A stretch of DNA of 49,565 bases from IMG/VR virus record IMGVR_UViG_3300037963_005421, positions 1 to 49,565 of that record. The stretch is one strand, 5' to 3'. The position numbers and the translations under genes are program-made. Source of the DNA: a virus. The notes under the pieces were generated by a model, which ran no database searches, was not told the origin of the DNA, and saw nothing but the letters and a program-made list of their open reading frames with translations. Positions 1-49,565 of the stretch are shown here, in pieces. Numbering within the stretch: the stretch's first letter is position 1; every line of letters begins with the position of its first letter.

Positions 1-98
1 GGAGTTGCAGCAACAGCCAGAGCCGGGCGAAGGCAGGGAAGGCCGATGCGCAGCAGTTTTTGGATGGCTGGACCGGTTCCAGACCACCCGTAGACCAC
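1..98. repeat. Terminal overlap of the contig (same sequence as 49467-49564)
   Basis: The first 98 bases recur exactly at the window's right end; base 99 (T) and the final base 49565 (C) differ. Because the initiator gene reads in frame through the joined ends, this is most simply an assembly overlap of a circular or circularly permuted genome rather than a biological terminal repeat. The end falls inside an 11-bp iteron array, which may explain where assembly broke and the one-base mismatch. Confidence 0.9.
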
Positions 99-677
99 TC
101 GTGGACCACCCGTAGACCACCCGTAGACCACCAGTGGACCAGTGGTGTTGAGGTTCAAGCAGCCAAACCAGATAGCTCTGGACCACCCGTAGACCACCGG
201 CAGACCACCCGTAGACCACCCGTAGACCACTCGCAGACCGATCGCGCGCGTTCTTCTTCTTTACAGAGTACAACTACAGGTACAAATACAAAAAGAAGAA
301 GGAAGTCTCGATCTTCTGCCTTGAGCGAAAAAGAGATCTCCGCTGTGACGATTCCTCCTGGGCTTGCCAGCCTTGAGGGGTTCACTGAACTTTGGCTGGG
401 ATGGACCCGAGTGCGTGGGGGCACCCCTTGGCGCGAGCCAGCGCAGGTGGCTCGCATCTTGTCGAAACTGGACAAGTGGCGAGCTGAGGGTCTTCCAGTT
501 CTTGCAGCCGTCGAGAAGGCCTACGAAAGCAGTTGGAGCGGATTCCTTCGCAGATACCTTGAAGATATCAAGTCAAAGCAGACGAAACTTTCGGCATCAA
601 CGATGCCCATCCCTGACATCACCAACAACAGCGACCCATTTGATCAATGGGTAGGAGACAAGACCAATGGCAACTGA
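1..677 (+). CDS. Replication initiator protein (lambda O-like), 3' part; gene spans the contig ends
   Basis: This is the downstream part of a gene that starts at ATG 49295 and continues in frame across the circular junction (282 residues in all). The N-terminal part resembles a winged helix-turn-helix. The middle is an 11-residue-period linker (PPVDH..TTRR units) which is the translation of DNA iterons. The C-terminal part (IPPGLASLEGFTELWLGWTR ... VEKAYESSWSGF) resembles the C-terminal regions of phage replication initiators. An initiator carrying its own iterons in the central linker is the lambda O arrangement, so binding to the repeats and recruiting a helicase loader is inferred. The stop codon overlaps the next gene by 11 bases. 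An internal ATG at 60 is unlikely to be the start, because it would remove the DNA-binding domain. Family call moderately sure; exact partner unknown. Confidence 0.72.
   Translation, partial: SCSNSQSRAKAGKADAQQFLDGWTGSRPPVDHSWTTRRPPVDHQWTSGVEVQAAKPDSSGPPVDHRQTTRRPPVDHSQTDRARSSSLQSTTTGTNTKRRRKSRSSALSEKEISAVTIPPGLASLEGFTELWLGWTRVRGGTPWREPAQVARILSKLDKWRAEGLPVLAAVEKAYESSWSGFLRRYLEDIKSKQTKLSASTMPIPDITNNSDPFDQWVGDKTNGN
82..136 (+). repeat. Replication origin iterons, array 1: five head-to-tail 11-bp units
   Basis: Units start at 82, 93, 104, 115 and 126 with consensus GACCACCCGTA; degenerate units flank them at 71 and 137. Eleven bases is close to one helical turn, so a bound initiator would contact one face of the DNA. 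The array lies inside the initiator gene and is translated into its linker, as in lambda-type origins. Origin function is inferred from this arrangement. Confidence 0.75.
181..235 (+). repeat. Replication origin iterons, array 2: five 11-bp units in phase with array 1
   Basis: Units start at 181, 192, 203, 214 and 225 with the same consensus (GACCACCCGTA, with CGGCA or TCGCA endings in two), and a decayed unit follows at 236. Array 2 begins exactly 99 bases (nine units) after array 1 begins, so both arrays share one helical phase across a 44-base gap without good matches. Confidence 0.75.
247..306. other. A/T-rich, pyrimidine/purine-skewed segment next to the iterons: candidate unwinding element
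   Basis: Directly after array 2 the sequence turns to TTCTTCTTCTTT, then an A-rich stretch, then AAAAAGAAGAAGG. The two ends are an inverted repeat of about ten bases. In lambda-type origins an A/T-rich region beside the iterons is where strands first open; the same role is inferred here. Confidence 0.5.
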
Positions 678-1473
678 ACGAGGCGTAGAGAATCTGCTGA
701 GCATGCTGCAAGCATCCGGGTTGGACTGGGGCCCCAAGGGCGACCCACGACAAGTGGTTTCCACTTGGGCTTCGATGCTTGATCATCGAGATATTACTGA
801 CGGGATGCTGGTATGGGCTGCCAAGAAATGGCAGGAAAACGGGAACACGAACTGGCCAAAGCCAATGGAAATCCGAAACCTTGTGGCCGATCAGCGCAAC
901 CGCGTTGCCGAGAAGCGGATGGAGGACGCTGGAGAAAAGGGTTGCTACCGGTGCGCTTGGACCGGTACGAGAACTGTCGTTCGCCACCTGCTGCTGCTGA
1001 AGGAGCCAATCAGCCCAGCTGATGCTGATCTGCTTGTTCGATATTTCTTGAGCGACGACCCATCGCTGCACTCGGAAGTCGGACAATTTGTCCTCGACAA
1101 TCCGAAGATTGCTGGAGAGAAAATGCGGACCTTTGTGGTCCGCTGCGACTGCGGCTTGGGCTCTCTGAAACAGAACCTTTTGCCTTATCAGGAATATTCC
1201 CAGAAGAATCCGCCTGTTCGGGAGCCTGGGCCAGCTTGGAAGCCTCCGACAGCAGTGGCTTGCCGCCAGTACGTCACGGGCACCGGGAAGCGCTACCACC
1301 CCGACGATACGCGACCCCGAGAGCAGGGCACGACAACGGTTCGTTGGTACAACAGCCCCTCCCCGGAGGAGCTGAACGGCCCGGTTGAAGGCCACCGAAT
1401 CCGAGAGAACGTCGCCAAGGGTGGAAGCCACGGGGCGAAGAAGTATATCGTCAAGGCAATGGGTCGACGGTGA
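667..1473 (+). CDS. Putative helicase-loader/replication partner with zinc-binding cysteines
   Basis: 268 residues, starting inside the end of the initiator gene. The N-terminal half contains WASMLDHRDITDGMLVWAAK and a WPKPMEIRNLV motif; the pattern of a short helical domain followed by a W-P-x-P segment is reminiscent of replication accessory proteins encoded downstream of phage initiators. Cysteines C93/C96 (CYRC) and C160/C162 (CDCG) could bind one zinc. I recognise no catalytic motif and no Walker A site, so loading the host replicative helicase in the manner of lambda P is inferred from gene order. It ends with a GTGA overlap into dpdA, suggesting translational coupling. Confidence 0.5.
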   Translation: MATERGVENLLSMLQASGLDWGPKGDPRQVVSTWASMLDHRDITDGMLVWAAKKWQENGNTNWPKPMEIRNLVADQRNRVAEKRMEDAGEKGCYRCAWTGTRTVVRHLLLLKEPISPADADLLVRYFLSDDPSLHSEVGQFVLDNPKIAGEKMRTFVVRCDCGLGSLKQNLLPYQEYSQKNPPVREPGPAWKPPTAVACRQYVTGTGKRYHPDDTRPREQGTTTVRWYNSPSPEELNGPVEGHRIRENVAKGGSHGAKKYIVKAMGRR

Positions 1474-2312
1474 GATCGCTTGAGTTCAGGATCGGCATTC
1501 CCGAAACCTCGGGCCGGTTCCTGATCGAAGCAAAGGAGAGGGGATACAAAGTGATGGTGTCCGCCTCTCGCTTCTGGAAGGCCAAGCATCAGCGCTTCAT
1601 CCGGCCAGGCAAGCGCTTGATTGGTCTCGATGTCTTCCTCGACTCCGCTGGCTTTACCGCGATGCGGCATTGGGGCGGCTATCCCTGGAGCGCCGAAGAG
1701 TACTTGACCCTGGTTAGCCAGGGGACGTGGACGCACTGGTCGCAGATGGACTACTGCTGCGAGCCAGAGGTGGCGGGCAACGAGCCTGAGATATTGTCTC
1801 GCCTGGACCAGACCGCAGCCATGCTGGGGACGCTGACAAAAAGGTCAGAAGACCTTGGCCTGAAGCGACCGCTGCCTGTTTTGCAGGGATGGACCCCGGC
1901 GCACTATCGGAGGTCCGCTGATCTGGCAGACTCCGTCCTCAAAGGAGCGTGGCCGGATCTGGTTGGAGTGGGCTCTGTCTGCAGGCGGCAAGTAAAGGGC
2001 CCAGCTGGAATATTGAGCATCGTGCAGGCGCTGGACACGCACTTGCCGCCGCATGTGAGGCTTCACCTTTTCGGGGTCAAATCTGAGTCTCTTGGTAGTC
2101 TTCAGAAGAACCCAAGAGTGGTCTCAGCGGACTCTATGGCATGGGACATTGCCGTTCGCTGGGAATGTCGAAAAACAAGCAAGAAATACAACATGGATAA
2201 CAGAATCAAGGGGATGCACCAGTGGATGTCAAAGCAGATCGAAACCCTCTCCGACACGTCCTCCTCCTCCTCAGCGGGGGGCTCGACAGTACAACTTGCG
2301 CTGCCCTTCTGA
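1470..2312 (+). CDS. dpdA: DpdA-like deazapurine DNA transglycosylase (guanine replacement in DNA)
   Basis: 280 residues with the fold signature of tRNA-guanine transglycosylases as modified in phage DpdA proteins: LDSAGF near residue 58 (TGT base-binding Asp region), MDYCCEPE at 93-100, PVLQGW at 136, GVGSVCRRQ at 166-174, LHLFGVKS at 198-205 and SADSMAWD at 219-226. Members swap guanine in DNA for a 7-deazaguanine such as preQ0. The GTG start overlaps the previous stop (GTGA). queC follows with a 91-base overlap, giving the enzyme next to its substrate producer. The family assignment rests on several separate motifs and is strong; which deazaguanine is inserted cannot be read from the sequence. 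Confidence 0.88.
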   Translation: MRSLEFRIGIPETSGRFLIEAKERGYKVMVSASRFWKAKHQRFIRPGKRLIGLDVFLDSAGFTAMRHWGGYPWSAEEYLTLVSQGTWTHWSQMDYCCEPEVAGNEPEILSRLDQTAAMLGTLTKRSEDLGLKRPLPVLQGWTPAHYRRSADLADSVLKGAWPDLVGVGSVCRRQVKGPAGILSIVQALDTHLPPHVRLHLFGVKSESLGSLQKNPRVVSADSMAWDIAVRWECRKTSKKYNMDNRIKGMHQWMSKQIETLSDTSSSSSAGGSTVQLALPF

Positions 2313-2899
2313 TTGCTGAGGGCTACAAAGTCAGCGCCATCACCTACGACTACGGGCAGTTGACCTCTTCTGCCGAGCTGGAAGCGGCGAAAGCGGTTGC
2401 TGACCATTACGGCATTGATCTGACAGTGGCTGAGATCCCGGCCACCTACTGGCGATGTCCTCTGACGGGACAGGGCGACGTTCCAGTGGACCGCGAGGTG
2501 TCTGAAATGGACTCAAGCGTGGCTTCCACCTACGTCCCACACCGCAACCTGCAGCTCCTGACGATAGCTGCCGCGGTGGCCTACCAGAAGGGGATAAATA
2601 CCCTCTGCATCGGCGTAAACGCCCAAGACTACAGCGGGTATCCAGACTGTAGGCCGAGCTTCATTGCATCCGCAGAAGCCACGCTCTCGATCAGCGGGGA
2701 CTCGCCCATTAAAATAATGAGCCCGCTTTCCTCCATGTCTAAAGCGGACATCGTGCGCGTTGCGGTCGGTCACAGCGCGCCCATTGCATTGACGTTGAGT
2801 TGCTACCTCAGCGAAAGCCCTTGTGGGCGCTGCGACTCTTGCCTGCTGCGGGCCAAAGGCTTCGACGAGGCCGGTGAACTTGACGCCTGCCTCGTCTGA
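2222..2899 (+). CDS. queC: QueC, 7-cyano-7-deazaguanine (preQ0) synthase
   Basis: 225 residues. The ATP-pyrophosphatase loop SGGLDS lies at 18-23, and the zinc-binding cysteines characteristic of QueC are at C194, C201, C204 and C207 (CYLSESPCGRCDSC). QueC converts carboxy-deazaguanine to preQ0 using ATP and ammonia. The GTG start has AAGGGG about eight bases upstream and lies inside dpdA; the overlap argues for coupled expression. No folE, queD or queE is visible, so the precursor would have to come from the host. Confidence 0.92.
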   Translation: MDVKADRNPLRHVLLLLSGGLDSTTCAALLIAEGYKVSAITYDYGQLTSSAELEAAKAVADHYGIDLTVAEIPATYWRCPLTGQGDVPVDREVSEMDSSVASTYVPHRNLQLLTIAAAVAYQKGINTLCIGVNAQDYSGYPDCRPSFIASAEATLSISGDSPIKIMSPLSSMSKADIVRVAVGHSAPIALTLSCYLSESPCGRCDSCLLRAKGFDEAGELDACLV

Positions 2900-2930
2900 G
2901 GCTACATGTCAAGACACAAGGAGGGCAACA

Positions 2931-3242
2931 ATGTTCGACACAACCGGCGATACAAGTCCTGGCCGCGACCCAGAGCAGTTCCGAAACTTACTGGACAAGG
3001 TGGGCCTCAACAACCTCACCCGAGCCAGCAGGCTGCTCGACATGGACCGCAGCGCGCTGTCCCGTTTCCTCAACGGCCACCGAAAGTTCAGCCTTCTCAA
3101 TGAGTTGGTCGTAAACATGGTTGCCAAAGCGGTCAACGATGGTGCTCATCCAGGTTTCATCAAACAAGCCCTCAGCGACAATCTAAGCGACGACGGATTG
3201 GTTTCATTGATGGTTACCCTGGTTGAAGGCGAAGATCAGTGA
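2931..3242 (+). CDS. Small XRE/Cro-type helix-turn-helix protein
   Basis: 103 residues from an ATG with AGGAGGG nine bases upstream; a longer in-frame extension into queC lacks such a site. Residues ~33-60 (TRASRLLDMDRSALSRFLNG) are a helix-turn-helix of Cro/C1 type. The C-terminal half is helical and may dimerise. It overlaps the next gene by GTGA. It may regulate the replication/modification operon, but no operator is visible beside it. Confidence 0.7.
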   Translation: MFDTTGDTSPGRDPEQFRNLLDKVGLNNLTRASRLLDMDRSALSRFLNGHRKFSLLNELVVNMVAKAVNDGAHPGFIKQALSDNLSDDGLVSLMVTLVEGEDQ

Positions 3243-3730
3243 ACTTGATCGTCAGTGGTGGGGGAAAATACGCCAACCGCAGGCGCATCAAGCAGGTGCT
3301 CACTTGGCTGAAGCCGAGGGGCATTGCATGTTTGAGCCATCCGCTGGCATTCGCAGACCTGCTCCGAGAGCTGACCAAAGAAATTAGCGCATCTCTGGAG
3401 CGCATTGTGCCGCTCTACGAGCAAGGCGCACGAATCGCAGGGCTCGGTACTGTTGGTGCTGAGCTGGCCAACTTGGAGATGTTGTCAGACTGGGATGGTC
3501 TTGTGGTGGCCTTCCGCGGGGACCACAAGACCACCTCGCTGGTTATCGAAGCGCTCAAGCAGAAGCGCTCAGTGCTGCTGGTCGATGGTGGACCCAAGAA
3601 ACTGGTCGAAATGCTCATCAGCAACCACGAGCTGAAGATCATTCAAGAACACCAGCACCGAAGTTTGCGCGTTTTGCGGCAACAGAACGCTGAACTGAGG
3701 CTAATGCTGGAGATTGCCGACGAGGAGTAG
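3239..3730 (+). CDS. SLOG/DUF2493-like nucleotide-binding protein
   Basis: 163 residues from a GTG that overlaps the previous stop. The start MNLIVSGGGKYANRRRIKQV and the segment LSDWDGLVVAFRGDHKTTSL follow the two ends of the Rossmann-like SLOG/DUF2493 fold (GGR-(D/Y) loop; D-x-V-V-A-F-x-G-G-x-x-T). The central GG-A-x-G-A-D loop of typical members is not evident. A coiled-coil-like tail follows. SLOG proteins bind nucleotides or bases; a role with the neighbouring deazaguanine genes is only a context inference. Confidence 0.5.
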   Translation: MNLIVSGGGKYANRRRIKQVLTWLKPRGIACLSHPLAFADLLRELTKEISASLERIVPLYEQGARIAGLGTVGAELANLEMLSDWDGLVVAFRGDHKTTSLVIEALKQKRSVLLVDGGPKKLVEMLISNHELKIIQEHQHRSLRVLRQQNAELRLMLEIADEE

Positions 3731-3736
3731 CTACTC
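3725..3736. other. Palindrome between convergent genes
   Basis: GAGTAGCTACTC is a perfect 12-base palindrome covering the stop of the plus-strand gene and sitting 20 bases before the end of the convergent minus-strand gene. There is no T-run, so terminator function is uncertain. Confidence 0.35.
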
Positions 3737-3755
3737 GCCGCCCAAGTCAGATTGA

Positions 3756-3911
3756 CTATTTGCTCTGCTTGGCTTTGATGGCTCGGCCTTGCAGGGCGGC
3801 CTTTGCCTTTGCTCTCTTGCGTCCTGACTCGCTGCTGTAGCGGTACTTCTTGCCGGTCTTGCCATAGCGGTAGAAGCCACCCTTACGGTCGGTCCCTCGC
3901 TGAACAGGCAT
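3756..3911 (-). CDS. Small basic conserved phage protein (51 residues)
   Basis: The product begins MPVQRGTDRKGGFYRYGKT and continues with a Lys/Arg-rich tail ending AIKAKQSK. Small proteins beginning P-V-Q-R-G..G.FYR.G..GKKY are recurrent beside virion genes in environmental phages, which is recalled family knowledge, not a search result. The start overlaps the stop of the upstream gene (TGATG), making it the last gene of a five-gene minus-strand operon. Strong positive charge would suit nucleic-acid contact inside the capsid; this is inference. Confidence 0.7.
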   Translation of the reverse strand: MPVQRGTDRKGGFYRYGKTGKKYRYSSESGRKRAKAKAALQGRAIKAKQSK

Positions 3912-4510
3912 CAGCCCTGCCCCTTCTTTTGTTGGAGCATCTGGGACACCCGAAGCATGGCTTCCAGTTGGGACTTGGTATTGGGGTGCATGCCTCGAGT
4001 CTCTGTCTGAAGGACTTGTTGCAGCAGCGCCGTGGCATCGCCGTGCCGACCGGCCTGCATGGCAACCATTGCGCTTCGCATTGGTGTGCCCTCAGCGGTA
4101 TCCCGCGGCAAGAACGAGGAGGTATAGGCATCCATGAGCTGGTTCTTGACGGCCCTTTTCCCTGACTCGTTGATGTCCATGACCTTTGAGGGTTCGACTC
4201 CAACAATGGGACCGGCCACCTCTTCGGCTGGCTTTGGATCTGTGGCAAGCCGCTCCGCTGTCTTGGTTGCTGAGTCAGCCACTTCCCTGGCCGCATCCAT
4301 GGCGCGGGCTTGGAAGGTCATGTCTTCGGGTTTCGGATCGACATCGACCCCAGACTCTTCGGCAAGTTCCAAGTACTTCTCTGCCGCCATCTCCGGTGTG
4401 CGGAACTGGTCAAGGTACTCGCTGTCAGCGCGCAGCAGAAACTCTCGCAGGCTGTCTTCAGCTCCGGCAACAGCCTGCTTGGCAAGTCGAGTCATTTCTT
4501 TAGTAGGCAT
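3911..4510 (-). CDS. Putative virion-associated protein with the shared N-terminal module (copy 1)
   Basis: 199 residues. Residues ~8-45 (RLAKQAVAGAEDSLREFLLR, then ADSEYLDQFRTPEMAAEKY) belong to a module found in three neighbouring genes. The remainder is hydrophilic and helical, with no motif I recognise, ending in a Gln/Lys-rich tail. It overlaps both neighbours by single-base TAATG/TGATG junctions, so the genes are translationally linked. Function unknown; context suggests a capsid-associated role. Confidence 0.65.
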   Translation of the reverse strand: MPTKEMTRLAKQAVAGAEDSLREFLLRADSEYLDQFRTPEMAAEKYLELAEESGVDVDPKPEDMTFQARAMDAAREVADSATKTAERLATDPKPAEEVAGPIVGVEPSKVMDINESGKRAVKNQLMDAYTSSFLPRDTAEGTPMRSAMVAMQAGRHGDATALLQQVLQTETRGMHPNTKSQLEAMLRVSQMLQQKKGQG

Positions 4511-4848
4511 TATTCCTCTCCCATTTCACCCAGCTGTTCCATCATCGACGACAGGAGCCCCTTTAGGGCATCGGAGTCGAAGTCCGCACCGACCTTGAGC
4601 ATCTTGATGGCTTCCTTCATCTTGCCGACAAAGGCGTCCACGTCGAGGTCACCCTCTTCGCTGGATTCGACAGCGCCTTCCATTTCTTCCTGTTCAAGGA
4701 GCGCCTTCATGGCGTCTTCAGGGCTGGCAAAGTTCTCAAGGTAGTCGGATGGGGCCTCCAGAACGAAGTCGTTCAGGGCCTCATCGTCGCCGCCCATGCC
4801 TGCCTTGGCAAGCCGGATAATCGTAAACGAGGGCATCTTGCCATGCAT
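4510..4848 (-). CDS. Putative virion-associated protein with the shared N-terminal module (copy 2)
   Basis: 112 residues, acidic. Start ATG 4848 has AGGAG seven bases upstream. After MPSFTIIRLAK the module reads GDDEALNDFVLEAPSDYLEN followed by FASPEDAM. The C-terminal part is a charged helix ending in a Met-rich stretch (LLSSMMEQLGEMGEE). The acidic composition is opposite to that of the basic members of this cluster. Confidence 0.65.
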   Translation of the reverse strand: MHGKMPSFTIIRLAKAGMGGDDEALNDFVLEAPSDYLENFASPEDAMKALLEQEEMEGAVESSEEGDLDVDAFVGKMKEAIKMLKVGADFDSDALKGLLSSMMEQLGEMGEE

Positions 4849-4849
4849 C

Positions 4850-5092
4850 TTAGTTCTCCTTTGAGACTGCTTGTGCGGCCATCATCACATCTTTATATTG
4901 GTCCAAAAGACTGGTTGGCGCTGCCAAGACAAAGTCATCCATGGCTTCTTTGTCTCCGCCAATGGCTTTGGTTGCCGCAGCAATAAGGGCATCCATTGCC
5001 CGTTGGCCGCCGACCATGGACTTAAGCGCAGACTTCTTTGACTTGTTGGGTGCTGGTTGCTCTGGAGGTGGAGCAGGTCTACCGGGTTTCAT
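4850..5092 (-). CDS. Putative virion-associated protein with the shared module at its C-terminus (copy 3)
   Basis: 80 residues from the ATG at 5092, preceded by GGAGTCAAA; the upstream in-frame extension (MRFFFGVK) has no better site. It opens with a Pro/Lys-rich segment (MKPGRPAPPPEQPAPNKSKK) and then carries the module GGDKEAMDDFVLAAPTSLLD. Here the module is C-terminal rather than N-terminal, which supports its being an independent unit. Confidence 0.65.
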   Translation of the reverse strand: MKPGRPAPPPEQPAPNKSKKSALKSMVGGQRAMDALIAAATKAIGGDKEAMDDFVLAAPTSLLDQYKDVMMAAQAVSKEN

Positions 5093-5136
5093 TTTGACTC
5101 CAAAAAAAAAGCGCACTTCTTCACCAGAGAGTGCCT
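5091..5136 (-). terminator. Possible attenuator: short hairpin with T-run before copy 3
   Basis: On the minus strand GCACT...AGTGC closes a ten-odd-base loop and is followed by GC and eight T residues, immediately upstream of the ribosome site of the next gene. The stem is short and mismatched, so partial termination is the most that can be suggested. Confidence 0.35.
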
Positions 5137-5166
5137 GTCAACCTTGAATAAAGCAAGGTGGCTGAC

Positions 5167-5679
5167 CTACCATTTGACTTTGTCAGCCCAGTAGGCGGCA
5201 GACATTTTTCCCTTCGCAATATTTTTTCGGTGGCGAGCCTTAAAGCTTGCCCGCTTTTTTTTCATGCGTTCGCTTTCGCCTTTCTTGGGTTTTCCAGCGG
5301 TGCTGGCCCCTTGTTCACCAAACCGAATGGTCTTGATTTTGCTGCCTTCCTTGGCAACAACGATGTGAGATTTCTTGGGGTGGTTTGGCGTTCTCTTGGG
5401 CTTGTTGACGCCAGAAACACCGGCTCTTTTGACAGCGGACGCAGTTTTCTTGGCGGTTGAGCTGCTCGGTGAGTTGGTTTTTCGAGCAGATGAGTTCGAT
5501 CCGCTGCGCTTCTTGCGGTTTCGCTCGTTTGCCTTGGCGACGTAGCCTTTGGCAGCGTCTTGGTGGGAACTGTAGTTGTCCAAGAAGTCGCTGGAGGCCC
5601 TGAGAACAAAGTCATCGAGGGCTTCTTTGCCCCCGGCTGCGGCTTTTCGTGCCAACTCCAGCATCTTTGTCGTAGCCAT
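5167..5679 (-). CDS. Conserved basic phage protein with the shared module (copy 4) and a C-terminal KARH...AAYWADKVKW domain
   Basis: 170 residues; the ATG at 5679 is chosen because GTAGGAG precedes it and the module then begins at residue 3. Residues ~4-40 include GGKEALDDFVLRASSDFLDN. A Ser/Lys/Thr-rich linker follows. The last ~65 residues (HIVVAKEGSKIKTIRFGEQG, then KKKRASFKARHRKNIAKGK and SAAYWADKVKW) form a domain that I recall as recurrent next to virion genes of marine phages. This is the first gene of the five-gene cluster and its leader is the hairpin-rich region to the right. Confidence 0.75.
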   Translation of the reverse strand: MATTKMLELARKAAAGGKEALDDFVLRASSDFLDNYSSHQDAAKGYVAKANERNRKKRSGSNSSARKTNSPSSSTAKKTASAVKRAGVSGVNKPKRTPNHPKKSHIVVAKEGSKIKTIRFGEQGASTAGKPKKGESERMKKKRASFKARHRKNIAKGKMSAAYWADKVKW

Positions 5680-6037
5680 AGACGCACTCCTACACCACAT
5701 GAAGGCAGGTCAACCAGAGAGGGGGGATACCGCCCCCCTATCGGCCCCTAAACCTCGGGGAGAGGGATGCCGTCGGAATCAAGACAAAAGGGGGAACGGC
5801 ATCGCACACAAGGACATGTCTTTAGAAGCGTTTACCTGTCCTCCAGTGGCCTCCGAACTGTTCGGAGCTGGAAATCGGACAGGCAACTGGCCTTCTGAAT
5901 GGCTGGACGGGCCTATCTATCGTCCAGCCCACCCCAAACGGACGACGCATCATCGGCCAACGGGGGTGTTTTCTTGCTGAGAGCATCACCAGCAGGCCTG
6001 GTGAACCGCCAGAACGGTTGTTCTGTAGCGAGAATAC
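5680..6037. other. Non-coding, hairpin-dense intergenic region
   Basis: No convincing reading frame. Successive inverted repeats: 5720-5739 (seven G:C-rich pairs), 5745-5760, 5766-5803 (GATGCCGT/ACGGCATC), 5811-5842 (AGGACA/TGTCCT), 5851-5867 (CTCCGAA/TTCGGAG) and 5901-5929 (nine perfect pairs, GGCTGGACG/CGTCCAGCC). At 5929-5975 CACCCC pairs with GGGGTG and is followed by TTTTCTT on the plus strand. It is either the long leader of the minus-strand gene at 5679 or a separate structured RNA of about 250 bases. Confidence 0.55.
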
Positions 6038-6583
6038 TCAGTCGCTGTCCAAAACACAAGCTGATTTGGCCTCATTTCCCCAGCTCGTCCAGCCATGACG
6101 CTGGCACCGGGCAAACATCTCCAGATACGGACCATTCGACCGTGCTTCAATGAGTTCATGGCTCTCCGGGGGCTTGGCGCTGTGCCGTCCTCGGGGTGCT
6201 TGGAGGACACTGGGGAGGTTTCTCCGCTCTGTCCGCACCAAAGGCCCCCGTCCCCGCACCCCAAACAGCAACAGCTCGTGCTGTCCCCGAAAATACTGCC
6301 CCAGCCCGATGTTCCCTTCCTTCACCCAGACCACATTGGTCTTGTACTTGAAGCCCAGGCACTTCATCAGCCAGAGCGCATCCGGCAAGAAGGAGTTGGT
6401 CGCCCACATGTACAGGTGCGCATGCTCCGCAGGATTAAACACGCCAGAGCCATAGATGACCGCGGGCATTTCTTGGGTTCTGAGCAGCGGGTAGTGCCGG
6501 TCAGCTCCTCTCTTGTACTTCTTACCGCCACCGCGCTCATTCCAGGGCGGGTCCATGAGGATGGTCGCAAAAGATCGGTTCAC
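6038..6583 (-). CDS. MT-A70-family DNA N6-adenine methyltransferase
   Basis: 181 residues from a GTG with GGAG eight bases upstream; the GTG overlaps the previous gene's TGA. The catalytic motif DPPW is at 11-14, followed by the family pattern ERGGGKKYKRGADRHYPLL. WATNSFL (60-66), GLGQYFRGQHELLLFG and HSAKPPE with LEMFAR complete the MT-A70 landmarks for SAM binding. It transfers a methyl group from SAM to adenine N6, probably in phage DNA. A longer in-frame form to 6718 exists but its extra residues coincide with the better-supported small upstream gene. Confidence 0.85.
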   Translation of the reverse strand: MNRSFATILMDPPWNERGGGKKYKRGADRHYPLLRTQEMPAVIYGSGVFNPAEHAHLYMWATNSFLPDALWLMKCLGFKYKTNVVWVKEGNIGLGQYFRGQHELLLFGVRGRGPLVRTERRNLPSVLQAPRGRHSAKPPESHELIEARSNGPYLEMFARCQRHGWTSWGNEAKSACVLDSD

Positions 6584-6738
6584 GTCCCACGCTCCGCGTT
6601 CGCTTCTGCTGAGGCCCTGGACCACGTCTTGTAGACGCCCACCCAGCAACCCAGCTCGTCCCACACATGAAACCCACAAAGCGGAAGGCCCGCCGGGGTC
6701 CGCCAGGTACCAAGCCATACCAGCGGCTTAAGGAACAC
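6580..6738 (-). CDS. Small unknown protein upstream of the MT-A70 gene
   Basis: 52 residues from GTG (GGGAG seven bases upstream). The sequence is Trp/Gly-rich (LGTWRTPAGLPLCGFHVWDE, then CWVGVYKTWSR). Its TGA overlaps the methylase GTG (GTGA), and its start overlaps the end of the gene before it by 11 bases, both typical of tight phage operons. I recognise no family. It was preferred over a competing frame because of these junctions and the ribosome site. Confidence 0.5.
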   Translation of the reverse strand: MFLKPLVWLGTWRTPAGLPLCGFHVWDELGCWVGVYKTWSRASAEANAERGT

Positions 6739-6970
6739 CTGGGAACTCCCCGCTGCGCAAGCGCTTGGCAACCTGCTGTGCTGCATGGTGCCGCACCCGC
6801 TCTCGATGGGGCCATGTCTTCTCAATCCACGCGCAGATATCCTCCACCACCTTCTCTTCAGACGACGATCCGCTCAGTTCATGGTGAACGCACGCCAAAT
6901 GCGACAACATCTTCGCTCGATCCGAAATCGACGGAATGGTCTGCACTATCTCCAATATCTCTGCGGTCAT
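6728..6970 (-). CDS. Small helical protein of unknown function
   Basis: 80 residues from an ATG with AGAGGG six bases upstream. Predominantly amphipathic helical sequence (MTAEILEIVQTIPSISDRAK ... ICAWIEKTWPHRERVRHHAA). No family recognised. It lies in the same minus-strand operon as the adenine methylase. Confidence 0.6.
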   Translation of the reverse strand: MTAEILEIVQTIPSISDRAKMLSHLACVHHELSGSSSEEKVVEDICAWIEKTWPHRERVRHHAAQQVAKRLRSGEFPGVP

Positions 6971-6994
6971 TGCACCCTCTTAAAAAAGGGCCTC

Positions 6995-7105
6995 TCACCC
7001 ATTTGTAGGTTTCGCCCAGTCCCAACACCCCAAGACCACCCATACCAATGCAGCCCCACAACATATCAACCGGCCAACCCATAAGGACCACCATCCTAAC
7101 GCCAT
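6995..7105 (-). CDS. Possible 36-residue membrane peptide
   Basis: ATG-initiated frame MALGWWSLWVGRLICCGAAL followed by VWVVLGCWDW, i.e. one strongly hydrophobic segment. The ribosome site is weak (AAG). A second frame in the same 110 bases also encodes a Gly/Leu-rich peptide, so which frame is used, if either, is uncertain. Confidence 0.25.
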   Translation of the reverse strand: MALGWWSLWVGRLICCGAALVWVVLGCWDWAKPTNG

Positions 7106-7110
7106 TCTTG

Positions 7111-7341
7111 TCAGGAAAACAACCCCTGCTGACCCCCAACACCCAATGGCTCAGACTTCAGAACCACTATCGACAACCGAGCCCCTGATCGAAGCACCGG
7201 CAACGATGACCCCGGATCTCGCAACAACTCATGAGAAGCCCACGCAGACGAAAACGACAACGGACTCGTCACAGCAACCACACCGGACGAACTCTCCACC
7301 AGCACTTGGTACCGTACTACTGTTGCCTTCTTCTTAGCCAT
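7111..7341 (-). CDS. Small unknown protein
   Basis: 76 residues beginning MAKKKATVVRYQVLVESSSG, with alternating polar and hydrophobic residues suggesting a beta-rich fold. No family recognised. It would be the first gene of the minus-strand run to 6038. The predicted start lacks a strong ribosome site. Confidence 0.5.
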   Translation of the reverse strand: MAKKKATVVRYQVLVESSSGVVAVTSPLSFSSAWASHELLRDPGSSLPVLRSGARLSIVVLKSEPLGVGGQQGLFS

Positions 7342-7403
7342 TCGTACCGTTCTAACCCGCATATCTCAAGAAGGAGGCCTGGGGACGGTAAAGGTCTCAC
7401 ACA

Positions 7404-7459
7404 GAAGAGCGTTGCTCTACGGAGTCAAGCTTTGCTTGAACTCCTTGAGCACGCTCTTC
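7404..7459. other. Long imperfect hairpin (about 25-base arms)
   Basis: The left arm begins GAAGAGCGTTGCTC and runs to GAGTCAAGC; the right arm begins CTTGAACTCC and ends GAGCACGCTCTTC. The arms pair over most of their length with small bulges. It lies just upstream of the minus-strand gene starting at 7341 and could be a leader structure or a processing/termination site. There is no T-run on either side. Confidence 0.6.
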
Positions 7460-7629
7460 TAATGGAGCCGGTTTCTCGGACCTTGTCAACCTTAAGAGTT
7501 GTCATTTCTCGCTTCTCCCCGTTGCACCTGCCTCATTGGAAAACGTCAGAAATCGTTTGAGGGGTCTAATGATATATACAGCGGGGCGACCCTGGGGGGG
7601 GAGCTCCCCCCTCGCGCCTAACGCGCGCC

Positions 7630-7791
7630 CACAGAACGGAACCCCGCGCACAGCTGTGCACGGAAAGGAACCGCATGCACTCGAGCACGGAGAGGAACCC
7701 CGCACGTCCGGCCACAGAGTGGAACCCTCACATGCGCGGGCACAGAGTGGAACCGCAGGCACACACTGCTTTCGTCGCAGACAAGTGGAAC
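7630..7791 (+). repeat. Six degenerate direct repeats, consensus CAC(A/G)GARNGGAACC
   Basis: Copies begin at 7630, 7659, 7686, 7713 and 7741, spaced 29, 27, 27 and 28 bases, with a weaker sixth copy around 7778 (AAGTGGAAC). The GGAAC core is invariant. Some intervals contain short palindromes, for example GCACAGCTGTGC between copies 1 and 2. The spacing is too short and the repeat too variable for CRISPR. Protein-binding sites or repeated RNA elements at the 5' end of the large RNA are both possible. Confidence 0.6.
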
Positions 7792-8016
7792 ACACGGCGC
7801 GCCTACACGCGGGGATACTGACCCCTGGATGCTGCTCTCCCCTCTCCTCCAATCCTCCCCAGACTCACCCCCTGATCCATGGCGGGGACCTGCTGAGACC
7901 ACACCCGAGACAAGCTCCAATCCGGCTGTCATGGGGTGATCAGGTCTCCAAAGTGGTGGCCAGGGAGGCAATTCAGAACATCAGCGGAAGTTTTTTTGAA
8001 AAAAGTTACCCACTTG

Positions 8017-8093
8017 CAATGTGCACAATGATGACATTTGGCACATTGAGTGACCCTATGGGGTTGCACTTTGTCATGCAATCGGGCACATTG
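8017..8093. promoter_or_regulatory. Operator-like boxes CAATGTGC / GCACATTG (three copies)
   Basis: CAATGTGC at 8017-8024 is the inverted partner of GCACATTG at 8041-8048 and again at 8086-8093; the first pair is a 32-base interrupted palindrome, the last two are direct repeats 45 bases apart. They lie where a promoter for the plus-strand block or the structured RNA is expected. A phage repressor such as one of the three helix-turn-helix proteins is a plausible ligand. No clean -35/-10 pair was found. Confidence 0.45.
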
Positions 8094-8662
8094 AGGGTGT
8101 GGTTGGAAACAATCACAGACCCGAACCGGGAGCCGCTACACTCCCCTGACCTGTAGCCAGATACAGCACCGACATATCCAGCGTTGCACCGATCTTTTTG
8201 AGGTCACTACTGACTCCCTGCCATGACCCGCTGTAATGCGGTGAGCACGCTACCTCTCGGGGTAGCAGAGGGCCCGTCCATGTTGAAAGACAGTCGATGA
8301 CTGTACCCATGACGGTGTTGCGATTCTTCCACGCTACCCATGAGAGCCGGGGATTGGATCGAGTGAGGGATACCCTCGGGACAAGCCAGACCTAAGCGGT
8401 CGGATCTTGTAAGCGTCTAGTGGCGCCCCGATAGCGGCCCCTAACTCTCCATCAGACCGGCAGACTGGGACTAACGGCAACGGCACGAGCCCCCTGTGTG
8501 GGGTCCGGGAGGAGTAGCAGCACTTGATAGGTACACGATAGGCGAGGCGGTGTACTGCAGACAAGCCATTACCCCGTGAGGGGGCTTCGGATACGGCTCC
8601 GGGGCGTTTAGCAAGTCAATTGTTTAGGTGCCAAGGGTGCCCGTGCTCTACAGACAATAGGG

Positions 8663-8755
8663 AGCGGGTACCTGTTAAGTCTCAAAGCTCAGCGGGGCTG
8701 TGTGCTGGATCTGGTCTAACCGGGTTCGAAGGGGGTTCGATTCCCCCTCCCGCTA
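8663..8755 (+). tRNA. tRNA-like element with anticodon CUA and an extra ~20 bases after the 5' acceptor strand
   Basis: From 8690 to the 3' end the geometry is canonical: D-stem CAGC/GCTG with a ten-base loop, one linking base, anticodon stem ATCTG/CGGGT with seven-base loop GTCTAAC (T33, anticodon CTA, A37), five-base variable loop, T-arm GGGGG-TTCGATT-CCCCC, 3' acceptor TCCCGCT and discriminator A. The matching 5' acceptor AGCGGGT is at 8663-8669, leaving 20 unexpected bases (8670-8689) before the D-stem, and the last acceptor pair mismatches. CCA is not encoded. It may be a degenerate or embedded tRNA within the large RNA rather than a functional amber-reading tRNA. Confidence 0.4.
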
Positions 8756-8809
8756 TCACTGCACCGTACTTGCCCAGCTGCTGGGAGAAGTGCGTCTGCA
8801 AATTGACCA

Positions 8810-8845
8810 GGCATCACTGACCTCCGGGTCGGTGGTGCCTTTTTT
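8810..8845 (+). terminator. Intrinsic terminator ending the structured RNA
   Basis: GGCATCACTGACC pairs with GGTCGGTGGTGCC (thirteen pairs, some G-T) around a short loop and is followed by six T residues. It separates the non-coding locus from the gene starting at 8860. Confidence 0.85.
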
Positions 8846-8859
8846 CATGGAGGCCAGAG

Positions 8860-9102
8860 ATGGATAAGAAACTATTAAAGTGGGTCAACAGTGACTATAG
8901 TCACTGGGCGGCACTGCGGGATGGGTCATTCGATCTCATCCCGAAGTCCCTACGGGGACGGGCGAAGAACTGGCATCACAATCGTGATCACAATCGTGAT
9001 GCCAGAATTGAGGCCTTCCGCCCTAGCCCCCGCAGTGCCGGGGAGATCGAGCGGGAGGAGCGGGAGGACCGCTCCTATTGCTGGGCGGCATTCGGATGGT
9101 AA
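8860..9102 (+). CDS. Small unknown protein
   Basis: 80 residues; GGAGG precedes the ATG by six bases. The sequence is charged and contains a short repeat (HNRDHNRD) that comes from a tandem CACAATCGTGAT duplication in the DNA, followed by an acidic/basic stretch (EIEREEREDR). No family recognised. Its stop shares a base with the next start (TAATG). Confidence 0.55.
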   Translation: MDKKLLKWVNSDYSHWAALRDGSFDLIPKSLRGRAKNWHHNRDHNRDARIEAFRPSPRSAGEIEREEREDRSYCWAAFGW

Positions 9103-9404
9103 TGGAAGTAGGACAAGTCTTCCGATCCCGTGGTGGATCGGAGTACAAGGTATCGGAGGTGAGAGCCTCCGGACGCGGCGCTGGTTTCAGCGCCGTGCGA
9201 TTGAGCAGCGGCAAGGAAGTCCGCTGCTCACGGCGACTTATTGACAGGACCCGAAGCGCCCTCCTCGCGGGGAAGGCTCTCAAGGTCCAGAGCAACGGCC
9301 CGGGCGGTATCTCGTATACCGTCGCTGTGGAGGCCGCGGTCCTCTTTGCTCTCCGCTCGGAGGGCATTGCCGTCCGGCTGGAAGGCCGGACATGGGTGGT
9401 CTGA
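9102..9404 (+). CDS. Small unknown protein, probably beta-rich
   Basis: 100 residues from the ATG that overlaps the previous TAA; an ATG two codons upstream is an alternative. It starts MEVGQVFRSRGGSEYKVSEV and shows repeated short strands with Gly/Ser turns. No family recognised. An 11-pair perfect hairpin follows its stop. Confidence 0.55.
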   Translation: MEVGQVFRSRGGSEYKVSEVRASGRGAGFSAVRLSSGKEVRCSRRLIDRTRSALLAGKALKVQSNGPGGISYTVAVEAAVLFALRSEGIAVRLEGRTWVV

Positions 9405-9512
9405 GTCTGCTGGGAGGAGTGCGCCTCCTCCCAGCGTTCAGCTCACATCGGTGGAAACGGTTCGGCTCGATCGAACCGTGTCCCCTGCTGTGAGCAGGAA
9501 AGGAGTCAAGAC
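9405..9512 (+). promoter_or_regulatory. Leader with three hairpins and the GGAGTCAAGACATG cassette
   Basis: 9409-9435 is a perfect 11-pair stem (GCTGGGAGGAG/CTCCTCCCAGC) right after a stop codon, 9457-9479 is ACGGTTCG/CGAACCGT, and 9484-9498 is CCTGCT/AGCAGG touching the ribosome site. None has a T-run, so RNA stability, processing or translational control is more likely than simple termination. Confidence 0.55.
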
Positions 9513-10181
9513 ATGAAGGTAAAAGACGCGAGGCTGATCACCGGACACAAGAGCGGCTTAGGAAAGCCGTCGAAAATGCCGGGGTTCTCTACCTCCCTGC
9601 CAGCATCGCTGTGCAAGGTGGGATCTCGGCTTGCGGAGAAGGCTGGCAGCACTTGTAGCAAGTGCTACGCCCTCAAGGGCAACTACCTGTACAAGAGCGT
9701 GCAGCAGGGTCTGAGGGCCCGCTATGACGCCCTGACCCACCCCTTGTGGGTGGATGCAATGACGATGATGATCAGCCGTCGGTGCACTATCGGGCACCGT
9801 GAGAAGGGCTACTTCAGGTGGCATGACTCTGGAGATCTCCAGAGTCTCCAACACTTCATGAACATCGTGGAGGTCTGCCGTAGAACCCCGGGTGTCCGTC
9901 ACTGGCTCCCGACTCGCGAGGTCGGGATCTTGAAAGCCCACGACAAGGCTGTCCGGGATGGCTCTGCCCAGCCGATCCCCGGTAACCTCACCGTTCGGGT
10001 GTCGTCGTTCTTCACCGGGCAGAAGCCCATGAAGCGGCTCCCAGATGGTGTCCTCACCAGCACCGTGTCGTGGCGGGATGCCCCTGCTGTGTGCCCTGCA
10101 AGCAAGCAGGACAACAAGTGCGGCCCGTGCCGCAACTGTTGGGACAAGGCTGTCCCGAACGTGGACTACCCTCAGCACTGA
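9513..10181 (+). CDS. GP88-family phage protein (cysteine-rich, radical-SAM-like spacing)
   Basis: 222 residues. It matches what I recall of the phage gene product 88 family: start MKVKDARLITGHKSGLGKPS, TCSKCYALKG with C48 and C51, FRWHDSGDLQ at 101-110, and a C-terminal cysteine cluster (CPASKQDNKCGPCRNCWD). The C-x-x-C-Y-A and W-H-D-S-G-D motifs recall photoproduct-lyase/Gp37-like proteins, so iron-sulfur or zinc binding is plausible. No biochemical role is established that I know of. The ribosome site AGGAG is part of the recurrent leader. Confidence 0.75.
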   Translation: MKVKDARLITGHKSGLGKPSKMPGFSTSLPASLCKVGSRLAEKAGSTCSKCYALKGNYLYKSVQQGLRARYDALTHPLWVDAMTMMISRRCTIGHREKGYFRWHDSGDLQSLQHFMNIVEVCRRTPGVRHWLPTREVGILKAHDKAVRDGSAQPIPGNLTVRVSSFFTGQKPMKRLPDGVLTSTVSWRDAPAVCPASKQDNKCGPCRNCWDKAVPNVDYPQH

Positions 10182-10274
10182 GGGGCGTCCCCCGCTGTCC
10201 GGCTGTCGTCGGTGTAGGACTACCAGCCCATGTTGGTGGTCGTACCCTGCAGACAGCAGGAAAGGAGTCAAGAC
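10182..10274 (+). promoter_or_regulatory. Second hairpin leader sharing CAGGAAAGGAGTCAAGACAT
   Basis: A stem GACTACCA/TGGTGGTC (10218-10241, one G-T pair) is followed by CCTGC/GCAGG (10246-10260). From CAGG to the start codon the sequence is identical to the leader of the GP88-family gene. Confidence 0.55.
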
Positions 10275-10565
10275 ATGGATATAGCATATGCAAGCTCGGC
10301 AACCGCCGACGAGGTGGCAGCCTTTGTGGCTGCCGTCTATCCCAGGGAGGTTTCATTCATCATCTACCCGGATGACGATGAGATCGAGCGCTTCACCATC
10401 GCCGTGGTGAAACTGGGAAGGGGTGCCAACACCGCACCCCTGTGTGAGCAGCGCGCAGGCCTGCTCATCGAGGCCTTGATGAGCCGGGATGTGCCCGGAT
10501 GTGCCCGGGGTGGCTGGGCTATCCAATTCGCCCAGCAGAGGATCCAACTCTGGTGGAACAACTAA
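10275..10565 (+). CDS. Small unknown acidic protein
   Basis: 96 residues from the ATG inside the AGGAGTCAAGAC leader. It reads MDIAYASSATADEVAAFVAA and later VPGCARGGWAIQFAQQRIQL. An alpha/beta fold is plausible. No family recognised. Confidence 0.55.
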   Translation: MDIAYASSATADEVAAFVAAVYPREVSFIIYPDDDEIERFTIAVVKLGRGANTAPLCEQRAGLLIEALMSRDVPGCARGGWAIQFAQQRIQLWWNN

Positions 10566-10581
10566 TGTGGTGGAGCAAACC

Positions 10582-10764
10582 ATGATCGACCTTCACAGTA
10601 ACGATGACCGGTACGCATGCGTCTACCCCGACCGCCAAGAAGCGGAGGCATACGCCCGCGCTTTACAGCGGGACGATCCTTACCAAAAATGGGTCGTTTC
10701 CCAGCGAAAAATCAGAGCAGGCGGGGCAACCTGGGCCGTCTATGTGGTCCACGCCCGCCGCTAA
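10582..10764 (+). CDS. Small unknown protein (60 residues)
   Basis: GGAG lies seven bases before the ATG. Short alpha/beta sequence including YPDRQEAEAYARALQRDD and ATWAVYVVHARR. No family recognised; followed by the first UUCG-hairpin leader. Confidence 0.55.
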   Translation: MIDLHSNDDRYACVYPDRQEAEAYARALQRDDPYQKWVVSQRKIRAGGATWAVYVVHARR

Positions 10765-10770
10765 TCCCCC

Positions 10771-10786
10771 GCCCCCTTCGGGGGGC
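10771..10786 (+). promoter_or_regulatory. Leader hairpin B1 (GCCCCC-TTCG-GGGGGC)
   Basis: Perfect six-pair stem with a UUCG tetraloop, followed by CAAC and a CGGAG ribosome site; the start codon is 20 bases downstream. First of three near-identical cassettes. Confidence 0.7.
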
Positions 10787-10805
10787 AACAACAACGGAGC
10801 ACGAC

Positions 10806-11015
10806 ATGAAACACAAAACCATCACGGGCTTCTGTGCCGCCTGCGGCATTCGGAAGCGGCTCACCTACCCCAAATATGAGCCAAGAATATGCACCATGCG
10901 GTGCGCGGCCGTGCACTTTGAGTGTTTGCAGTCGGCAGGCTCGGGGTACGGGTATTGCACCGCCTGCGGCGAGGATGACGGTATTTGCCGGGGCGAGTGC
11001 GGGGGCGACCGATGA
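10806..11015 (+). CDS. Cys-rich zinc-ribbon-like protein (69 residues)
   Basis: Three cysteine pairs are visible: CAAC near the start, C-x7-C around RICTMRCAAVHFEC, and CTAC/CRGEC near the end. This supports one or two zinc sites. Small zinc-ribbon proteins are common among phage early genes; target unknown. An internal start was chosen because it follows the hairpin leader and GGAG. Confidence 0.6.
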   Translation: MKHKTITGFCAACGIRKRLTYPKYEPRICTMRCAAVHFECLQSAGSGYGYCTACGEDDGICRGECGGDR

Positions 11016-11051
11016 GACCCACACTCCTGGCGTCGGCCCGCTAATCCCCCC

Positions 11052-11067
11052 GCCCCCCTCGGGGGGC
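11052..11067 (+). promoter_or_regulatory. Leader hairpin B2 (GCCCCC-CTCG-GGGGGC)
   Basis: Same stem as B1 with loop CTCG in place of TTCG, followed by CAAC and an ACGGAG ribosome site, 23 bases before the next ATG. Confidence 0.7.
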
Positions 11068-11089
11068 AACACCACAACGGAGCAACACC

Positions 11090-11341
11090 ATGAACAAAAA
11101 TCAGACAATGACAAAAGTAGTCTGCAGCAACCCTAACCTCTCAAGTCACGGACAATTCGGCATGGTCGTCGGACACGACTCCCCCAACGTCTTGAGGCTG
11201 CCGATCCGTAGCGGTGTGCTTTACGATGTGATCTGGCTCGACCATCCCGACCATCCCGACGAGATCGACGGCAGCAACCTCAAGATGGTCACCGAGGCCA
11301 CCTACCAGATCGAATTAATCGAAAGAGAATTAGACCGATGA
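11090..11341 (+). CDS. Small unknown protein (83 residues)
   Basis: Starts MNKNQTMTKVVCSNPNLSSH and includes GQFGMVVGHDSPNVLRLPIR, suggesting a small beta-barrel, and then a short DHPDHPDEID duplication. No family recognised. Confidence 0.55.
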   Translation: MNKNQTMTKVVCSNPNLSSHGQFGMVVGHDSPNVLRLPIRSGVLYDVIWLDHPDHPDEIDGSNLKMVTEATYQIELIERELDR

Positions 11342-11375
11342 GCGCCCGCTCCTGACCCTCACCCCCTCACCGCCC

Positions 11376-11391
11376 GCCCCCTTCGGGGGGC
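11376..11391 (+). promoter_or_regulatory. Leader hairpin B3 (GCCCCC-TTCG-GGGGGC)
   Basis: Identical to B1 in stem and loop, followed by CAAC and ACGGAG, 24 bases before the next ATG. Confidence 0.7.
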
Positions 11392-11414
11392 AACCACACC
11401 AACGGAGAAAAACC

Positions 11415-11795
11415 ATGACCCGCGATATGCTTAACAACATTACCAGCCAAATCACCGACGTAGAGGGGCTCGTTTATGAGCTTCGCGAGGCGATGGAGAA
11501 CCTCACGAACGACGCCCGAGAGGCGGCGGATGCTCTGGAGGAGGCCACTCCCGAGCAGCCCGACGACGACGACGAGGAGCCCCAAAAGGACGACTACGCC
11601 GACGCCGACGCCTACACGGCGGCGATGGAGAAGCATGAGGCAGCAGTAGCCGCCGCCGATGAGATCCGCGAGCAGATCGACCGGATGGAGACTCTTGGAG
11701 GACTCCTCCGCGACCTCGAAAACGCCAACTACCCCATGGATCTGGAGGTGGACGAATACGAACTGGGGGACGCCTTCGCTGCTCTCAACGAGTAG
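11415..11795 (+). CDS. Acidic coiled-coil protein
   Basis: 126 residues, strongly acidic, with heptad-like helices (ITDVEGLVYELREAMENLTN) interrupted by an Asp/Glu stretch (EQPDDDDEEPQKDDY) and a second helix pair (AADEIREQIDRMETLGGLLR). It could mimic nucleic-acid charge, as anti-restriction proteins do, but no specific similarity is recognised. Confidence 0.55.
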   Translation: MTRDMLNNITSQITDVEGLVYELREAMENLTNDAREAADALEEATPEQPDDDDEEPQKDDYADADAYTAAMEKHEAAVAAADEIREQIDRMETLGGLLRDLENANYPMDLEVDEYELGDAFAALNE

Positions 11796-11888
11796 CACAC
11801 CCCCAGCCCTCCCGCTTCGGCGGGGAGTGTCTCCGAAAGCTCGACCAGTGCGAGCTTTACGAGCCACTTTCGGCAAAGGAGTCAAGTC
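11796..11888 (+). promoter_or_regulatory. Hairpin leader before the membrane peptide/cytosine methylase pair
   Basis: CCCGC-TTCG-GCGGG at 11811-11824 follows the previous stop, and AAAGCTCG/CGAGCTTT at 11836-11858 follows it. It then joins AAAGGAGTCAAGTCATG, a variant of the recurrent cassette. Confidence 0.55.
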
Positions 11889-11984
11889 ATGATGAAGTAC
11901 GATGTAGACATGCTGGCCCATGCGTGGATGCTTGGGTTTACTGCCACCTTCATGCTCACGGTCCTGTCAGGACCATGGTCATGA
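11889..11984 (+). CDS. 31-residue membrane peptide coupled to the cytosine methylase
   Basis: From the first ATG after AGGAGTCAAGTC: MMKYDVDMLAHAWMLGFTAT then FMLTVLSGPWS, containing one hydrophobic stretch. Its TGA overlaps the methylase ATG (ATGA), so it may act mainly as a translational coupler. Too short for any family call. Confidence 0.5.
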   Translation: MMKYDVDMLAHAWMLGFTATFMLTVLSGPWS

Positions 11985-12976
11985 GAGCCGTGGATCTGTT
12001 CTCCGGCTTCGGTGGTGCGACCACCGGGGCCACGATGGCAGGGGCGGACGTGGTCCGCTCCTATGAACTGTCCGATGAGGCTGCGGCGTGGCATCATGCC
12101 AACCATCCTGGGGTCTGCAAGGTTGCAGACGTTACCCGGCTGGACTGGCAGCACGAAGCCCAGCTGTCTGGGCCCGTGGACTTGCTGATGGCTTCTCCCC
12201 CCTGCCCCGGTCACAGTGCCGGTGGTAGGGCATGGCGGCAGTCCTGCCCAGAGGTGGCCGCAAGGCACGCCAAGCTCAACGCTGCGGCGTTCGCTGTGGT
12301 GGATGCTGTGGCTGCCTTCCGGCCCAAGGTCTTCCTGCTGGAGAACGTGCCCCAGTGGGCCCAGTGGGACCGGTGGGCTGAGTACATCGGGCGGCTTGCT
12401 GCCCTCGGCTACGAGGTCAAGACCCTGCGCCACTCCTGCATGGAGTGGGGTGCGCCCACCAGTCGGCCCCGGCTGCTGGTGGTCGGCGTCCGTGGCGTCG
12501 GCGGGGCGGATGCCCTGCTGGCCCGCATCGAGGCCCGCAAGGTGGCCAAGGTGCGGGCCTTCCGGGGGTGCATCGATGAGACCGCAGCGACGTGGTCTCC
12601 GCTGGATGACAGCCAGCGGACGACTCCGCTGGCGTCCCGTACCCGGGCTGTGGTGGATGCTGGGCTGGCCAAGTACCCCGGCGGCTACTTCCTCCTGCCC
12701 TACTACTCGCAGGGGTCGGGGCTCGTGCCTCAGTCGGTAGACAAGCCGATCCCGACCATCACCCGGAAGGCACGGTGGGCGCTGGTTCACCCGTCGAAGG
12801 GGATCAGGATGCTGACCGCACGGGAGAGCATGGCCGCCATGGGCTTCCCGCCCACCTACAAGATCCCGCAGTGGCGGGGCAAGGACAACGTGTCCGCGAC
12901 CCTGCGTATGGCAGGGAACGCGGTTCCCCCGGTAACTCAGGCTGCCTTTGTGGCGGCTGCAATGGAGGTGAGATGA
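11981..12976 (+). CDS. DNA cytosine-5 methyltransferase 1
   Basis: 331 residues with the classic motif order: AVDLFSGFGG (motif I, residues 3-12), ASPPCPGHS with catalytic C75 (IV), LLENVP with E121 (VI), APTSRPRLLVVGV (VIII, 158-170) and RMAGNAVPP near the C-terminus (X). It methylates cytosine C5 using SAM. ATG 11981 is preferred to longer forms because motif I then starts at residue 3 and it couples to the previous stop. The target-recognition segment between VIII and X is short, as in many phage enzymes; specificity unknown. Confidence 0.92.
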   Translation: MRAVDLFSGFGGATTGATMAGADVVRSYELSDEAAAWHHANHPGVCKVADVTRLDWQHEAQLSGPVDLLMASPPCPGHSAGGRAWRQSCPEVAARHAKLNAAAFAVVDAVAAFRPKVFLLENVPQWAQWDRWAEYIGRLAALGYEVKTLRHSCMEWGAPTSRPRLLVVGVRGVGGADALLARIEARKVAKVRAFRGCIDETAATWSPLDDSQRTTPLASRTRAVVDAGLAKYPGGYFLLPYYSQGSGLVPQSVDKPIPTITRKARWALVHPSKGIRMLTARESMAAMGFPPTYKIPQWRGKDNVSATLRMAGNAVPPVTQAAFVAAAMEVR

Positions 12977-13143
12977 CATTCAAGCAGTGGATGCGGGCAG
13001 TGGATCGCATCATCTCGGCAGAGTTGTTTGGCATCGGGGTCTATGACCTCATCGACCTGCTCTGGCGGGACATGTACGACGCGGACTGGACCCCAGAGGA
13101 GGCGGCCCAGCCCATCTTGGACAACCCATACGACTACATCTAA
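12973..13143 (+). CDS. Small DUF5419-like protein (56 residues)
   Basis: MTFKQWMRAVDRIISAELFG, then DLIDLLWRDMYDADWTPEEA, follows a W-M-x-x-V-D ... D-L-x-D ... R-D-x-Y-D-x-x-x-x-P-x-E-A-A pattern that recurs in small phage proteins (DUF5419-type, from memory). Function unknown. Coupled to the methylase by ATGA, with GGAGGTGAG as ribosome site. Confidence 0.65.
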   Translation: MTFKQWMRAVDRIISAELFGIGVYDLIDLLWRDMYDADWTPEEAAQPILDNPYDYI

Positions 13144-13154
13144 GGAGGTGTGAG

Positions 13155-13484
13155 ATGGAGAATTACGAGAGCATCGAGGCGCGGCTGGGTGAGGAGATCC
13201 TTGCCAGCGACCGCTCGGTGGCAGCGATCAGCGAGATCATGAGCGGCGTGGGGGCTGGCGTCTTCACCCGCATGGACCAACAAGATGGCTGGGGGCGCGT
13301 CCCTCAGTGGCACGGATACTTGCGCCGCTGGCGCAACGCCCTGTCCTATCGGGACCGGGCATCCATTCTGGCCTGTAAGGCTGTCGTGTACGACGCTGAC
13401 GGCTACCGCCTCGGCACTGAGGGCGACGTGGAAACCGGCGAACAACCTGAGTACCACGGTATTTTAACACGAGGTGTGAGATGA
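13155..13484 (+). CDS. Unknown small protein
   Basis: 109 residues, with AAGGAGGTGTGAG directly before the ATG. The N-terminal half is helical (LGEEILASDRSVAAISEIMS), and the C-terminal half is Trp/Arg-rich. No family recognised. Ends with an overlap into the next gene; both use a GAGGTGTGAGATG leader. Confidence 0.55.
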   Translation: MENYESIEARLGEEILASDRSVAAISEIMSGVGAGVFTRMDQQDGWGRVPQWHGYLRRWRNALSYRDRASILACKAVVYDADGYRLGTEGDVETGEQPEYHGILTRGVR

Positions 13485-13816
13485 TGAAGACCAAAGAGGA
13501 GGCTCTTGAATGGCTGGAACGCAGCATCAAGGGCTGCGACTCAGAACGCGAGGTGTGTCGGGGCATGTTGGGAGACCCCTACTCTGACCCGTCAGCCCGG
13601 GGTCAGTTGATCTGGTCCGGTGCTCACCGGGTTCAATACATCATAGCAAAGAACGCGCTTCTGGCAGGTGCTTCTGTCGCTGAACTGCTCAGTGAGTTCC
13701 AGGGAGCGATGGAGCGCGTGTTCATCGAACACTGCGACCCCAGCAAGGGCATCGATGCCCGGATGATGGCGAAGGTCAGAGCCCAGGCCATCATGCTGAC
13801 GACATGGCGAGGGTAA
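13481..13816 (+). CDS. Unknown small helical protein
   Basis: 111 residues starting MMKTKEEALEWLERSIKGCD, all-helical in appearance, including GASVAELLSEFQGAMERVFI. GAGGTGTGAG precedes the ATG. No family recognised. Confidence 0.55.
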   Translation: MMKTKEEALEWLERSIKGCDSEREVCRGMLGDPYSDPSARGQLIWSGAHRVQYIIAKNALLAGASVAELLSEFQGAMERVFIEHCDPSKGIDARMMAKVRAQAIMLTTWRG

Positions 13817-13817
13817 G

Positions 13818-14900
13818 ATGATGACTTTCTACAACGAGCTGGAGCCGTTCGCCGTGGCGTGGCTCCGCAACCTCGCGGCTGCAGGGCACATCAGCCCTGG
13901 TCGCATTGACCACAGGAGCATCGAAGATGTCAGAGCCGACGACCTTGAAGACCACAACAGGGCTCACTTCTTCGCCGGAGTCGGCGGATGGGAGCAAGCT
14001 CTTGACCTTGCCGGTGTTCCGGCAGACCTCTCTGTTTGGACTGGTAGCTGCCCCTGCCAGCCCTTCTCCCAAGCCGGGAGCAAGCGAGGCACCAACGACG
14101 CCCGCCACCTCTGGCCTGTCTGGCGCAGACTCATTGACCAGTGCCAGCCTGCAGTCATCTTTGGAGAGCAGGTTGCGAGCCCGCTTGGACGGACGTGGCT
14201 CGCCGCTGTACGCGCTGACCTGGAAGCACTGGGATATGCCGTCGGGGCCGCCGATATCTGCGCTGCGGGGGCGGGGGCACCGCACCTCCGGCAGCGGCTC
14301 TGGTTCGGAGCCGTCCGCCGCGAAGCCTTGGCCCACCCCGGACGCTCAGGCCTTCAACGTCTTTGCCTGCCCGGAGAAGCACCAGCAGCGGCTGGCACGG
14401 CTCAAAGCGAAGCACGGCAACGGAAACGGGGCGGGCTTGCCCATCGGCCAAGCAGTGCATCTCGCGGGCTGGCCGACAGCCACAGCCCGGGACTCGACCG
14501 AGAACGCCCGCCACGGCTACATGGTGAAGGGGCACGCCGGGACCACGATGGTGGATGCAGCTCGACTGAGCGGCTGGCCGACATGCAGAGCGGAGGATGC
14601 GGAGTCCTCCGGGGCTCGGTGGAATCGGGGCAAGTTCGACACCCTGACTGCGGTAGCAATGCACCTGAGCACTGGCCCGGCTCGACTGCTGGCCAGTGGG
14701 ATACTGCTGACTGGCTCCTCTGCCGGGATGCCAAGTGGCGGCCGGTTGAACCCGGCACATTCCCGCTGGCTGATGGGGTATCCCAGAGAGTGGGACGCCT
14801 GCGCGCCTACGGAAATGCCATCGTCCCGCAAGTCGCGGCGGCGTTCGTCGAAGCCTTCATCGAAGGCGTAACCGAGAGCTTGGATAGTCCAGCCCGTTGA
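13818..14900 (+). CDS. DNA cytosine-5 methyltransferase 2
   Basis: 360 residues. Motif [17 protein letters not shown] (51-66), motif [14 protein letters not shown] with catalytic C80, motif VI FGEQVAS (E117, a Gln replacing the usual Asn), motif [17 protein letters not shown] (154-166) and motif [19 protein letters not shown] near residue 330. Between VIII and X is a long Gly/Arg/Ser-rich stretch of unusual composition; that same DNA encodes another protein in a second frame. The two methylases are only distantly alike, so different target sites are likely. Confidence 0.9.
13927..14871 (+). CDS. Overlapping gene embedded in the cytosine methylase (different frame)
   Basis: 314 residues from ATG 13927, which has AGGAG (13914-13918) eight bases upstream. 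The translation includes [20 protein letters not shown], repeated [11 protein letters not shown] / [10 protein letters not shown] segments, and the C-terminal pattern [20 protein letters not shown] followed by [15 protein letters not shown] recall these elements (W-P-T-P, L-N-P-x-x-S/x-W-L-M-G-x-P-x-x-W) from proteins annotated beside or overlapping phage methylase genes. The whole gene lies within the methylase. That a long open frame keeps a good start site and family motifs argues it is real; function unknown. Confidence 0.6.
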
Positions 14901-14948
14901 CGGCTTGGTTGTCCCGAGCTACACATCAAGCAACAAGGAGTCAAGACA

Positions 14949-15116
14949 ATGATCGGCATTCCATACGCCAGACAGACATACAAGAACGGAAAGATGACCT
15001 GCACCTGCCCGGTGTGCGGCAAGGTGATTGAGTTGAAGAAGAAGAAGGACCATGAGTCGTACTCTACCCAGGAGTACGCGTTGCACTACGACCAAGCCCA
15101 TGGAGTCAAGACATGA
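14949..15116 (+). CDS. Small zinc-finger protein (55 residues)
   Basis: Starts MIGIPYARQTYKNGKMTCTC. It contains CTCPVCGKVIELKKKKDH and a later histidine (ALHYDQAH), i.e. C-x-x-C...H...H, a single zinc finger. AAGGAGTCAAGAC precedes the ATG. Its last codons VKT-stop are encoded by the next gene's leader (GGAGTCAAGACATGA). Confidence 0.65.
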   Translation: MIGIPYARQTYKNGKMTCTCPVCGKVIELKKKKDHESYSTQEYALHYDQAHGVKT

Positions 15117-15469
15117 CCACAAAGAACAACCCAGAGCAATGCTGGCCCAGCGAAGCCAAGCTGATTGCTGAACGCTTCTTCTTTTCGTCGTATAACTTCC
15201 TCGACATCGAGGACATCCACATCTCTGATGTGTGCCTGAATGCCATGGCATCGATGGACTGCTGGCATGGCAGCAACACCATCTACCATATGTTTGATGG
15301 CAGCATGCTGATCGTCACCCCTTCATTCTGGGACATCCTAACCCGCCGAATCGGCGAACAAGGTCTGGGCCTGTACGACGAAAACGGAGCCTTGTATGTG
15401 CACATACAAGACGACGGCTCCATGAAGTGGAACGACGACATAACCAACCCAGCAGGAGTCAAGACATGA
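15113..15469 (+). CDS. Unknown protein, paralogue-like to the next gene
   Basis: 118 residues including KLIAERFFFSSYNFLDIEDI and MDCWHGSNTIYHMFDGSMLI. The W-H-G...M-x-D pattern also occurs in the next gene (SVWHGRDRQIMLDP), as does AQ/AKLIA, so the two may share a domain. The ATG overlaps the previous TGA. No family recognised. Confidence 0.55.
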   Translation: MTTKNNPEQCWPSEAKLIAERFFFSSYNFLDIEDIHISDVCLNAMASMDCWHGSNTIYHMFDGSMLIVTPSFWDILTRRIGEQGLGLYDENGALYVHIQDDGSMKWNDDITNPAGVKT

Positions 15470-16122
15470 CCACCAATATTCCCATCCACCTGTCGGGCAG
15501 CTACCGCGGAGTCAGCGGTTCCCGGTACTCCATCATCCTCGACCCAGAGGACAGAGACATCAGCGACTACGCGGCAGTCGGTTCTGCCGTGCCGATGAGT
15601 GTCTGGCATGGGCGGGACAGGCAGATCATGCTCGACCCCAACGTGGTCGGCAGCGAACTCAGGAAGATGCTTGAGAGTAGCGAAGCCCAGCTGATTGCTG
15701 CAGCCATCTTTGATCTCTATAAGAAAGGTGAGCGCCTCGGTGCGATGCTCTCCATCGTCGGACGGTGGCCTACCGACGAGCAAGGGCTGGATACCGAGGA
15801 GTTGGAGGGCTTGGAACGCCAGCTCAGGGAGATGCTTGAGGAGGTCCCCGCTTTCATCGACGCAGGAGACTGGGTCGGAGAGTTGGATTGGTTCCAGTTC
15901 CACGACCACACCGACCTCAAGGCCATGGTCTCGGAGTGGGTAGAGGAGGGACGCCACGACGGCTTCTGGCTCGACCCCAAGGACCTGCTGGAGGTCCTCA
16001 CCTCCTGGCTGCAGGAAGCGGTCAGCGACCTTGAGCACGACGACGACCGCTCCGACGAGGAGCAGAAGGACCTGGCCCTGGGTCGGCGTCTACTGAACAC
16101 CACTGAAGCGATGAACCAATAA
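15466..16122 (+). CDS. Unknown acidic protein (218 residues)
   Basis: Begins MTTNIPIHLSGSYRGVSGSR with a beta-rich N-terminal domain containing MSVWHGRDRQIMLDP, then a long acidic helical region (EELEGLERQLREMLEEVPAF). The last codons AAC CAA TAA belong to a 32-bp direct repeat that recurs after the next gene. No family recognised. Confidence 0.55.
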   Translation: MTTNIPIHLSGSYRGVSGSRYSIILDPEDRDISDYAAVGSAVPMSVWHGRDRQIMLDPNVVGSELRKMLESSEAQLIAAAIFDLYKKGERLGAMLSIVGRWPTDEQGLDTEELEGLERQLREMLEEVPAFIDAGDWVGELDWFQFHDHTDLKAMVSEWVEEGRHDGFWLDPKDLLEVLTSWLQEAVSDLEHDDDRSDEEQKDLALGRRLLNTTEAMNQ

Positions 16123-16145
16123 ACCAATCAGGAGTCAAGACATGA
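16114..16145 (+). repeat. 32-bp perfect direct repeat, left copy
   Basis: Runs from AACCAATAAACCAATCAGG through GAGTCAAGACATGA. It includes the final two codons and stop of the upstream gene and the ribosome site and start codon of the next. Identical to 16663-16694. Confidence 0.9.
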
Positions 16146-16660
16146 GAAAAAAACAAGGACAAGCATTGATTGCGATGCTCTGCCTCCCTGACGAAAAAGT
16201 GCTGGATCAAGCTTGGGAACTGATCCGGGCTATCTCAAAAAACGATCGCCGTTTTTTGGCCGATTTCAAAAGACACATCGCTGCTTGGATTCGAGTTGAA
16301 GCGACCCATGTCGATCGTAGAGCGCGGTCTAGGACTTGGGACGATGACGATTCAGAGTTGTTTGCAGCGCTGTTAACAGAGGCCATTGGTGAGGCCTTGA
16401 CACTGGGCTTTGATTTTAAATCAATCAAAATTCGTGTGGACAGCGGGGCTGTGCCGCTCGGCTATCGGTACCGCTCTGAATCCACGACCGCGTTTTTCAA
16501 TAAAGGAGGGCTGTTTTTTGGCAGGGCAACCGCTCGATCAGTAGCGGGCGGAGATTGGGGGGTCGCAACTTGCAAGATTGAGGTCCCCCAATCACAGGAA
16601 GCCGAAGCAAAAGCCCAGGTTCATCCCAAATACTACCGGGGATATATTCGCTTGCATTAG
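16142..16660 (+). CDS. Unknown protein in a repeat-flanked, A/T-richer cassette
   Basis: 172 residues, MRKKQGQALIAMLCLPDEKV onward, with a helical N-terminal half and a beta-rich C-terminal half (GLFFGRATARSVAGGDWGVA). Codon use looks more A/T-rich than its neighbours (for example a TTTTAAATCAATCAAAATT run). Framed by the 32-bp direct repeat. These signs suggest recent gain by recombination at the common leader. No family recognised. Confidence 0.6.
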   Translation: MRKKQGQALIAMLCLPDEKVLDQAWELIRAISKNDRRFLADFKRHIAAWIRVEATHVDRRARSRTWDDDDSELFAALLTEAIGEALTLGFDFKSIKIRVDSGAVPLGYRYRSESTTAFFNKGGLFFGRATARSVAGGDWGVATCKIEVPQSQEAEAKAQVHPKYYRGYIRLH

Positions 16661-16662
16661 GC

Positions 16663-16694
16663 AACCAATAAACCAATCAGGAGTCAAGACATGA
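16663..16694 (+). repeat. 32-bp perfect direct repeat, right copy
   Basis: Identical to 16114-16145 and 549 bases downstream of it. It holds a vestigial AACCAATAA outside any gene followed by the leader and start codon of the next gene. Confidence 0.9.
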
Positions 16695-16993
16695 CACCCA
16701 AAGAACACATCTTAGAGGCGCTGTACCATGCCCAACTCAATGCCCACGACATGGGCCTGAAGGAAGAGGCCTTTGAAGACGAGGGCCTCACCCCAGACCA
16801 GTACGCAATCTGGTGCATCGTGGAGGGCATCTGCGAGGGAGGGCCGCACGACTTCCCAGAAAGCGCGTACCTTGAGTGCCAGTACGACGACGACGACAAC
16901 CTCGTCAGACACACGATCGCTGAGCTGAGGACCGCTCTGGTCCCGGCTCTTGTGGAATTCTATAAATCAATGAACGCACGGGCGGAGGAGTAG
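16691..16993 (+). CDS. Unknown small acidic protein
   Basis: 100 residues, MTPKEHILEALYHAQLNAHD onward, acidic and helical, including LECQYDDDDNLV. The start sits in the AGGAGTCAAGAC leader. No family recognised. Confidence 0.55.
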   Translation: MTPKEHILEALYHAQLNAHDMGLKEEAFEDEGLTPDQYAIWCIVEGICEGGPHDFPESAYLECQYDDDDNLVRHTIAELRTALVPALVEFYKSMNARAEE

Positions 16994-16995
16994 AC

Positions 16996-17220
16996 ATGGA
17001 TGAGATGAATAAACCTACGGTATCACTCATGCACTGCATGCTCTTTGAGCAGGTGGTGCACGTCAGTCACGGCGGTCGATGCTTTGTCACCTGGGACGGC
17101 AACGAGCAGTTGACATTGAGGATCTTGCGACCCGATGGCCGCATCAGCACGCTGCAGTCTTGGCTTTGCCCTGGACTTGAGAGTGCCGAAGAGGCAGCAG
17201 CGGCAGCGGCAGACCAGTGA
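16996..17220 (+). CDS. Unknown small protein (74 residues)
   Basis: Two bases after the previous stop, with GGAGGAG in the preceding gene's last codons. It starts MDEMNKPTVSLMHCMLFEQV and ends in an Ala-rich tail. Overlaps the next gene by GTGA. Confidence 0.5.
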   Translation: MDEMNKPTVSLMHCMLFEQVVHVSHGGRCFVTWDGNEQLTLRILRPDGRISTLQSWLCPGLESAEEAAAAAADQ

Positions 17221-17438
17221 CTCTGCTGGACTACGCCGTAGTGCTTCCCTCGGGACGGGTCATCTCCGACCTGTCTCTCGACGGTGCTGTGCGCCTGTCT
17301 CGGCACGTCCGTCGAGACCTTGAGGGCGCTGGCGGCGTAGCCAAGGTGCGTAAACGTTTACGCACTGCCCATGGCCAGGTTCTTCTGGTCCCCATTGACG
17401 CCCACTTCCCTGACTGGAGAGTCTCCTATGACCATTGA
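17217..17438 (+). CDS. Unknown small protein (73 residues)
   Basis: GTG start coupled to the previous TGA. The sequence MTLLDYAVVLPSGRVISDLS and later AHGQVLLVPIDAHFPDWRVS suggests a small beta protein. Its end overlaps the next membrane peptide. Confidence 0.5.
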   Translation: MTLLDYAVVLPSGRVISDLSLDGAVRLSRHVRRDLEGAGGVAKVRKRLRTAHGQVLLVPIDAHFPDWRVSYDH

Positions 17439-17520
17439 GGAATTGTTTGTACTATCAATCCAGCTCCTCGTCTGGATGTTCGCCATCTTCTGCACCCTAC
17501 TTCCAAGCGACCAGAGCTAA
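17428..17520 (+). CDS. 30-residue membrane peptide
   Basis: MTIEELFVLSIQLLVWMFAI followed by FCTLLPSDQS: one continuous hydrophobic segment with a short acidic N-terminus and polar C-terminus. GGAGAG precedes the ATG. It could be a membrane-acting toxin, antiholin or inhibitor, but size prevents any call. Confidence 0.45.
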   Translation: MTIEELFVLSIQLLVWMFAIFCTLLPSDQS

Positions 17521-17522
17521 TT

Positions 17523-18236
17523 ATGAAACCCAAAAGCATTGACTATGACAGCCTGTCCATCACAGGAAACGAAGCCCTGGACCTTGTGGCTTCCCACATC
17601 GGCGCTGACCGTTGGTACGAGGCCAAGCACGTTGGCTGGGGCTCCCAGATGCCGTTGTACGTCGAGGGTGAGAGCACCCCGACGCTGCGGCACTCAGTAG
17701 AGCACGACGTGCTGATCGTCCATGTGTGGTCGGACACCCGCAACTACACAAAGCCCAACAGGGCAAAGCCCGACCGCAAGTTCTCTGTGAGCTGGACGGG
17801 ACAGGTCAAAGAGCGTGGCGTGAAGCGCCCCAAGAAAGGTCGCAAGAAGATGAACCATCACCGCGAACGGCTCATCATGGCCCACTGGTGGTGGAACGCA
17901 CTCAACGAACTCTCGTTGAAGATGGGGTTCTGGAAGGACATCTCTAACCGTGGGTGGTTGAGGACATCCCGCTGGCTGCTGCACGAGGCCATCATCGAGC
18001 GGCTCTGCCAGTTCAAGACACCCAACTTCTTGATGCTGCTGCCCTGCAAGCAAGGCTGGGAGGTCCGCGCAGTGCCAATGAAGGGCCGAGTGCCTCAACT
18101 GGATGAGCAGTTTGCCTTGAGCGAGGGTGCGACCCGCCGCCACGCTTGGCGCAATGCACTCCTTGCCCTGACAGACGGCAAGAAGACTGCTCCTTGGCCA
18201 CAGCAAGAGCCTGACTGGCCAAAGAAGGCGATGTGA
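17523..18236 (+). CDS. Unknown protein (237 residues)
   Basis: MKPKSIDYDSLSITGNEALD onward; a central basic stretch (RGVKRPKKGRKKMNHHRERL) is followed by a Trp-rich helical region (MAHWWWNALNELSLKMGFWK). The basic patch could bind nucleic acid. I recognise no catalytic motif. The GTGA overlap couples it to the next small membrane protein. Confidence 0.55.
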   Translation: MKPKSIDYDSLSITGNEALDLVASHIGADRWYEAKHVGWGSQMPLYVEGESTPTLRHSVEHDVLIVHVWSDTRNYTKPNRAKPDRKFSVSWTGQVKERGVKRPKKGRKKMNHHRERLIMAHWWWNALNELSLKMGFWKDISNRGWLRTSRWLLHEAIIERLCQFKTPNFLMLLPCKQGWEVRAVPMKGRVPQLDEQFALSEGATRRHAWRNALLALTDGKKTAPWPQQEPDWPKKAM

Positions 18237-18352
18237 TAGCCTTTCACGCCGTCCTGGTTGGTTGTTGCGTAGCCGCCGGAGTGCTTTGGCCTTGGTCGGC
18301 TCCAGCGATGGTCGTATTGTCAATCATTCTTTGTCGCTTGAGTCAACCATGA
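18233..18352 (+). CDS. 39-residue membrane protein with two hydrophobic segments
   Basis: GTG start within the previous stop. MIAFHAVLVGCCVAAGVLWP and SAPAMVVLSIILCRLSQP form two hydrophobic helices separated by a Pro/Ser turn, a hairpin topology. It overlaps the next ATG (ATGA). Confidence 0.45.
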   Translation: MIAFHAVLVGCCVAAGVLWPWSAPAMVVLSIILCRLSQP

Positions 18353-18429
18353 ACGATGACCTGACAGGCTGGCTGCTGGCTATCGCATGGCTGCTGGCGG
18401 TGGTCCTCGACTACTACGGCCTGCTCTAA
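18349..18429 (+). CDS. 26-residue membrane peptide
   Basis: MNDDLTGWLLAIAWLLAVVL then DYYGLL. One hydrophobic helix with acidic N-terminus. Last gene of the plus-strand block, directly before the terminator. Confidence 0.45.
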   Translation: MNDDLTGWLLAIAWLLAVVLDYYGLL

Positions 18430-18442
18430 GGCACCAACCTAC

Positions 18443-18481
18443 AGGGTTGTCCACAGTTTATGGACAACCCTCTTTTTTTTT
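18443..18481 (+). terminator. Strong intrinsic terminator of the plus-strand block
   Basis: AGGGTTGTCCA pairs perfectly with TGGACAACCCT around a seven-base loop and is followed by C and nine T residues. It lies between convergent gene blocks. Confidence 0.93.
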
Positions 18482-18483
18482 GT

Positions 18484-18861
18484 CTACTCATCACCGACAG
18501 GAAGCGGATTTGAAAGAGCGGCTACCATCAGCGCCTCGACCTCTCGACACTCCGGTCTCTGGGCGCTGGACTGGCCGTACTGGAGGCAGGTTGCCCACTG
18601 GCAGGGCACCGACATGGGATCTCCGCCAGCGTCTGCCCTGCACTGAACCGGCACCTCTGCCAGCGTCGAGCGCAGCTCAGCGTCGATCACGACAGGCCGA
18701 CTTCCCAGCTCCAGCAACGCCTGCTGTCCGTCGTAGACCTCTGAAAGCGTAGCCGTCTGGGCTTGGAGGGCTTCCGCTCCGTCGTCTGGCTTGAGTCCCC
18801 AGCCAGCACCAAAGCCAGCCAAGATGGCCAGCGCAAATGCCACTCCAGTTATCGGATCCAT
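18484..18861 (-). CDS. Spanin-like (Rz-type) lysis protein
   Basis: 125 residues from an ATG with GGAGG five bases upstream. A hydrophobic N-terminal helix (MDPITGVAFALAILAGFGAG) is followed by a periplasm-type helical region (AEALQAQTATLSEVYDGQQA) and several cysteines. Its position after the holin-like gene and endolysin is that of an inner-membrane spanin, which with an outer-membrane partner disrupts the outer membrane. No separate o-spanin was identified. Assignment rests on topology and gene order. Confidence 0.5.
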   Translation of the reverse strand: MDPITGVAFALAILAGFGAGWGLKPDDGAEALQAQTATLSEVYDGQQALLELGSRPVVIDAELRSTLAEVPVQCRADAGGDPMSVPCQWATCLQYGQSSAQRPECREVEALMVAALSNPLPVGDE

Positions 18862-18872
18862 ACCGCCTCCCA

Positions 18873-19742
18873 TCAGTCTCGCCAAGCCGCCAGGGAGGCC
18901 CAGGTTCGGGGTCCGACGATGCCATCAGCAGTCAGTGCCCCCTCAGCCTGGAACTCCAGCAAGCGCTTGAGCGTGCCCCTGCCGAAGTCGCCATCGACGC
19001 CCAGCTGTTGGCGGCTGTCTCCGCTCCACGAGTTGAGCCGCCGCTGCAGGCCCACGACCCACGGTCCCGTCGCGCCCGGCCAGAGGGTGGGCTGGTGGTG
19101 CTTGGGGTCGGCCAGGTATCGGGCAAAGTCACTGCCGGGCATGATCACGACCTGGACCGTACCGAGCTTCTCGCAGGTCCTGTAGGCTTGGTCTCGCCAA
19201 GCTGCCCAAAGCTCACCGCGGTAGTTCTTGGGGTCCCAGATGCCCAGGCATCCAGCGCCCCATCTTTGAATGCGGCTGCCGCCCATTGCGTGGATGAGCA
19301 TCGTACCGTTTCCACCCTGGATGCCCTCCTCAGCGTCCTGGCGAGCATCTCCATCAGCATCTCGCCAGAATCGATTAGAGCCCCCTTCAGGGCGCAGCAC
19401 GGCCTGACCGTTGCCATTGTGCTTCCCTCTGACGAAGCGATGAGGGTGGCACCAAACCAGGTTGGCTCTGCCCTGTCGGTGGTAGTGGTAGCTGCCAGGG
19501 TCGCTGGTCCCTTTGTTGGCGGTCAGCTCACCTCCCTCGAGGTACGTCAGACAGACATCGTCGTAGTGGTCTTCTCTCGCAGGGATAACCTCCAAGGCAA
19601 TCGTGCTCCCGCTGCTCGACGCGTCGCTGCCCAGAGAAGCACCGGACAGGAAGAGGTACGTTGTGCAGCCAGGCTGCAAGTCGGGCATAAACCCCAGGTG
19701 CTCAAGGTAAGATCGCACGTCCCCCGCAGAAAACGGGATCAC
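18873..19742 (-). CDS. Endolysin: Cys/His catalytic domain plus C-terminal peptidoglycan-binding domain
   Basis: 289 residues from a GTG coupled to the previous TGA. The last ~70 residues (GPWVVGLQRRLNSWSGDSRQ ... VDGDFGRGTLKRLLEFQ ... ADGIVGPRTW) are a peptidoglycan-binding domain of the PG_binding_1 type. The middle holds TMLIHAMGG (H151) and WGAGCLGIWD (C165), the His/Cys arrangement seen in L,D-transpeptidase-like folds, preceded by GKHNGNGQA and FWRDADGD. Cell-wall cleavage for host lysis is inferred from the domain pair and the holin neighbour. The exact bond cut is uncertain. Confidence 0.75.
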   Translation of the reverse strand: MIPFSAGDVRSYLEHLGFMPDLQPGCTTYLFLSGASLGSDASSSGSTIALEVIPAREDHYDDVCLTYLEGGELTANKGTSDPGSYHYHRQGRANLVWCHPHRFVRGKHNGNGQAVLRPEGGSNRFWRDADGDARQDAEEGIQGGNGTMLIHAMGGSRIQRWGAGCLGIWDPKNYRGELWAAWRDQAYRTCEKLGTVQVVIMPGSDFARYLADPKHHQPTLWPGATGPWVVGLQRRLNSWSGDSRQQLGVDGDFGRGTLKRLLEFQAEGALTADGIVGPRTWASLAAWRD

Positions 19743-20005
19743 TGAACAACTCGCATTGGCTCGTCCCGGTCGACATCGAGCTTGACCTCGATGCGCTGAA
19801 GACAAGAGACCATGGCCGCATGGTCAGCCTTATTCGTCGCAACCAATTCGTCCAAGCTGTTCAAATGACGATCAAGACCCTTGGCCAACAGCGGGATCAG
19901 TTTTTCTGTTGTCAGCTTCCAAAGGCCAAGGAGCAAGATCAGCATTACAAACACAGCGCTGGCTGGTCCGGCAAGGAATGGAGCGAGAGCTTCAGCGGTT
20001 TCCAT
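19739..20005 (-). CDS. Holin-like membrane protein
   Basis: 88 residues: an N-terminal transmembrane helix (SAVFVMLILLLGLWKL) followed by an amphipathic, charged cytoplasmic helix (RHLNSLDELVATNKADHAAM). GAGGG precedes the ATG. Immediately upstream of the endolysin with GTGA coupling. One-helix proteins in this place commonly act as holins or antiholins. Confidence 0.6.
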   Translation of the reverse strand: METAEALAPFLAGPASAVFVMLILLLGLWKLTTEKLIPLLAKGLDRHLNSLDELVATNKADHAAMVSCLQRIEVKLDVDRDEPMRVVQ

Positions 20006-20007
20006 GT

Positions 20008-20241
20008 CTATCCCTCAGTTTTCTTTTTGAGCGCATCAAGGATTAAACGGGCCAGTACGCGAGAGTTTTCGGCGCTTGGACTGTAGTTATTGCTTGGATC
20101 GTACGACGCCAACAACCCGTCAACGTCATCCAAAGGGATTACGAGAGGCACAATCCAGCCATCGGCAGACTGAGCGGCATTGTTGGTGTCCTCAGTCGAG
20201 ACAGTCTGTTGAGAAACGCTTGGGAAATCGACGAACTGCAT
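20008..20241 (-). CDS. Small unknown protein between tail and lysis genes
   Basis: 77 residues, MQFVDFPSVSQQTVSTEDTN onward, ending in a basic helix (SRVLARLILDALKKKTEG). It shares a base with the end of the fibre-like gene (TAATG). Probably virion-related by location. Confidence 0.5.
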   Translation of the reverse strand: MQFVDFPSVSQQTVSTEDTNNAAQSADGWIVPLVIPLDDVDGLLASYDPSNNYSPSAENSRVLARLILDALKKKTEG

Positions 20242-21284
20242 TAGATCACCGGCTTGATAAGAGCATACTTCGCGGCAAACACCATTGTATCGTCTTGCGC
20301 TATCGTCGCTGTATTGTTGTAAGTTCCGACAGCCACGACTTGATGGAGGGGGCTCCCTCCAGTCGAGATGTTTTGATTTGAACTGCGGGTTGAAACGTTG
20401 TTTGCCGTCCCATCGCTGGCCAAGGGGTAGCTTGCACCACCTCCCACCTTCTCTCCTCCGTGGAGGTAGGTTATAAGCCCGTTATCAGGCCCCGATGTCC
20501 CCGCCGAAGTCGCGGCGCTGTACGAGTAGACCCCATAGGCGGCGTTCGATGGCACCGATGCGCTAAACAAAGAGCAAATGGCACCACCCAACATGACGTT
20601 GCTCACCGCTGTGGAGCTGGCATCTCGAGCAATGCCAACAATGAAGTCTCCCTTAAAGTCCCGGACGCTATCGTCGCTGTCAAGAACGTAGATTCCGGTA
20701 AAAGTGTTGCCCCGTGACAAATTGTTTCCGTCAATGGCCGCAGTGCGGTACCACCGAGGCCCGGATTTGGTGCTTGAGTTCTTCCAGTTGTACGCGGCGT
20801 TTCCAGATGCAAGCGCGTTAAATGTGATGGTGTTCTTTTTGGTCCCAGCATCCCAGGTCACAGACTTGATAAGCGACGACGGATCGTACAAGGTCCAGCT
20901 TCCATCCGTAAGATTGATATCATTCAAAACAAGAGCGTTGAGATCGACGGTGTCTGCAGCGATGTTGACCGTGTGGGTTGCTGTCGCCAGGGTATCCCCA
21001 TCGGCATCAAGGGCTTTGAGGGACAGCGTAAAGCTGTTGCCATTGGCTGTCCCGCTAAAGGTGTAGGCCCCGAGCCCGCTGCCGCTAATGCCAGAGGAGC
21101 CAACAGCATTGGTCATAACAGCGCTGTAGCTGTCAATCAGGCTGGAGGGGTCAGTGAAGGCCCCAAAAGTCTTGGCTGCTGGCGTTCCCCCCGCGGCAAC
21201 CGCCTCGCTGGTTGGCGAGGGTGGCTGCACTGGCTCTGTGGCTTGAGCTGCAGGGTCGCCGTATCGGCGGTAGCTGGTGGTCAT
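20241..21284 (-). CDS. Tail appendage/fibre-like structural protein
   Basis: 347 residues; ATG 21284 chosen for CTGGAGGAC upstream and ATGA coupling. It is rich in Ser, Thr, Gly and Asn, with repetitive beta-strand sequence (YTFSGTANGNSFTLSLKALD, TWDAGTKKNTITFNALASGN) and a C-terminal domain rich in small residues, typical of phage appendage proteins. No enzymatic motif seen. The position before the lysis genes fits a tail or head fibre. Confidence 0.55.
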   Translation of the reverse strand: MTTSYRRYGDPAAQATEPVQPPSPTSEAVAAGGTPAAKTFGAFTDPSSLIDSYSAVMTNAVGSSGISGSGLGAYTFSGTANGNSFTLSLKALDADGDTLATATHTVNIAADTVDLNALVLNDINLTDGSWTLYDPSSLIKSVTWDAGTKKNTITFNALASGNAAYNWKNSSTKSGPRWYRTAAIDGNNLSRGNTFTGIYVLDSDDSVRDFKGDFIVGIARDASSTAVSNVMLGGAICSLFSASVPSNAAYGVYSYSAATSAGTSGPDNGLITYLHGGEKVGGGASYPLASDGTANNVSTRSSNQNISTGGSPLHQVVAVGTYNNTATIAQDDTMVFAAKYALIKPVI

Positions 21285-21685
21285 GCAGTCCTCCAGTGGA
21301 GGTAGGCGTAGCAATCCGCAGTACCAGCATCTAATTTCCACTGAATGAACAGGTTGAAGTCTGCTGGGGCAAACTGCGTGCGCTTGTAAGCCAAGCCCAA
21401 GATCAGGATCACAGACTTGAAGTTCGCGTTTCTGGTTGCCACCAGAGTGTCTGTCCGTTCGTCGGACACAGGCCGTTGCCCAGCTGCGTCCTCACTCAGG
21501 AACCAAGTGATCGTCGTCGGAGATCCACTCTTGATTTCTGCGAGCATCCTGAGCGACTCAAGCATGCACTTGCCCTGCGTCGTCACTGCTCCCGCATCCT
21601 GAGCGCTCTCGCCCACGGTTGAGCTGACATAAGCGGTTGCCAATGCGGCTTGGTAACCCACGCCATAGTCGATCATCACAGGCAT
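21281..21685 (-). CDS. Small structural protein
   Basis: 134 residues, MPVMIDYGVGYQAALATAYV onward, alpha/beta in appearance (FKSVILILGLAYKRTQFAPA). TAGGAGGAT precedes the ATG. No family recognised; location supports a virion role. Confidence 0.5.
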   Translation of the reverse strand: MPVMIDYGVGYQAALATAYVSSTVGESAQDAGAVTTQGKCMLESLRMLAEIKSGSPTTITWFLSEDAAGQRPVSDERTDTLVATRNANFKSVILILGLAYKRTQFAPADFNLFIQWKLDAGTADCYAYLHWRTA

Positions 21686-21694
21686 GCTATCCTC

Positions 21695-24600
21695 CTATCT
21701 TTTGTTCTGGTCAACTTTAAACCTTTCCTGCGTGTACCCCCAGCTCCGGCCTTCGTAGTAAGCCTGCACGGCTTCATTGACTTCTCGCAGGCTTCGTTCG
21801 CTAACGGCATCGGGGTCAATGTGCTTCACAGCGATGCCGGTGTAGCCATCTAAGACCCGCCAGAACGGCGTTCGGGGGTCAACGCTGGCAAGGTTTTCTC
21901 GCGACGGATCTGCAACAGCGCTGGTGTTCACCGTTTGCGACATGGCCAAAGCATCGTTGATGTGCCGACTTGAAGGCATGGCCATCGTGAGAGCATAGTT
22001 TGCCCACGCATCAACTCGGTGTGATGGCGGCTTGTGCACGCCCTCGCTGACCTGAATGTAGCCCGACAATGATCTGAGAGTATCCGCAGGGAGTTGCCCA
22101 GCCAGGGGGATCTCTTCAAGGCTGTCGATCATGGCACCCACTGTGCGACCATTGGTCAGGCTCTCTATCGGCCTGTCGTAAAACAAGTGATGCCTTGACA
22201 ACACTTCAGAAGCGAGCTTTGCCATAATGTGCGAACGGGCCAAGTAGCGAGCTGCAAACGGTCCTTTTATTTGACCCCGAAGATAGGCCTGATGCTTAGC
22301 ATCATCGCCAAACACCCCCAACCTGGCCGGGATGTCTGCAACCGCAGAAGCGGTATCGCGAATCATGCTGATCTCTTCAAAGAAGGCCTCCTGTGGAGTG
22401 GCAAAGCCCTCCACATACAGGCCCTCGCCAATGGGTACTCGCAGTCGCTCTCTTGCGTAGCTTTCGGTCCCTCTCGTGGCTTCGTCCGTGTACTGGTTGT
22501 ATGGGCGGGGCTGTGCATACCTGATGCTTACCACCTGACTCTTGAGGGTGCCCAACCGCCTTGTTTGGGTAAGGTTCAAACGATCGACAGCTTCTAACGA
22601 AGCAATCTCCTCTTCAATCTCAGGCAGCTTTTGTTTTTGCTGGTGGACATTGTAAGCCAGCATGGTGTCTGGCAAAGCATCCATCATGATGCGGTTGTAT
22701 GTCGCATAGAACTGCGGGTTTTCAATCATTTGATTGATCTGAAGGCGCACGTTCTTGAAGGTCCAAGTAAAGAACGGGATGAACATCCGTATCGTGTCAC
22801 GCTGGAATGGCGTCAAGTCGCCATAATCAAACAAGAACTTTTGAACATGCGCCGCTGAGTCCGCAATCGTGTGTCCCCGGCGCATGTTTCCTATGAAGTT
22901 CATCAGCCGCGCTTGGTTTTCAATGCTGCGCGAAACCGCCGCCCCCATTCTCCTCGGCACAGCAACCGGGATGCCTCCGGTCAAAGCCGCTGACAACGCC
23001 ACTATGGCGTACCCTTCGGTCAGCTTGCTTTTGTGAGCAAGATGCTCAAGCTTGTCCAGATTTGATTTGTCTGTGGCCATTTTGGGGATGAAGTTCGACC
23101 CCATATTGTCTGCAAAAGTGTTCAGGTCGGTGACCATCTGGAAGCTTCGGGCAATAATGTTGTTCTCTTGCAGCAGATCATGGGCTTCATCCATGGTTCG
23201 GAGCGTGCCATCGCCAAGGTCAAACAAACGTCGTCCGCTTGTTCCCTTCACGGTGACCGTCGATAGCATCGCATCGATCCCGAGGTAAGTTGCGTGCTGG
23301 GCCTTCCGTTTGGCAAACGCTGTCGCGCTCTCGCCCTTCCGCTTGGGTGCAGACAACGCCCGCCTTGCTTTCCCCCAGCTCCCGTGCTGTTCAATGAACG
23401 GTATTGCTGCTGTAAGGACACCGGCTTTCGTCTGCGTCACAGGGCTCATGGCCCCCCCAACACCCAGGTCCAAGATGTTGGTTAGCTGATTGCTGATGGC
23501 GTTTCTCATCGAGAACGCAAGACTGAGGACCGTCACGCGGGTCTTCCAGAAGTCGTTGATTAAGTTCCACACCCTCTTAGCCGTGCCTGGTGGGGGCTTG
23601 ACCTTAAAGACATCCTCCATGCTGGAGGCAACCACACGAGGGATGTACATCCGAAACAGTTGGCTGCCACCTCCGTAGTATTCGTCCAACGACTGCCCGG
23701 TAGTGCGGACACCCAAGGCCAGCTCGTTTGCTTTTGTGTTGAGGGCGTCTGCCACCAAGTCCCAGGCTTTCCTTTCATCTCCATCGGTCGCGCTCAAGTA
23801 CTGCTTGTGCAAGTCGCGAGGGTCGGTGAGCTTGACTTCAGCAAGTCTCCGCGTTTGTTCCTTCACCGTCGTCATCTCGTTTTTCTTGATGGCAAAGGTC
23901 AGGTATTCAATGTTGGCTCCTTGCGAGATCCTGCGAGACTCTCGCAGCCATGTAGCCATTGGCGCGTCTTTGCCTGGCTTCAACGCTGCCATCAGCGCGG
24001 TGGTTGCCTCTTCAAACATATCCATGTCGAACTGGCCATTTGAATCCAAAAAGGCAGGGTCTGATGCCCAGTCCTGTTGAAACCCCTCAAGAAGCCGCGT
24101 GGCCATCTCTTGTTGCTGAGCCCCTCCCCGCTCAAGCAAAGGCACCAAGTCCTCATCCAACGCGACTTGCGCAATGCCTTTACCTTCTTCAAGGTTTGGG
24201 GTGACGAATCGGACCAACCCGCCGCCAACCATTGTGGAAAGGAAGTCGTCAGCAGCAAGTGCTCGGTTTTCTTGCATGTACCGAGCTGCAATCTTGTTTG
24301 GGTTGAGAACAAATGCAACGGCTGGGTTTTTATTTGATGCGTTGATCTCCGCAACGGTCCCAGCAATTTTCCGCGTTCTCCTTGAGTCAGTCTGCTGGCT
24401 CAAGACCTTGTCTACGCCTCTTGCTTCGGCTCCAGGGGAAGAACCCTTTGCCCTCTTAAGAGCATCGGACAGGATGTGCGGTACCCACGACACAACTCCC
24501 CAGTCCTCAAGCATAGCCGTTGGGTCTTTGATGAACGTTTCCCTGTGGATCTCGAACAACTTCTCGTAGGACTTCTGGATTGAACTCAGCTCATCCACCA

Positions 24601-27600
24601 CGGGGACCAAGTCGTCAGGGAGTTCTCCCAAACGCCGACCCACAAGTTGGGGGAAGCGGCTCACGTCAAAGTCCGGGAAGCCTGGAATCTTGGGGGTGTT
24701 TTTGAGGAGGCTAAACGCAGCCAGCAAGATGTCTTCGCGGCTCAAACTGGGCTGGCTTGCAATATCAGAAACCGTATTCCGCAAGGTTTGAACAGCAGCC
24801 TGCTGGTGGGTCAAGTCTGAAGCGATGCTCTTTGCTTCTTTAATCAAACCCCGTGTGACGACAGCCCTCACCTGAACCTTTACCAGACGGGCTTCATCCC
24901 GGCTCAACCCGCTCATGTCCATCTTAGCCATCTGGTTGCGAACCGATTTCTCAATGGCCGTATCGGTTGCAGATCGTCTTAGCCTTTCAGCTTGAGTCTT
25001 CAAAAAGCGGATGCTTTGCTCAAGGATGGCGATTTGCGGGTCTGTTTTTACCAAGCCTGAAGTCTGGCCGGTCAAAGAGCGGAACCGGCCCCAGAGATTC
25101 GCCTCCCAGTCTTCCAAGATCCAATTTCTCTTCAGCAAATTTTGTCGTTTAGCTTCCAGATCCTCCAACTTCCCTTGAATCTTTGAGACTTCGGGGCTGT
25201 TTGCTGGAGTGCTCGCCAACTTTGATTGGTTAGCTGCGATTGCGGAATCAAATTCTTTCAGCTTAAGCTGCTGGTCTGCCGTTAGCCGTCCTGCTGGGGC
25301 CTTGCCCACTATGATTTCTGGGGGCTCCAATCGTGGCTGAGACTCCGATATCATCTTCGCCAGTTCACGACGGCGTTCGCTTATTCCCTCAGCTCCTTTC
25401 TTCTTGGCAGACGCTAGGCTGCTTACTTGAGCATCGTAAGCTTGCCTCTTTGCCTTTCTTGCGCTGTCCCGTATCGACTCTGCCCCTTCCATCCGCTGCT
25501 GTTTTTGGAGCCTGATCTCAGCTTGGACTTCCGCCAAGTTAATCGTGCCTTTCTTAGACTTCTTGACCGGTCGAGCCACGCCTCCCTCGGCCAGCATTTC
25601 AGCCATGTTTTGGGCCAAAGCGCTATCGAGATCCATTTGCTTTTGGGTCTTCAACTGTTCTGCTGCCGCGATGCTCTTCTCGTAAGCAGCCACGGCTGCC
25701 TTGACCCTTGATGCAACAAAGTCCTTCTCGTTCTTGATCTCAGCCCTCTTGGCCTTAATGGTGCTGAGAAAAGGCTTTCCGCCATCATCTCGAATAAATT
25801 TCAGATCCGACATCTTGCCCTCAAAGATGTCGTCTGAAACCCGCAGCAGCTCGGTCAGCGCTGTTCTTTTATCGCTGGGGATTCCGAGAAGATCTCCGAT
25901 AGCCTTGACGAACCCTTGCCATAGGGTCGTCTTGCCCCTGAGTTCGATCCCTTGCAAGAACTTCTGGAAGTCAGGGTTGGTAAGGCCCCAAGCCAAAACC
26001 TCGTCTGCATTTAGAGAGGATGGCCCGATTACCTCACCGGTCTTCCGGTAATGCTCCTTCCACTTTCGGATGACCACCCCTGTGATGTCGTTCAGTTGCC
26101 GTTCTGCTCGACTCAGGGGAGTACCTTGATTGGCCCTCGCTCTCGCGTTGTGCAGCTTACGGGATGTCACTGCATGCAGCAGTTCATGAAGGACGGTTTC
26201 GGACGAAATGCCTGACCCGTCTACTTGTGGTCCTCTAAGCCAGATAATGTCTGGCTCGCCCTGCTTCGGCTGGTACATTCCTCTTGCCCGACCTCGGGCA
26301 ATAGCAAGAGGTGATGGGCCACTACCAGGCTTAACTACGACAAAACGAAGGTCTTCATCTGCCACAAGGTGTCGGATACGAGTAGCGATGGCGCGATGCC
26401 CAGCGTCTGAGGACATGAGGGCGATGGTGTTCACTACCTCTGAAGCACTGTCTGCGCCCTCGATTATCTCCGCAAATTCGTCGCGGGTCATGTCTTGCAT
26501 GTTCAAAGGCTTGTTGAGCTTCTCGTCCAACTGCGGCAAACTTCGGTACTCGCTCTTTGCTTGTTTTCGAGCTGCTTCGATGCTGCGAGCCTTTTCTGCT
26601 TTGACCGCTTTTAGGTTGTCCTTCGCCTCCTTGACCAAAGCAGCCGTTGCCGCCTTGTGCTCGGCCAACAGTTCTCTTGCTCTTTTCTCTTGATCCTTGG
26701 CCCGTTGGGAAATGTTTACGGTGTCTCGTTTGAAGCGGGCCAAGACGGTCGCTTGGGCTTCCTTTAACTTCAACCGTGCTGCGCTCGTCTTGGCTGAATC
26801 CAAGGCGACTGCAATCTCAGCCAGAGCCTCGTGTTTCCTCATTTCAGCTTGCTGCAACCGTTGCATTTCCGGGTTGCCACGAGCCCACCGAGCCATCTGA
26901 ACCAGCGACTGTCTTACCTCATCGATGGACTTCTGATGAATCCGAGCAAAGTCTGCCACCATGGCTTCTACAGCGTTGGCCACGCCTTGCATCTCGGGTC
27001 TACGTTGAAGCAACCCTGCGCCTGTCTCGAGGGCATCGAACGCCTCGTTCAGCACGTTCTGCACGCCGTACCCTGGAGCAGCCCACTCTTGCGGCCAAGA
27101 GCTGGGGTCTTCTTTAACCAAGGCCTTGCGTGCTTGGACGGCGATTTGAGCCTGCTCTGTTGCCCGCCTCAGCCCCTGCTGAAGGTCACTCCGTCTGTTG
27201 TTGATGTCGCTGGTGTATTGATTGATCGCCCGCTGGTATCGGTTCCAGAGTTCTGGCTCCAGCCGCTGTACCGTGAAGAGGGCAGCCCGGTCAGAGGTGA
27301 GCTGCAGGGCTTCTCGGCCTCGGGACAACAGGGTTGAGATTTCATCTTGCGAGCGAACCCACGCGGTCATGGGCTGCATAGCCCTGGTTCCCACCGCTGC
27401 TGCTGCTGCATCCCAAAGCGCCCCAACCACTGCTGGAGGGGTCTGCATTGTTCGCTGTGCGGAATAAGCCAACTTTTGCCCAGCTGACAGTGCTGCTTCT
27501 CCGCCTTGGTCTACAATCTGCTGCAAGGCCTTAAGGGCGTACGGCTTCAAGGGGTTTAAGGCCTTAACTTTTGTGGCGATCGGGCTGATGATCGGTGCCT

Positions 27601-29404
27601 GCGAAAGGTACCGGGTCTCCGATGAAAACGGCACATGGTAAGCCAGCCGCCCAGCGTCCTGAAAGACTTGTTCCCCAAGGTCGATCCTCTTCCGCAAGGC
27701 TTTAAGGTGACCGGCTTGTTTGTTGATGTTGGCCGCCCTCATGAGATCCAGTCGCCCAGTCAGCCTCAGAGCATCAAACGAACTCTCGTTGCGAACTCGT
27801 TGAAGTGCGGCGACCTGTTTCTGGGCGCTTTCAATCGCAGCCTTGTTTCCTGTCTGAGCGTACGCCTTCTGCAAACTCCGAAGCGCGTCCTGCTGTTGGT
27901 CCAGCTTCTGGTCTGCAATCTGCTGGAACCGCCGCAACCGTTCCGCATCTCCCGTCAACGATGGTGCTGACGTGTCGCCTAAAGCGGACCGAACACGCGC
28001 AGCTTGCCTCCCCTTAAGGTTCAAGAGGTTTGCTTCCCCAACCAGCTCACCTTTTTTGCTGGCGTCATCGGCATATTTTCTTGCTGCCATTTCAGCGATT
28101 TCAATGGCCTCATCAATGCTTTTCAGGGCATCAGCATCGCCCGCGGCGGCTCGGACAATAATCTCTGCTGCCTCAGTAGGGCCTCCAACGTTGGCTGCCA
28201 GATTGTCGAGAGCCCGCGCAGCAAGCGACCCAGATCGGCCCATCCTGACGGTCTTGCCCGCCGTGTGGACCACCATGCCTCCTTTTGCGGGTCCAGCAAA
28301 CCAAAGCGGATCAAAGGCCAGCTCGTAGCCCAAGCCAATAATCTCTCGGCCAAGGTCACTCGAGAGCATGTTGTAGTACTGATAATCAGGATGCTCACTA
28401 CCCACTTGTTCAGCAAAAAGAGCAGCCTGTTCTTTTGAAACTTGAGCATCAACAATGTCTGTACCAGCGATGTACGGCACGTTTTCGATTAACTGAGACC
28501 GCTCTTTGGCCTCTTCACTAAGCCCTGCCTCCCACAATGTGCCGTCCGCTGCAGCCGCATATAGATTTGCCCTCATTTTCTGGCGAGGAGTGTTGATTCC
28601 CGCTGCCAGATTGGTGGCCCTTGCTGCCCCATTGACCACTCCCCACAAAGCAGGAGAAGTCCATCGAAGCGCTTCCATCCAAGCATCGGAAGAGTCTTCT
28701 ACTCCTTCTGCGTACTGTCGCTGGCTTGTTGCCAAACCCTGCAGTTGCTCCGGGGTCAGGTCTCTTTCAGCCATTCCATCGTCAACAAAAAGGTTGATCA
28801 GATGAGTGGGGTCTGCATTGGTCTGCTGAATGGTGGGCCAGGCCGCATAGATCTGTTGAGCTGCTTTGCCCAAGGTTGTGTCAGCATCTGGCAACAAAGA
28901 AGCAGCGCCCGCAGTAGCTTGCCATGAGAGTCGCTCTGGATAGCTGAACGCCTCAAGCGCTGTTATCGCAGCGGAGCCACCCTTCCACACGGCGTCAGCG
29001 GCTGCTTGCGGCAGGGCTACAGCCGAATCGACATCATCTAAACCTTTAACGGCAGCCCAGACAGGCCCCAGTCCTGCTGCAGAAGCTGCGGAGGATGCAA
29101 TCTCGCCAAGCAGCCCGCTTGTTTCCTCGTCCTCGCCTCCGTACCGGCCAGTTGACCACTCGTAGATCCTCCCCATTTTCTCAGTCATGGTGGGATCATC
29201 GGTTCGCAGATCATCGACAAGACGAGCCGCCTCGGGTCCGAACACAATCTCCTCAGTCTTCTTGTCTGGATCGACGCGCATATCCCTGGGGATGCCCGAA
29301 GATCCGAGGTGCCGCTCTACTTCGACAGGCTGACTTTTGCCTTCCTTCTTTTGCTGTTCGGGAGTCTCTAAGCCCAAGATAGATGACAGGCTGGGGATTG
29401 CCAT
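21695..29404 (-). CDS. Giant internal virion (polyvalent-type) protein with an embedded zinc metallopeptidase motif
   Basis: 2569 residues, by far the largest gene. Long helical and coiled-coil stretches dominate (residues ~450-1000 and ~1200-1400). At residues 1073-1077 is HELLH, within ETVLHELLHAVTSRKL, followed about 65 residues later by NADEVLAWGLTNPDFQKFL, where a Glu could be the third zinc ligand; this matches metallopeptidase modules of phage polyvalent proteins. Near residue 2187 FDYGDLTPFQRDTIRMFIPF and TWTFKNVRLQ is a pattern I recall from the C-terminal parts of ejected giant phage proteins. It is probably packaged and injected with the DNA, cutting the cell wall or host proteins. 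No RNA polymerase motifs were found. Confidence 0.7.
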   Translation of the reverse strand: MAIPSLSSILGLETPEQQKKEGKSQPVEVERHLGSSGIPRDMRVDPDKKTEEIVFGPEAARLVDDLRTDDPTMTEKMGRIYEWSTGRYGGEDEETSGLLGEIASSAASAAGLGPVWAAVKGLDDVDSAVALPQAAADAVWKGGSAAITALEAFSYPERLSWQATAGAASLLPDADTTLGKAAQQIYAAWPTIQQTNADPTHLINLFVDDGMAERDLTPEQLQGLATSQRQYAEGVEDSSDAWMEALRWTSPALWGVVNGAARATNLAAGINTPRQKMRANLYAAAADGTLWEAGLSEEAKERSQLIENVPYIAGTDIVDAQVSKEQAALFAEQVGSEHPDYQYYNMLSSDLGREIIGLGYELAFDPLWFAGPAKGGMVVHTAGKTVRMGRSGSLAARALDNLAANVGGPTEAAEIIVRAAAGDADALKSIDEAIEIAEMAARKYADDASKKGELVGEANLLNLKGRQAARVRSALGDTSAPSLTGDAERLRRFQQIADQKLDQQQDALRSLQKAYAQTGNKAAIESAQKQVAALQRVRNESSFDALRLTGRLDLMRAANINKQAGHLKALRKRIDLGEQVFQDAGRLAYHVPFSSETRYLSQAPIISPIATKVKALNPLKPYALKALQQIVDQGGEAALSAGQKLAYSAQRTMQTPPAVVGALWDAAAAAVGTRAMQPMTAWVRSQDEISTLLSRGREALQLTSDRAALFTVQRLEPELWNRYQRAINQYTSDINNRRSDLQQGLRRATEQAQIAVQARKALVKEDPSSWPQEWAAPGYGVQNVLNEAFDALETGAGLLQRRPEMQGVANAVEAMVADFARIHQKSIDEVRQSLVQMARWARGNPEMQRLQQAEMRKHEALAEIAVALDSAKTSAARLKLKEAQATVLARFKRDTVNISQRAKDQEKRARELLAEHKAATAALVKEAKDNLKAVKAEKARSIEAARKQAKSEYRSLPQLDEKLNKPLNMQDMTRDEFAEIIEGADSASEVVNTIALMSSDAGHRAIATRIRHLVADEDLRFVVVKPGSGPSPLAIARGRARGMYQPKQGEPDIIWLRGPQVDGSGISSETVLHELLHAVTSRKLHNARARANQGTPLSRAERQLNDITGVVIRKWKEHYRKTGEVIGPSSLNADEVLAWGLTNPDFQKFLQGIELRGKTTLWQGFVKAIGDLLGIPSDKRTALTELLRVSDDIFEGKMSDLKFIRDDGGKPFLSTIKAKRAEIKNEKDFVASRVKAAVAAYEKSIAAAEQLKTQKQMDLDSALAQNMAEMLAEGGVARPVKKSKKGTINLAEVQAEIRLQKQQRMEGAESIRDSARKAKRQAYDAQVSSLASAKKKGAEGISERRRELAKMISESQPRLEPPEIIVGKAPAGRLTADQQLKLKEFDSAIAANQSKLASTPANSPEVSKIQGKLEDLEAKRQNLLKRNWILEDWEANLWGRFRSLTGQTSGLVKTDPQIAILEQSIRFLKTQAERLRRSATDTAIEKSVRNQMAKMDMSGLSRDEARLVKVQVRAVVTRGLIKEAKSIASDLTHQQAAVQTLRNTVSDIASQPSLSREDILLAAFSLLKNTPKIPGFPDFDVSRFPQLVGRRLGELPDDLVPVVDELSSIQKSYEKLFEIHRETFIKDPTAMLEDWGVVSWVPHILSDALKRAKGSSPGAEARGVDKVLSQQTDSRRTRKIAGTVAEINASNKNPAVAFVLNPNKIAARYMQENRALAADDFLSTMVGGGLVRFVTPNLEEGKGIAQVALDEDLVPLLERGGAQQQEMATRLLEGFQQDWASDPAFLDSNGQFDMDMFEEATTALMAALKPGKDAPMATWLRESRRISQGANIEYLTFAIKKNEMTTVKEQTRRLAEVKLTDPRDLHKQYLSATDGDERKAWDLVADALNTKANELALGVRTTGQSLDEYYGGGSQLFRMYIPRVVASSMEDVFKVKPPPGTAKRVWNLINDFWKTRVTVLSLAFSMRNAISNQLTNILDLGVGGAMSPVTQTKAGVLTAAIPFIEQHGSWGKARRALSAPKRKGESATAFAKRKAQHATYLGIDAMLSTVTVKGTSGRRLFDLGDGTLRTMDEAHDLLQENNIIARSFQMVTDLNTFADNMGSNFIPKMATDKSNLDKLEHLAHKSKLTEGYAIVALSAALTGGIPVAVPRRMGAAVSRSIENQARLMNFIGNMRRGHTIADSAAHVQKFLFDYGDLTPFQRDTIRMFIPFFTWTFKNVRLQINQMIENPQFYATYNRIMMDALPDTMLAYNVHQQKQKLPEIEEEIASLEAVDRLNLTQTRRLGTLKSQVVSIRYAQPRPYNQYTDEATRGTESYARERLRVPIGEGLYVEGFATPQEAFFEEISMIRDTASAVADIPARLGVFGDDAKHQAYLRGQIKGPFAARYLARSHIMAKLASEVLSRHHLFYDRPIESLTNGRTVGAMIDSLEEIPLAGQLPADTLRSLSGYIQVSEGVHKPPSHRVDAWANYALTMAMPSSRHINDALAMSQTVNTSAVADPSRENLASVDPRTPFWRVLDGYTGIAVKHIDPDAVSERSLREVNEAVQAYYEGRSWGYTQERFKVDQNKR

Positions 29405-29416
29405 TTTCGTGTTCCT

Positions 29417-31177
29417 CTACCGGACATCTTGGAGAAAGTCGTCACCTTCGTCGAGTACTCGTAGCACTTCATCACGGGTTGGCCCGTCTTTTAGACTCCG
29501 GTCTTTTCTACGGTCTTCTCTACGGGCTTGTCCCGGTCTAACGGGTGGGTTCTCTCCGCTCAGGCCGTCGTCTGCCCCGCCTTCCCGTAAGATCTTGGCA
29601 AGCATCACTCTCAGATTGTCTCCAATGTGCATGATCTTTTCTCTTCTCTGCGCGTCTGCTTCTTTTGGAATGTCGCGTGGAGCTGGAGAAATGTCATCGT
29701 CGGAGCCAGGGGCCTTTTCCTGTACGCTATCTACGCTTGATTTGAAGCTGAAGTCTTCGGGTAGATCTTCGACTACCGAGGGAGCCCCCTCTTCCCGTAC
29801 GCTATCTACGCTTGAGTCGAAGTTCAGGTTAGCCGCACCCTGAGCCCGCTGTTGCGCTTCAATGATTGGTCCCATCTGAGAAGTGGCCCGACGAACCACT
29901 CTGGGCTGCTGGCTAAGGGACTGAAGGGCACCCCTCATTGCGGTATAGTCGCCAAGATCAACGATGTCAGGGTCTGCCTTGATGGTCGCGACCATCTCCT
30001 GATACAGGCCTGGATTCCTGCTTAAGTAGCGAGCTGCGTCTTCGTCGGTTTCAAAGCCCAAGGACTGCTTCAGGGCCTGAAACGTACCTGGGGTTGTCGC
30101 TGCATCAGTGTTCTCCTTGAACACCCCGACAGCGGCAGTCATGGCGTCCGAACTCTCAAGCCTCGCCAACTGAGACAGGAGCGTATCCTGTGCGACACCA
30201 AGAGCCGGAGGTTCGGGGATGTTTGCAAGTTCTGCAGCGTATCCCTCAACACCGCCTTGGAGGGTGTTCTCCAAGGCACCCAAGGTCTGCTGTGCTCGAC
30301 GGACGTTTTCCGTGTTGGACATCAACCCAAGAGACTGTTGGTTCAACCGGATGTATTCTTGTACTTCAGCCCCATAGGCTTCTTTTTTGTTGTCGTATGC
30401 TTCTTCGCCGTCTGGACCCAGACCGACAGTTCTGTTCAGGTTGCCCTGTACTTGTTGGGAAACCGATGTGCGATGCTGGTCTTTCGCCATCCTGCGAATG
30501 AATTCTATCTCCCCTTCACTCAACGGTACTTGACCAGGGCCACGCTCTGCTTGCTGCTTAGCGACCTCATAGTCAGCATATGTCTCCAAAAAGTTATTGG
30601 TGATATCTTCTGTTGCATTCCGAATATACGGAACACGCTCAAGACCTTGAATAGCCCCTAATTGGCCTGCTGCCGCATTAGTAGCAGCAGCAATAGCTCC
30701 ATCTGGGCGGGTCAGAACGTCAAGTGGGTCGTCGTCACGTCCAAGAGCAGCCATATCTTGCGCAGCTTGGGCGTAAATGGGCTCCAGCTGTGTATTCATA
30801 TCAGCAGCCGCTGCTGGCGGCATCTCCCCAAGGACAAATGTGCTAAAGTTGTCCATCATGTTGTTGAGGTTTGCAAGCTTATATGCGAGGGCTTGCTCTC
30901 CGGCAGCTCGAGCCTTGTTGTCTTCCGCGATGGCCGCAATAAGATTGACCCTCGCCTGAACCAAAGCTGTCTGGCTGGTCGTGTACCCCTCAAACACGTC
31001 TTTGCTGAGGTTGGTTTGAGCCACACCCAAGTCCGTCAACGCGCGAGCAAGTGTAGCCCGCACTTGCGCTTCGGTTTCAGGGTCCATCCCCGAACCAGTC
31101 GGGACATTCCGGGCTCGAACGTATTGGCCCAAAGCAGATATTGGATTGGTTCCAAATTCGGAGATTGGATCGCTCAT
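29417..31177 (-). CDS. Internal virion protein, helical
   Basis: 586 residues from ATG 31177 (AGGTG upstream; a GTG two codons earlier is possible). Ala/Gln-rich helical sequence throughout, with a low-complexity acidic C-terminal third that contains a near-duplicate segment (FDSSVDSVREE and FKSSVDSVQEK) and a basic end (ARREDRRKDRSLK). It lies immediately upstream of the giant protein, the usual order for ejected core proteins of podoviruses. Confidence 0.55.
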   Translation of the reverse strand: MSDPISEFGTNPISALGQYVRARNVPTGSGMDPETEAQVRATLARALTDLGVAQTNLSKDVFEGYTTSQTALVQARVNLIAAIAEDNKARAAGEQALAYKLANLNNMMDNFSTFVLGEMPPAAAADMNTQLEPIYAQAAQDMAALGRDDDPLDVLTRPDGAIAAATNAAAGQLGAIQGLERVPYIRNATEDITNNFLETYADYEVAKQQAERGPGQVPLSEGEIEFIRRMAKDQHRTSVSQQVQGNLNRTVGLGPDGEEAYDNKKEAYGAEVQEYIRLNQQSLGLMSNTENVRRAQQTLGALENTLQGGVEGYAAELANIPEPPALGVAQDTLLSQLARLESSDAMTAAVGVFKENTDAATTPGTFQALKQSLGFETDEDAARYLSRNPGLYQEMVATIKADPDIVDLGDYTAMRGALQSLSQQPRVVRRATSQMGPIIEAQQRAQGAANLNFDSSVDSVREEGAPSVVEDLPEDFSFKSSVDSVQEKAPGSDDDISPAPRDIPKEADAQRREKIMHIGDNLRVMLAKILREGGADDGLSGENPPVRPGQARREDRRKDRSLKDGPTRDEVLRVLDEGDDFLQDVR

Positions 31178-31207
31178 TTTCACACCTATTAAATGTATGG
31201 TCCTGCC

Positions 31208-31798
31208 TTAGTAGGACATGCTTGGCATTGTCTGAAGGACTTTTCCCGCCTCAAGCGTTCTGTCTTCCTCGCCCGCCTTTTTGCCAGCTATGCCAGCGCC
31301 CTTGTATTCCCCCAAAGTAGAGGCCATCCGGGCGTTTCGCTGTTGGTATGCAGCCTGCATACGGTTAGCCAGATCGCGACGGTCAGCCCTGTCGGCTTCA
31401 ATCTGTTGCTGCCGCGTGGTTGACACCACTTGGTTGCCTGCGCCCATTGCTGCTTTTTGAATGTCGCCAACCATGCTTGCTTGAGCTCCCGACGCGCCAG
31501 CATCGCTTGCACTGCCCCGCAACGCTCTGCTCATGGCTTGTTCTTCTTGCGCCTGCACCTGCGCCATACCCTCAGCAATGGCTCGTTGATCTGTCCGAGT
31601 AGGACCTTGTAGCCTGCGGCGATCCGCGAGGATGTCCTGCTTGTACATGCGCTCCATTCTTCCGGGAATGGCTGTCGCAACCGTTGGTAGCGTTTTACCT
31701 GCAAAGTCCAAAGCCGTACCAATAGCAGCTTTCTGTGCGCCAGACAGCAGCGCTTTTTTGATGACGGGAGCTGCTATTGCTGCTGCGGTGATGCTCAT
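31208..31798 (-). CDS. Small internal virion protein
   Basis: 196 residues, Ala/Arg/Gln-rich. The N-terminus is hydrophobic and alanine-rich (MSITAAAIAAPVIKKALLSG), followed by long helices (IAEGMAQVQAQEEQAMSRAL). Size, composition and position resemble the smallest of the three ejected core proteins of T7-like phages. CAGGAG precedes the ATG. Confidence 0.5.
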   Translation of the reverse strand: MSITAAAIAAPVIKKALLSGAQKAAIGTALDFAGKTLPTVATAIPGRMERMYKQDILADRRRLQGPTRTDQRAIAEGMAQVQAQEEQAMSRALRGSASDAGASGAQASMVGDIQKAAMGAGNQVVSTTRQQQIEADRADRRDLANRMQAAYQQRNARMASTLGEYKGAGIAGKKAGEEDRTLEAGKVLQTMPSMSY

Positions 31799-31829
31799 AA
31801 TTGTCTCCTGTATTCTTTTTTGCAGTCAA

Positions 31830-32606
31830 CTATCGAAACGCGACAACCCACGCGCCGCAGGACGGGGTGTGCAGCTTCTCGATTTGGCGGTCCACTTGGT
31901 AGACTTGACAGCCAATGTTCATCTCAAAGGGCAGGTACCCTTTTGAGACATCCTTAAGCATGGACGCTTTGCTCACCCACCGCCACCGCCGCTCATCCAT
32001 TATGCCTGGGTCAAACCCTGCTGGATAGCTGGCAGTGAAGTCTGGGGTCGTTGCGGTTTCTCTTCCAAACGGCAGTTTGGTGTACATGGCTTGATTGACG
32101 GTTCCCCGAATCTTTGTTCGGATGTCCCAGTACTCAGGGTTTTGGTACAAGGTTCCATCATTGGGCTGGAACCAAGTTGCGTCCTGCCTGAACCACCCTT
32201 GGTAGCCATAAATCACGGTGCCAGCGTCCCACGGCAAAAAGAGTCGCTTTGTTAGTTCACCATGAATCACCCGAAGGGTTGGCTTGTTATCGCTTGTTCC
32301 GTCGCCATACTTTGAGAGTTGCTTGGCATACTGGAACGTCCACTTGTCTGATCCCCAGTAGCTGCCGACAACAAGAGCACCGTTTTGAATCATCCACGGT
32401 TCAATGCTGTCGTCACCCCCATCGTAGTTTTCGTCAGCAGTGGCCGCAGACGGCCCGTCAAGCATCCCTCGCATGCGTTCCATGGTGAGGGCCTGCGCCG
32501 GGTCATAGAGCGCGCCATTGGCTCCCCCGTTGCGGTCGCTGTACAGGTCTTCTCTCTTGAGGGCGTTGCCGTCAGCAGGCAAGTCCATGGCGGTGAAGTT
32601 GGGCAT
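31830..32606 (-). CDS. Virion structural protein (tail/fibre-associated)
   Basis: 258 residues; the ATG at 32606 is preferred to longer frames because it directly follows the previous stop. It starts MPNFTAMDLPADGNALKRED and continues into a beta-rich, Trp/Tyr-rich domain (YGYQGWFRQDATWFQPNDGT). No family recognised. Confidence 0.55.
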   Translation of the reverse strand: MPNFTAMDLPADGNALKREDLYSDRNGGANGALYDPAQALTMERMRGMLDGPSAATADENYDGGDDSIEPWMIQNGALVVGSYWGSDKWTFQYAKQLSKYGDGTSDNKPTLRVIHGELTKRLFLPWDAGTVIYGYQGWFRQDATWFQPNDGTLYQNPEYWDIRTKIRGTVNQAMYTKLPFGRETATTPDFTASYPAGFDPGIMDERRWRWVSKASMLKDVSKGYLPFEMNIGCQVYQVDRQIEKLHTPSCGAWVVAFR

Positions 32607-32608
32607 GG

Positions 32609-33295
32609 TTAGGCCTTGACCAGAAAGAACCCGGTGGTTCCGTGTTTGACGGTGAAGTTTGTTGGCAGCCCAGCAACATTGCACGCGCATCGGGCAGCGT
32701 AAAACTTGATGTAGTTCAAGGTCCAAGACCCTGTTTTCGCTGTCAAATCAATGGCTCCCCACCAAGCAACTGGCTCTTCCCAAGTGGCATCTGTTCGCTT
32801 TGGGTCCAGCGTCCCACGCCCTGTCCATCCTGTTCCATGGACACCCACAGGCATGAGCGGAGCCAGCGTTTCAGCTCCACCATCGATCGCATATGTGGCA
32901 GCAAAGAAGCCCATGTGTTCGTTGTCTGGTATTGACGACCACTCCGACAACCTCAATGTCATGTACCAGATGAGCCATGACGAGCCGGTAGCAGAATACC
33001 CCGCCCCAGTTCCATCGAGCCGGTATTGCGTCAGTTGAGTCCAGTTGGCAATAATGTCCGCTGAGGTCTCGTCAGTCATGGTGCCCGTCACCGCGGTGGC
33101 CACCGTGTTCTCAACAAAGTCTCTCACTCGGATGACGCCACCCGTATTCTTCGCAAAGTGCTGCACGCCTAAAGCTTGCCGAGCAAAGTCAGCGGATGTC
33201 AGCGTGTTGGCTTTGTTGCGAATGGTATCGTAGGTTGCCTCAAGGTCTCCAGATGAAATGACTGACCCAGACGCTGGCACTGTAATAGAAGACAT
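32609..33295 (-). CDS. Virion structural protein, beta-rich
   Basis: 228 residues, MSSITVPASGSVISSGDLEA onward, with Thr/Gly/Trp-rich strands (YSATGSSWLIWYMTLRLSEW). Three bases separate it from the upstream gene. Likely tail or collar component. Confidence 0.55.
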   Translation of the reverse strand: MSSITVPASGSVISSGDLEATYDTIRNKANTLTSADFARQALGVQHFAKNTGGVIRVRDFVENTVATAVTGTMTDETSADIIANWTQLTQYRLDGTGAGYSATGSSWLIWYMTLRLSEWSSIPDNEHMGFFAATYAIDGGAETLAPLMPVGVHGTGWTGRGTLDPKRTDATWEEPVAWWGAIDLTAKTGSWTLNYIKFYAARCACNVAGLPTNFTVKHGTTGFFLVKA

Positions 33296-33298
33296 CGT

Positions 33299-34033
33299 TC
33301 ACCCCGTAATCTGTCGGCCCATCGCAAACCTTCCGACGATGAGCCCCCGGTTGCCCAAGACAACCTCATTGTTTGGCGGATCGTCCAGCGGCTTGACCCC
33401 GTCATTCGTCAAGTCATCGGTCACCAGCGTAGCTGGAGACTGGCCCGCAAAGATGCTGATGCGGTGAGTCCCAGCCGGAAGCACAAGAACCGTGTGACAA
33501 GAACTAAAAAGGCTGCGGTTGGCCAGCCCGCTTCCTCGGTACAGCCCATCTAACGGGAAGCTGAACGGCCCCGTGCCTGGCTGCAAGGCTCCATCAACAG
33601 CTATCCGCAACTGCATGCGAATAATGCCACCGTCTGGAGAGTTGTATGAAGCATTGGTTCTTCTGCACCATTGCCATGAGAACGCAATCAAGACCAGCTC
33701 AGCATACTTACTGGTCCACTGAGGCCAGTCTTGCTCCATTGTGATTTCTTGCAGCCCCCGGTTGTACTCGATTTGGTACAAGTCAGCGTGCGCTCCGGTG
33801 GCAGCCGAGCCTAACTTTGGGGCTTGTGTGGCTGTTGCCTTGAGGGCAGCATCTGTGGTGCACGTCATGATCGTGCAAAGCTCGTTGCTCAGCTTTTCTT
33901 GATCATTGAAGGTGTTCTCTTTGAACTTGTGCTGGTCGATCTGCTGGAGCATCGACAGAGCCTGAGAGAAGTCTCTCATCTGCTCTTCTGGATCGATGAC
34001 CCCTGAAACGGGAAGGCCAAACGGTAAGAACAT
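33299..34033 (-). CDS. Virion structural protein
   Basis: 244 residues. A helical N-terminus (ALSMLQQIDQHKFKENTFND) precedes a beta domain whose middle (ELVLIAFSWQWCRRTNASYN) and DGLYRGSGLANRSLF segment look like a jelly-roll type fold. Its start shares a base with the stop of the nozzle-like gene (TGATG). Confidence 0.55.
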   Translation of the reverse strand: MFLPFGLPVSGVIDPEEQMRDFSQALSMLQQIDQHKFKENTFNDQEKLSNELCTIMTCTTDAALKATATQAPKLGSAATGAHADLYQIEYNRGLQEITMEQDWPQWTSKYAELVLIAFSWQWCRRTNASYNSPDGGIIRMQLRIAVDGALQPGTGPFSFPLDGLYRGSGLANRSLFSSCHTVLVLPAGTHRISIFAGQSPATLVTDDLTNDGVKPLDDPPNNEVVLGNRGLIVGRFAMGRQITG

Positions 34034-36195
34034 CAGCCCAATCCTCCGGGGTTCGTCCCAAATACATCGAAGGTCCGAGTGTTGAACGGATCAGCTCCAA
34101 ACAGCGTGAAGGGACCAGACCCGCTGAGTTCGATGCTAATTGCTACACTGTTGGCTGAATCGATCACCATCTCGTGGATGTAATGCCGCTTGGCGCGATA
34201 GACCGCCGTCCCCATTATGGCAGCATTGTAGAAGGAGATGTTTTCCGAGTCGGGATGCACTGCCAGGATGTCCTGCCCCTCGGTTTCCTTCGCGTCAAAG
34301 TTCCAGTTTCGGTACACCGCAAGGCTGTAGTTGTTGTTTGCAGCTTCTTCCCCTGAGAACATCAACCGCCCCGCGTAGAACGGGTGGTTGCGGTCGGGTC
34401 CTTTTTCGGAGGAGACCCAGCCACTTCTATAGATGTTGTTCAGTGAGGCTTGCGTTTGACCTGGGTAGTACCGTCCCTCGACCCAGACAGTCGCGTTTTC
34501 GGCAGATGGCGGACTCTTTCGCTTTCCGAAAACAAAAGTCTCATCTGTGGTGTCGATGCTGACAGCGCACTTGACGCTTTCAAAGTGGTCGCAAACGCGC
34601 CAGCCCACAGTCAAGTAATCCCAAACGAACCCCTGGTTCGGCTCATCCGACCCGTCCATCGGCAGCCAGAACATCATCTCGCCGCGGCTGACGACCCGAT
34701 AGCTGACCCCGTATTGGGCTGCAGATCGATTCACCCGGCGCAGTCGCTTTCGGATTGGCCCCCCAACATCTTTGACAGAGCTGTCAGCTGGGTCAAACCG
34801 CCAGAAGGTCCCGTTGCCATACCAGACCGCAGACCCGTCAGGAGCGACCTGTACCAAACCCCAACCCGCGCACCCAGCTCGAGTATGGAGCGTCCCCGCT
34901 TGCCAGTTTGGATACCCTCCCGAAAGATAGTGGCAGGCCCCCTCCTTGAGGATGAACATGATATTGTCAGCATCGTAGGACAGCCGGCCCTGAAAGAAGC
35001 CTGTGATGGGTCCAGTGTTTGGGAACACATCGCGCCAGTGGGCTGCCATAAAGGACTCAGGCACCGGCCCATACAGCCCAGTCTGCTCTGACCACCACAC
35101 TCGAGAGGGGTGCGCCTGCGACCGCATTAGCCAAGTAGAGCCAAAAGCGTGCGTGACGAAGAATACTCCAGCGGCTGGCGTGGTCCTGTCTTGCCAAACA
35201 GCACCGAGTTCCCCGTCAGGCTTGTCGTCGATGTGCTCCGGCGCAATCGCCGATGGTAGCCTGGTCAAGAATCTCAGTGAGCCATCGTCCCCGCTGGGCA
35301 ACCGGTCAAGATTGGGTGTGGCCAAAACGATAGCAGCCACGGCGTGGTCGGGACCCGGCGGGAGGTCTTTAACACGGAACCGTCGTCGCAATCGTTCAGG
35401 GCCATCGTCTGGGTCTGCAAGTTGCGCGCGCATACTGACCTGTCCGCCAAGGTCGCTCGTTTCGCTGTAGTTGCCGTCTGGCCCTTCCCAGACAACCCCA
35501 TACCGCCGACGCAAGGAGTCAATCCCGCCAATAGCAACCACGTTGGTTCCATCGTACCCAGTCCAATCCCCTTCAACGTTTCCGACGCGGCCCCGAACAG
35601 AAAAGCCGCCAGCGTTAACCGAGGTGCGGCTGGCACCTGTAGGTGCAGGCCCTTCCGCGTTTGGCGGAGAGGGCTGTGCCAAGAATCCAAACGGTCGCAT
35701 CCGATGATTGTAGAAGTCGTACACCCACAGTCCGCCGCCATCGCAGTAGCTGATAAACAAGCGATTCCCGACAACACAGGTCTGGGTTGGATACCGCTGT
35801 TTACCTTGAGGAACAACGCTGGTGGTGGTGTTGTCCCGCAGGTAATACTTGATCTCCTCAAGGCCTGCGTTTGAACCTCCTGACGGTCGGGTCCATGGAG
35901 CGTATCGAAAGACGCCCGACGCAGTGATGAAGGCATATTCAGGCACCTCGCCATCTCTCATCATGAACGCCATTGCCACAACGTCAGAGAAGCATGCTGG
36001 TTGAGCTGAGCCTCGCCATTGATCTGGAATGACATGCATGAGCGGCAAGCCTGCCTTGAGGTAGCCCCGCTCATCCGTAAACCAATTGGAAATCAGATCT
36101 GCTGTTTGACCGTCACTACGGGGAGTCTCGGTCATGATGCGAGCAAAGCCCGCCAGCATTCCCCGCTGCATGCGACTTGGTTTACCGCGGCTCAT
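34033..36195 (-). CDS. Tail tube/nozzle-like structural protein (beta-propeller type)
   Basis: 720 residues, beta-rich with repeated blades containing Trp/Tyr-Gly turns (RVWWSEQTGLYGPVPESFMA, VWDYLTVGWRVCDHFESVKC). It begins with a basic N-terminus (MSRGKPSRMQRGMLAGFARI). The position after an adaptor-like protein parallels the tail nozzle (gp12-like) of T7-type phages. It overlaps the upstream gene by ATGA. Confidence 0.55.
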   Translation of the reverse strand: MSRGKPSRMQRGMLAGFARIMTETPRSDGQTADLISNWFTDERGYLKAGLPLMHVIPDQWRGSAQPACFSDVVAMAFMMRDGEVPEYAFITASGVFRYAPWTRPSGGSNAGLEEIKYYLRDNTTTSVVPQGKQRYPTQTCVVGNRLFISYCDGGGLWVYDFYNHRMRPFGFLAQPSPPNAEGPAPTGASRTSVNAGGFSVRGRVGNVEGDWTGYDGTNVVAIGGIDSLRRRYGVVWEGPDGNYSETSDLGGQVSMRAQLADPDDGPERLRRRFRVKDLPPGPDHAVAAIVLATPNLDRLPSGDDGSLRFLTRLPSAIAPEHIDDKPDGELGAVWQDRTTPAAGVFFVTHAFGSTWLMRSQAHPSRVWWSEQTGLYGPVPESFMAAHWRDVFPNTGPITGFFQGRLSYDADNIMFILKEGACHYLSGGYPNWQAGTLHTRAGCAGWGLVQVAPDGSAVWYGNGTFWRFDPADSSVKDVGGPIRKRLRRVNRSAAQYGVSYRVVSRGEMMFWLPMDGSDEPNQGFVWDYLTVGWRVCDHFESVKCAVSIDTTDETFVFGKRKSPPSAENATVWVEGRYYPGQTQASLNNIYRSGWVSSEKGPDRNHPFYAGRLMFSGEEAANNNYSLAVYRNWNFDAKETEGQDILAVHPDSENISFYNAAIMGTAVYRAKRHYIHEMVIDSANSVAISIELSGSGPFTLFGADPFNTRTFDVFGTNPGGLG

Positions 36196-37727
36196 GTCGA
36201 TCGAATCTCCCCAAGTCTGATGATGGGGTCTCCACCCGGAGAGAGCCCGTCAGCAAAGCCCATCGTGGTGCCAGGCTCCATAACCTCTTGACTAATTAGC
36301 CGGTCTCGATGGATTAGGTATTCCTGGTAGTAAGTGCTTTTCATGTTGAGCACTCCTGGGCGGTCACCCGTCAGGTAGCTGGCAACCAATGCAAACAGAC
36401 AGTCTGATGCCTCGGGCGGAAGCCAAGGAACTTCGTTGTCGTATTGAATGATCGGGGGCCTGCGCTTGTATCGAACCATTACAGGAACGCTGGTGGTGGG
36501 AACCTTGTCGAAGCGGATCGACTTGTGCCCGGTGACCTGCTCAATTGTGATGCGCTTGTCTGGCGGGTCGTAGTTTCCGTGGTCTCCGATTTCAATTTGA
36601 TACCCAGGTATGGCTCGCCAGAAATAGTAAACGCCATCTGCGTCCGGGTACTCGTTGTAGGCGTTCCCTTTCGCTGCTTCGTTGGCGTGCCGAGCCCTGA
36701 AGATCCACTTCTCTACGCCGTAGTGGTGGTTGCTGGGCTTGTTGGTGCTTGGGTTATATCCGTGATTCTGGTCAAGATCAGGAGTGACCACATTGATAAA
36801 TCCACCACCCCAGGTAGTCGACACCTTGGCTGAAGCCTCAGACTCCGCTGAAATATAAAACGGCTCCAGCAACCCCTCATTGGTTAGCCGAGCACGCCTC
36901 CGTCGTCCCCAGACATGGACGACCTTGTAGCTAAAGGTGCCCGCCTTTCCGTACTTGGGCTCGTTGGCACCTCCCCCGTTGTGTTGAGCGCCGCCAGAGG
37001 GATTGTAGCCCCACTTCTGAGTGTTCAGCTCGCCCCCGGTTATTACCGCATCAGGCGTGTAATGCGGAGGCTTCAACTGGAAAAAGTCTCCACGAGCCCA
37101 CGTTTCTGGCTGACCCTCGCTCCGGTAGCCCTGATAGTACCGGTAGGTGTTTTGGTCGCGGCGCATCTGGGGAATGGGTGGAGCCACAGCGTTTGTATCG
37201 ATGTCGTAGAAGACCTCAAGGATACTCTGCGCTTCGGGTGGCAGGGGGTAGTCGATGGTGATGATCCGGTAGGCCAGATTTGTTGCGTTTTGGTGCCACT
37301 CCAGATCGACACTGATGTGGATCGCTGGCGACTGCGACCACCCATTGACCGAGGTGTAGTCGTCAAGCCACACGTCCTGAATACGGCGCAAGTAGTAGTT
37401 GCCGTCGGCATCGAAGATTTCCAGCCATCGCCCTTCAACGGTCCCGTCCGTAGGGATTACAGTGACGGGGGCGGCATCTCGTCGGACAAAGACTAGCCGA
37501 TCGTTGATGCCGGTCACGTTTTGATAGACTTCAAGCGTTCCGCCTTCCTTAATGACCGGCTCAGACAGGAACCGGACTTCCTCTGAAAGAAGGGCGTCAG
37601 GCAGGTCAGACCACAGGAATCGATAGGCGTCATTCAACGCATCATTGAAGCGGTTGTTGCCTTTGGTGTTGTTCTCTGGCAGTCCCGTCCGGCGACGAAA
37701 TTGCTCTCGTAAGTCTTTGCGGCGCAT
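36192..37727 (-). CDS. Head-tail adaptor-like structural protein
   Basis: 511 residues. The N-terminal ~45 residues (REQFRRRTGLPENNTKGNNR, FNDALNDAYRFLWSDLP) and the C-terminal helical end (SDCLFALVASYLTGDRPGVL, YYQEYLIHRDRLI) look like an adaptor core into which a large beta-rich insertion has been placed. First gene of the tail segment, downstream of a terminator. Adaptor role is inferred from order and these end segments. Confidence 0.5.
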   Translation of the reverse strand: MRRKDLREQFRRRTGLPENNTKGNNRFNDALNDAYRFLWSDLPDALLSEEVRFLSEPVIKEGGTLEVYQNVTGINDRLVFVRRDAAPVTVIPTDGTVEGRWLEIFDADGNYYLRRIQDVWLDDYTSVNGWSQSPAIHISVDLEWHQNATNLAYRIITIDYPLPPEAQSILEVFYDIDTNAVAPPIPQMRRDQNTYRYYQGYRSEGQPETWARGDFFQLKPPHYTPDAVITGGELNTQKWGYNPSGGAQHNGGGANEPKYGKAGTFSYKVVHVWGRRRRARLTNEGLLEPFYISAESEASAKVSTTWGGGFINVVTPDLDQNHGYNPSTNKPSNHHYGVEKWIFRARHANEAAKGNAYNEYPDADGVYYFWRAIPGYQIEIGDHGNYDPPDKRITIEQVTGHKSIRFDKVPTTSVPVMVRYKRRPPIIQYDNEVPWLPPEASDCLFALVASYLTGDRPGVLNMKSTYYQEYLIHRDRLISQEVMEPGTTMGFADGLSPGGDPIIRLGEIRST

Positions 37728-37731
37728 ACAG

Positions 37732-37763
37732 AAAAACCCTCGCGGCTACTATACCGCGAGGGT
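37732..37763 (-). terminator. Intrinsic terminator after the head genes
   Basis: On the minus strand ACCCTCGCGG pairs perfectly with CCGCGAGGGT around an eight-base A/T/G loop and is followed by a T-run. It separates head genes from tail genes and probably lets head proteins be made in excess. Confidence 0.88.
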
Positions 37764-37785
37764 CATCTGTTAGACAGCGATCTGA

Positions 37786-38286
37786 TCAGCTGCCGAAGAC
37801 GAAGACCTCGGCCAGAATAATCTTAGCAGCTCCTAGGGTGTTCACCTGCAGAGCGCGAGCCAGCCACACAGTAGACGGAGGGGGGACCGCACCGATGTTG
37901 GTAAGTCCAGTATCATCCAGCATTCCAGCCCCACCAGTCACACCCAGGACGGTGCCGATGCCGACATCGTTGTTGAGCAGCACCTGACCCTTACCGCGGA
38001 CGAGTCCCCAGAAGTAGTGGCCCGCAGGCACGGTGTTCTGCGTGATGCCGCCCACAGTGTTCTTGGGTGCGTCGTTCGCAGCAACTTCGACATCGACTTG
38101 GCTGTCGGTTTCAAAGTCCACCGCAATGCCCAAGACAAAATCCGAGCCGCTGTGGTTGCGAAGCATCCGGTAAATCTGGACGCCGTAGTCGGGGTGGAGG
38201 TACTCCATGAGAGCGCCTTCCGGGGCAAACGCAGTTGCGCTTGTGGTGGAAGGTTCCATCGTGGGTCCGGTATATCCTGCAAGCAT
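37786..38286 (-). CDS. Probable capsid decoration protein
   Basis: 166 residues, beta-rich (YGVQIYRMLRNHSGSDFVLG, GHYFWGLVRGKGQVLLNNDV), lacking cysteines. It follows the major capsid gene directly and ends before a terminator. Small beta proteins in this place usually decorate or stabilise the capsid. AGGAG precedes the ATG. Confidence 0.6.
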   Translation of the reverse strand: MLAGYTGPTMEPSTTSATAFAPEGALMEYLHPDYGVQIYRMLRNHSGSDFVLGIAVDFETDSQVDVEVAANDAPKNTVGGITQNTVPAGHYFWGLVRGKGQVLLNNDVGIGTVLGVTGGAGMLDDTGLTNIGAVPPPSTVWLARALQVNTLGAAKIILAEVFVFGS

Positions 38287-38309
38287 GTCATTATCTCCTA
38301 TAGAAAAGC

Positions 38310-39389
38310 TTAGTTGCTGCTGGTGCAGCCTTGAGCCAGAAGGTTGATGACGGCGAACTGGACTTCAAGAGAGATGAAGCTGATCAAAGCGTCGTGATTG
38401 GAGGTTTCAAGCCCATCATGGAACTTCCGCGTCTTGAAGTAATGACCGCCATTCACCCAAAGCTGAATCCCTTTTGGGTTGAGAAGGAAAGCTGCGTTGT
38501 TCAGGGGGTTGGCCACTGTTCGCAGACGAGCTGGGGTCATCCAACGGTTGGCGTGGTAGTGGACGCCATTGATGACCTCAACGGTCTTGTGGATGCGACC
38601 CTTCTCGATGTCCTCTGGCGTGTAGACGATGGCTGCTCGGCCAGCGCCGCCTGGGTAAGAACGGGCTTCCTTACCAATCTTCACGAGGTCAGCGATCGAA
38701 ACGATGCCGAGGCTGATCTCACCCTCTTCAGCGTAGGTATCCGCAATGGCCTTGATCTCCTCGGCAGTGTCGATGAAGTCAGTACCGATGGCGGTGTTGC
38801 GGACGTGCTGGTTGTACCAGTTGTTCTCGTCGTTGACAGAGTCGTAGACGCGGGTTTCATTCAGGTAGGTGACGCCAGCAGCAGCCTGGTTGGTCGGAGT
38901 GTCGAAGAACAGGGCTCCGTTCTCAAGACCAACAGAGCGAAGACCAGTCTTGACGCCGTTCAGGGTGCCGACAACATCGAGGATGCTCTCGTCGCCCATG
39001 TAGAGCTGGCGGCAGAGTTGGTTCTTGCCGGACTGCATCGCAGCTTCCGTGACATCCTGAGTGAGCTTCTTCTTCTCAGCAGGAGTGGGAGCGCGGTCGA
39101 TATCGACATTGGGGATAATAATGGGCTTGATAAGCTTGCCCCAGTCACCCTTCAAGTCGGAGAAGGTGTCCTTCTTGACCAGCGGAACCGTAATGTTGCT
39201 TGAGTCAATCCGAGTGAAATCGGAGTGGCCCGACTTGGTCCGGTACAGCTTGACGTAGCTTCCGCCAGATCGATCAACGCGGTTGTTCTTTGCGAGCGCG
39301 TTCAGCAGCGGGTCTTCAGCAAAGAATGAAGGAATCCGGTTCTTAACGAGATCGGGTACGGTTCTATTCAGATATTCAAGCAGGGCCAT
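38310..39389 (-). CDS. Major capsid protein
   Basis: 359 residues. The gene order portal, scaffold, this gene, decoration protein is diagnostic. The sequence has the expected alpha/beta mix: N-arm (MALLEYLNRTVPDLVKNRIP), then WGKLIKPIIIPNVDIDRAP, a long spine-helix-like region (AEKKKLTQDVTEAAMQSGKN) and a C-terminal beta end (HDALISFISLEVQFAVINLL). An HK97-type fold is inferred. Confidence 0.82.
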   Translation of the reverse strand: MALLEYLNRTVPDLVKNRIPSFFAEDPLLNALAKNNRVDRSGGSYVKLYRTKSGHSDFTRIDSSNITVPLVKKDTFSDLKGDWGKLIKPIIIPNVDIDRAPTPAEKKKLTQDVTEAAMQSGKNQLCRQLYMGDESILDVVGTLNGVKTGLRSVGLENGALFFDTPTNQAAAGVTYLNETRVYDSVNDENNWYNQHVRNTAIGTDFIDTAEEIKAIADTYAEEGEISLGIVSIADLVKIGKEARSYPGGAGRAAIVYTPEDIEKGRIHKTVEVINGVHYHANRWMTPARLRTVANPLNNAAFLLNPKGIQLWVNGGHYFKTRKFHDGLETSNHDALISFISLEVQFAVINLLAQGCTSSN

Positions 39390-39432
39390 CTTTAACTCCC
39401 ATGGGCTTCAGTCATTTGGTTGTTGTCAACCG

Positions 39433-40263
39433 CTACGCCAAAAGATGATCGTGGCGGCTCAGGATGTCGCGGGTGCTCATCTGCTCGACAGGAGCGTCTT
39501 CGTACCCGCCACTGTTATGGCCGGTTTCAACCAGCGCAGCTCGTTGAGTGTCTTCGGTCTTAGGCGGAGTCCATCCTGCCTTGCTACGCAAAAACACCCA
39601 TGCATCGGTCATCTTTTTGGCTAAGTGTCCGTCCGTCCACTTGCTATAAAACCCCTCGACTTCGACCTCTTTTGCAAAGCTTTCTTTGAGGTCTGGCGGG
39701 GCTTTGGCGTAGTCAGGGTTGAGAGTCTTGAACAGTTCAGTGGCCAAGACGGTGTTTTCTTGGGCGACGTAGTTGTACCCGCCGCGGTAGACCTCGACCT
39801 CTTGCGCAAGTTCTACTGCATTGCCATTGTCTTCCAGCCCAGCTGCCAGACGCTGGAACATTTCCTTGGCCTCAGAGAACTCCTGGTGAGCCCGTCGGGT
39901 CTCCAAGCGTTCCTTCTGAACCCGCTCTACCAAGCTCGAAGCGAACGCTTGAGCCCCTTCCCCGAGCGAGGAGAGATCGAGTGACGACAGGTCATCGATC
40001 CCCTCCAGATTAGGCCATTCTACAGGGGTGGCCTCGACTTGAGATGCTTCAACCGGAGCTTCTTCGGGCTGGGCTTCGACCTGCCCTTCGGGCTGAACGG
40101 CTTCCTCAACCTCAGACGAGGTCGATTCTACCTCCGGCGTTTCCGCCGAGGAGGAGTCGGCCTCCGGCTCGACCACGGCCGCTTCCGGCGTCTGCTCCGG
40201 CTCCGGCTCCGGCGTCTGCTCCGGCTCTGACTCCAGGACTTGTTTCATCTCTGACAATGACAT
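39433..40263 (-). CDS. Scaffolding protein
   Basis: 276 residues, very acidic; the N-terminal third is Pro/Glu repetitive (PEPEQTPEPEPEQTPEAAVV), the middle is helical (LVERVQKERLETRRAHQEFS), and the C-terminal part is short and basic/polar. Such composition directly upstream of the capsid gene is typical of internal scaffolds. Its first 152 bases overlap the preceding gene in another frame. Confidence 0.75.
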   Translation of the reverse strand: MSLSEMKQVLESEPEQTPEPEPEQTPEAAVVEPEADSSSAETPEVESTSSEVEEAVQPEGQVEAQPEEAPVEASQVEATPVEWPNLEGIDDLSSLDLSSLGEGAQAFASSLVERVQKERLETRRAHQEFSEAKEMFQRLAAGLEDNGNAVELAQEVEVYRGGYNYVAQENTVLATELFKTLNPDYAKAPPDLKESFAKEVEVEGFYSKWTDGHLAKKMTDAWVFLRSKAGWTPPKTEDTQRAALVETGHNSGGYEDAPVEQMSTRDILSRHDHLLA

Positions 40264-40642
40264 TAAGAGCCTCCATCAGCTCGTCAGGGTTGTTGACATC
40301 GAACATGCCAGGGAAGAGCTGGTCTGCCGCCGACTGGATAGCCTCAAGGACCTGTGGTGACAGTTCCGTTGTGGCCTGCGCCAGCAGACCCATCTCCACC
40401 ATCTTGGCAGTAGCTGCTTCTATCATGCCCGGCGGGATCATCGGTGGTGCCGGTGGCATCGGCTCGGTCCCAGCGACTGGAACTGCGCCCTCTGGAATGG
40501 TTCCAGCGCCTGCCAAGCTGGCGATTGATGCCTCCAACTGCTCAAGGGGCAAGGCTGCCAGTTCTTCCTCAGACATCGCCAGAACTTGTTCTGCCGTCAT
40601 CGGGGGTGGGCTCTGGGAAGTCTCCGCGTTTAATCCGTTCAT
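40112..40642 (-). CDS. Unknown head-region protein overlapping the scaffold gene
   Basis: 176 residues. The N-terminal ~125 are Pro/Ala/Glu/Met-rich (MTAEQVLAMSEEELAALPLE), and the last ~50 become a Gly/Ala/Asp/Arg repeat where the DNA also encodes the scaffold's Pro/Glu repeat. Its start lies 74 bases inside the gene before. Possibly a head-completion or assembly factor. The Gly/Ala tail may be a by-product of the overlap. Confidence 0.55.
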   Translation of the reverse strand: MNGLNAETSQSPPPMTAEQVLAMSEEELAALPLEQLEASIASLAGAGTIPEGAVPVAGTEPMPPAPPMIPPGMIEAATAKMVEMGLLAQATTELSPQVLEAIQSAADQLFPGMFDVNNPDELMEALNVIVRDETSPGVRAGADAGAGAGADAGSGRGRAGGRLLLGGNAGGRIDLV

Positions 40643-41159
40643 CGACCTTCTCCGTCATGGATTTCCAACGAGCAAAAGTAGAATCACTCATGCCTGTCTT
40701 ACCCTGGATATCAAGCCGGTCGATTAAAGCGTGGGCCCCATCAACGCCGTCTTGTTCTGTGGCTACTTCAAGCATTCGGTGCTCATCAAGCATGTCTTCT
40801 TGCATTACTCGCAGTTCTTTTCCATGCGGGTCCAGCCGCCGAATGCCCATCGCAGACTCAAACTTCGCGACATCAGAAGCGCTATTAAATCGGCCTTTTT
40901 CTCCTGCTTGTCGGACTTTCGAGTCCGACGAGCGGCGCATAGCATAAGCTGCTGCTCGCTCTTTTGGAGTAAAATGAGCCTGCTCCAGTTGCTCCAATTG
41001 GAGCATCGAGTATCCTCCGACATGGATTCGGACAGCCACTTGCCGTTGAGCTGGCTGCCCACAATGAGGGCAGATGACAGCGTCAGGAATTTCTGCTTGT
41101 CCCAGAAACAGTTCTTCGGATCGATGACCAGACAAGCATTGAAATAAATGGATAGGCAT
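40569..41159 (-). CDS. Zinc-ribbon protein between portal and scaffold
   Basis: 196 residues. The first ~45 form an FmdB-like zinc ribbon: FQCLSGHRSEELFLG, then VICPHCGQPAQRQV, giving one Cys/His pair and a C-x-x-C pair. The rest is helical and charged. Proteins of this type in capsid operons of environmental phages are of unknown role. Confidence 0.6.
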   Translation of the reverse strand: MPIHLFQCLSGHRSEELFLGQAEIPDAVICPHCGQPAQRQVAVRIHVGGYSMLQLEQLEQAHFTPKERAAAYAMRRSSDSKVRQAGEKGRFNSASDVAKFESAMGIRRLDPHGKELRVMQEDMLDEHRMLEVATEQDGVDGAHALIDRLDIQGKTGMSDSTFARWKSMTEKVDERIKRGDFPEPTPDDGRTSSGDV

Positions 41160-41210
41160 TTTTCCTGAACTTTTTCTTTACGAAACCAAGTTCCGTACGT
41201 TTCGTCAACC

Positions 41211-42959
41211 TTACCGCACCAAGGGAGGTAAAGCCACTGGAATACTTGGCTGAGGTAGACCCATGTCAGGAGCCACGTTTGGCGGGGCAGGGGCCATAGC
41301 CGCTTCTTGAGCAGCCAGTTGCTCCTCCTCCATCGTTGCAGAGTCTTTCATGATTGAAGGACGCTGGTGGAAGACATCAAAGACTTCTTTGACGAATTCT
41401 TCAGGCACAATGTTAGCAATGAACTCTGGCGGCAAGCGGCTGATTCGGTCCATAAGTTCGAGAAGTTGTTGGCGTCGAACGGTGATGTCCTCCATCAGCG
41501 GCGTAAACGGCAGGATCTTGAGCTTGGGATCGGTCGTCATAATCTCAGCGGCCAAAACCATCGGGCTAACATCAACCTGGCTGCTTGCGGCCAAGGCAAC
41601 CATGTCGATCTTACTGGACTCTGGATTGGTAACTGCCCATCGAAGAATGCTCCCGGTCTTGATGAAGCCTTTTTTGATGTAGCGAACGAGCCGCTTCATC
41701 CTCTTTCCTACTCGCCCAGCGTCCTTGGCTTCAAGCATTCTTGCTTCTGCTGCGGTTCGGATGTTGACCGCAACCCCTCTGGCAGCGTCCATTTCGCCAG
41801 CTACCCGGCGGATATGCTGAGTCTGTTGATCAAGATGACGATTGAAGTCGTAAGTCGTTGACATTTCAGGGGTAACAAACACCCGCTCTGACAATCGACG
41901 ACCTTGCGGATCGTCCTCAACGACGGTGGCCTCCCACGACTTGGCTCTTCGGAACCGGGAGAAGGCGTCTTCGTCCTTGAAGATTCCCCGCTCCAAGATC
42001 ATGCGTCGAGGCAGACGGGACACCAACTCCCGTCGAGCCGATACCAGTTCGTTGATGTCGCGCTGGTTGGGGGCGAGCAGCGAGACATCGGGAATGCCGC
42101 CAGGGCGACCGAGGGGATTGTTCCAGACGAGCTGATCGTAGGGGTTTCCGTAGGGTGTGGGCGCGCTAAACAGGATCTGTTTGGTCCCAATGTGGACGTG
42201 GCAGAACTGGTTTCGCTGCAGGTCCCAGTACTCGTACAGAGTCACATAGACCTTCAGGCTCTTGCGCCGCCAGTCTTCCTCTTGCTCCAAGACCGCGTCG
42301 TCCCCGTTCTCCATGGCTCGAGGGTAAGTGTCTGGCTTAATTGGCTTCTTTAACTTGTAGAGGCCTTGCTCCACACGCTTCCTAAAGTCGTCGATGTGGA
42401 GGACAAACCGCTCGCAAATCCACCTTGCATCGCGAAACTTCCGAACATTTCGGTCGTAGATGACTTCCCACGGCATCTTCAGACGCCAGACCGGTCGCCC
42501 GACCTTGGTGTCCCAAGAGATTTTTCGGATTGCGCCGTCCTCAAAGATGCAGGCGTGCATGACCGCATCCCAGCAGTGGTCGTCCAGCTCGTCCTCTTCA
42601 GCGTAATGGTTGAGGATCGCAGCAAACCGGCGGCCAGCATATGCTGTGTCTTCTTGTGGCGACGGAATGCGTTCGCTGCTCTGTCGAACGTCGAGGGCCT
42701 CGCACTGGGGCACCTCCAGCGCCAGCGCGCTGGCCATCGTATCTAAGATCGGAAAGATCTCATTTTGCTCGGCTTGATAAAGGTTGCGACCTGCTGTTTT
42801 CCAGTAGATCCCGCCTTCGTTGTTCCAAAATTTCCCACGCCAATACGCAAGATTTCGAAGATCTTGGTCGCCCTGGTTGCGGCGGTACCAGTCCTGACCG
42901 TTCTTGACCTGCGTCAATATTCTTTGGAGTTTCTTGCTCTCTTCTTCTTGAGTGTACAT
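41211..42959 (-). CDS. Portal protein
   Basis: 582 residues. It follows the large terminase with a one-base overlap. N-terminal helices (ILTQVKNGQDWYRRNQGDQD) precede an alpha/beta body (WRLKMPWEVIYDRNVRKFRD, FCHVHIGTKQILFSAPTPYG), a long helical region near the C-terminus (RVGKRMKRLVRYIKKGFIKT) and a Pro/Ala-rich tail. This length, order and domain pattern fit podovirus portals. Confidence 0.78.
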   Translation of the reverse strand: MYTQEEESKKLQRILTQVKNGQDWYRRNQGDQDLRNLAYWRGKFWNNEGGIYWKTAGRNLYQAEQNEIFPILDTMASALALEVPQCEALDVRQSSERIPSPQEDTAYAGRRFAAILNHYAEEDELDDHCWDAVMHACIFEDGAIRKISWDTKVGRPVWRLKMPWEVIYDRNVRKFRDARWICERFVLHIDDFRKRVEQGLYKLKKPIKPDTYPRAMENGDDAVLEQEEDWRRKSLKVYVTLYEYWDLQRNQFCHVHIGTKQILFSAPTPYGNPYDQLVWNNPLGRPGGIPDVSLLAPNQRDINELVSARRELVSRLPRRMILERGIFKDEDAFSRFRRAKSWEATVVEDDPQGRRLSERVFVTPEMSTTYDFNRHLDQQTQHIRRVAGEMDAARGVAVNIRTAAEARMLEAKDAGRVGKRMKRLVRYIKKGFIKTGSILRWAVTNPESSKIDMVALAASSQVDVSPMVLAAEIMTTDPKLKILPFTPLMEDITVRRQQLLELMDRISRLPPEFIANIVPEEFVKEVFDVFHQRPSIMKDSATMEEEQLAAQEAAMAPAPPNVAPDMGLPQPSIPVALPPLVR

Positions 42960-44584
42960 CAGAAATGATCTCCGAACGGACTGCTATGATGGGTTTCGAT
43001 TGAGCCAAGCTGACGCATCAGTTTATCCCAAGCTCGATTTGACTTCTCTCTTTCGCTCAAGTGTCCACGCGCCCAAGGCGTTGCGCGAACGCGCCGATAC
43101 CCCCAAGCAGCTATTGCAACTGCTTGCGCAAGGTCGTAATGGCCTCCGCTACTATCCCGAGAGCGCCGCCCCCAACTGCCTCGATAACTCAAGAGTTGGC
43201 GCAAGATTCGATGGCTTGGGATATGCAAGCTGCCATCGGCCAATAAAACCTGCAGGTCGCCTTCGGCCTGCCTCTTGGTTTTTTCGCTCGACCACCATCC
43301 AGGGATAAGAGCAGCGCCTGGCCGGAACTGGCTTGGCTTGCGGCGAAAGGTGTACTTGTAGGCAATGTTGGGGTTGTCGATGAGGTGGGTGAGGACAGCT
43401 TCTCCGACCCCGTTGGCTTCAACGATCACGACAGCATCGTTGTACTGGCGACCGAACGCTGCCAGCATTTTCGCCATGGCAAAGGCGTTGTCGTGCCCCT
43501 GGTACTCAGCAACCACAGAGCACTCGGTGCAGTCGAGCACGACGACTCCAAAGTGGTCGCGCTCTGACCAGCTACCGGCTGGGTCGCAAGCTACGACGTA
43601 GACGTGTCCGTCCTTGGGCTTCTCGTGGACGACGCGGTTGGCGTTGTCTGCCAGCAGCCCGGTACCCCCGTCAATGCTGCGCATCATGGCGCGCAGCGTA
43701 CCCAGATCGTAGATGGTGTTTTCTGCTAAGAACCAGCAATCAGACATTGAAATCGGGTATTCGCTTTTAAAGCGCTCGATCTTGTTTTTGCATTTGGGGA
43801 GGCCTTCCGTCTGCATCCAGAAAGCATGCGCGTCTGTTATTTCTGGGTTTGCGAGTCTGTACTCAGTGACAATGGAGTTTTCTCTCCACCCTGGTGGTGG
43901 GTCGCGCCGATACTCGCTGATCATCGTCCAGGGAATAAACAGAGTTAACCATTTGCTGCCTGGCTGCTCGCTTTCCAAGCATACAGCATGGAGCTGATCG
44001 CCCTCGTACTTCGGGGTGCTCTCAGCGATGATCAGTCCACCGTCCCCCGGCACCGCGTTGCGAGCCGACACCCAGGCATCGTCGCCACCCTCATCCGCCC
44101 ACGACGAGAGCTCCGTCGCCAGCAGCACCTGGATTGTGTCTCCTCGGAGCGGCTCGTCATCAGCGACAGACGCAACATCGAGCCGAGACTCAAGCTTGGG
44201 GAACTCCAGCGTCTTGATGGCTCGACCGTACCGGTCGGGTTTTAGCCAAGCTGGCGACGTCCTCCAGTACCGATTGGCCATCTCTGCGAGGTTCTTTGCG
44301 GTGTTTTTCTTGTGCGCTAGGATAGCGCCCCAACAACCGCGGCGGCTGGTAATATGCTGGTAGACGATGCCCGTAAAGAACGTGCTGGAGCCGGTCTGCC
44401 GAGCCTTGACGTGGCATAGCCACCGCTGCTCGCTGTAGGCTTTCTGAATAGCAGCGACCATGAGCTGCTGGTGATCGAGCAGATCAAACCGCTGGATGCC
44501 GTGCATTTTTGTACGGATCTTAAGGTTTGGCAGATACCATGCTGGATTCCAGTATTCTGCGTCTGCAGGCGTAAACAATGTCAC
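42959..44584 (-). CDS. terL: Terminase large subunit
   Basis: 541 residues. The ATPase P-loop-like HVKARQTGSST is at 58-68 and a DEAD-like Walker B region is represented by VLLATELSSWAD. The nuclease half has VVACDPAGSWSERDHFGVVV (first acidic residue), VIVEANGVGEAVL and HYDLAQAVAIAAW (final Asp). It drives ATP-dependent packaging and cuts the concatemer. The start overlaps the small gene before it by ATGA. Confidence 0.9.
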   Translation of the reverse strand: MTLFTPADAEYWNPAWYLPNLKIRTKMHGIQRFDLLDHQQLMVAAIQKAYSEQRWLCHVKARQTGSSTFFTGIVYQHITSRRGCWGAILAHKKNTAKNLAEMANRYWRTSPAWLKPDRYGRAIKTLEFPKLESRLDVASVADDEPLRGDTIQVLLATELSSWADEGGDDAWVSARNAVPGDGGLIIAESTPKYEGDQLHAVCLESEQPGSKWLTLFIPWTMISEYRRDPPPGWRENSIVTEYRLANPEITDAHAFWMQTEGLPKCKNKIERFKSEYPISMSDCWFLAENTIYDLGTLRAMMRSIDGGTGLLADNANRVVHEKPKDGHVYVVACDPAGSWSERDHFGVVVLDCTECSVVAEYQGHDNAFAMAKMLAAFGRQYNDAVVIVEANGVGEAVLTHLIDNPNIAYKYTFRRKPSQFRPGAALIPGWWSSEKTKRQAEGDLQVLLADGSLHIPSHRILRQLLSYRGSWGRRSRDSSGGHYDLAQAVAIAAWGYRRVRATPWARGHLSEREKSNRAWDKLMRQLGSIETHHSSPFGDHF

Positions 44585-44850
44585 TCAGCTCCGCCTTGGA
44601 TTAGAGCGTAGGGTCCGCTACTCAAAGCGTGATCTGCAGCCTTGGCCGCAGGCTGGTCTGATGGGCGTGCCTTTTTTAGCAGCCCATGCAGCTTGACCGC
44701 TTGCCCAATCAACAATGCCGCCCCTTTTACTTGAGCAACGGTTGCCGTAGGTTCGCTTGAGGAATCAGCTGGAACCAAGCGGTTCAAAAGGTCTTCAGTT
44801 GCATCCAAGGTAGATTCCGTTGTCTGCAGGCTATAGCGTGGATCGATCAA
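44581..44850 (-). CDS. Small helical protein upstream of the terminase
   Basis: 89 residues, MIDPRYSLQTTESTLDATED onward; two helices separated by a Ser/Pro linker (GAALLIGQAVKLHGLLKKAR). Overlaps both neighbours. It could be a packaging accessory or part of the small terminase function. No family recognised. Confidence 0.5.
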   Translation of the reverse strand: MIDPRYSLQTTESTLDATEDLLNRLVPADSSSEPTATVAQVKGAALLIGQAVKLHGLLKKARPSDQPAAKAADHALSSGPYALIQGGAE

Positions 44851-45358
44851 ACGACACCTCCATCAATAAGTCTGGGGTCAGTCCGCTCTCAGGAAAAAGA
44901 TCACACAGCGCAACCACAAAGTCTCGGTTTGTTGCCAGTATTTGTTGGCTCAAGCGGAGGGACTTGTGGACTGCTTGCTTGGTGACGCCATCTTCTTTTC
45001 CAATCGTTGTGATCGAAGCCCCCTGAAGACGGCGAAGCACCCTTCGCGCTGGTTTTGGGGAGAGGGCGTCTTCGATGGCTTTCTGCAGGCTTCGGTCAAT
45101 GCTCTCCCCGCTGGGGCTCAGGTCTCCCAGCGTTGCTGCGCCTGCCGCCAGTACCTCCAGCAGGGTATCAACTGACCCGCCAGACCGAGCTTGCAGGTGC
45201 ACTTCTTGAAACCGCGCTGCCCGGCTGCTGCGCCTTCCTTCTGATAGCAACATGGCCACCGCTGCGCGCACACCAGCTTGTCTGCTACCGTAGAGATAGA
45301 TAAGCTGATGCGCTTGCCATTGAGGCATAGTCATGTGAAAACTCACAGTATCAGCCAT
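44831..45358 (-). CDS. Helix-turn-helix protein, candidate small terminase or regulator
   Basis: 175 residues from ATG 45358 (a GTG two codons upstream is equally possible). The N-terminal ~110 residues are helical and Arg/Ala-rich (YLYGSRQAGVRAAVAMLLSE); residues ~120-160 contain TTIGKEDGVTKQAVHKSL, a sigma-region-4/Xre-like helix-turn-helix. Location two genes before terL makes a DNA-recognising small terminase possible. A transcription regulator is the alternative. Confidence 0.5.
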   Translation of the reverse strand: MADTVSFHMTMPQWQAHQLIYLYGSRQAGVRAAVAMLLSEGRRSSRAARFQEVHLQARSGGSVDTLLEVLAAGAATLGDLSPSGESIDRSLQKAIEDALSPKPARRVLRRLQGASITTIGKEDGVTKQAVHKSLRLSQQILATNRDFVVALCDLFPESGLTPDLLMEVSFDRSTL

Positions 45359-45389
45359 ATCAGCCACGCCACCTACCTGAGAGGACCAA

Positions 45390-45734
45390 ATGGCCGCACC
45401 CCGAAAGTACTTGTCTACAGAAGAAGGCGCAGCGCTTCTTGCCAAGATCACCGCTCTTGAGGCTAAATTGCAAGCCAAAGACGCCACTACTTCTTCTATG
45501 GAAGACGATAAGGTCGGTCGCCTGGAATGCATCGTTTACGACGGAATGGCGGGCGTCCGCATGGTTTTCGACAACGATGGAGAAGCTGTTCGCGCCATCA
45601 ACGGTTTGCGCCGCAAGGTCATGACACAGGGCATCAACGTCGTCAACGGAGGGAGAGTTGTGTGTTTCCGACAGCTTACTCGAGTCGTTTTCAGCGGCGA
45701 GTTGGCTCAGGACCATCCGATCCTCCTGAAGTAG
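45390..45734 (+). CDS. Small unknown protein on the plus strand
   Basis: 114 residues. GAGAGGACCAA precedes the ATG. An N-terminal coiled coil (TEEGAALLAKITALEAKLQA) is followed by a small alpha/beta domain (LECIVYDGMAGVRMVFDNDG). It is divergent from the helix-turn-helix gene 31 bases away and overlaps the convergent gene by 44 bases. No family recognised. Confidence 0.55.
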   Translation: MAAPRKYLSTEEGAALLAKITALEAKLQAKDATTSSMEDDKVGRLECIVYDGMAGVRMVFDNDGEAVRAINGLRRKVMTQGINVVNGGRVVCFRQLTRVVFSGELAQDHPILLK

Positions 45735-46155
45735 GAGGAGCAAGTTTGGCTAAGAAATGATCGAGATCGGCCAGCGCGTTTTGAACTCGCTTGGCGTGAT
45801 CGGTAATTTTTTCTAGCGCTGCGACAAAAAGCGCTGGGGCAGCTTCAAGAACGTAAGCTTGGGCATGGTACTCCCGCGGGCTGGTCGGTATGCCTGTTGG
45901 TACGTGCCCAAGCGACTCACCTCCTGGTCTTCCGAAGTCCACAAAGAAGCAGGGGGGTTCCCGATTGCCCAGCCAATAGACCTTCACGAGATCTTCGGAG
46001 TCGCTTGAGGATTTCGGCTCCATTTCTGCGACCACGTCTACGAAGAACCGTTGAGCTGCGAAGATCTTCTGCAGTCGTTGGGTTGCCAGCATGCTGTCTC
46101 GCAGCGCTTGGTCCCAATCCTGTTTCGCTTGGTCCAGTACTTTTCGGTCTCCCAT
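45691..46155 (-). CDS. Unknown protein
   Basis: 154 residues, MGDRKVLDQAKQDWDQALRD onward, with GAGG/GAGGG before the ATG. Helical ends flank a beta-rich centre (DLVKVYWLGNREPPCFFVDF). Its first 239 bases overlap the helix-turn-helix gene's downstream end in another frame. No family recognised. Confidence 0.55.
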   Translation of the reverse strand: MGDRKVLDQAKQDWDQALRDSMLATQRLQKIFAAQRFFVDVVAEMEPKSSSDSEDLVKVYWLGNREPPCFFVDFGRPGGESLGHVPTGIPTSPREYHAQAYVLEAAPALFVAALEKITDHAKRVQNALADLDHFLAKLAPPTSGGSDGPEPTRR

Positions 46156-46390
46156 CCCTCAACCTCGCGTTGATTGCTGCGGCAAGAATAGCGGGCGACG
46201 GGTCAAAAAGCACGACTGATGGCAACCCAAGGGCTTTCGCATATCGATCAACTGTTTTTTTTTGAGGCTTTAATCGCAGCTTAAGGTCCAAGCGAACTTG
46301 TTTGCTCGTCGTTTTTCCAGACCGAGCCAAGTCGTCATGCGAAAGCCCGAGCAGTTGAGCTGCCATTGCAACGTTGTTCCAGAATGCCAT
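45917..46390 (-). CDS. XRE-like helix-turn-helix regulator with an overlapping tail
   Basis: 157 residues from ATG 46390 (a TTG ten codons upstream is an alternative; neither has a clear ribosome site). The first ~75 residues (WNNVAMAAQLLGLSHDDLAR ... DRYAKALGLPSVVLFDPSP) are a Cro/C1-like DNA-binding domain. After residue ~85 the sequence becomes Arg/Ser-rich where the DNA also encodes the next gene, so the tail may be unselected. Divergent from the gene at 46480; a repressor role is inferred. Confidence 0.55.
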   Translation of the reverse strand: MAFWNNVAMAAQLLGLSHDDLARSGKTTSKQVRLDLKLRLKPQKKTVDRYAKALGLPSVVLFDPSPAILAAAINARLRDGRPKSTGPSETGLGPSAARQHAGNPTTAEDLRSSTVLRRRGRRNGAEILKRLRRSREGLLAGQSGTPLLLCGLRKTRR

Positions 46391-46408
46391 GATAGAAATA
46401 TGAGGTGT

Positions 46409-46436
46409 TTGACTGCTCAATGCTACTTGGTATCCG
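46409..46436 (+). promoter_or_regulatory. Possible promoter for the gene at 46480
   Basis: TTGACT and TATCCG separated by 16 bases in the 89-base divergent gap. The -35 match is good, the -10 match poor. Confidence 0.3.
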
Positions 46437-46479
46437 AATTCACCCGCGTCAGGGTTCTCAAATAAACAGGAAAACGCTC

Positions 46480-47424
46480 ATGGCTTTGCCCGTCAAGTGG
46501 GTCAAACAGAAGGTTGAACCAACCAAGCTATATGCTCGCGGAGCGTTTGATGCCCGCCGCGTTGAAAACTATGGAAAGCTGATCGGGCACTACCACACGG
46601 ATAGTAAGATTCGGAACTGCCCAAACCGTCGCGCTATTTTTTGCGCTGGGCGAATACAAATCGGACTGGTCTGGCATGATGTCGGAGTTGTTACTGGCGC
46701 AAAAGACATCTTCCTTGGTAGGAATGGTGAACTCTGGCGGCTTCAAGGAGCCTTGTTAAAAGGTTTCGCTCCAAATCCAGCTCACTACCCTGGAGAGGCC
46801 AAAAAGGTTTGGGCTGACCGGGTATCCAGATCCGTCGTCCTTCGCTTGATGAATCCCCATGTCCTCGCTCTTGAGGACGATGCGCGGAAACGATACCACG
46901 CTGTCTTGACCGCGCATCTCAAAAACCGAACCCTTGAAGCGGCAGCCCTTGGCAGGCGTCGGGAGGCGATTGACTACGCTAAAGCCATTAGCCCCTCTTG
47001 GAACCGCCGAGATTTAGTTTCCCCGAGAAACCCGACGCTTCGGCACGCTCTACTCTTTAGCTTGTCTCTGGCCCTCAGTTCAGACGACGCCGCAGATCTG
47101 ATCCACATGGCTGCTTGGCTGGAGTACCGTGTGCCGGTTTTCAACCGCGAGGCCTGCATCAACCTCTACAGCTCGGCGTGCAGGCAACTCTCGATGCTGG
47201 TCCCAGAGTGGCACGCCCACAGCTTCCTTTGCAACTGGCGCGTGGCTGGGTCAATCGAAACCGTCTTGGAAGAGCAATACTGTCGGACGTTGAACATGGC
47301 CAGCGACCGACAGGTGTCTGCTCAAGCTGTATTGGGCCTCGACCTCTCTCCTCCAGCCAGCAAACCTGACCTGGACATCAAGTCAGCTGGGACTGCTCAG
47401 GTTCGCTTTGTTGAAGAGTTGTAG
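46480..47424 (+). CDS. Unknown protein (314 residues)
   Basis: ATG follows AGGAAAACGCTC. MALPVKWVKQKVEPTKLYAR begins an N-terminal domain with ICRAIFCAGRI-like cysteines (IRNCPNRRAIFCAG); the C-terminal half is helical (DAADLIHMAAWLEYRVPVFN). No catalytic motif or family recognised. Convergent with recT, overlapping its end by 47 bases. It could be an early or host-takeover gene, judging by its isolated divergent placement. Confidence 0.6.
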   Translation: MALPVKWVKQKVEPTKLYARGAFDARRVENYGKLIGHYHTDSKIRNCPNRRAIFCAGRIQIGLVWHDVGVVTGAKDIFLGRNGELWRLQGALLKGFAPNPAHYPGEAKKVWADRVSRSVVLRLMNPHVLALEDDARKRYHAVLTAHLKNRTLEAAALGRRREAIDYAKAISPSWNRRDLVSPRNPTLRHALLFSLSLALSSDDAADLIHMAAWLEYRVPVFNREACINLYSSACRQLSMLVPEWHAHSFLCNWRVAGSIETVLEEQYCRTLNMASDRQVSAQAVLGLDLSPPASKPDLDIKSAGTAQVRFVEEL

Positions 47425-48241
47425 CGTCGACATCAATAATTTCTTCAGGCAGAAGCCCAAGAGACCCTGCTTTTTTGATCGGCGTTTCTTGAGGACGATC
47501 CACGATTACGTTTGGAACCTCCTCTACCTCCCCAAGCAGAGCGGCCTCGTACTGAGCGTCAAGAAGAGGAAAGGTGCCTCGGGCAACCGCGTCGTGGATT
47601 GCGGTCTTCATTGCCATCTGTACAGGGTGTTCAACCCATGGACCCTTGCTTTTTGAGCCTCGCTTATAGCTGTCGCTTGAATCTCGGTGCCTGATAATAT
47701 TGTCTTTGCCGATCACATGGTGGATCACTTCTCCGCGAATTCGGCCCAAGACGTAGCAAGCAACAAGACTGTCCCAGTCTCTTGGGATATCAAACAACTG
47801 CTCGTGTTCCAAATATGCCCCGTTGGTGCCGTCCTTTACAACAAAGGGCTCACCTCGGAACACGGGTCGAACACGCAGCGATCGGACTCCATTGCGCTCA
47901 ACCAGTTTTTTGACTCCCCGCCAGCTCGTTTGAGCCTGCACTTCCTTGACCCAGCCTTGACTGGTTTTCATGTTGCGAGGCACCAAGTAGACATCGGGAC
48001 TGGGCCCGCCAGGAAACAAACCCATCCGAGCACAAACCATCCCAGCCTTCAGGACGCTGGCGGGGCTGACTTGGAGGATTGAGGGGTTGCGCATCGCCGC
48101 ATCTCGGATTCCCGTGATGACAGCCTGGACTCCGCGAGCCACCTCTTGGGCGTCGTTGCCTAAGAAGCTGTCTCGCAGATGGGCCTCGTGAGAGCGCAAG
48201 AAACCGTGCATTTCGCGCACGGAGGGGAACTGTTCAGCCAT
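47378..48241 (-). CDS. recT: RecT-family single-strand annealing protein
   Basis: 287 residues. Family landmarks: SILQVSPASVLKAGMVCARM GL (written here in part), then LVPRNMKTSQGWVKEVQAQT with a preceding G-P-S-P-D-V-Y, WRGVKKLVERNGV and the basic KGPWVEHPVQMAMKTAIHDA segment. It anneals single strands resected by the partner exonuclease. The C-terminus is acidic and Gln/Glu-rich, as in many RecT proteins. It overlaps the exonuclease gene by eight bases, with AGGAG as ribosome site. Confidence 0.88.
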   Translation of the reverse strand: MAEQFPSVREMHGFLRSHEAHLRDSFLGNDAQEVARGVQAVITGIRDAAMRNPSILQVSPASVLKAGMVCARMGLFPGGPSPDVYLVPRNMKTSQGWVKEVQAQTSWRGVKKLVERNGVRSLRVRPVFRGEPFVVKDGTNGAYLEHEQLFDIPRDWDSLVACYVLGRIRGEVIHHVIGKDNIIRHRDSSDSYKRGSKSKGPWVEHPVQMAMKTAIHDAVARGTFPLLDAQYEAALLGEVEEVPNVIVDRPQETPIKKAGSLGLLPEEIIDVDATTLQQSEPEQSQLT

Positions 48242-49223
48242 CGTGTTTCACTCCTGATACCCGCAGCATTGGGGTGCGGTTTTTGGGTCGTCCAAGGATT
48301 GCCTTGCCGCCGCTGCTCAGGGTGAGTCCCTTGCCGTCAGCGATGGCGGCAACAATTTCGTTGCGAAGTTTCGCCTTCTGTCTTGTTAGTTCTTTTATCT
48401 CAGCGTTGATTGCAGCGTACCGTCGAATCATATCAGCCTCCTCTCCTTCAGCTCGCCGAACGGGCGACTTCAGTTCTCCAAATCGGTCAGAGAGCGCATC
48501 TCGACAAGCCCTCGATCCGTCCATGGGTGGCTCTACCTTTTGGAGGAGGTGCCGCTCTCGCCAGTGGCTGATCCGTCGAAGCATGGCGATCTGCACCGCT
48601 GGATCGGCCTTGACAACGTACTCTCGAACGTCCAAGAACTCCGCCAAGCCGGGGATGGCCACCACAACAATCCACTCTTTCAGCCCGGTGACTGCCATAC
48701 TCCAATAGACCTGCGCAGCCACGCGACCAGGGATTATGTGGTTGCTGTGTCCTTCTCGCCACTCCTCGATGACCTGACCAGTCAGGCCCCACTTCCAAGG
48801 CTCCCGGCTTGTCTTGATTTCGACGCCCACCAAATCCCCTTCCAGTTCAACAAATCCATCAGGGCTGACAGAAGCCCAGGTGTGACTTGAGTGTAGCACG
48901 CGCACTGAACACCTGTGCAGGTCATAACCTGTCATGCTCTGCCACAAGTCGCCTACAACCTTTTCCATCCTCTTTCCGCGCAGGCAGTCCTCGACTTCAG
49001 ATGGGGACAGTGTCTGACCAACGCCATCAACGTATTCTCGATAGACGCTCCAGGGGCTGCCCCAGCCCACCCCCAAGATGCTGGCCGCCATCGATCCACC
49101 GATTCGGTAGCGGCCTGGGTCTTCCGAGGTGTGACCGTGGAAAACACGGTCCTGAAGCCATGCTTCGTAGTTTGCGTACAAGATGTTCCTACCGGCGAAC
49201 GCCTGCTTGAGAAGAACAGCCAT
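48234..49223 (-). CDS. YqaJ/lambda-exonuclease-type recombinase nuclease
   Basis: 329 residues from ATG 49223 (AAGGAGG seven bases upstream). RIGGSMAASILGVGWGSPWS (N-terminal substrate motif), RGKRMEKVVGDLWQSMTGYD, ASVSPDGFVELEGDLVGVEI with catalytic D and E, then K of EIKTS, and PGRVAAQVYWSMAVTGLKEW are the landmarks of YqaJ-like PD-(D/E)XK exonucleases. A helical tail follows (IRRYAAINAEIKELTRQKAK). With RecT it forms the phage recombination pair. Confidence 0.88.
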   Translation of the reverse strand: MAVLLKQAFAGRNILYANYEAWLQDRVFHGHTSEDPGRYRIGGSMAASILGVGWGSPWSVYREYVDGVGQTLSPSEVEDCLRGKRMEKVVGDLWQSMTGYDLHRCSVRVLHSSHTWASVSPDGFVELEGDLVGVEIKTSREPWKWGLTGQVIEEWREGHSNHIIPGRVAAQVYWSMAVTGLKEWIVVVAIPGLAEFLDVREYVVKADPAVQIAMLRRISHWRERHLLQKVEPPMDGSRACRDALSDRFGELKSPVRRAEGEEADMIRRYAAINAEIKELTRQKAKLRNEIVAAIADGKGLTLSSGGKAILGRPKNRTPMLRVSGVKHDG

Positions 49224-49246
49224 TTTTCCTCCTTGGGGTTGCACCA

Positions 49247-49275
49247 ATCGTAGCCCGAGGCTACAACTGGGTCAA
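49247..49275 (-). promoter_or_regulatory. Promoter with internal palindrome for the exonuclease-recT operon
   Basis: On the minus strand TTGACC and TACGAT are separated by exactly 17 bases. A perfect inverted repeat GTAGCC-CGA-GGCTAC (49250-49264) covers the downstream part of the spacer and part of the -10, a typical operator position. The start codon is 24 bases downstream of the -10. Confidence 0.6.
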
Positions 49276-49294
49276 CGCAAGGAGCGGACAACAA

Positions 49295-49565
49295 ATGGCA
49301 ACGAACGAATCCTGGCTGCCTGTACCGGAGCGACTCGTGCGAGCGATCGAGACAGCCCCTCGAGCGGACAAGCGAGCATGGGCGATTGCCTCGCTTGTCG
49401 TCTGGGTGCTGGCGTTCTACCGGCTGCGCCGAGGCGAGGAGTGCAGCCTGCGCGACCTGCGCGCTTGGAGTTGCAGCAACAGCCAGAGCCGGGCGAAGGC
49501 AGGGAAGGCCGATGCGCAGCAGTTTTTGGATGGCTGGACCGGTTCCAGACCACCCGTAGACCACC
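49295..49565 (+). CDS. Replication initiator protein, 5' part (start codon to contig end)
   Basis: ATG at 49295 follows AAGGAG ten bases upstream. The first ~77 residues include a helical region (RAWAIASLVVWVLAFYRLRR) followed by CSLRDLRAWSCSNSQSRAKA, which reads like a winged helix-turn-helix used for origin binding in phage initiators. Position 49526 corresponds to position 60 of the other contig end and the two reading frames match (231 bases apart, 77 codons), so the gene is continuous in the circular molecule. Bases from 49467 on duplicate the contig start. It is divergent from the exonuclease-recT operon, with about 70 bases between the two starts. Confidence 0.75.
   Translation, partial: MATNESWLPVPERLVRAIETAPRADKRAWAIASLVVWVLAFYRLRRGEECSLRDLRAWSCSNSQSRAKAGKADAQQFLDGWTGSRPPVDH
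49467..49564. repeat. Terminal overlap of the contig (same sequence as 1-98)
   Basis: Exact copy of the window's first 98 bases. Removing one copy closes the map and restores the complete initiator gene. Confidence 0.9.

Follow-up and report, generated by a model that had tools for sequence, protein, structure and literature searches.

Large noncoding RNAs of phages are abundant where they have been measured, and some of them form RNA cages. To our knowledge, none has a settled function. The GOLLD and ROOL classes are large, phage-borne and associated with tRNAs (PMC12286853). In the Vibrio phage ICP1, the most abundant transcript is a noncoding RNA of about 800 nt that derives from a gap devoid of open reading frames (PMC7567579). 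In the Pelagibacter phage HTVC027P, we found that the noncoding gap before the gene for Gp88 holds the Rfam family Flavobacterium-1 (90.2 bits). A GC-rich, structured noncoding stretch in this phage (L089:4216-4597) carries Flavobacterium-1 at its 3' end and lies just before the Gp88 gene. A stretch upstream of Flavobacterium-1 recurs with 74% identity over 123 nt in contigs L066 and L071, shortly before Gp88, and contig L093 contains a hairpin pair similar to the HTVC027P stretch.

The locus studied here resides in a viral record from IMG/VR that was analyzed over its full length of 49,565 bases (the window). The record carries a terminase gene on the minus strand (phrog_2), genes for a RecT-like annealing protein, a YqaJ-type nuclease, two DNA methyltransferases and an MT-A70 methylase, as well as QueC-like, queuine tRNA-ribosyltransferase-like and Gp88-family genes. 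Its nearest terminase relatives in IMG/VR (L002 and L003) share 55-57% identity with it. The candidate noncoding RNA (8000..8846, plus strand) is located between divergent blocks of leftward genes, with starts at about 7 kb, and rightward genes beginning at 8860. The first rightward gene (8860..9102, plus strand) encodes an unknown protein of 80 aa, and the Gp88-family gene (PF17338, phrog_1392; 9513..10181, plus strand) served as the anchor for comparing other phages. The same noncoding gap contains an interrupted hairpin of about 24 bp at 7403-7460 (outer stem AGAAGAGCG..CGCTCTTCT) that lacks a T-run. Another strong hairpin, CTGGGAGGAG..CTCCTCCCAG, is intergenic at 9406-9435 and has 18 of 20 bases in common with positions 8778-8797 of the candidate RNA. 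On the minus strand, four adjacent proteins encoded at 3911-5700 share the N-terminal motif ~eAL.DFvL.A.s.yLdny, which may be a tag for sorting or packaging common to all four. In the 177-aa protein from this stretch (5167-5700, minus strand), the lysine-rich C-terminal part is 84% identical to a protein encoded at L046:2030-2287, on an AT-rich phage contig otherwise unrelated to the window.

An earlier sequence-only reading had claimed that some 750-850 bases hold no credible gene, and this was borne out at the level of sequence in all six frames. When scored with a codon-usage model trained on the confident genes, most real genes reach log-likelihoods of 0.02 to 0.24. Between 7921 and 8880, the values are negative in six of six frames, the best being -0.04 at the 5' edge and all others -0.11 or lower. 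Six-frame read-through translations of the region did not match any Pfam family. With codon usage and Pfam both negative, a decayed protein gene was dropped as an explanation.

At least seven clean stem-loops had been described for the region. Our search for perfect, non-overlapping hairpins of at least 6 bp retrieved 10 between 8000 and 8845, compared with 4.9 for dinucleotide-shuffled sequence, in which 10 are reached in 5 of 300 cases. However, 18 of 116 equal-length windows of the same phage equal or exceed this count. The element as a whole folds with z-scores of -3.3 on the plus and -2.5 on the minus strand, and three of 16 control windows nearly match or beat this stability (z -3.28, -4.44 and -6.82). 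With phage windows as rich in hairpins and some controls as stable, the number of hairpins taken by itself says little. Three GNRA loops sit on stems of 4 bp or more, where 0.63 would be expected: one at 8106 on an 8-bp stem, and those at 8285 and 8576 on stems of 4 bp each. The earlier reading had noted one GNRA tetraloop.

The bias between the strands is stronger evidence for an RNA than the number of hairpins. Stability confined to the plus strand stems mostly from G-U pairs and is expected of an RNA transcribed from that strand. Such a pattern was observed for 8310-8526 (z -2.07 on the plus, +0.15 on the minus strand), 8630-8680 (-3.10 and -0.48) and 8600-8800 (-2.29 and -0.27), segments that were picked from the plus-strand fold, a choice that favours this strand. 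Among 200-nt control windows, 9 of 65 reach a z-score of -2.2, so that no segment taken singly is more than moderately unusual. The stretch 8010-8120 has a z-score of -2.64 on the plus strand, 8120-8310 folds no better than shuffled sequence, and the 200-nt window 8401-8600 is less stable than its own shuffles (z +3.3).

Several structural parts can be distinguished on the plus strand. A 5' hairpin cluster (8017..8117) consists of hairpins at 8017-8048, 8050-8067 and 8098-8117, the last with a GAAA tetraloop, and GCACATTGAG is present in it twice (8041-8050 and 8086-8095). A long-range folded domain (8310..8526) is predicted with pair probabilities of 0.83-0.99; its helices pair 8314-8321 with 8517-8524, 8323-8330 with 8508-8515, 8346-8350 with 8457-8461 and 8361-8364 with 8444-8447, and it encloses inner hairpins. 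The hairpin search also yielded CCCC-GUGA-GGGG with its GNRA loop (8572..8583), and the predicted fold contains a 15-bp bulged hairpin at 8635..8673, within the segment that is stable on the plus strand.

The region ends with an intrinsic terminator (8809..8846, plus strand; fold z -6.02) that has a stem of 14 bp, one more than the 13 pairs previously counted, a UCCG loop and a T-run. The stem (8809-8840) ends 19 nt before the ATG at 8860, the T-run extends to about 8846, and the GGAGG ribosome site of the first rightward gene follows directly 3' of the terminator. With the terminator in this position, any upstream transcript reaching the gene at 8860 must read through it, and the region can chiefly be read in two ways, as a noncoding RNA of its own or as a leader that is terminated. 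A search for sigma-70-like promoters between 7000 and 9400 was negative.

A tRNA-like element is located at 8691..8754 on the plus strand. It was retrieved with a descriptor specifying a 7-bp acceptor, a short linker, a D-arm with GG in its loop, a second short linker and a 5-bp T-arm with TTCRANN. The element has a seven-pair acceptor (8691-8697/8748-8754) and a five-pair T-arm (8731-8747) with the canonical loop TTCGATT, lacks an anticodon arm and is followed by a discriminator-like A at 8755. Its D-like arm (8705-8723) reads CTGG-ATCTGGTCTAA-CCGG with GG in the loop, and seven bases separate it from the T-arm; the linker before it measures 7 nt, against 2-3. An alternative fold, in which a 10-bp hairpin (8707-8727) replaces the D-arm, is energetically favoured (-33.2 kcal/mol, calculated for a slightly longer stretch, versus -22.3 kcal/mol for the D-arm fold), and as modeled this form would be nearer to the layout of tmRNA or selenocysteine tRNA. 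The descriptor, composed after the first candidates had been seen and hence no independent test, finds five sites across the 1.01 Mb that the window and the phage contigs make up; random sequence (2.02 Mb, both strands) yields no hit. We consider it unlikely that the element arose by chance. The tRNA-like element recognized by the earlier reading is real as a pattern, but ARAGORN detects no tRNA in the whole 49.6-kb record, and the best covariance match, tRNA-Sec, stays below threshold (19.8 bits with a cut-off of 47, E 0.75). A tmRNA was dropped; the tmRNA_permuted model scores 13.2 bits, also below a cut-off of 47. A phage attachment site copied from the 3' end of a tRNA was rejected as well, since the 5' strand of the acceptor is present too.

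The other four descriptor sites belong to two phage lineages (L046/L048 and L013/L044) and lie on the same strand as the Gp88 gene, about 1-2.4 kb upstream of it. A pattern scan of IMG/VR that was independent of Gp88 provided further convincing elements, including those in L102, L104, L107, L110 and L098/L111, and we therefore do not claim a special link of armless elements to Gp88. The recurring elements come from unrelated phage contigs and combine acceptor, D-arm and T-arm, but where the anticodon arm would be they have only 7-13 bases. They are found at L046:5587-5642, L104:11590-11645, L107:57-111 and L098:1412-1472, on the minus strand at L102:2303-2359 and L110:1858-1912, and as a nearly identical pair at L013:7310-7372 and L044:7915-7977. 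Between L104 and L046 the acceptor shows a compensatory change (GCGCTAC/GTAGCAC versus GCGCCAC/GTGGCAC), and the Rfam tRNA model accepts the L046 element with 43.7 bits despite the absent anticodon arm. A separate tRNA-like pattern scan returned only ordinary tRNAs with long variable arms (Leu in L112, Ser in L113). In the open-licence literature, we found no paper describing armless tRNA-like elements of phages. Their recurrence suggests that the acceptor/T-arm half of tRNA serves phages for a purpose other than decoding.

The proposal that the RNA belongs to GOLLD or ROOL did not hold. The covariance models for the conserved 3' region of GOLLD (RF02032) and for ROOL (RF03087) were silent at E<=10; one search route for ROOL was also silent on phage K and thus had no working positive control, but cmscan recovers known families. 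All other Rfam families were likewise negative, both in a scan of the window and at a relaxed threshold on the region. BLAST against phages and plasmids gave nothing above chance level. Among IMG/VR and GTDB genomes, searched with read-through translations of the RNA as pattern sources, there was no confirmed relative, in a procedure whose confirmation step requires frame-preserving similarity, so that distant relatives could escape. The flanking small genes as queries did not lead to a relative either. There was no match to the RNA in the terminase relatives L002 and L003, whose contigs cover mainly the structural half, and no nucleotide similarity to it in 80 Gp88-bearing contigs. In its size, phage origin and tRNA-like content the candidate does fit the class descriptions (PMC12286853), but with both models silent and no tRNA gene in the record, we regard a divergent member of GOLLD or ROOL as very improbable. 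Positions 8000-8846 are instead a credible candidate for a large noncoding phage RNA that is an orphan outside these classes.

Among the explanations for the locus as a whole, a stand-alone, trans-acting structured RNA appears best to us, tentatively and at slightly less than even confidence. A competitor is a cis-acting 5' leader of the rightward operon, in which the terminator would serve as an attenuator overcome by antitermination, be it through a phage protein or through the RNA itself (put-type). The terminator lies so close to the gene behind it that a function as leader seems nearly as natural as action in trans: the end of the stem, the T-run, the ribosome site and the ATG succeed one another within 20 nt, there is no room for a separate promoter 3' of the terminator, and the region divides divergent gene blocks. 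However, an attenuator of 800 nt would be long, the RNA may itself contain a promoter, and no antiterminator helix stands out, as the complementarity of 7997-8010 with 8834-8847 is only one among eight weak inverted pairs found over 4.5 kb. We consider the leader possible rather than probable.

It is unlikely, to a somewhat greater degree, that the region represents control DNA, i.e., operators or a replication origin that is untranscribed or only incidentally transcribed, with GC-driven hairpins, a terminator that only shields the rightward genes from transcription coming from upstream, and a decayed tRNA. The hairpin-rich and even more stable windows elsewhere in the phage would agree with this, as would the operator-like repeats TGTGCACA/GCACATTG at 8017-8095 and the iteron-like repeats with a spacing of about 28 bp just upstream. 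The latter comprise four to five copies of CACRGARNGGAACC at 7630-7754 and are a possible origin or operator array. Two domains with a folding signal on the plus strand only argue against control DNA, as do the intact seven-pair acceptor and five-pair T-stem of the tRNA-like element.

For the trans-acting RNA, the noncoding sequence, the orientation of the terminator and the plus-strand-only folding make a single plus-strand transcript ending at the terminator, as envisaged by the sequence-only reading, the best interpretation, transcription itself being inferred. The tRNA-like element also counts in its favour, and HTVC027P offers a precedent for the position and ICP1 one for the kind of RNA. 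Against it speak the lack of homologues, and with them of covariation, in the collections searched, a stability and hairpin number that are unexceptional for this phage, the stretch 8120-8310 with its missing folding signal and the negative promoter search. Such an RNA of about 0.8 kb would be made from the plus strand between the leftward and rightward blocks and stop at 8809-8846. Its folded parts would be the 5' hairpin cluster, the domain 8310-8526 and the 3' third with bulged hairpin, tRNA-like element and terminator, while the stretches in between may serve as flexible linkers. It would most likely act in trans as an abundant, structured molecule, like other large noncoding RNAs of phages, and the tRNA-like piece could be a recognition element for tRNA-handling proteins as putative partners. 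Partial read-through of the terminator would supply the rightward genes. A still bolder view would see here a large, ornate phage RNA of a new class that has no relation to GOLLD and ROOL, whose 3' part contains a tRNA-like domain devoid of an anticodon arm, and which possibly belongs to a wider habit of Gp88-bearing phages, that of placing structured RNAs immediately before the early operon; we give this a low probability. If the locus does encode another unrelated large phage RNA, such RNAs originated several times.

Compared with known systems, the candidate shares with GOLLD the phage origin and the size, many GOLLD members exceeding 800 nt. GOLLD sometimes carries a tRNA in a linker, whereas the tRNA-like piece of the window is situated in the 3' part; GOLLD is also often, if not universally, found near tRNA islands, whereas this tRNA-like element is all that the record offers. 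ROOL is likewise large and phage-borne, but there is no tRNA island near the region and, as for GOLLD, the covariance model is silent. The tRNA-like domain of tmRNA and tRNA-Sec resemble the element in having acceptor and T-arm without a normal anticodon arm and in the possible long middle hairpin, while the window element is contiguous, lacks a tag-peptide domain and scores under the model cut-offs. The HTVC027P gap with Flavobacterium-1 (RF02976) has no sequence similarity to the window, in which that model finds no match; it is a positional parallel only, a structured noncoding region that lies between divergent genes and precedes a Gp88-family gene. For the ICP1 RNA expression has been shown, whereas the RNA of the window is a candidate deduced from its sequence; by description, the two are alike in their length of about 800 nt, in their origin from a gap without open reading frames and in belonging to phage genomes without tRNA genes.
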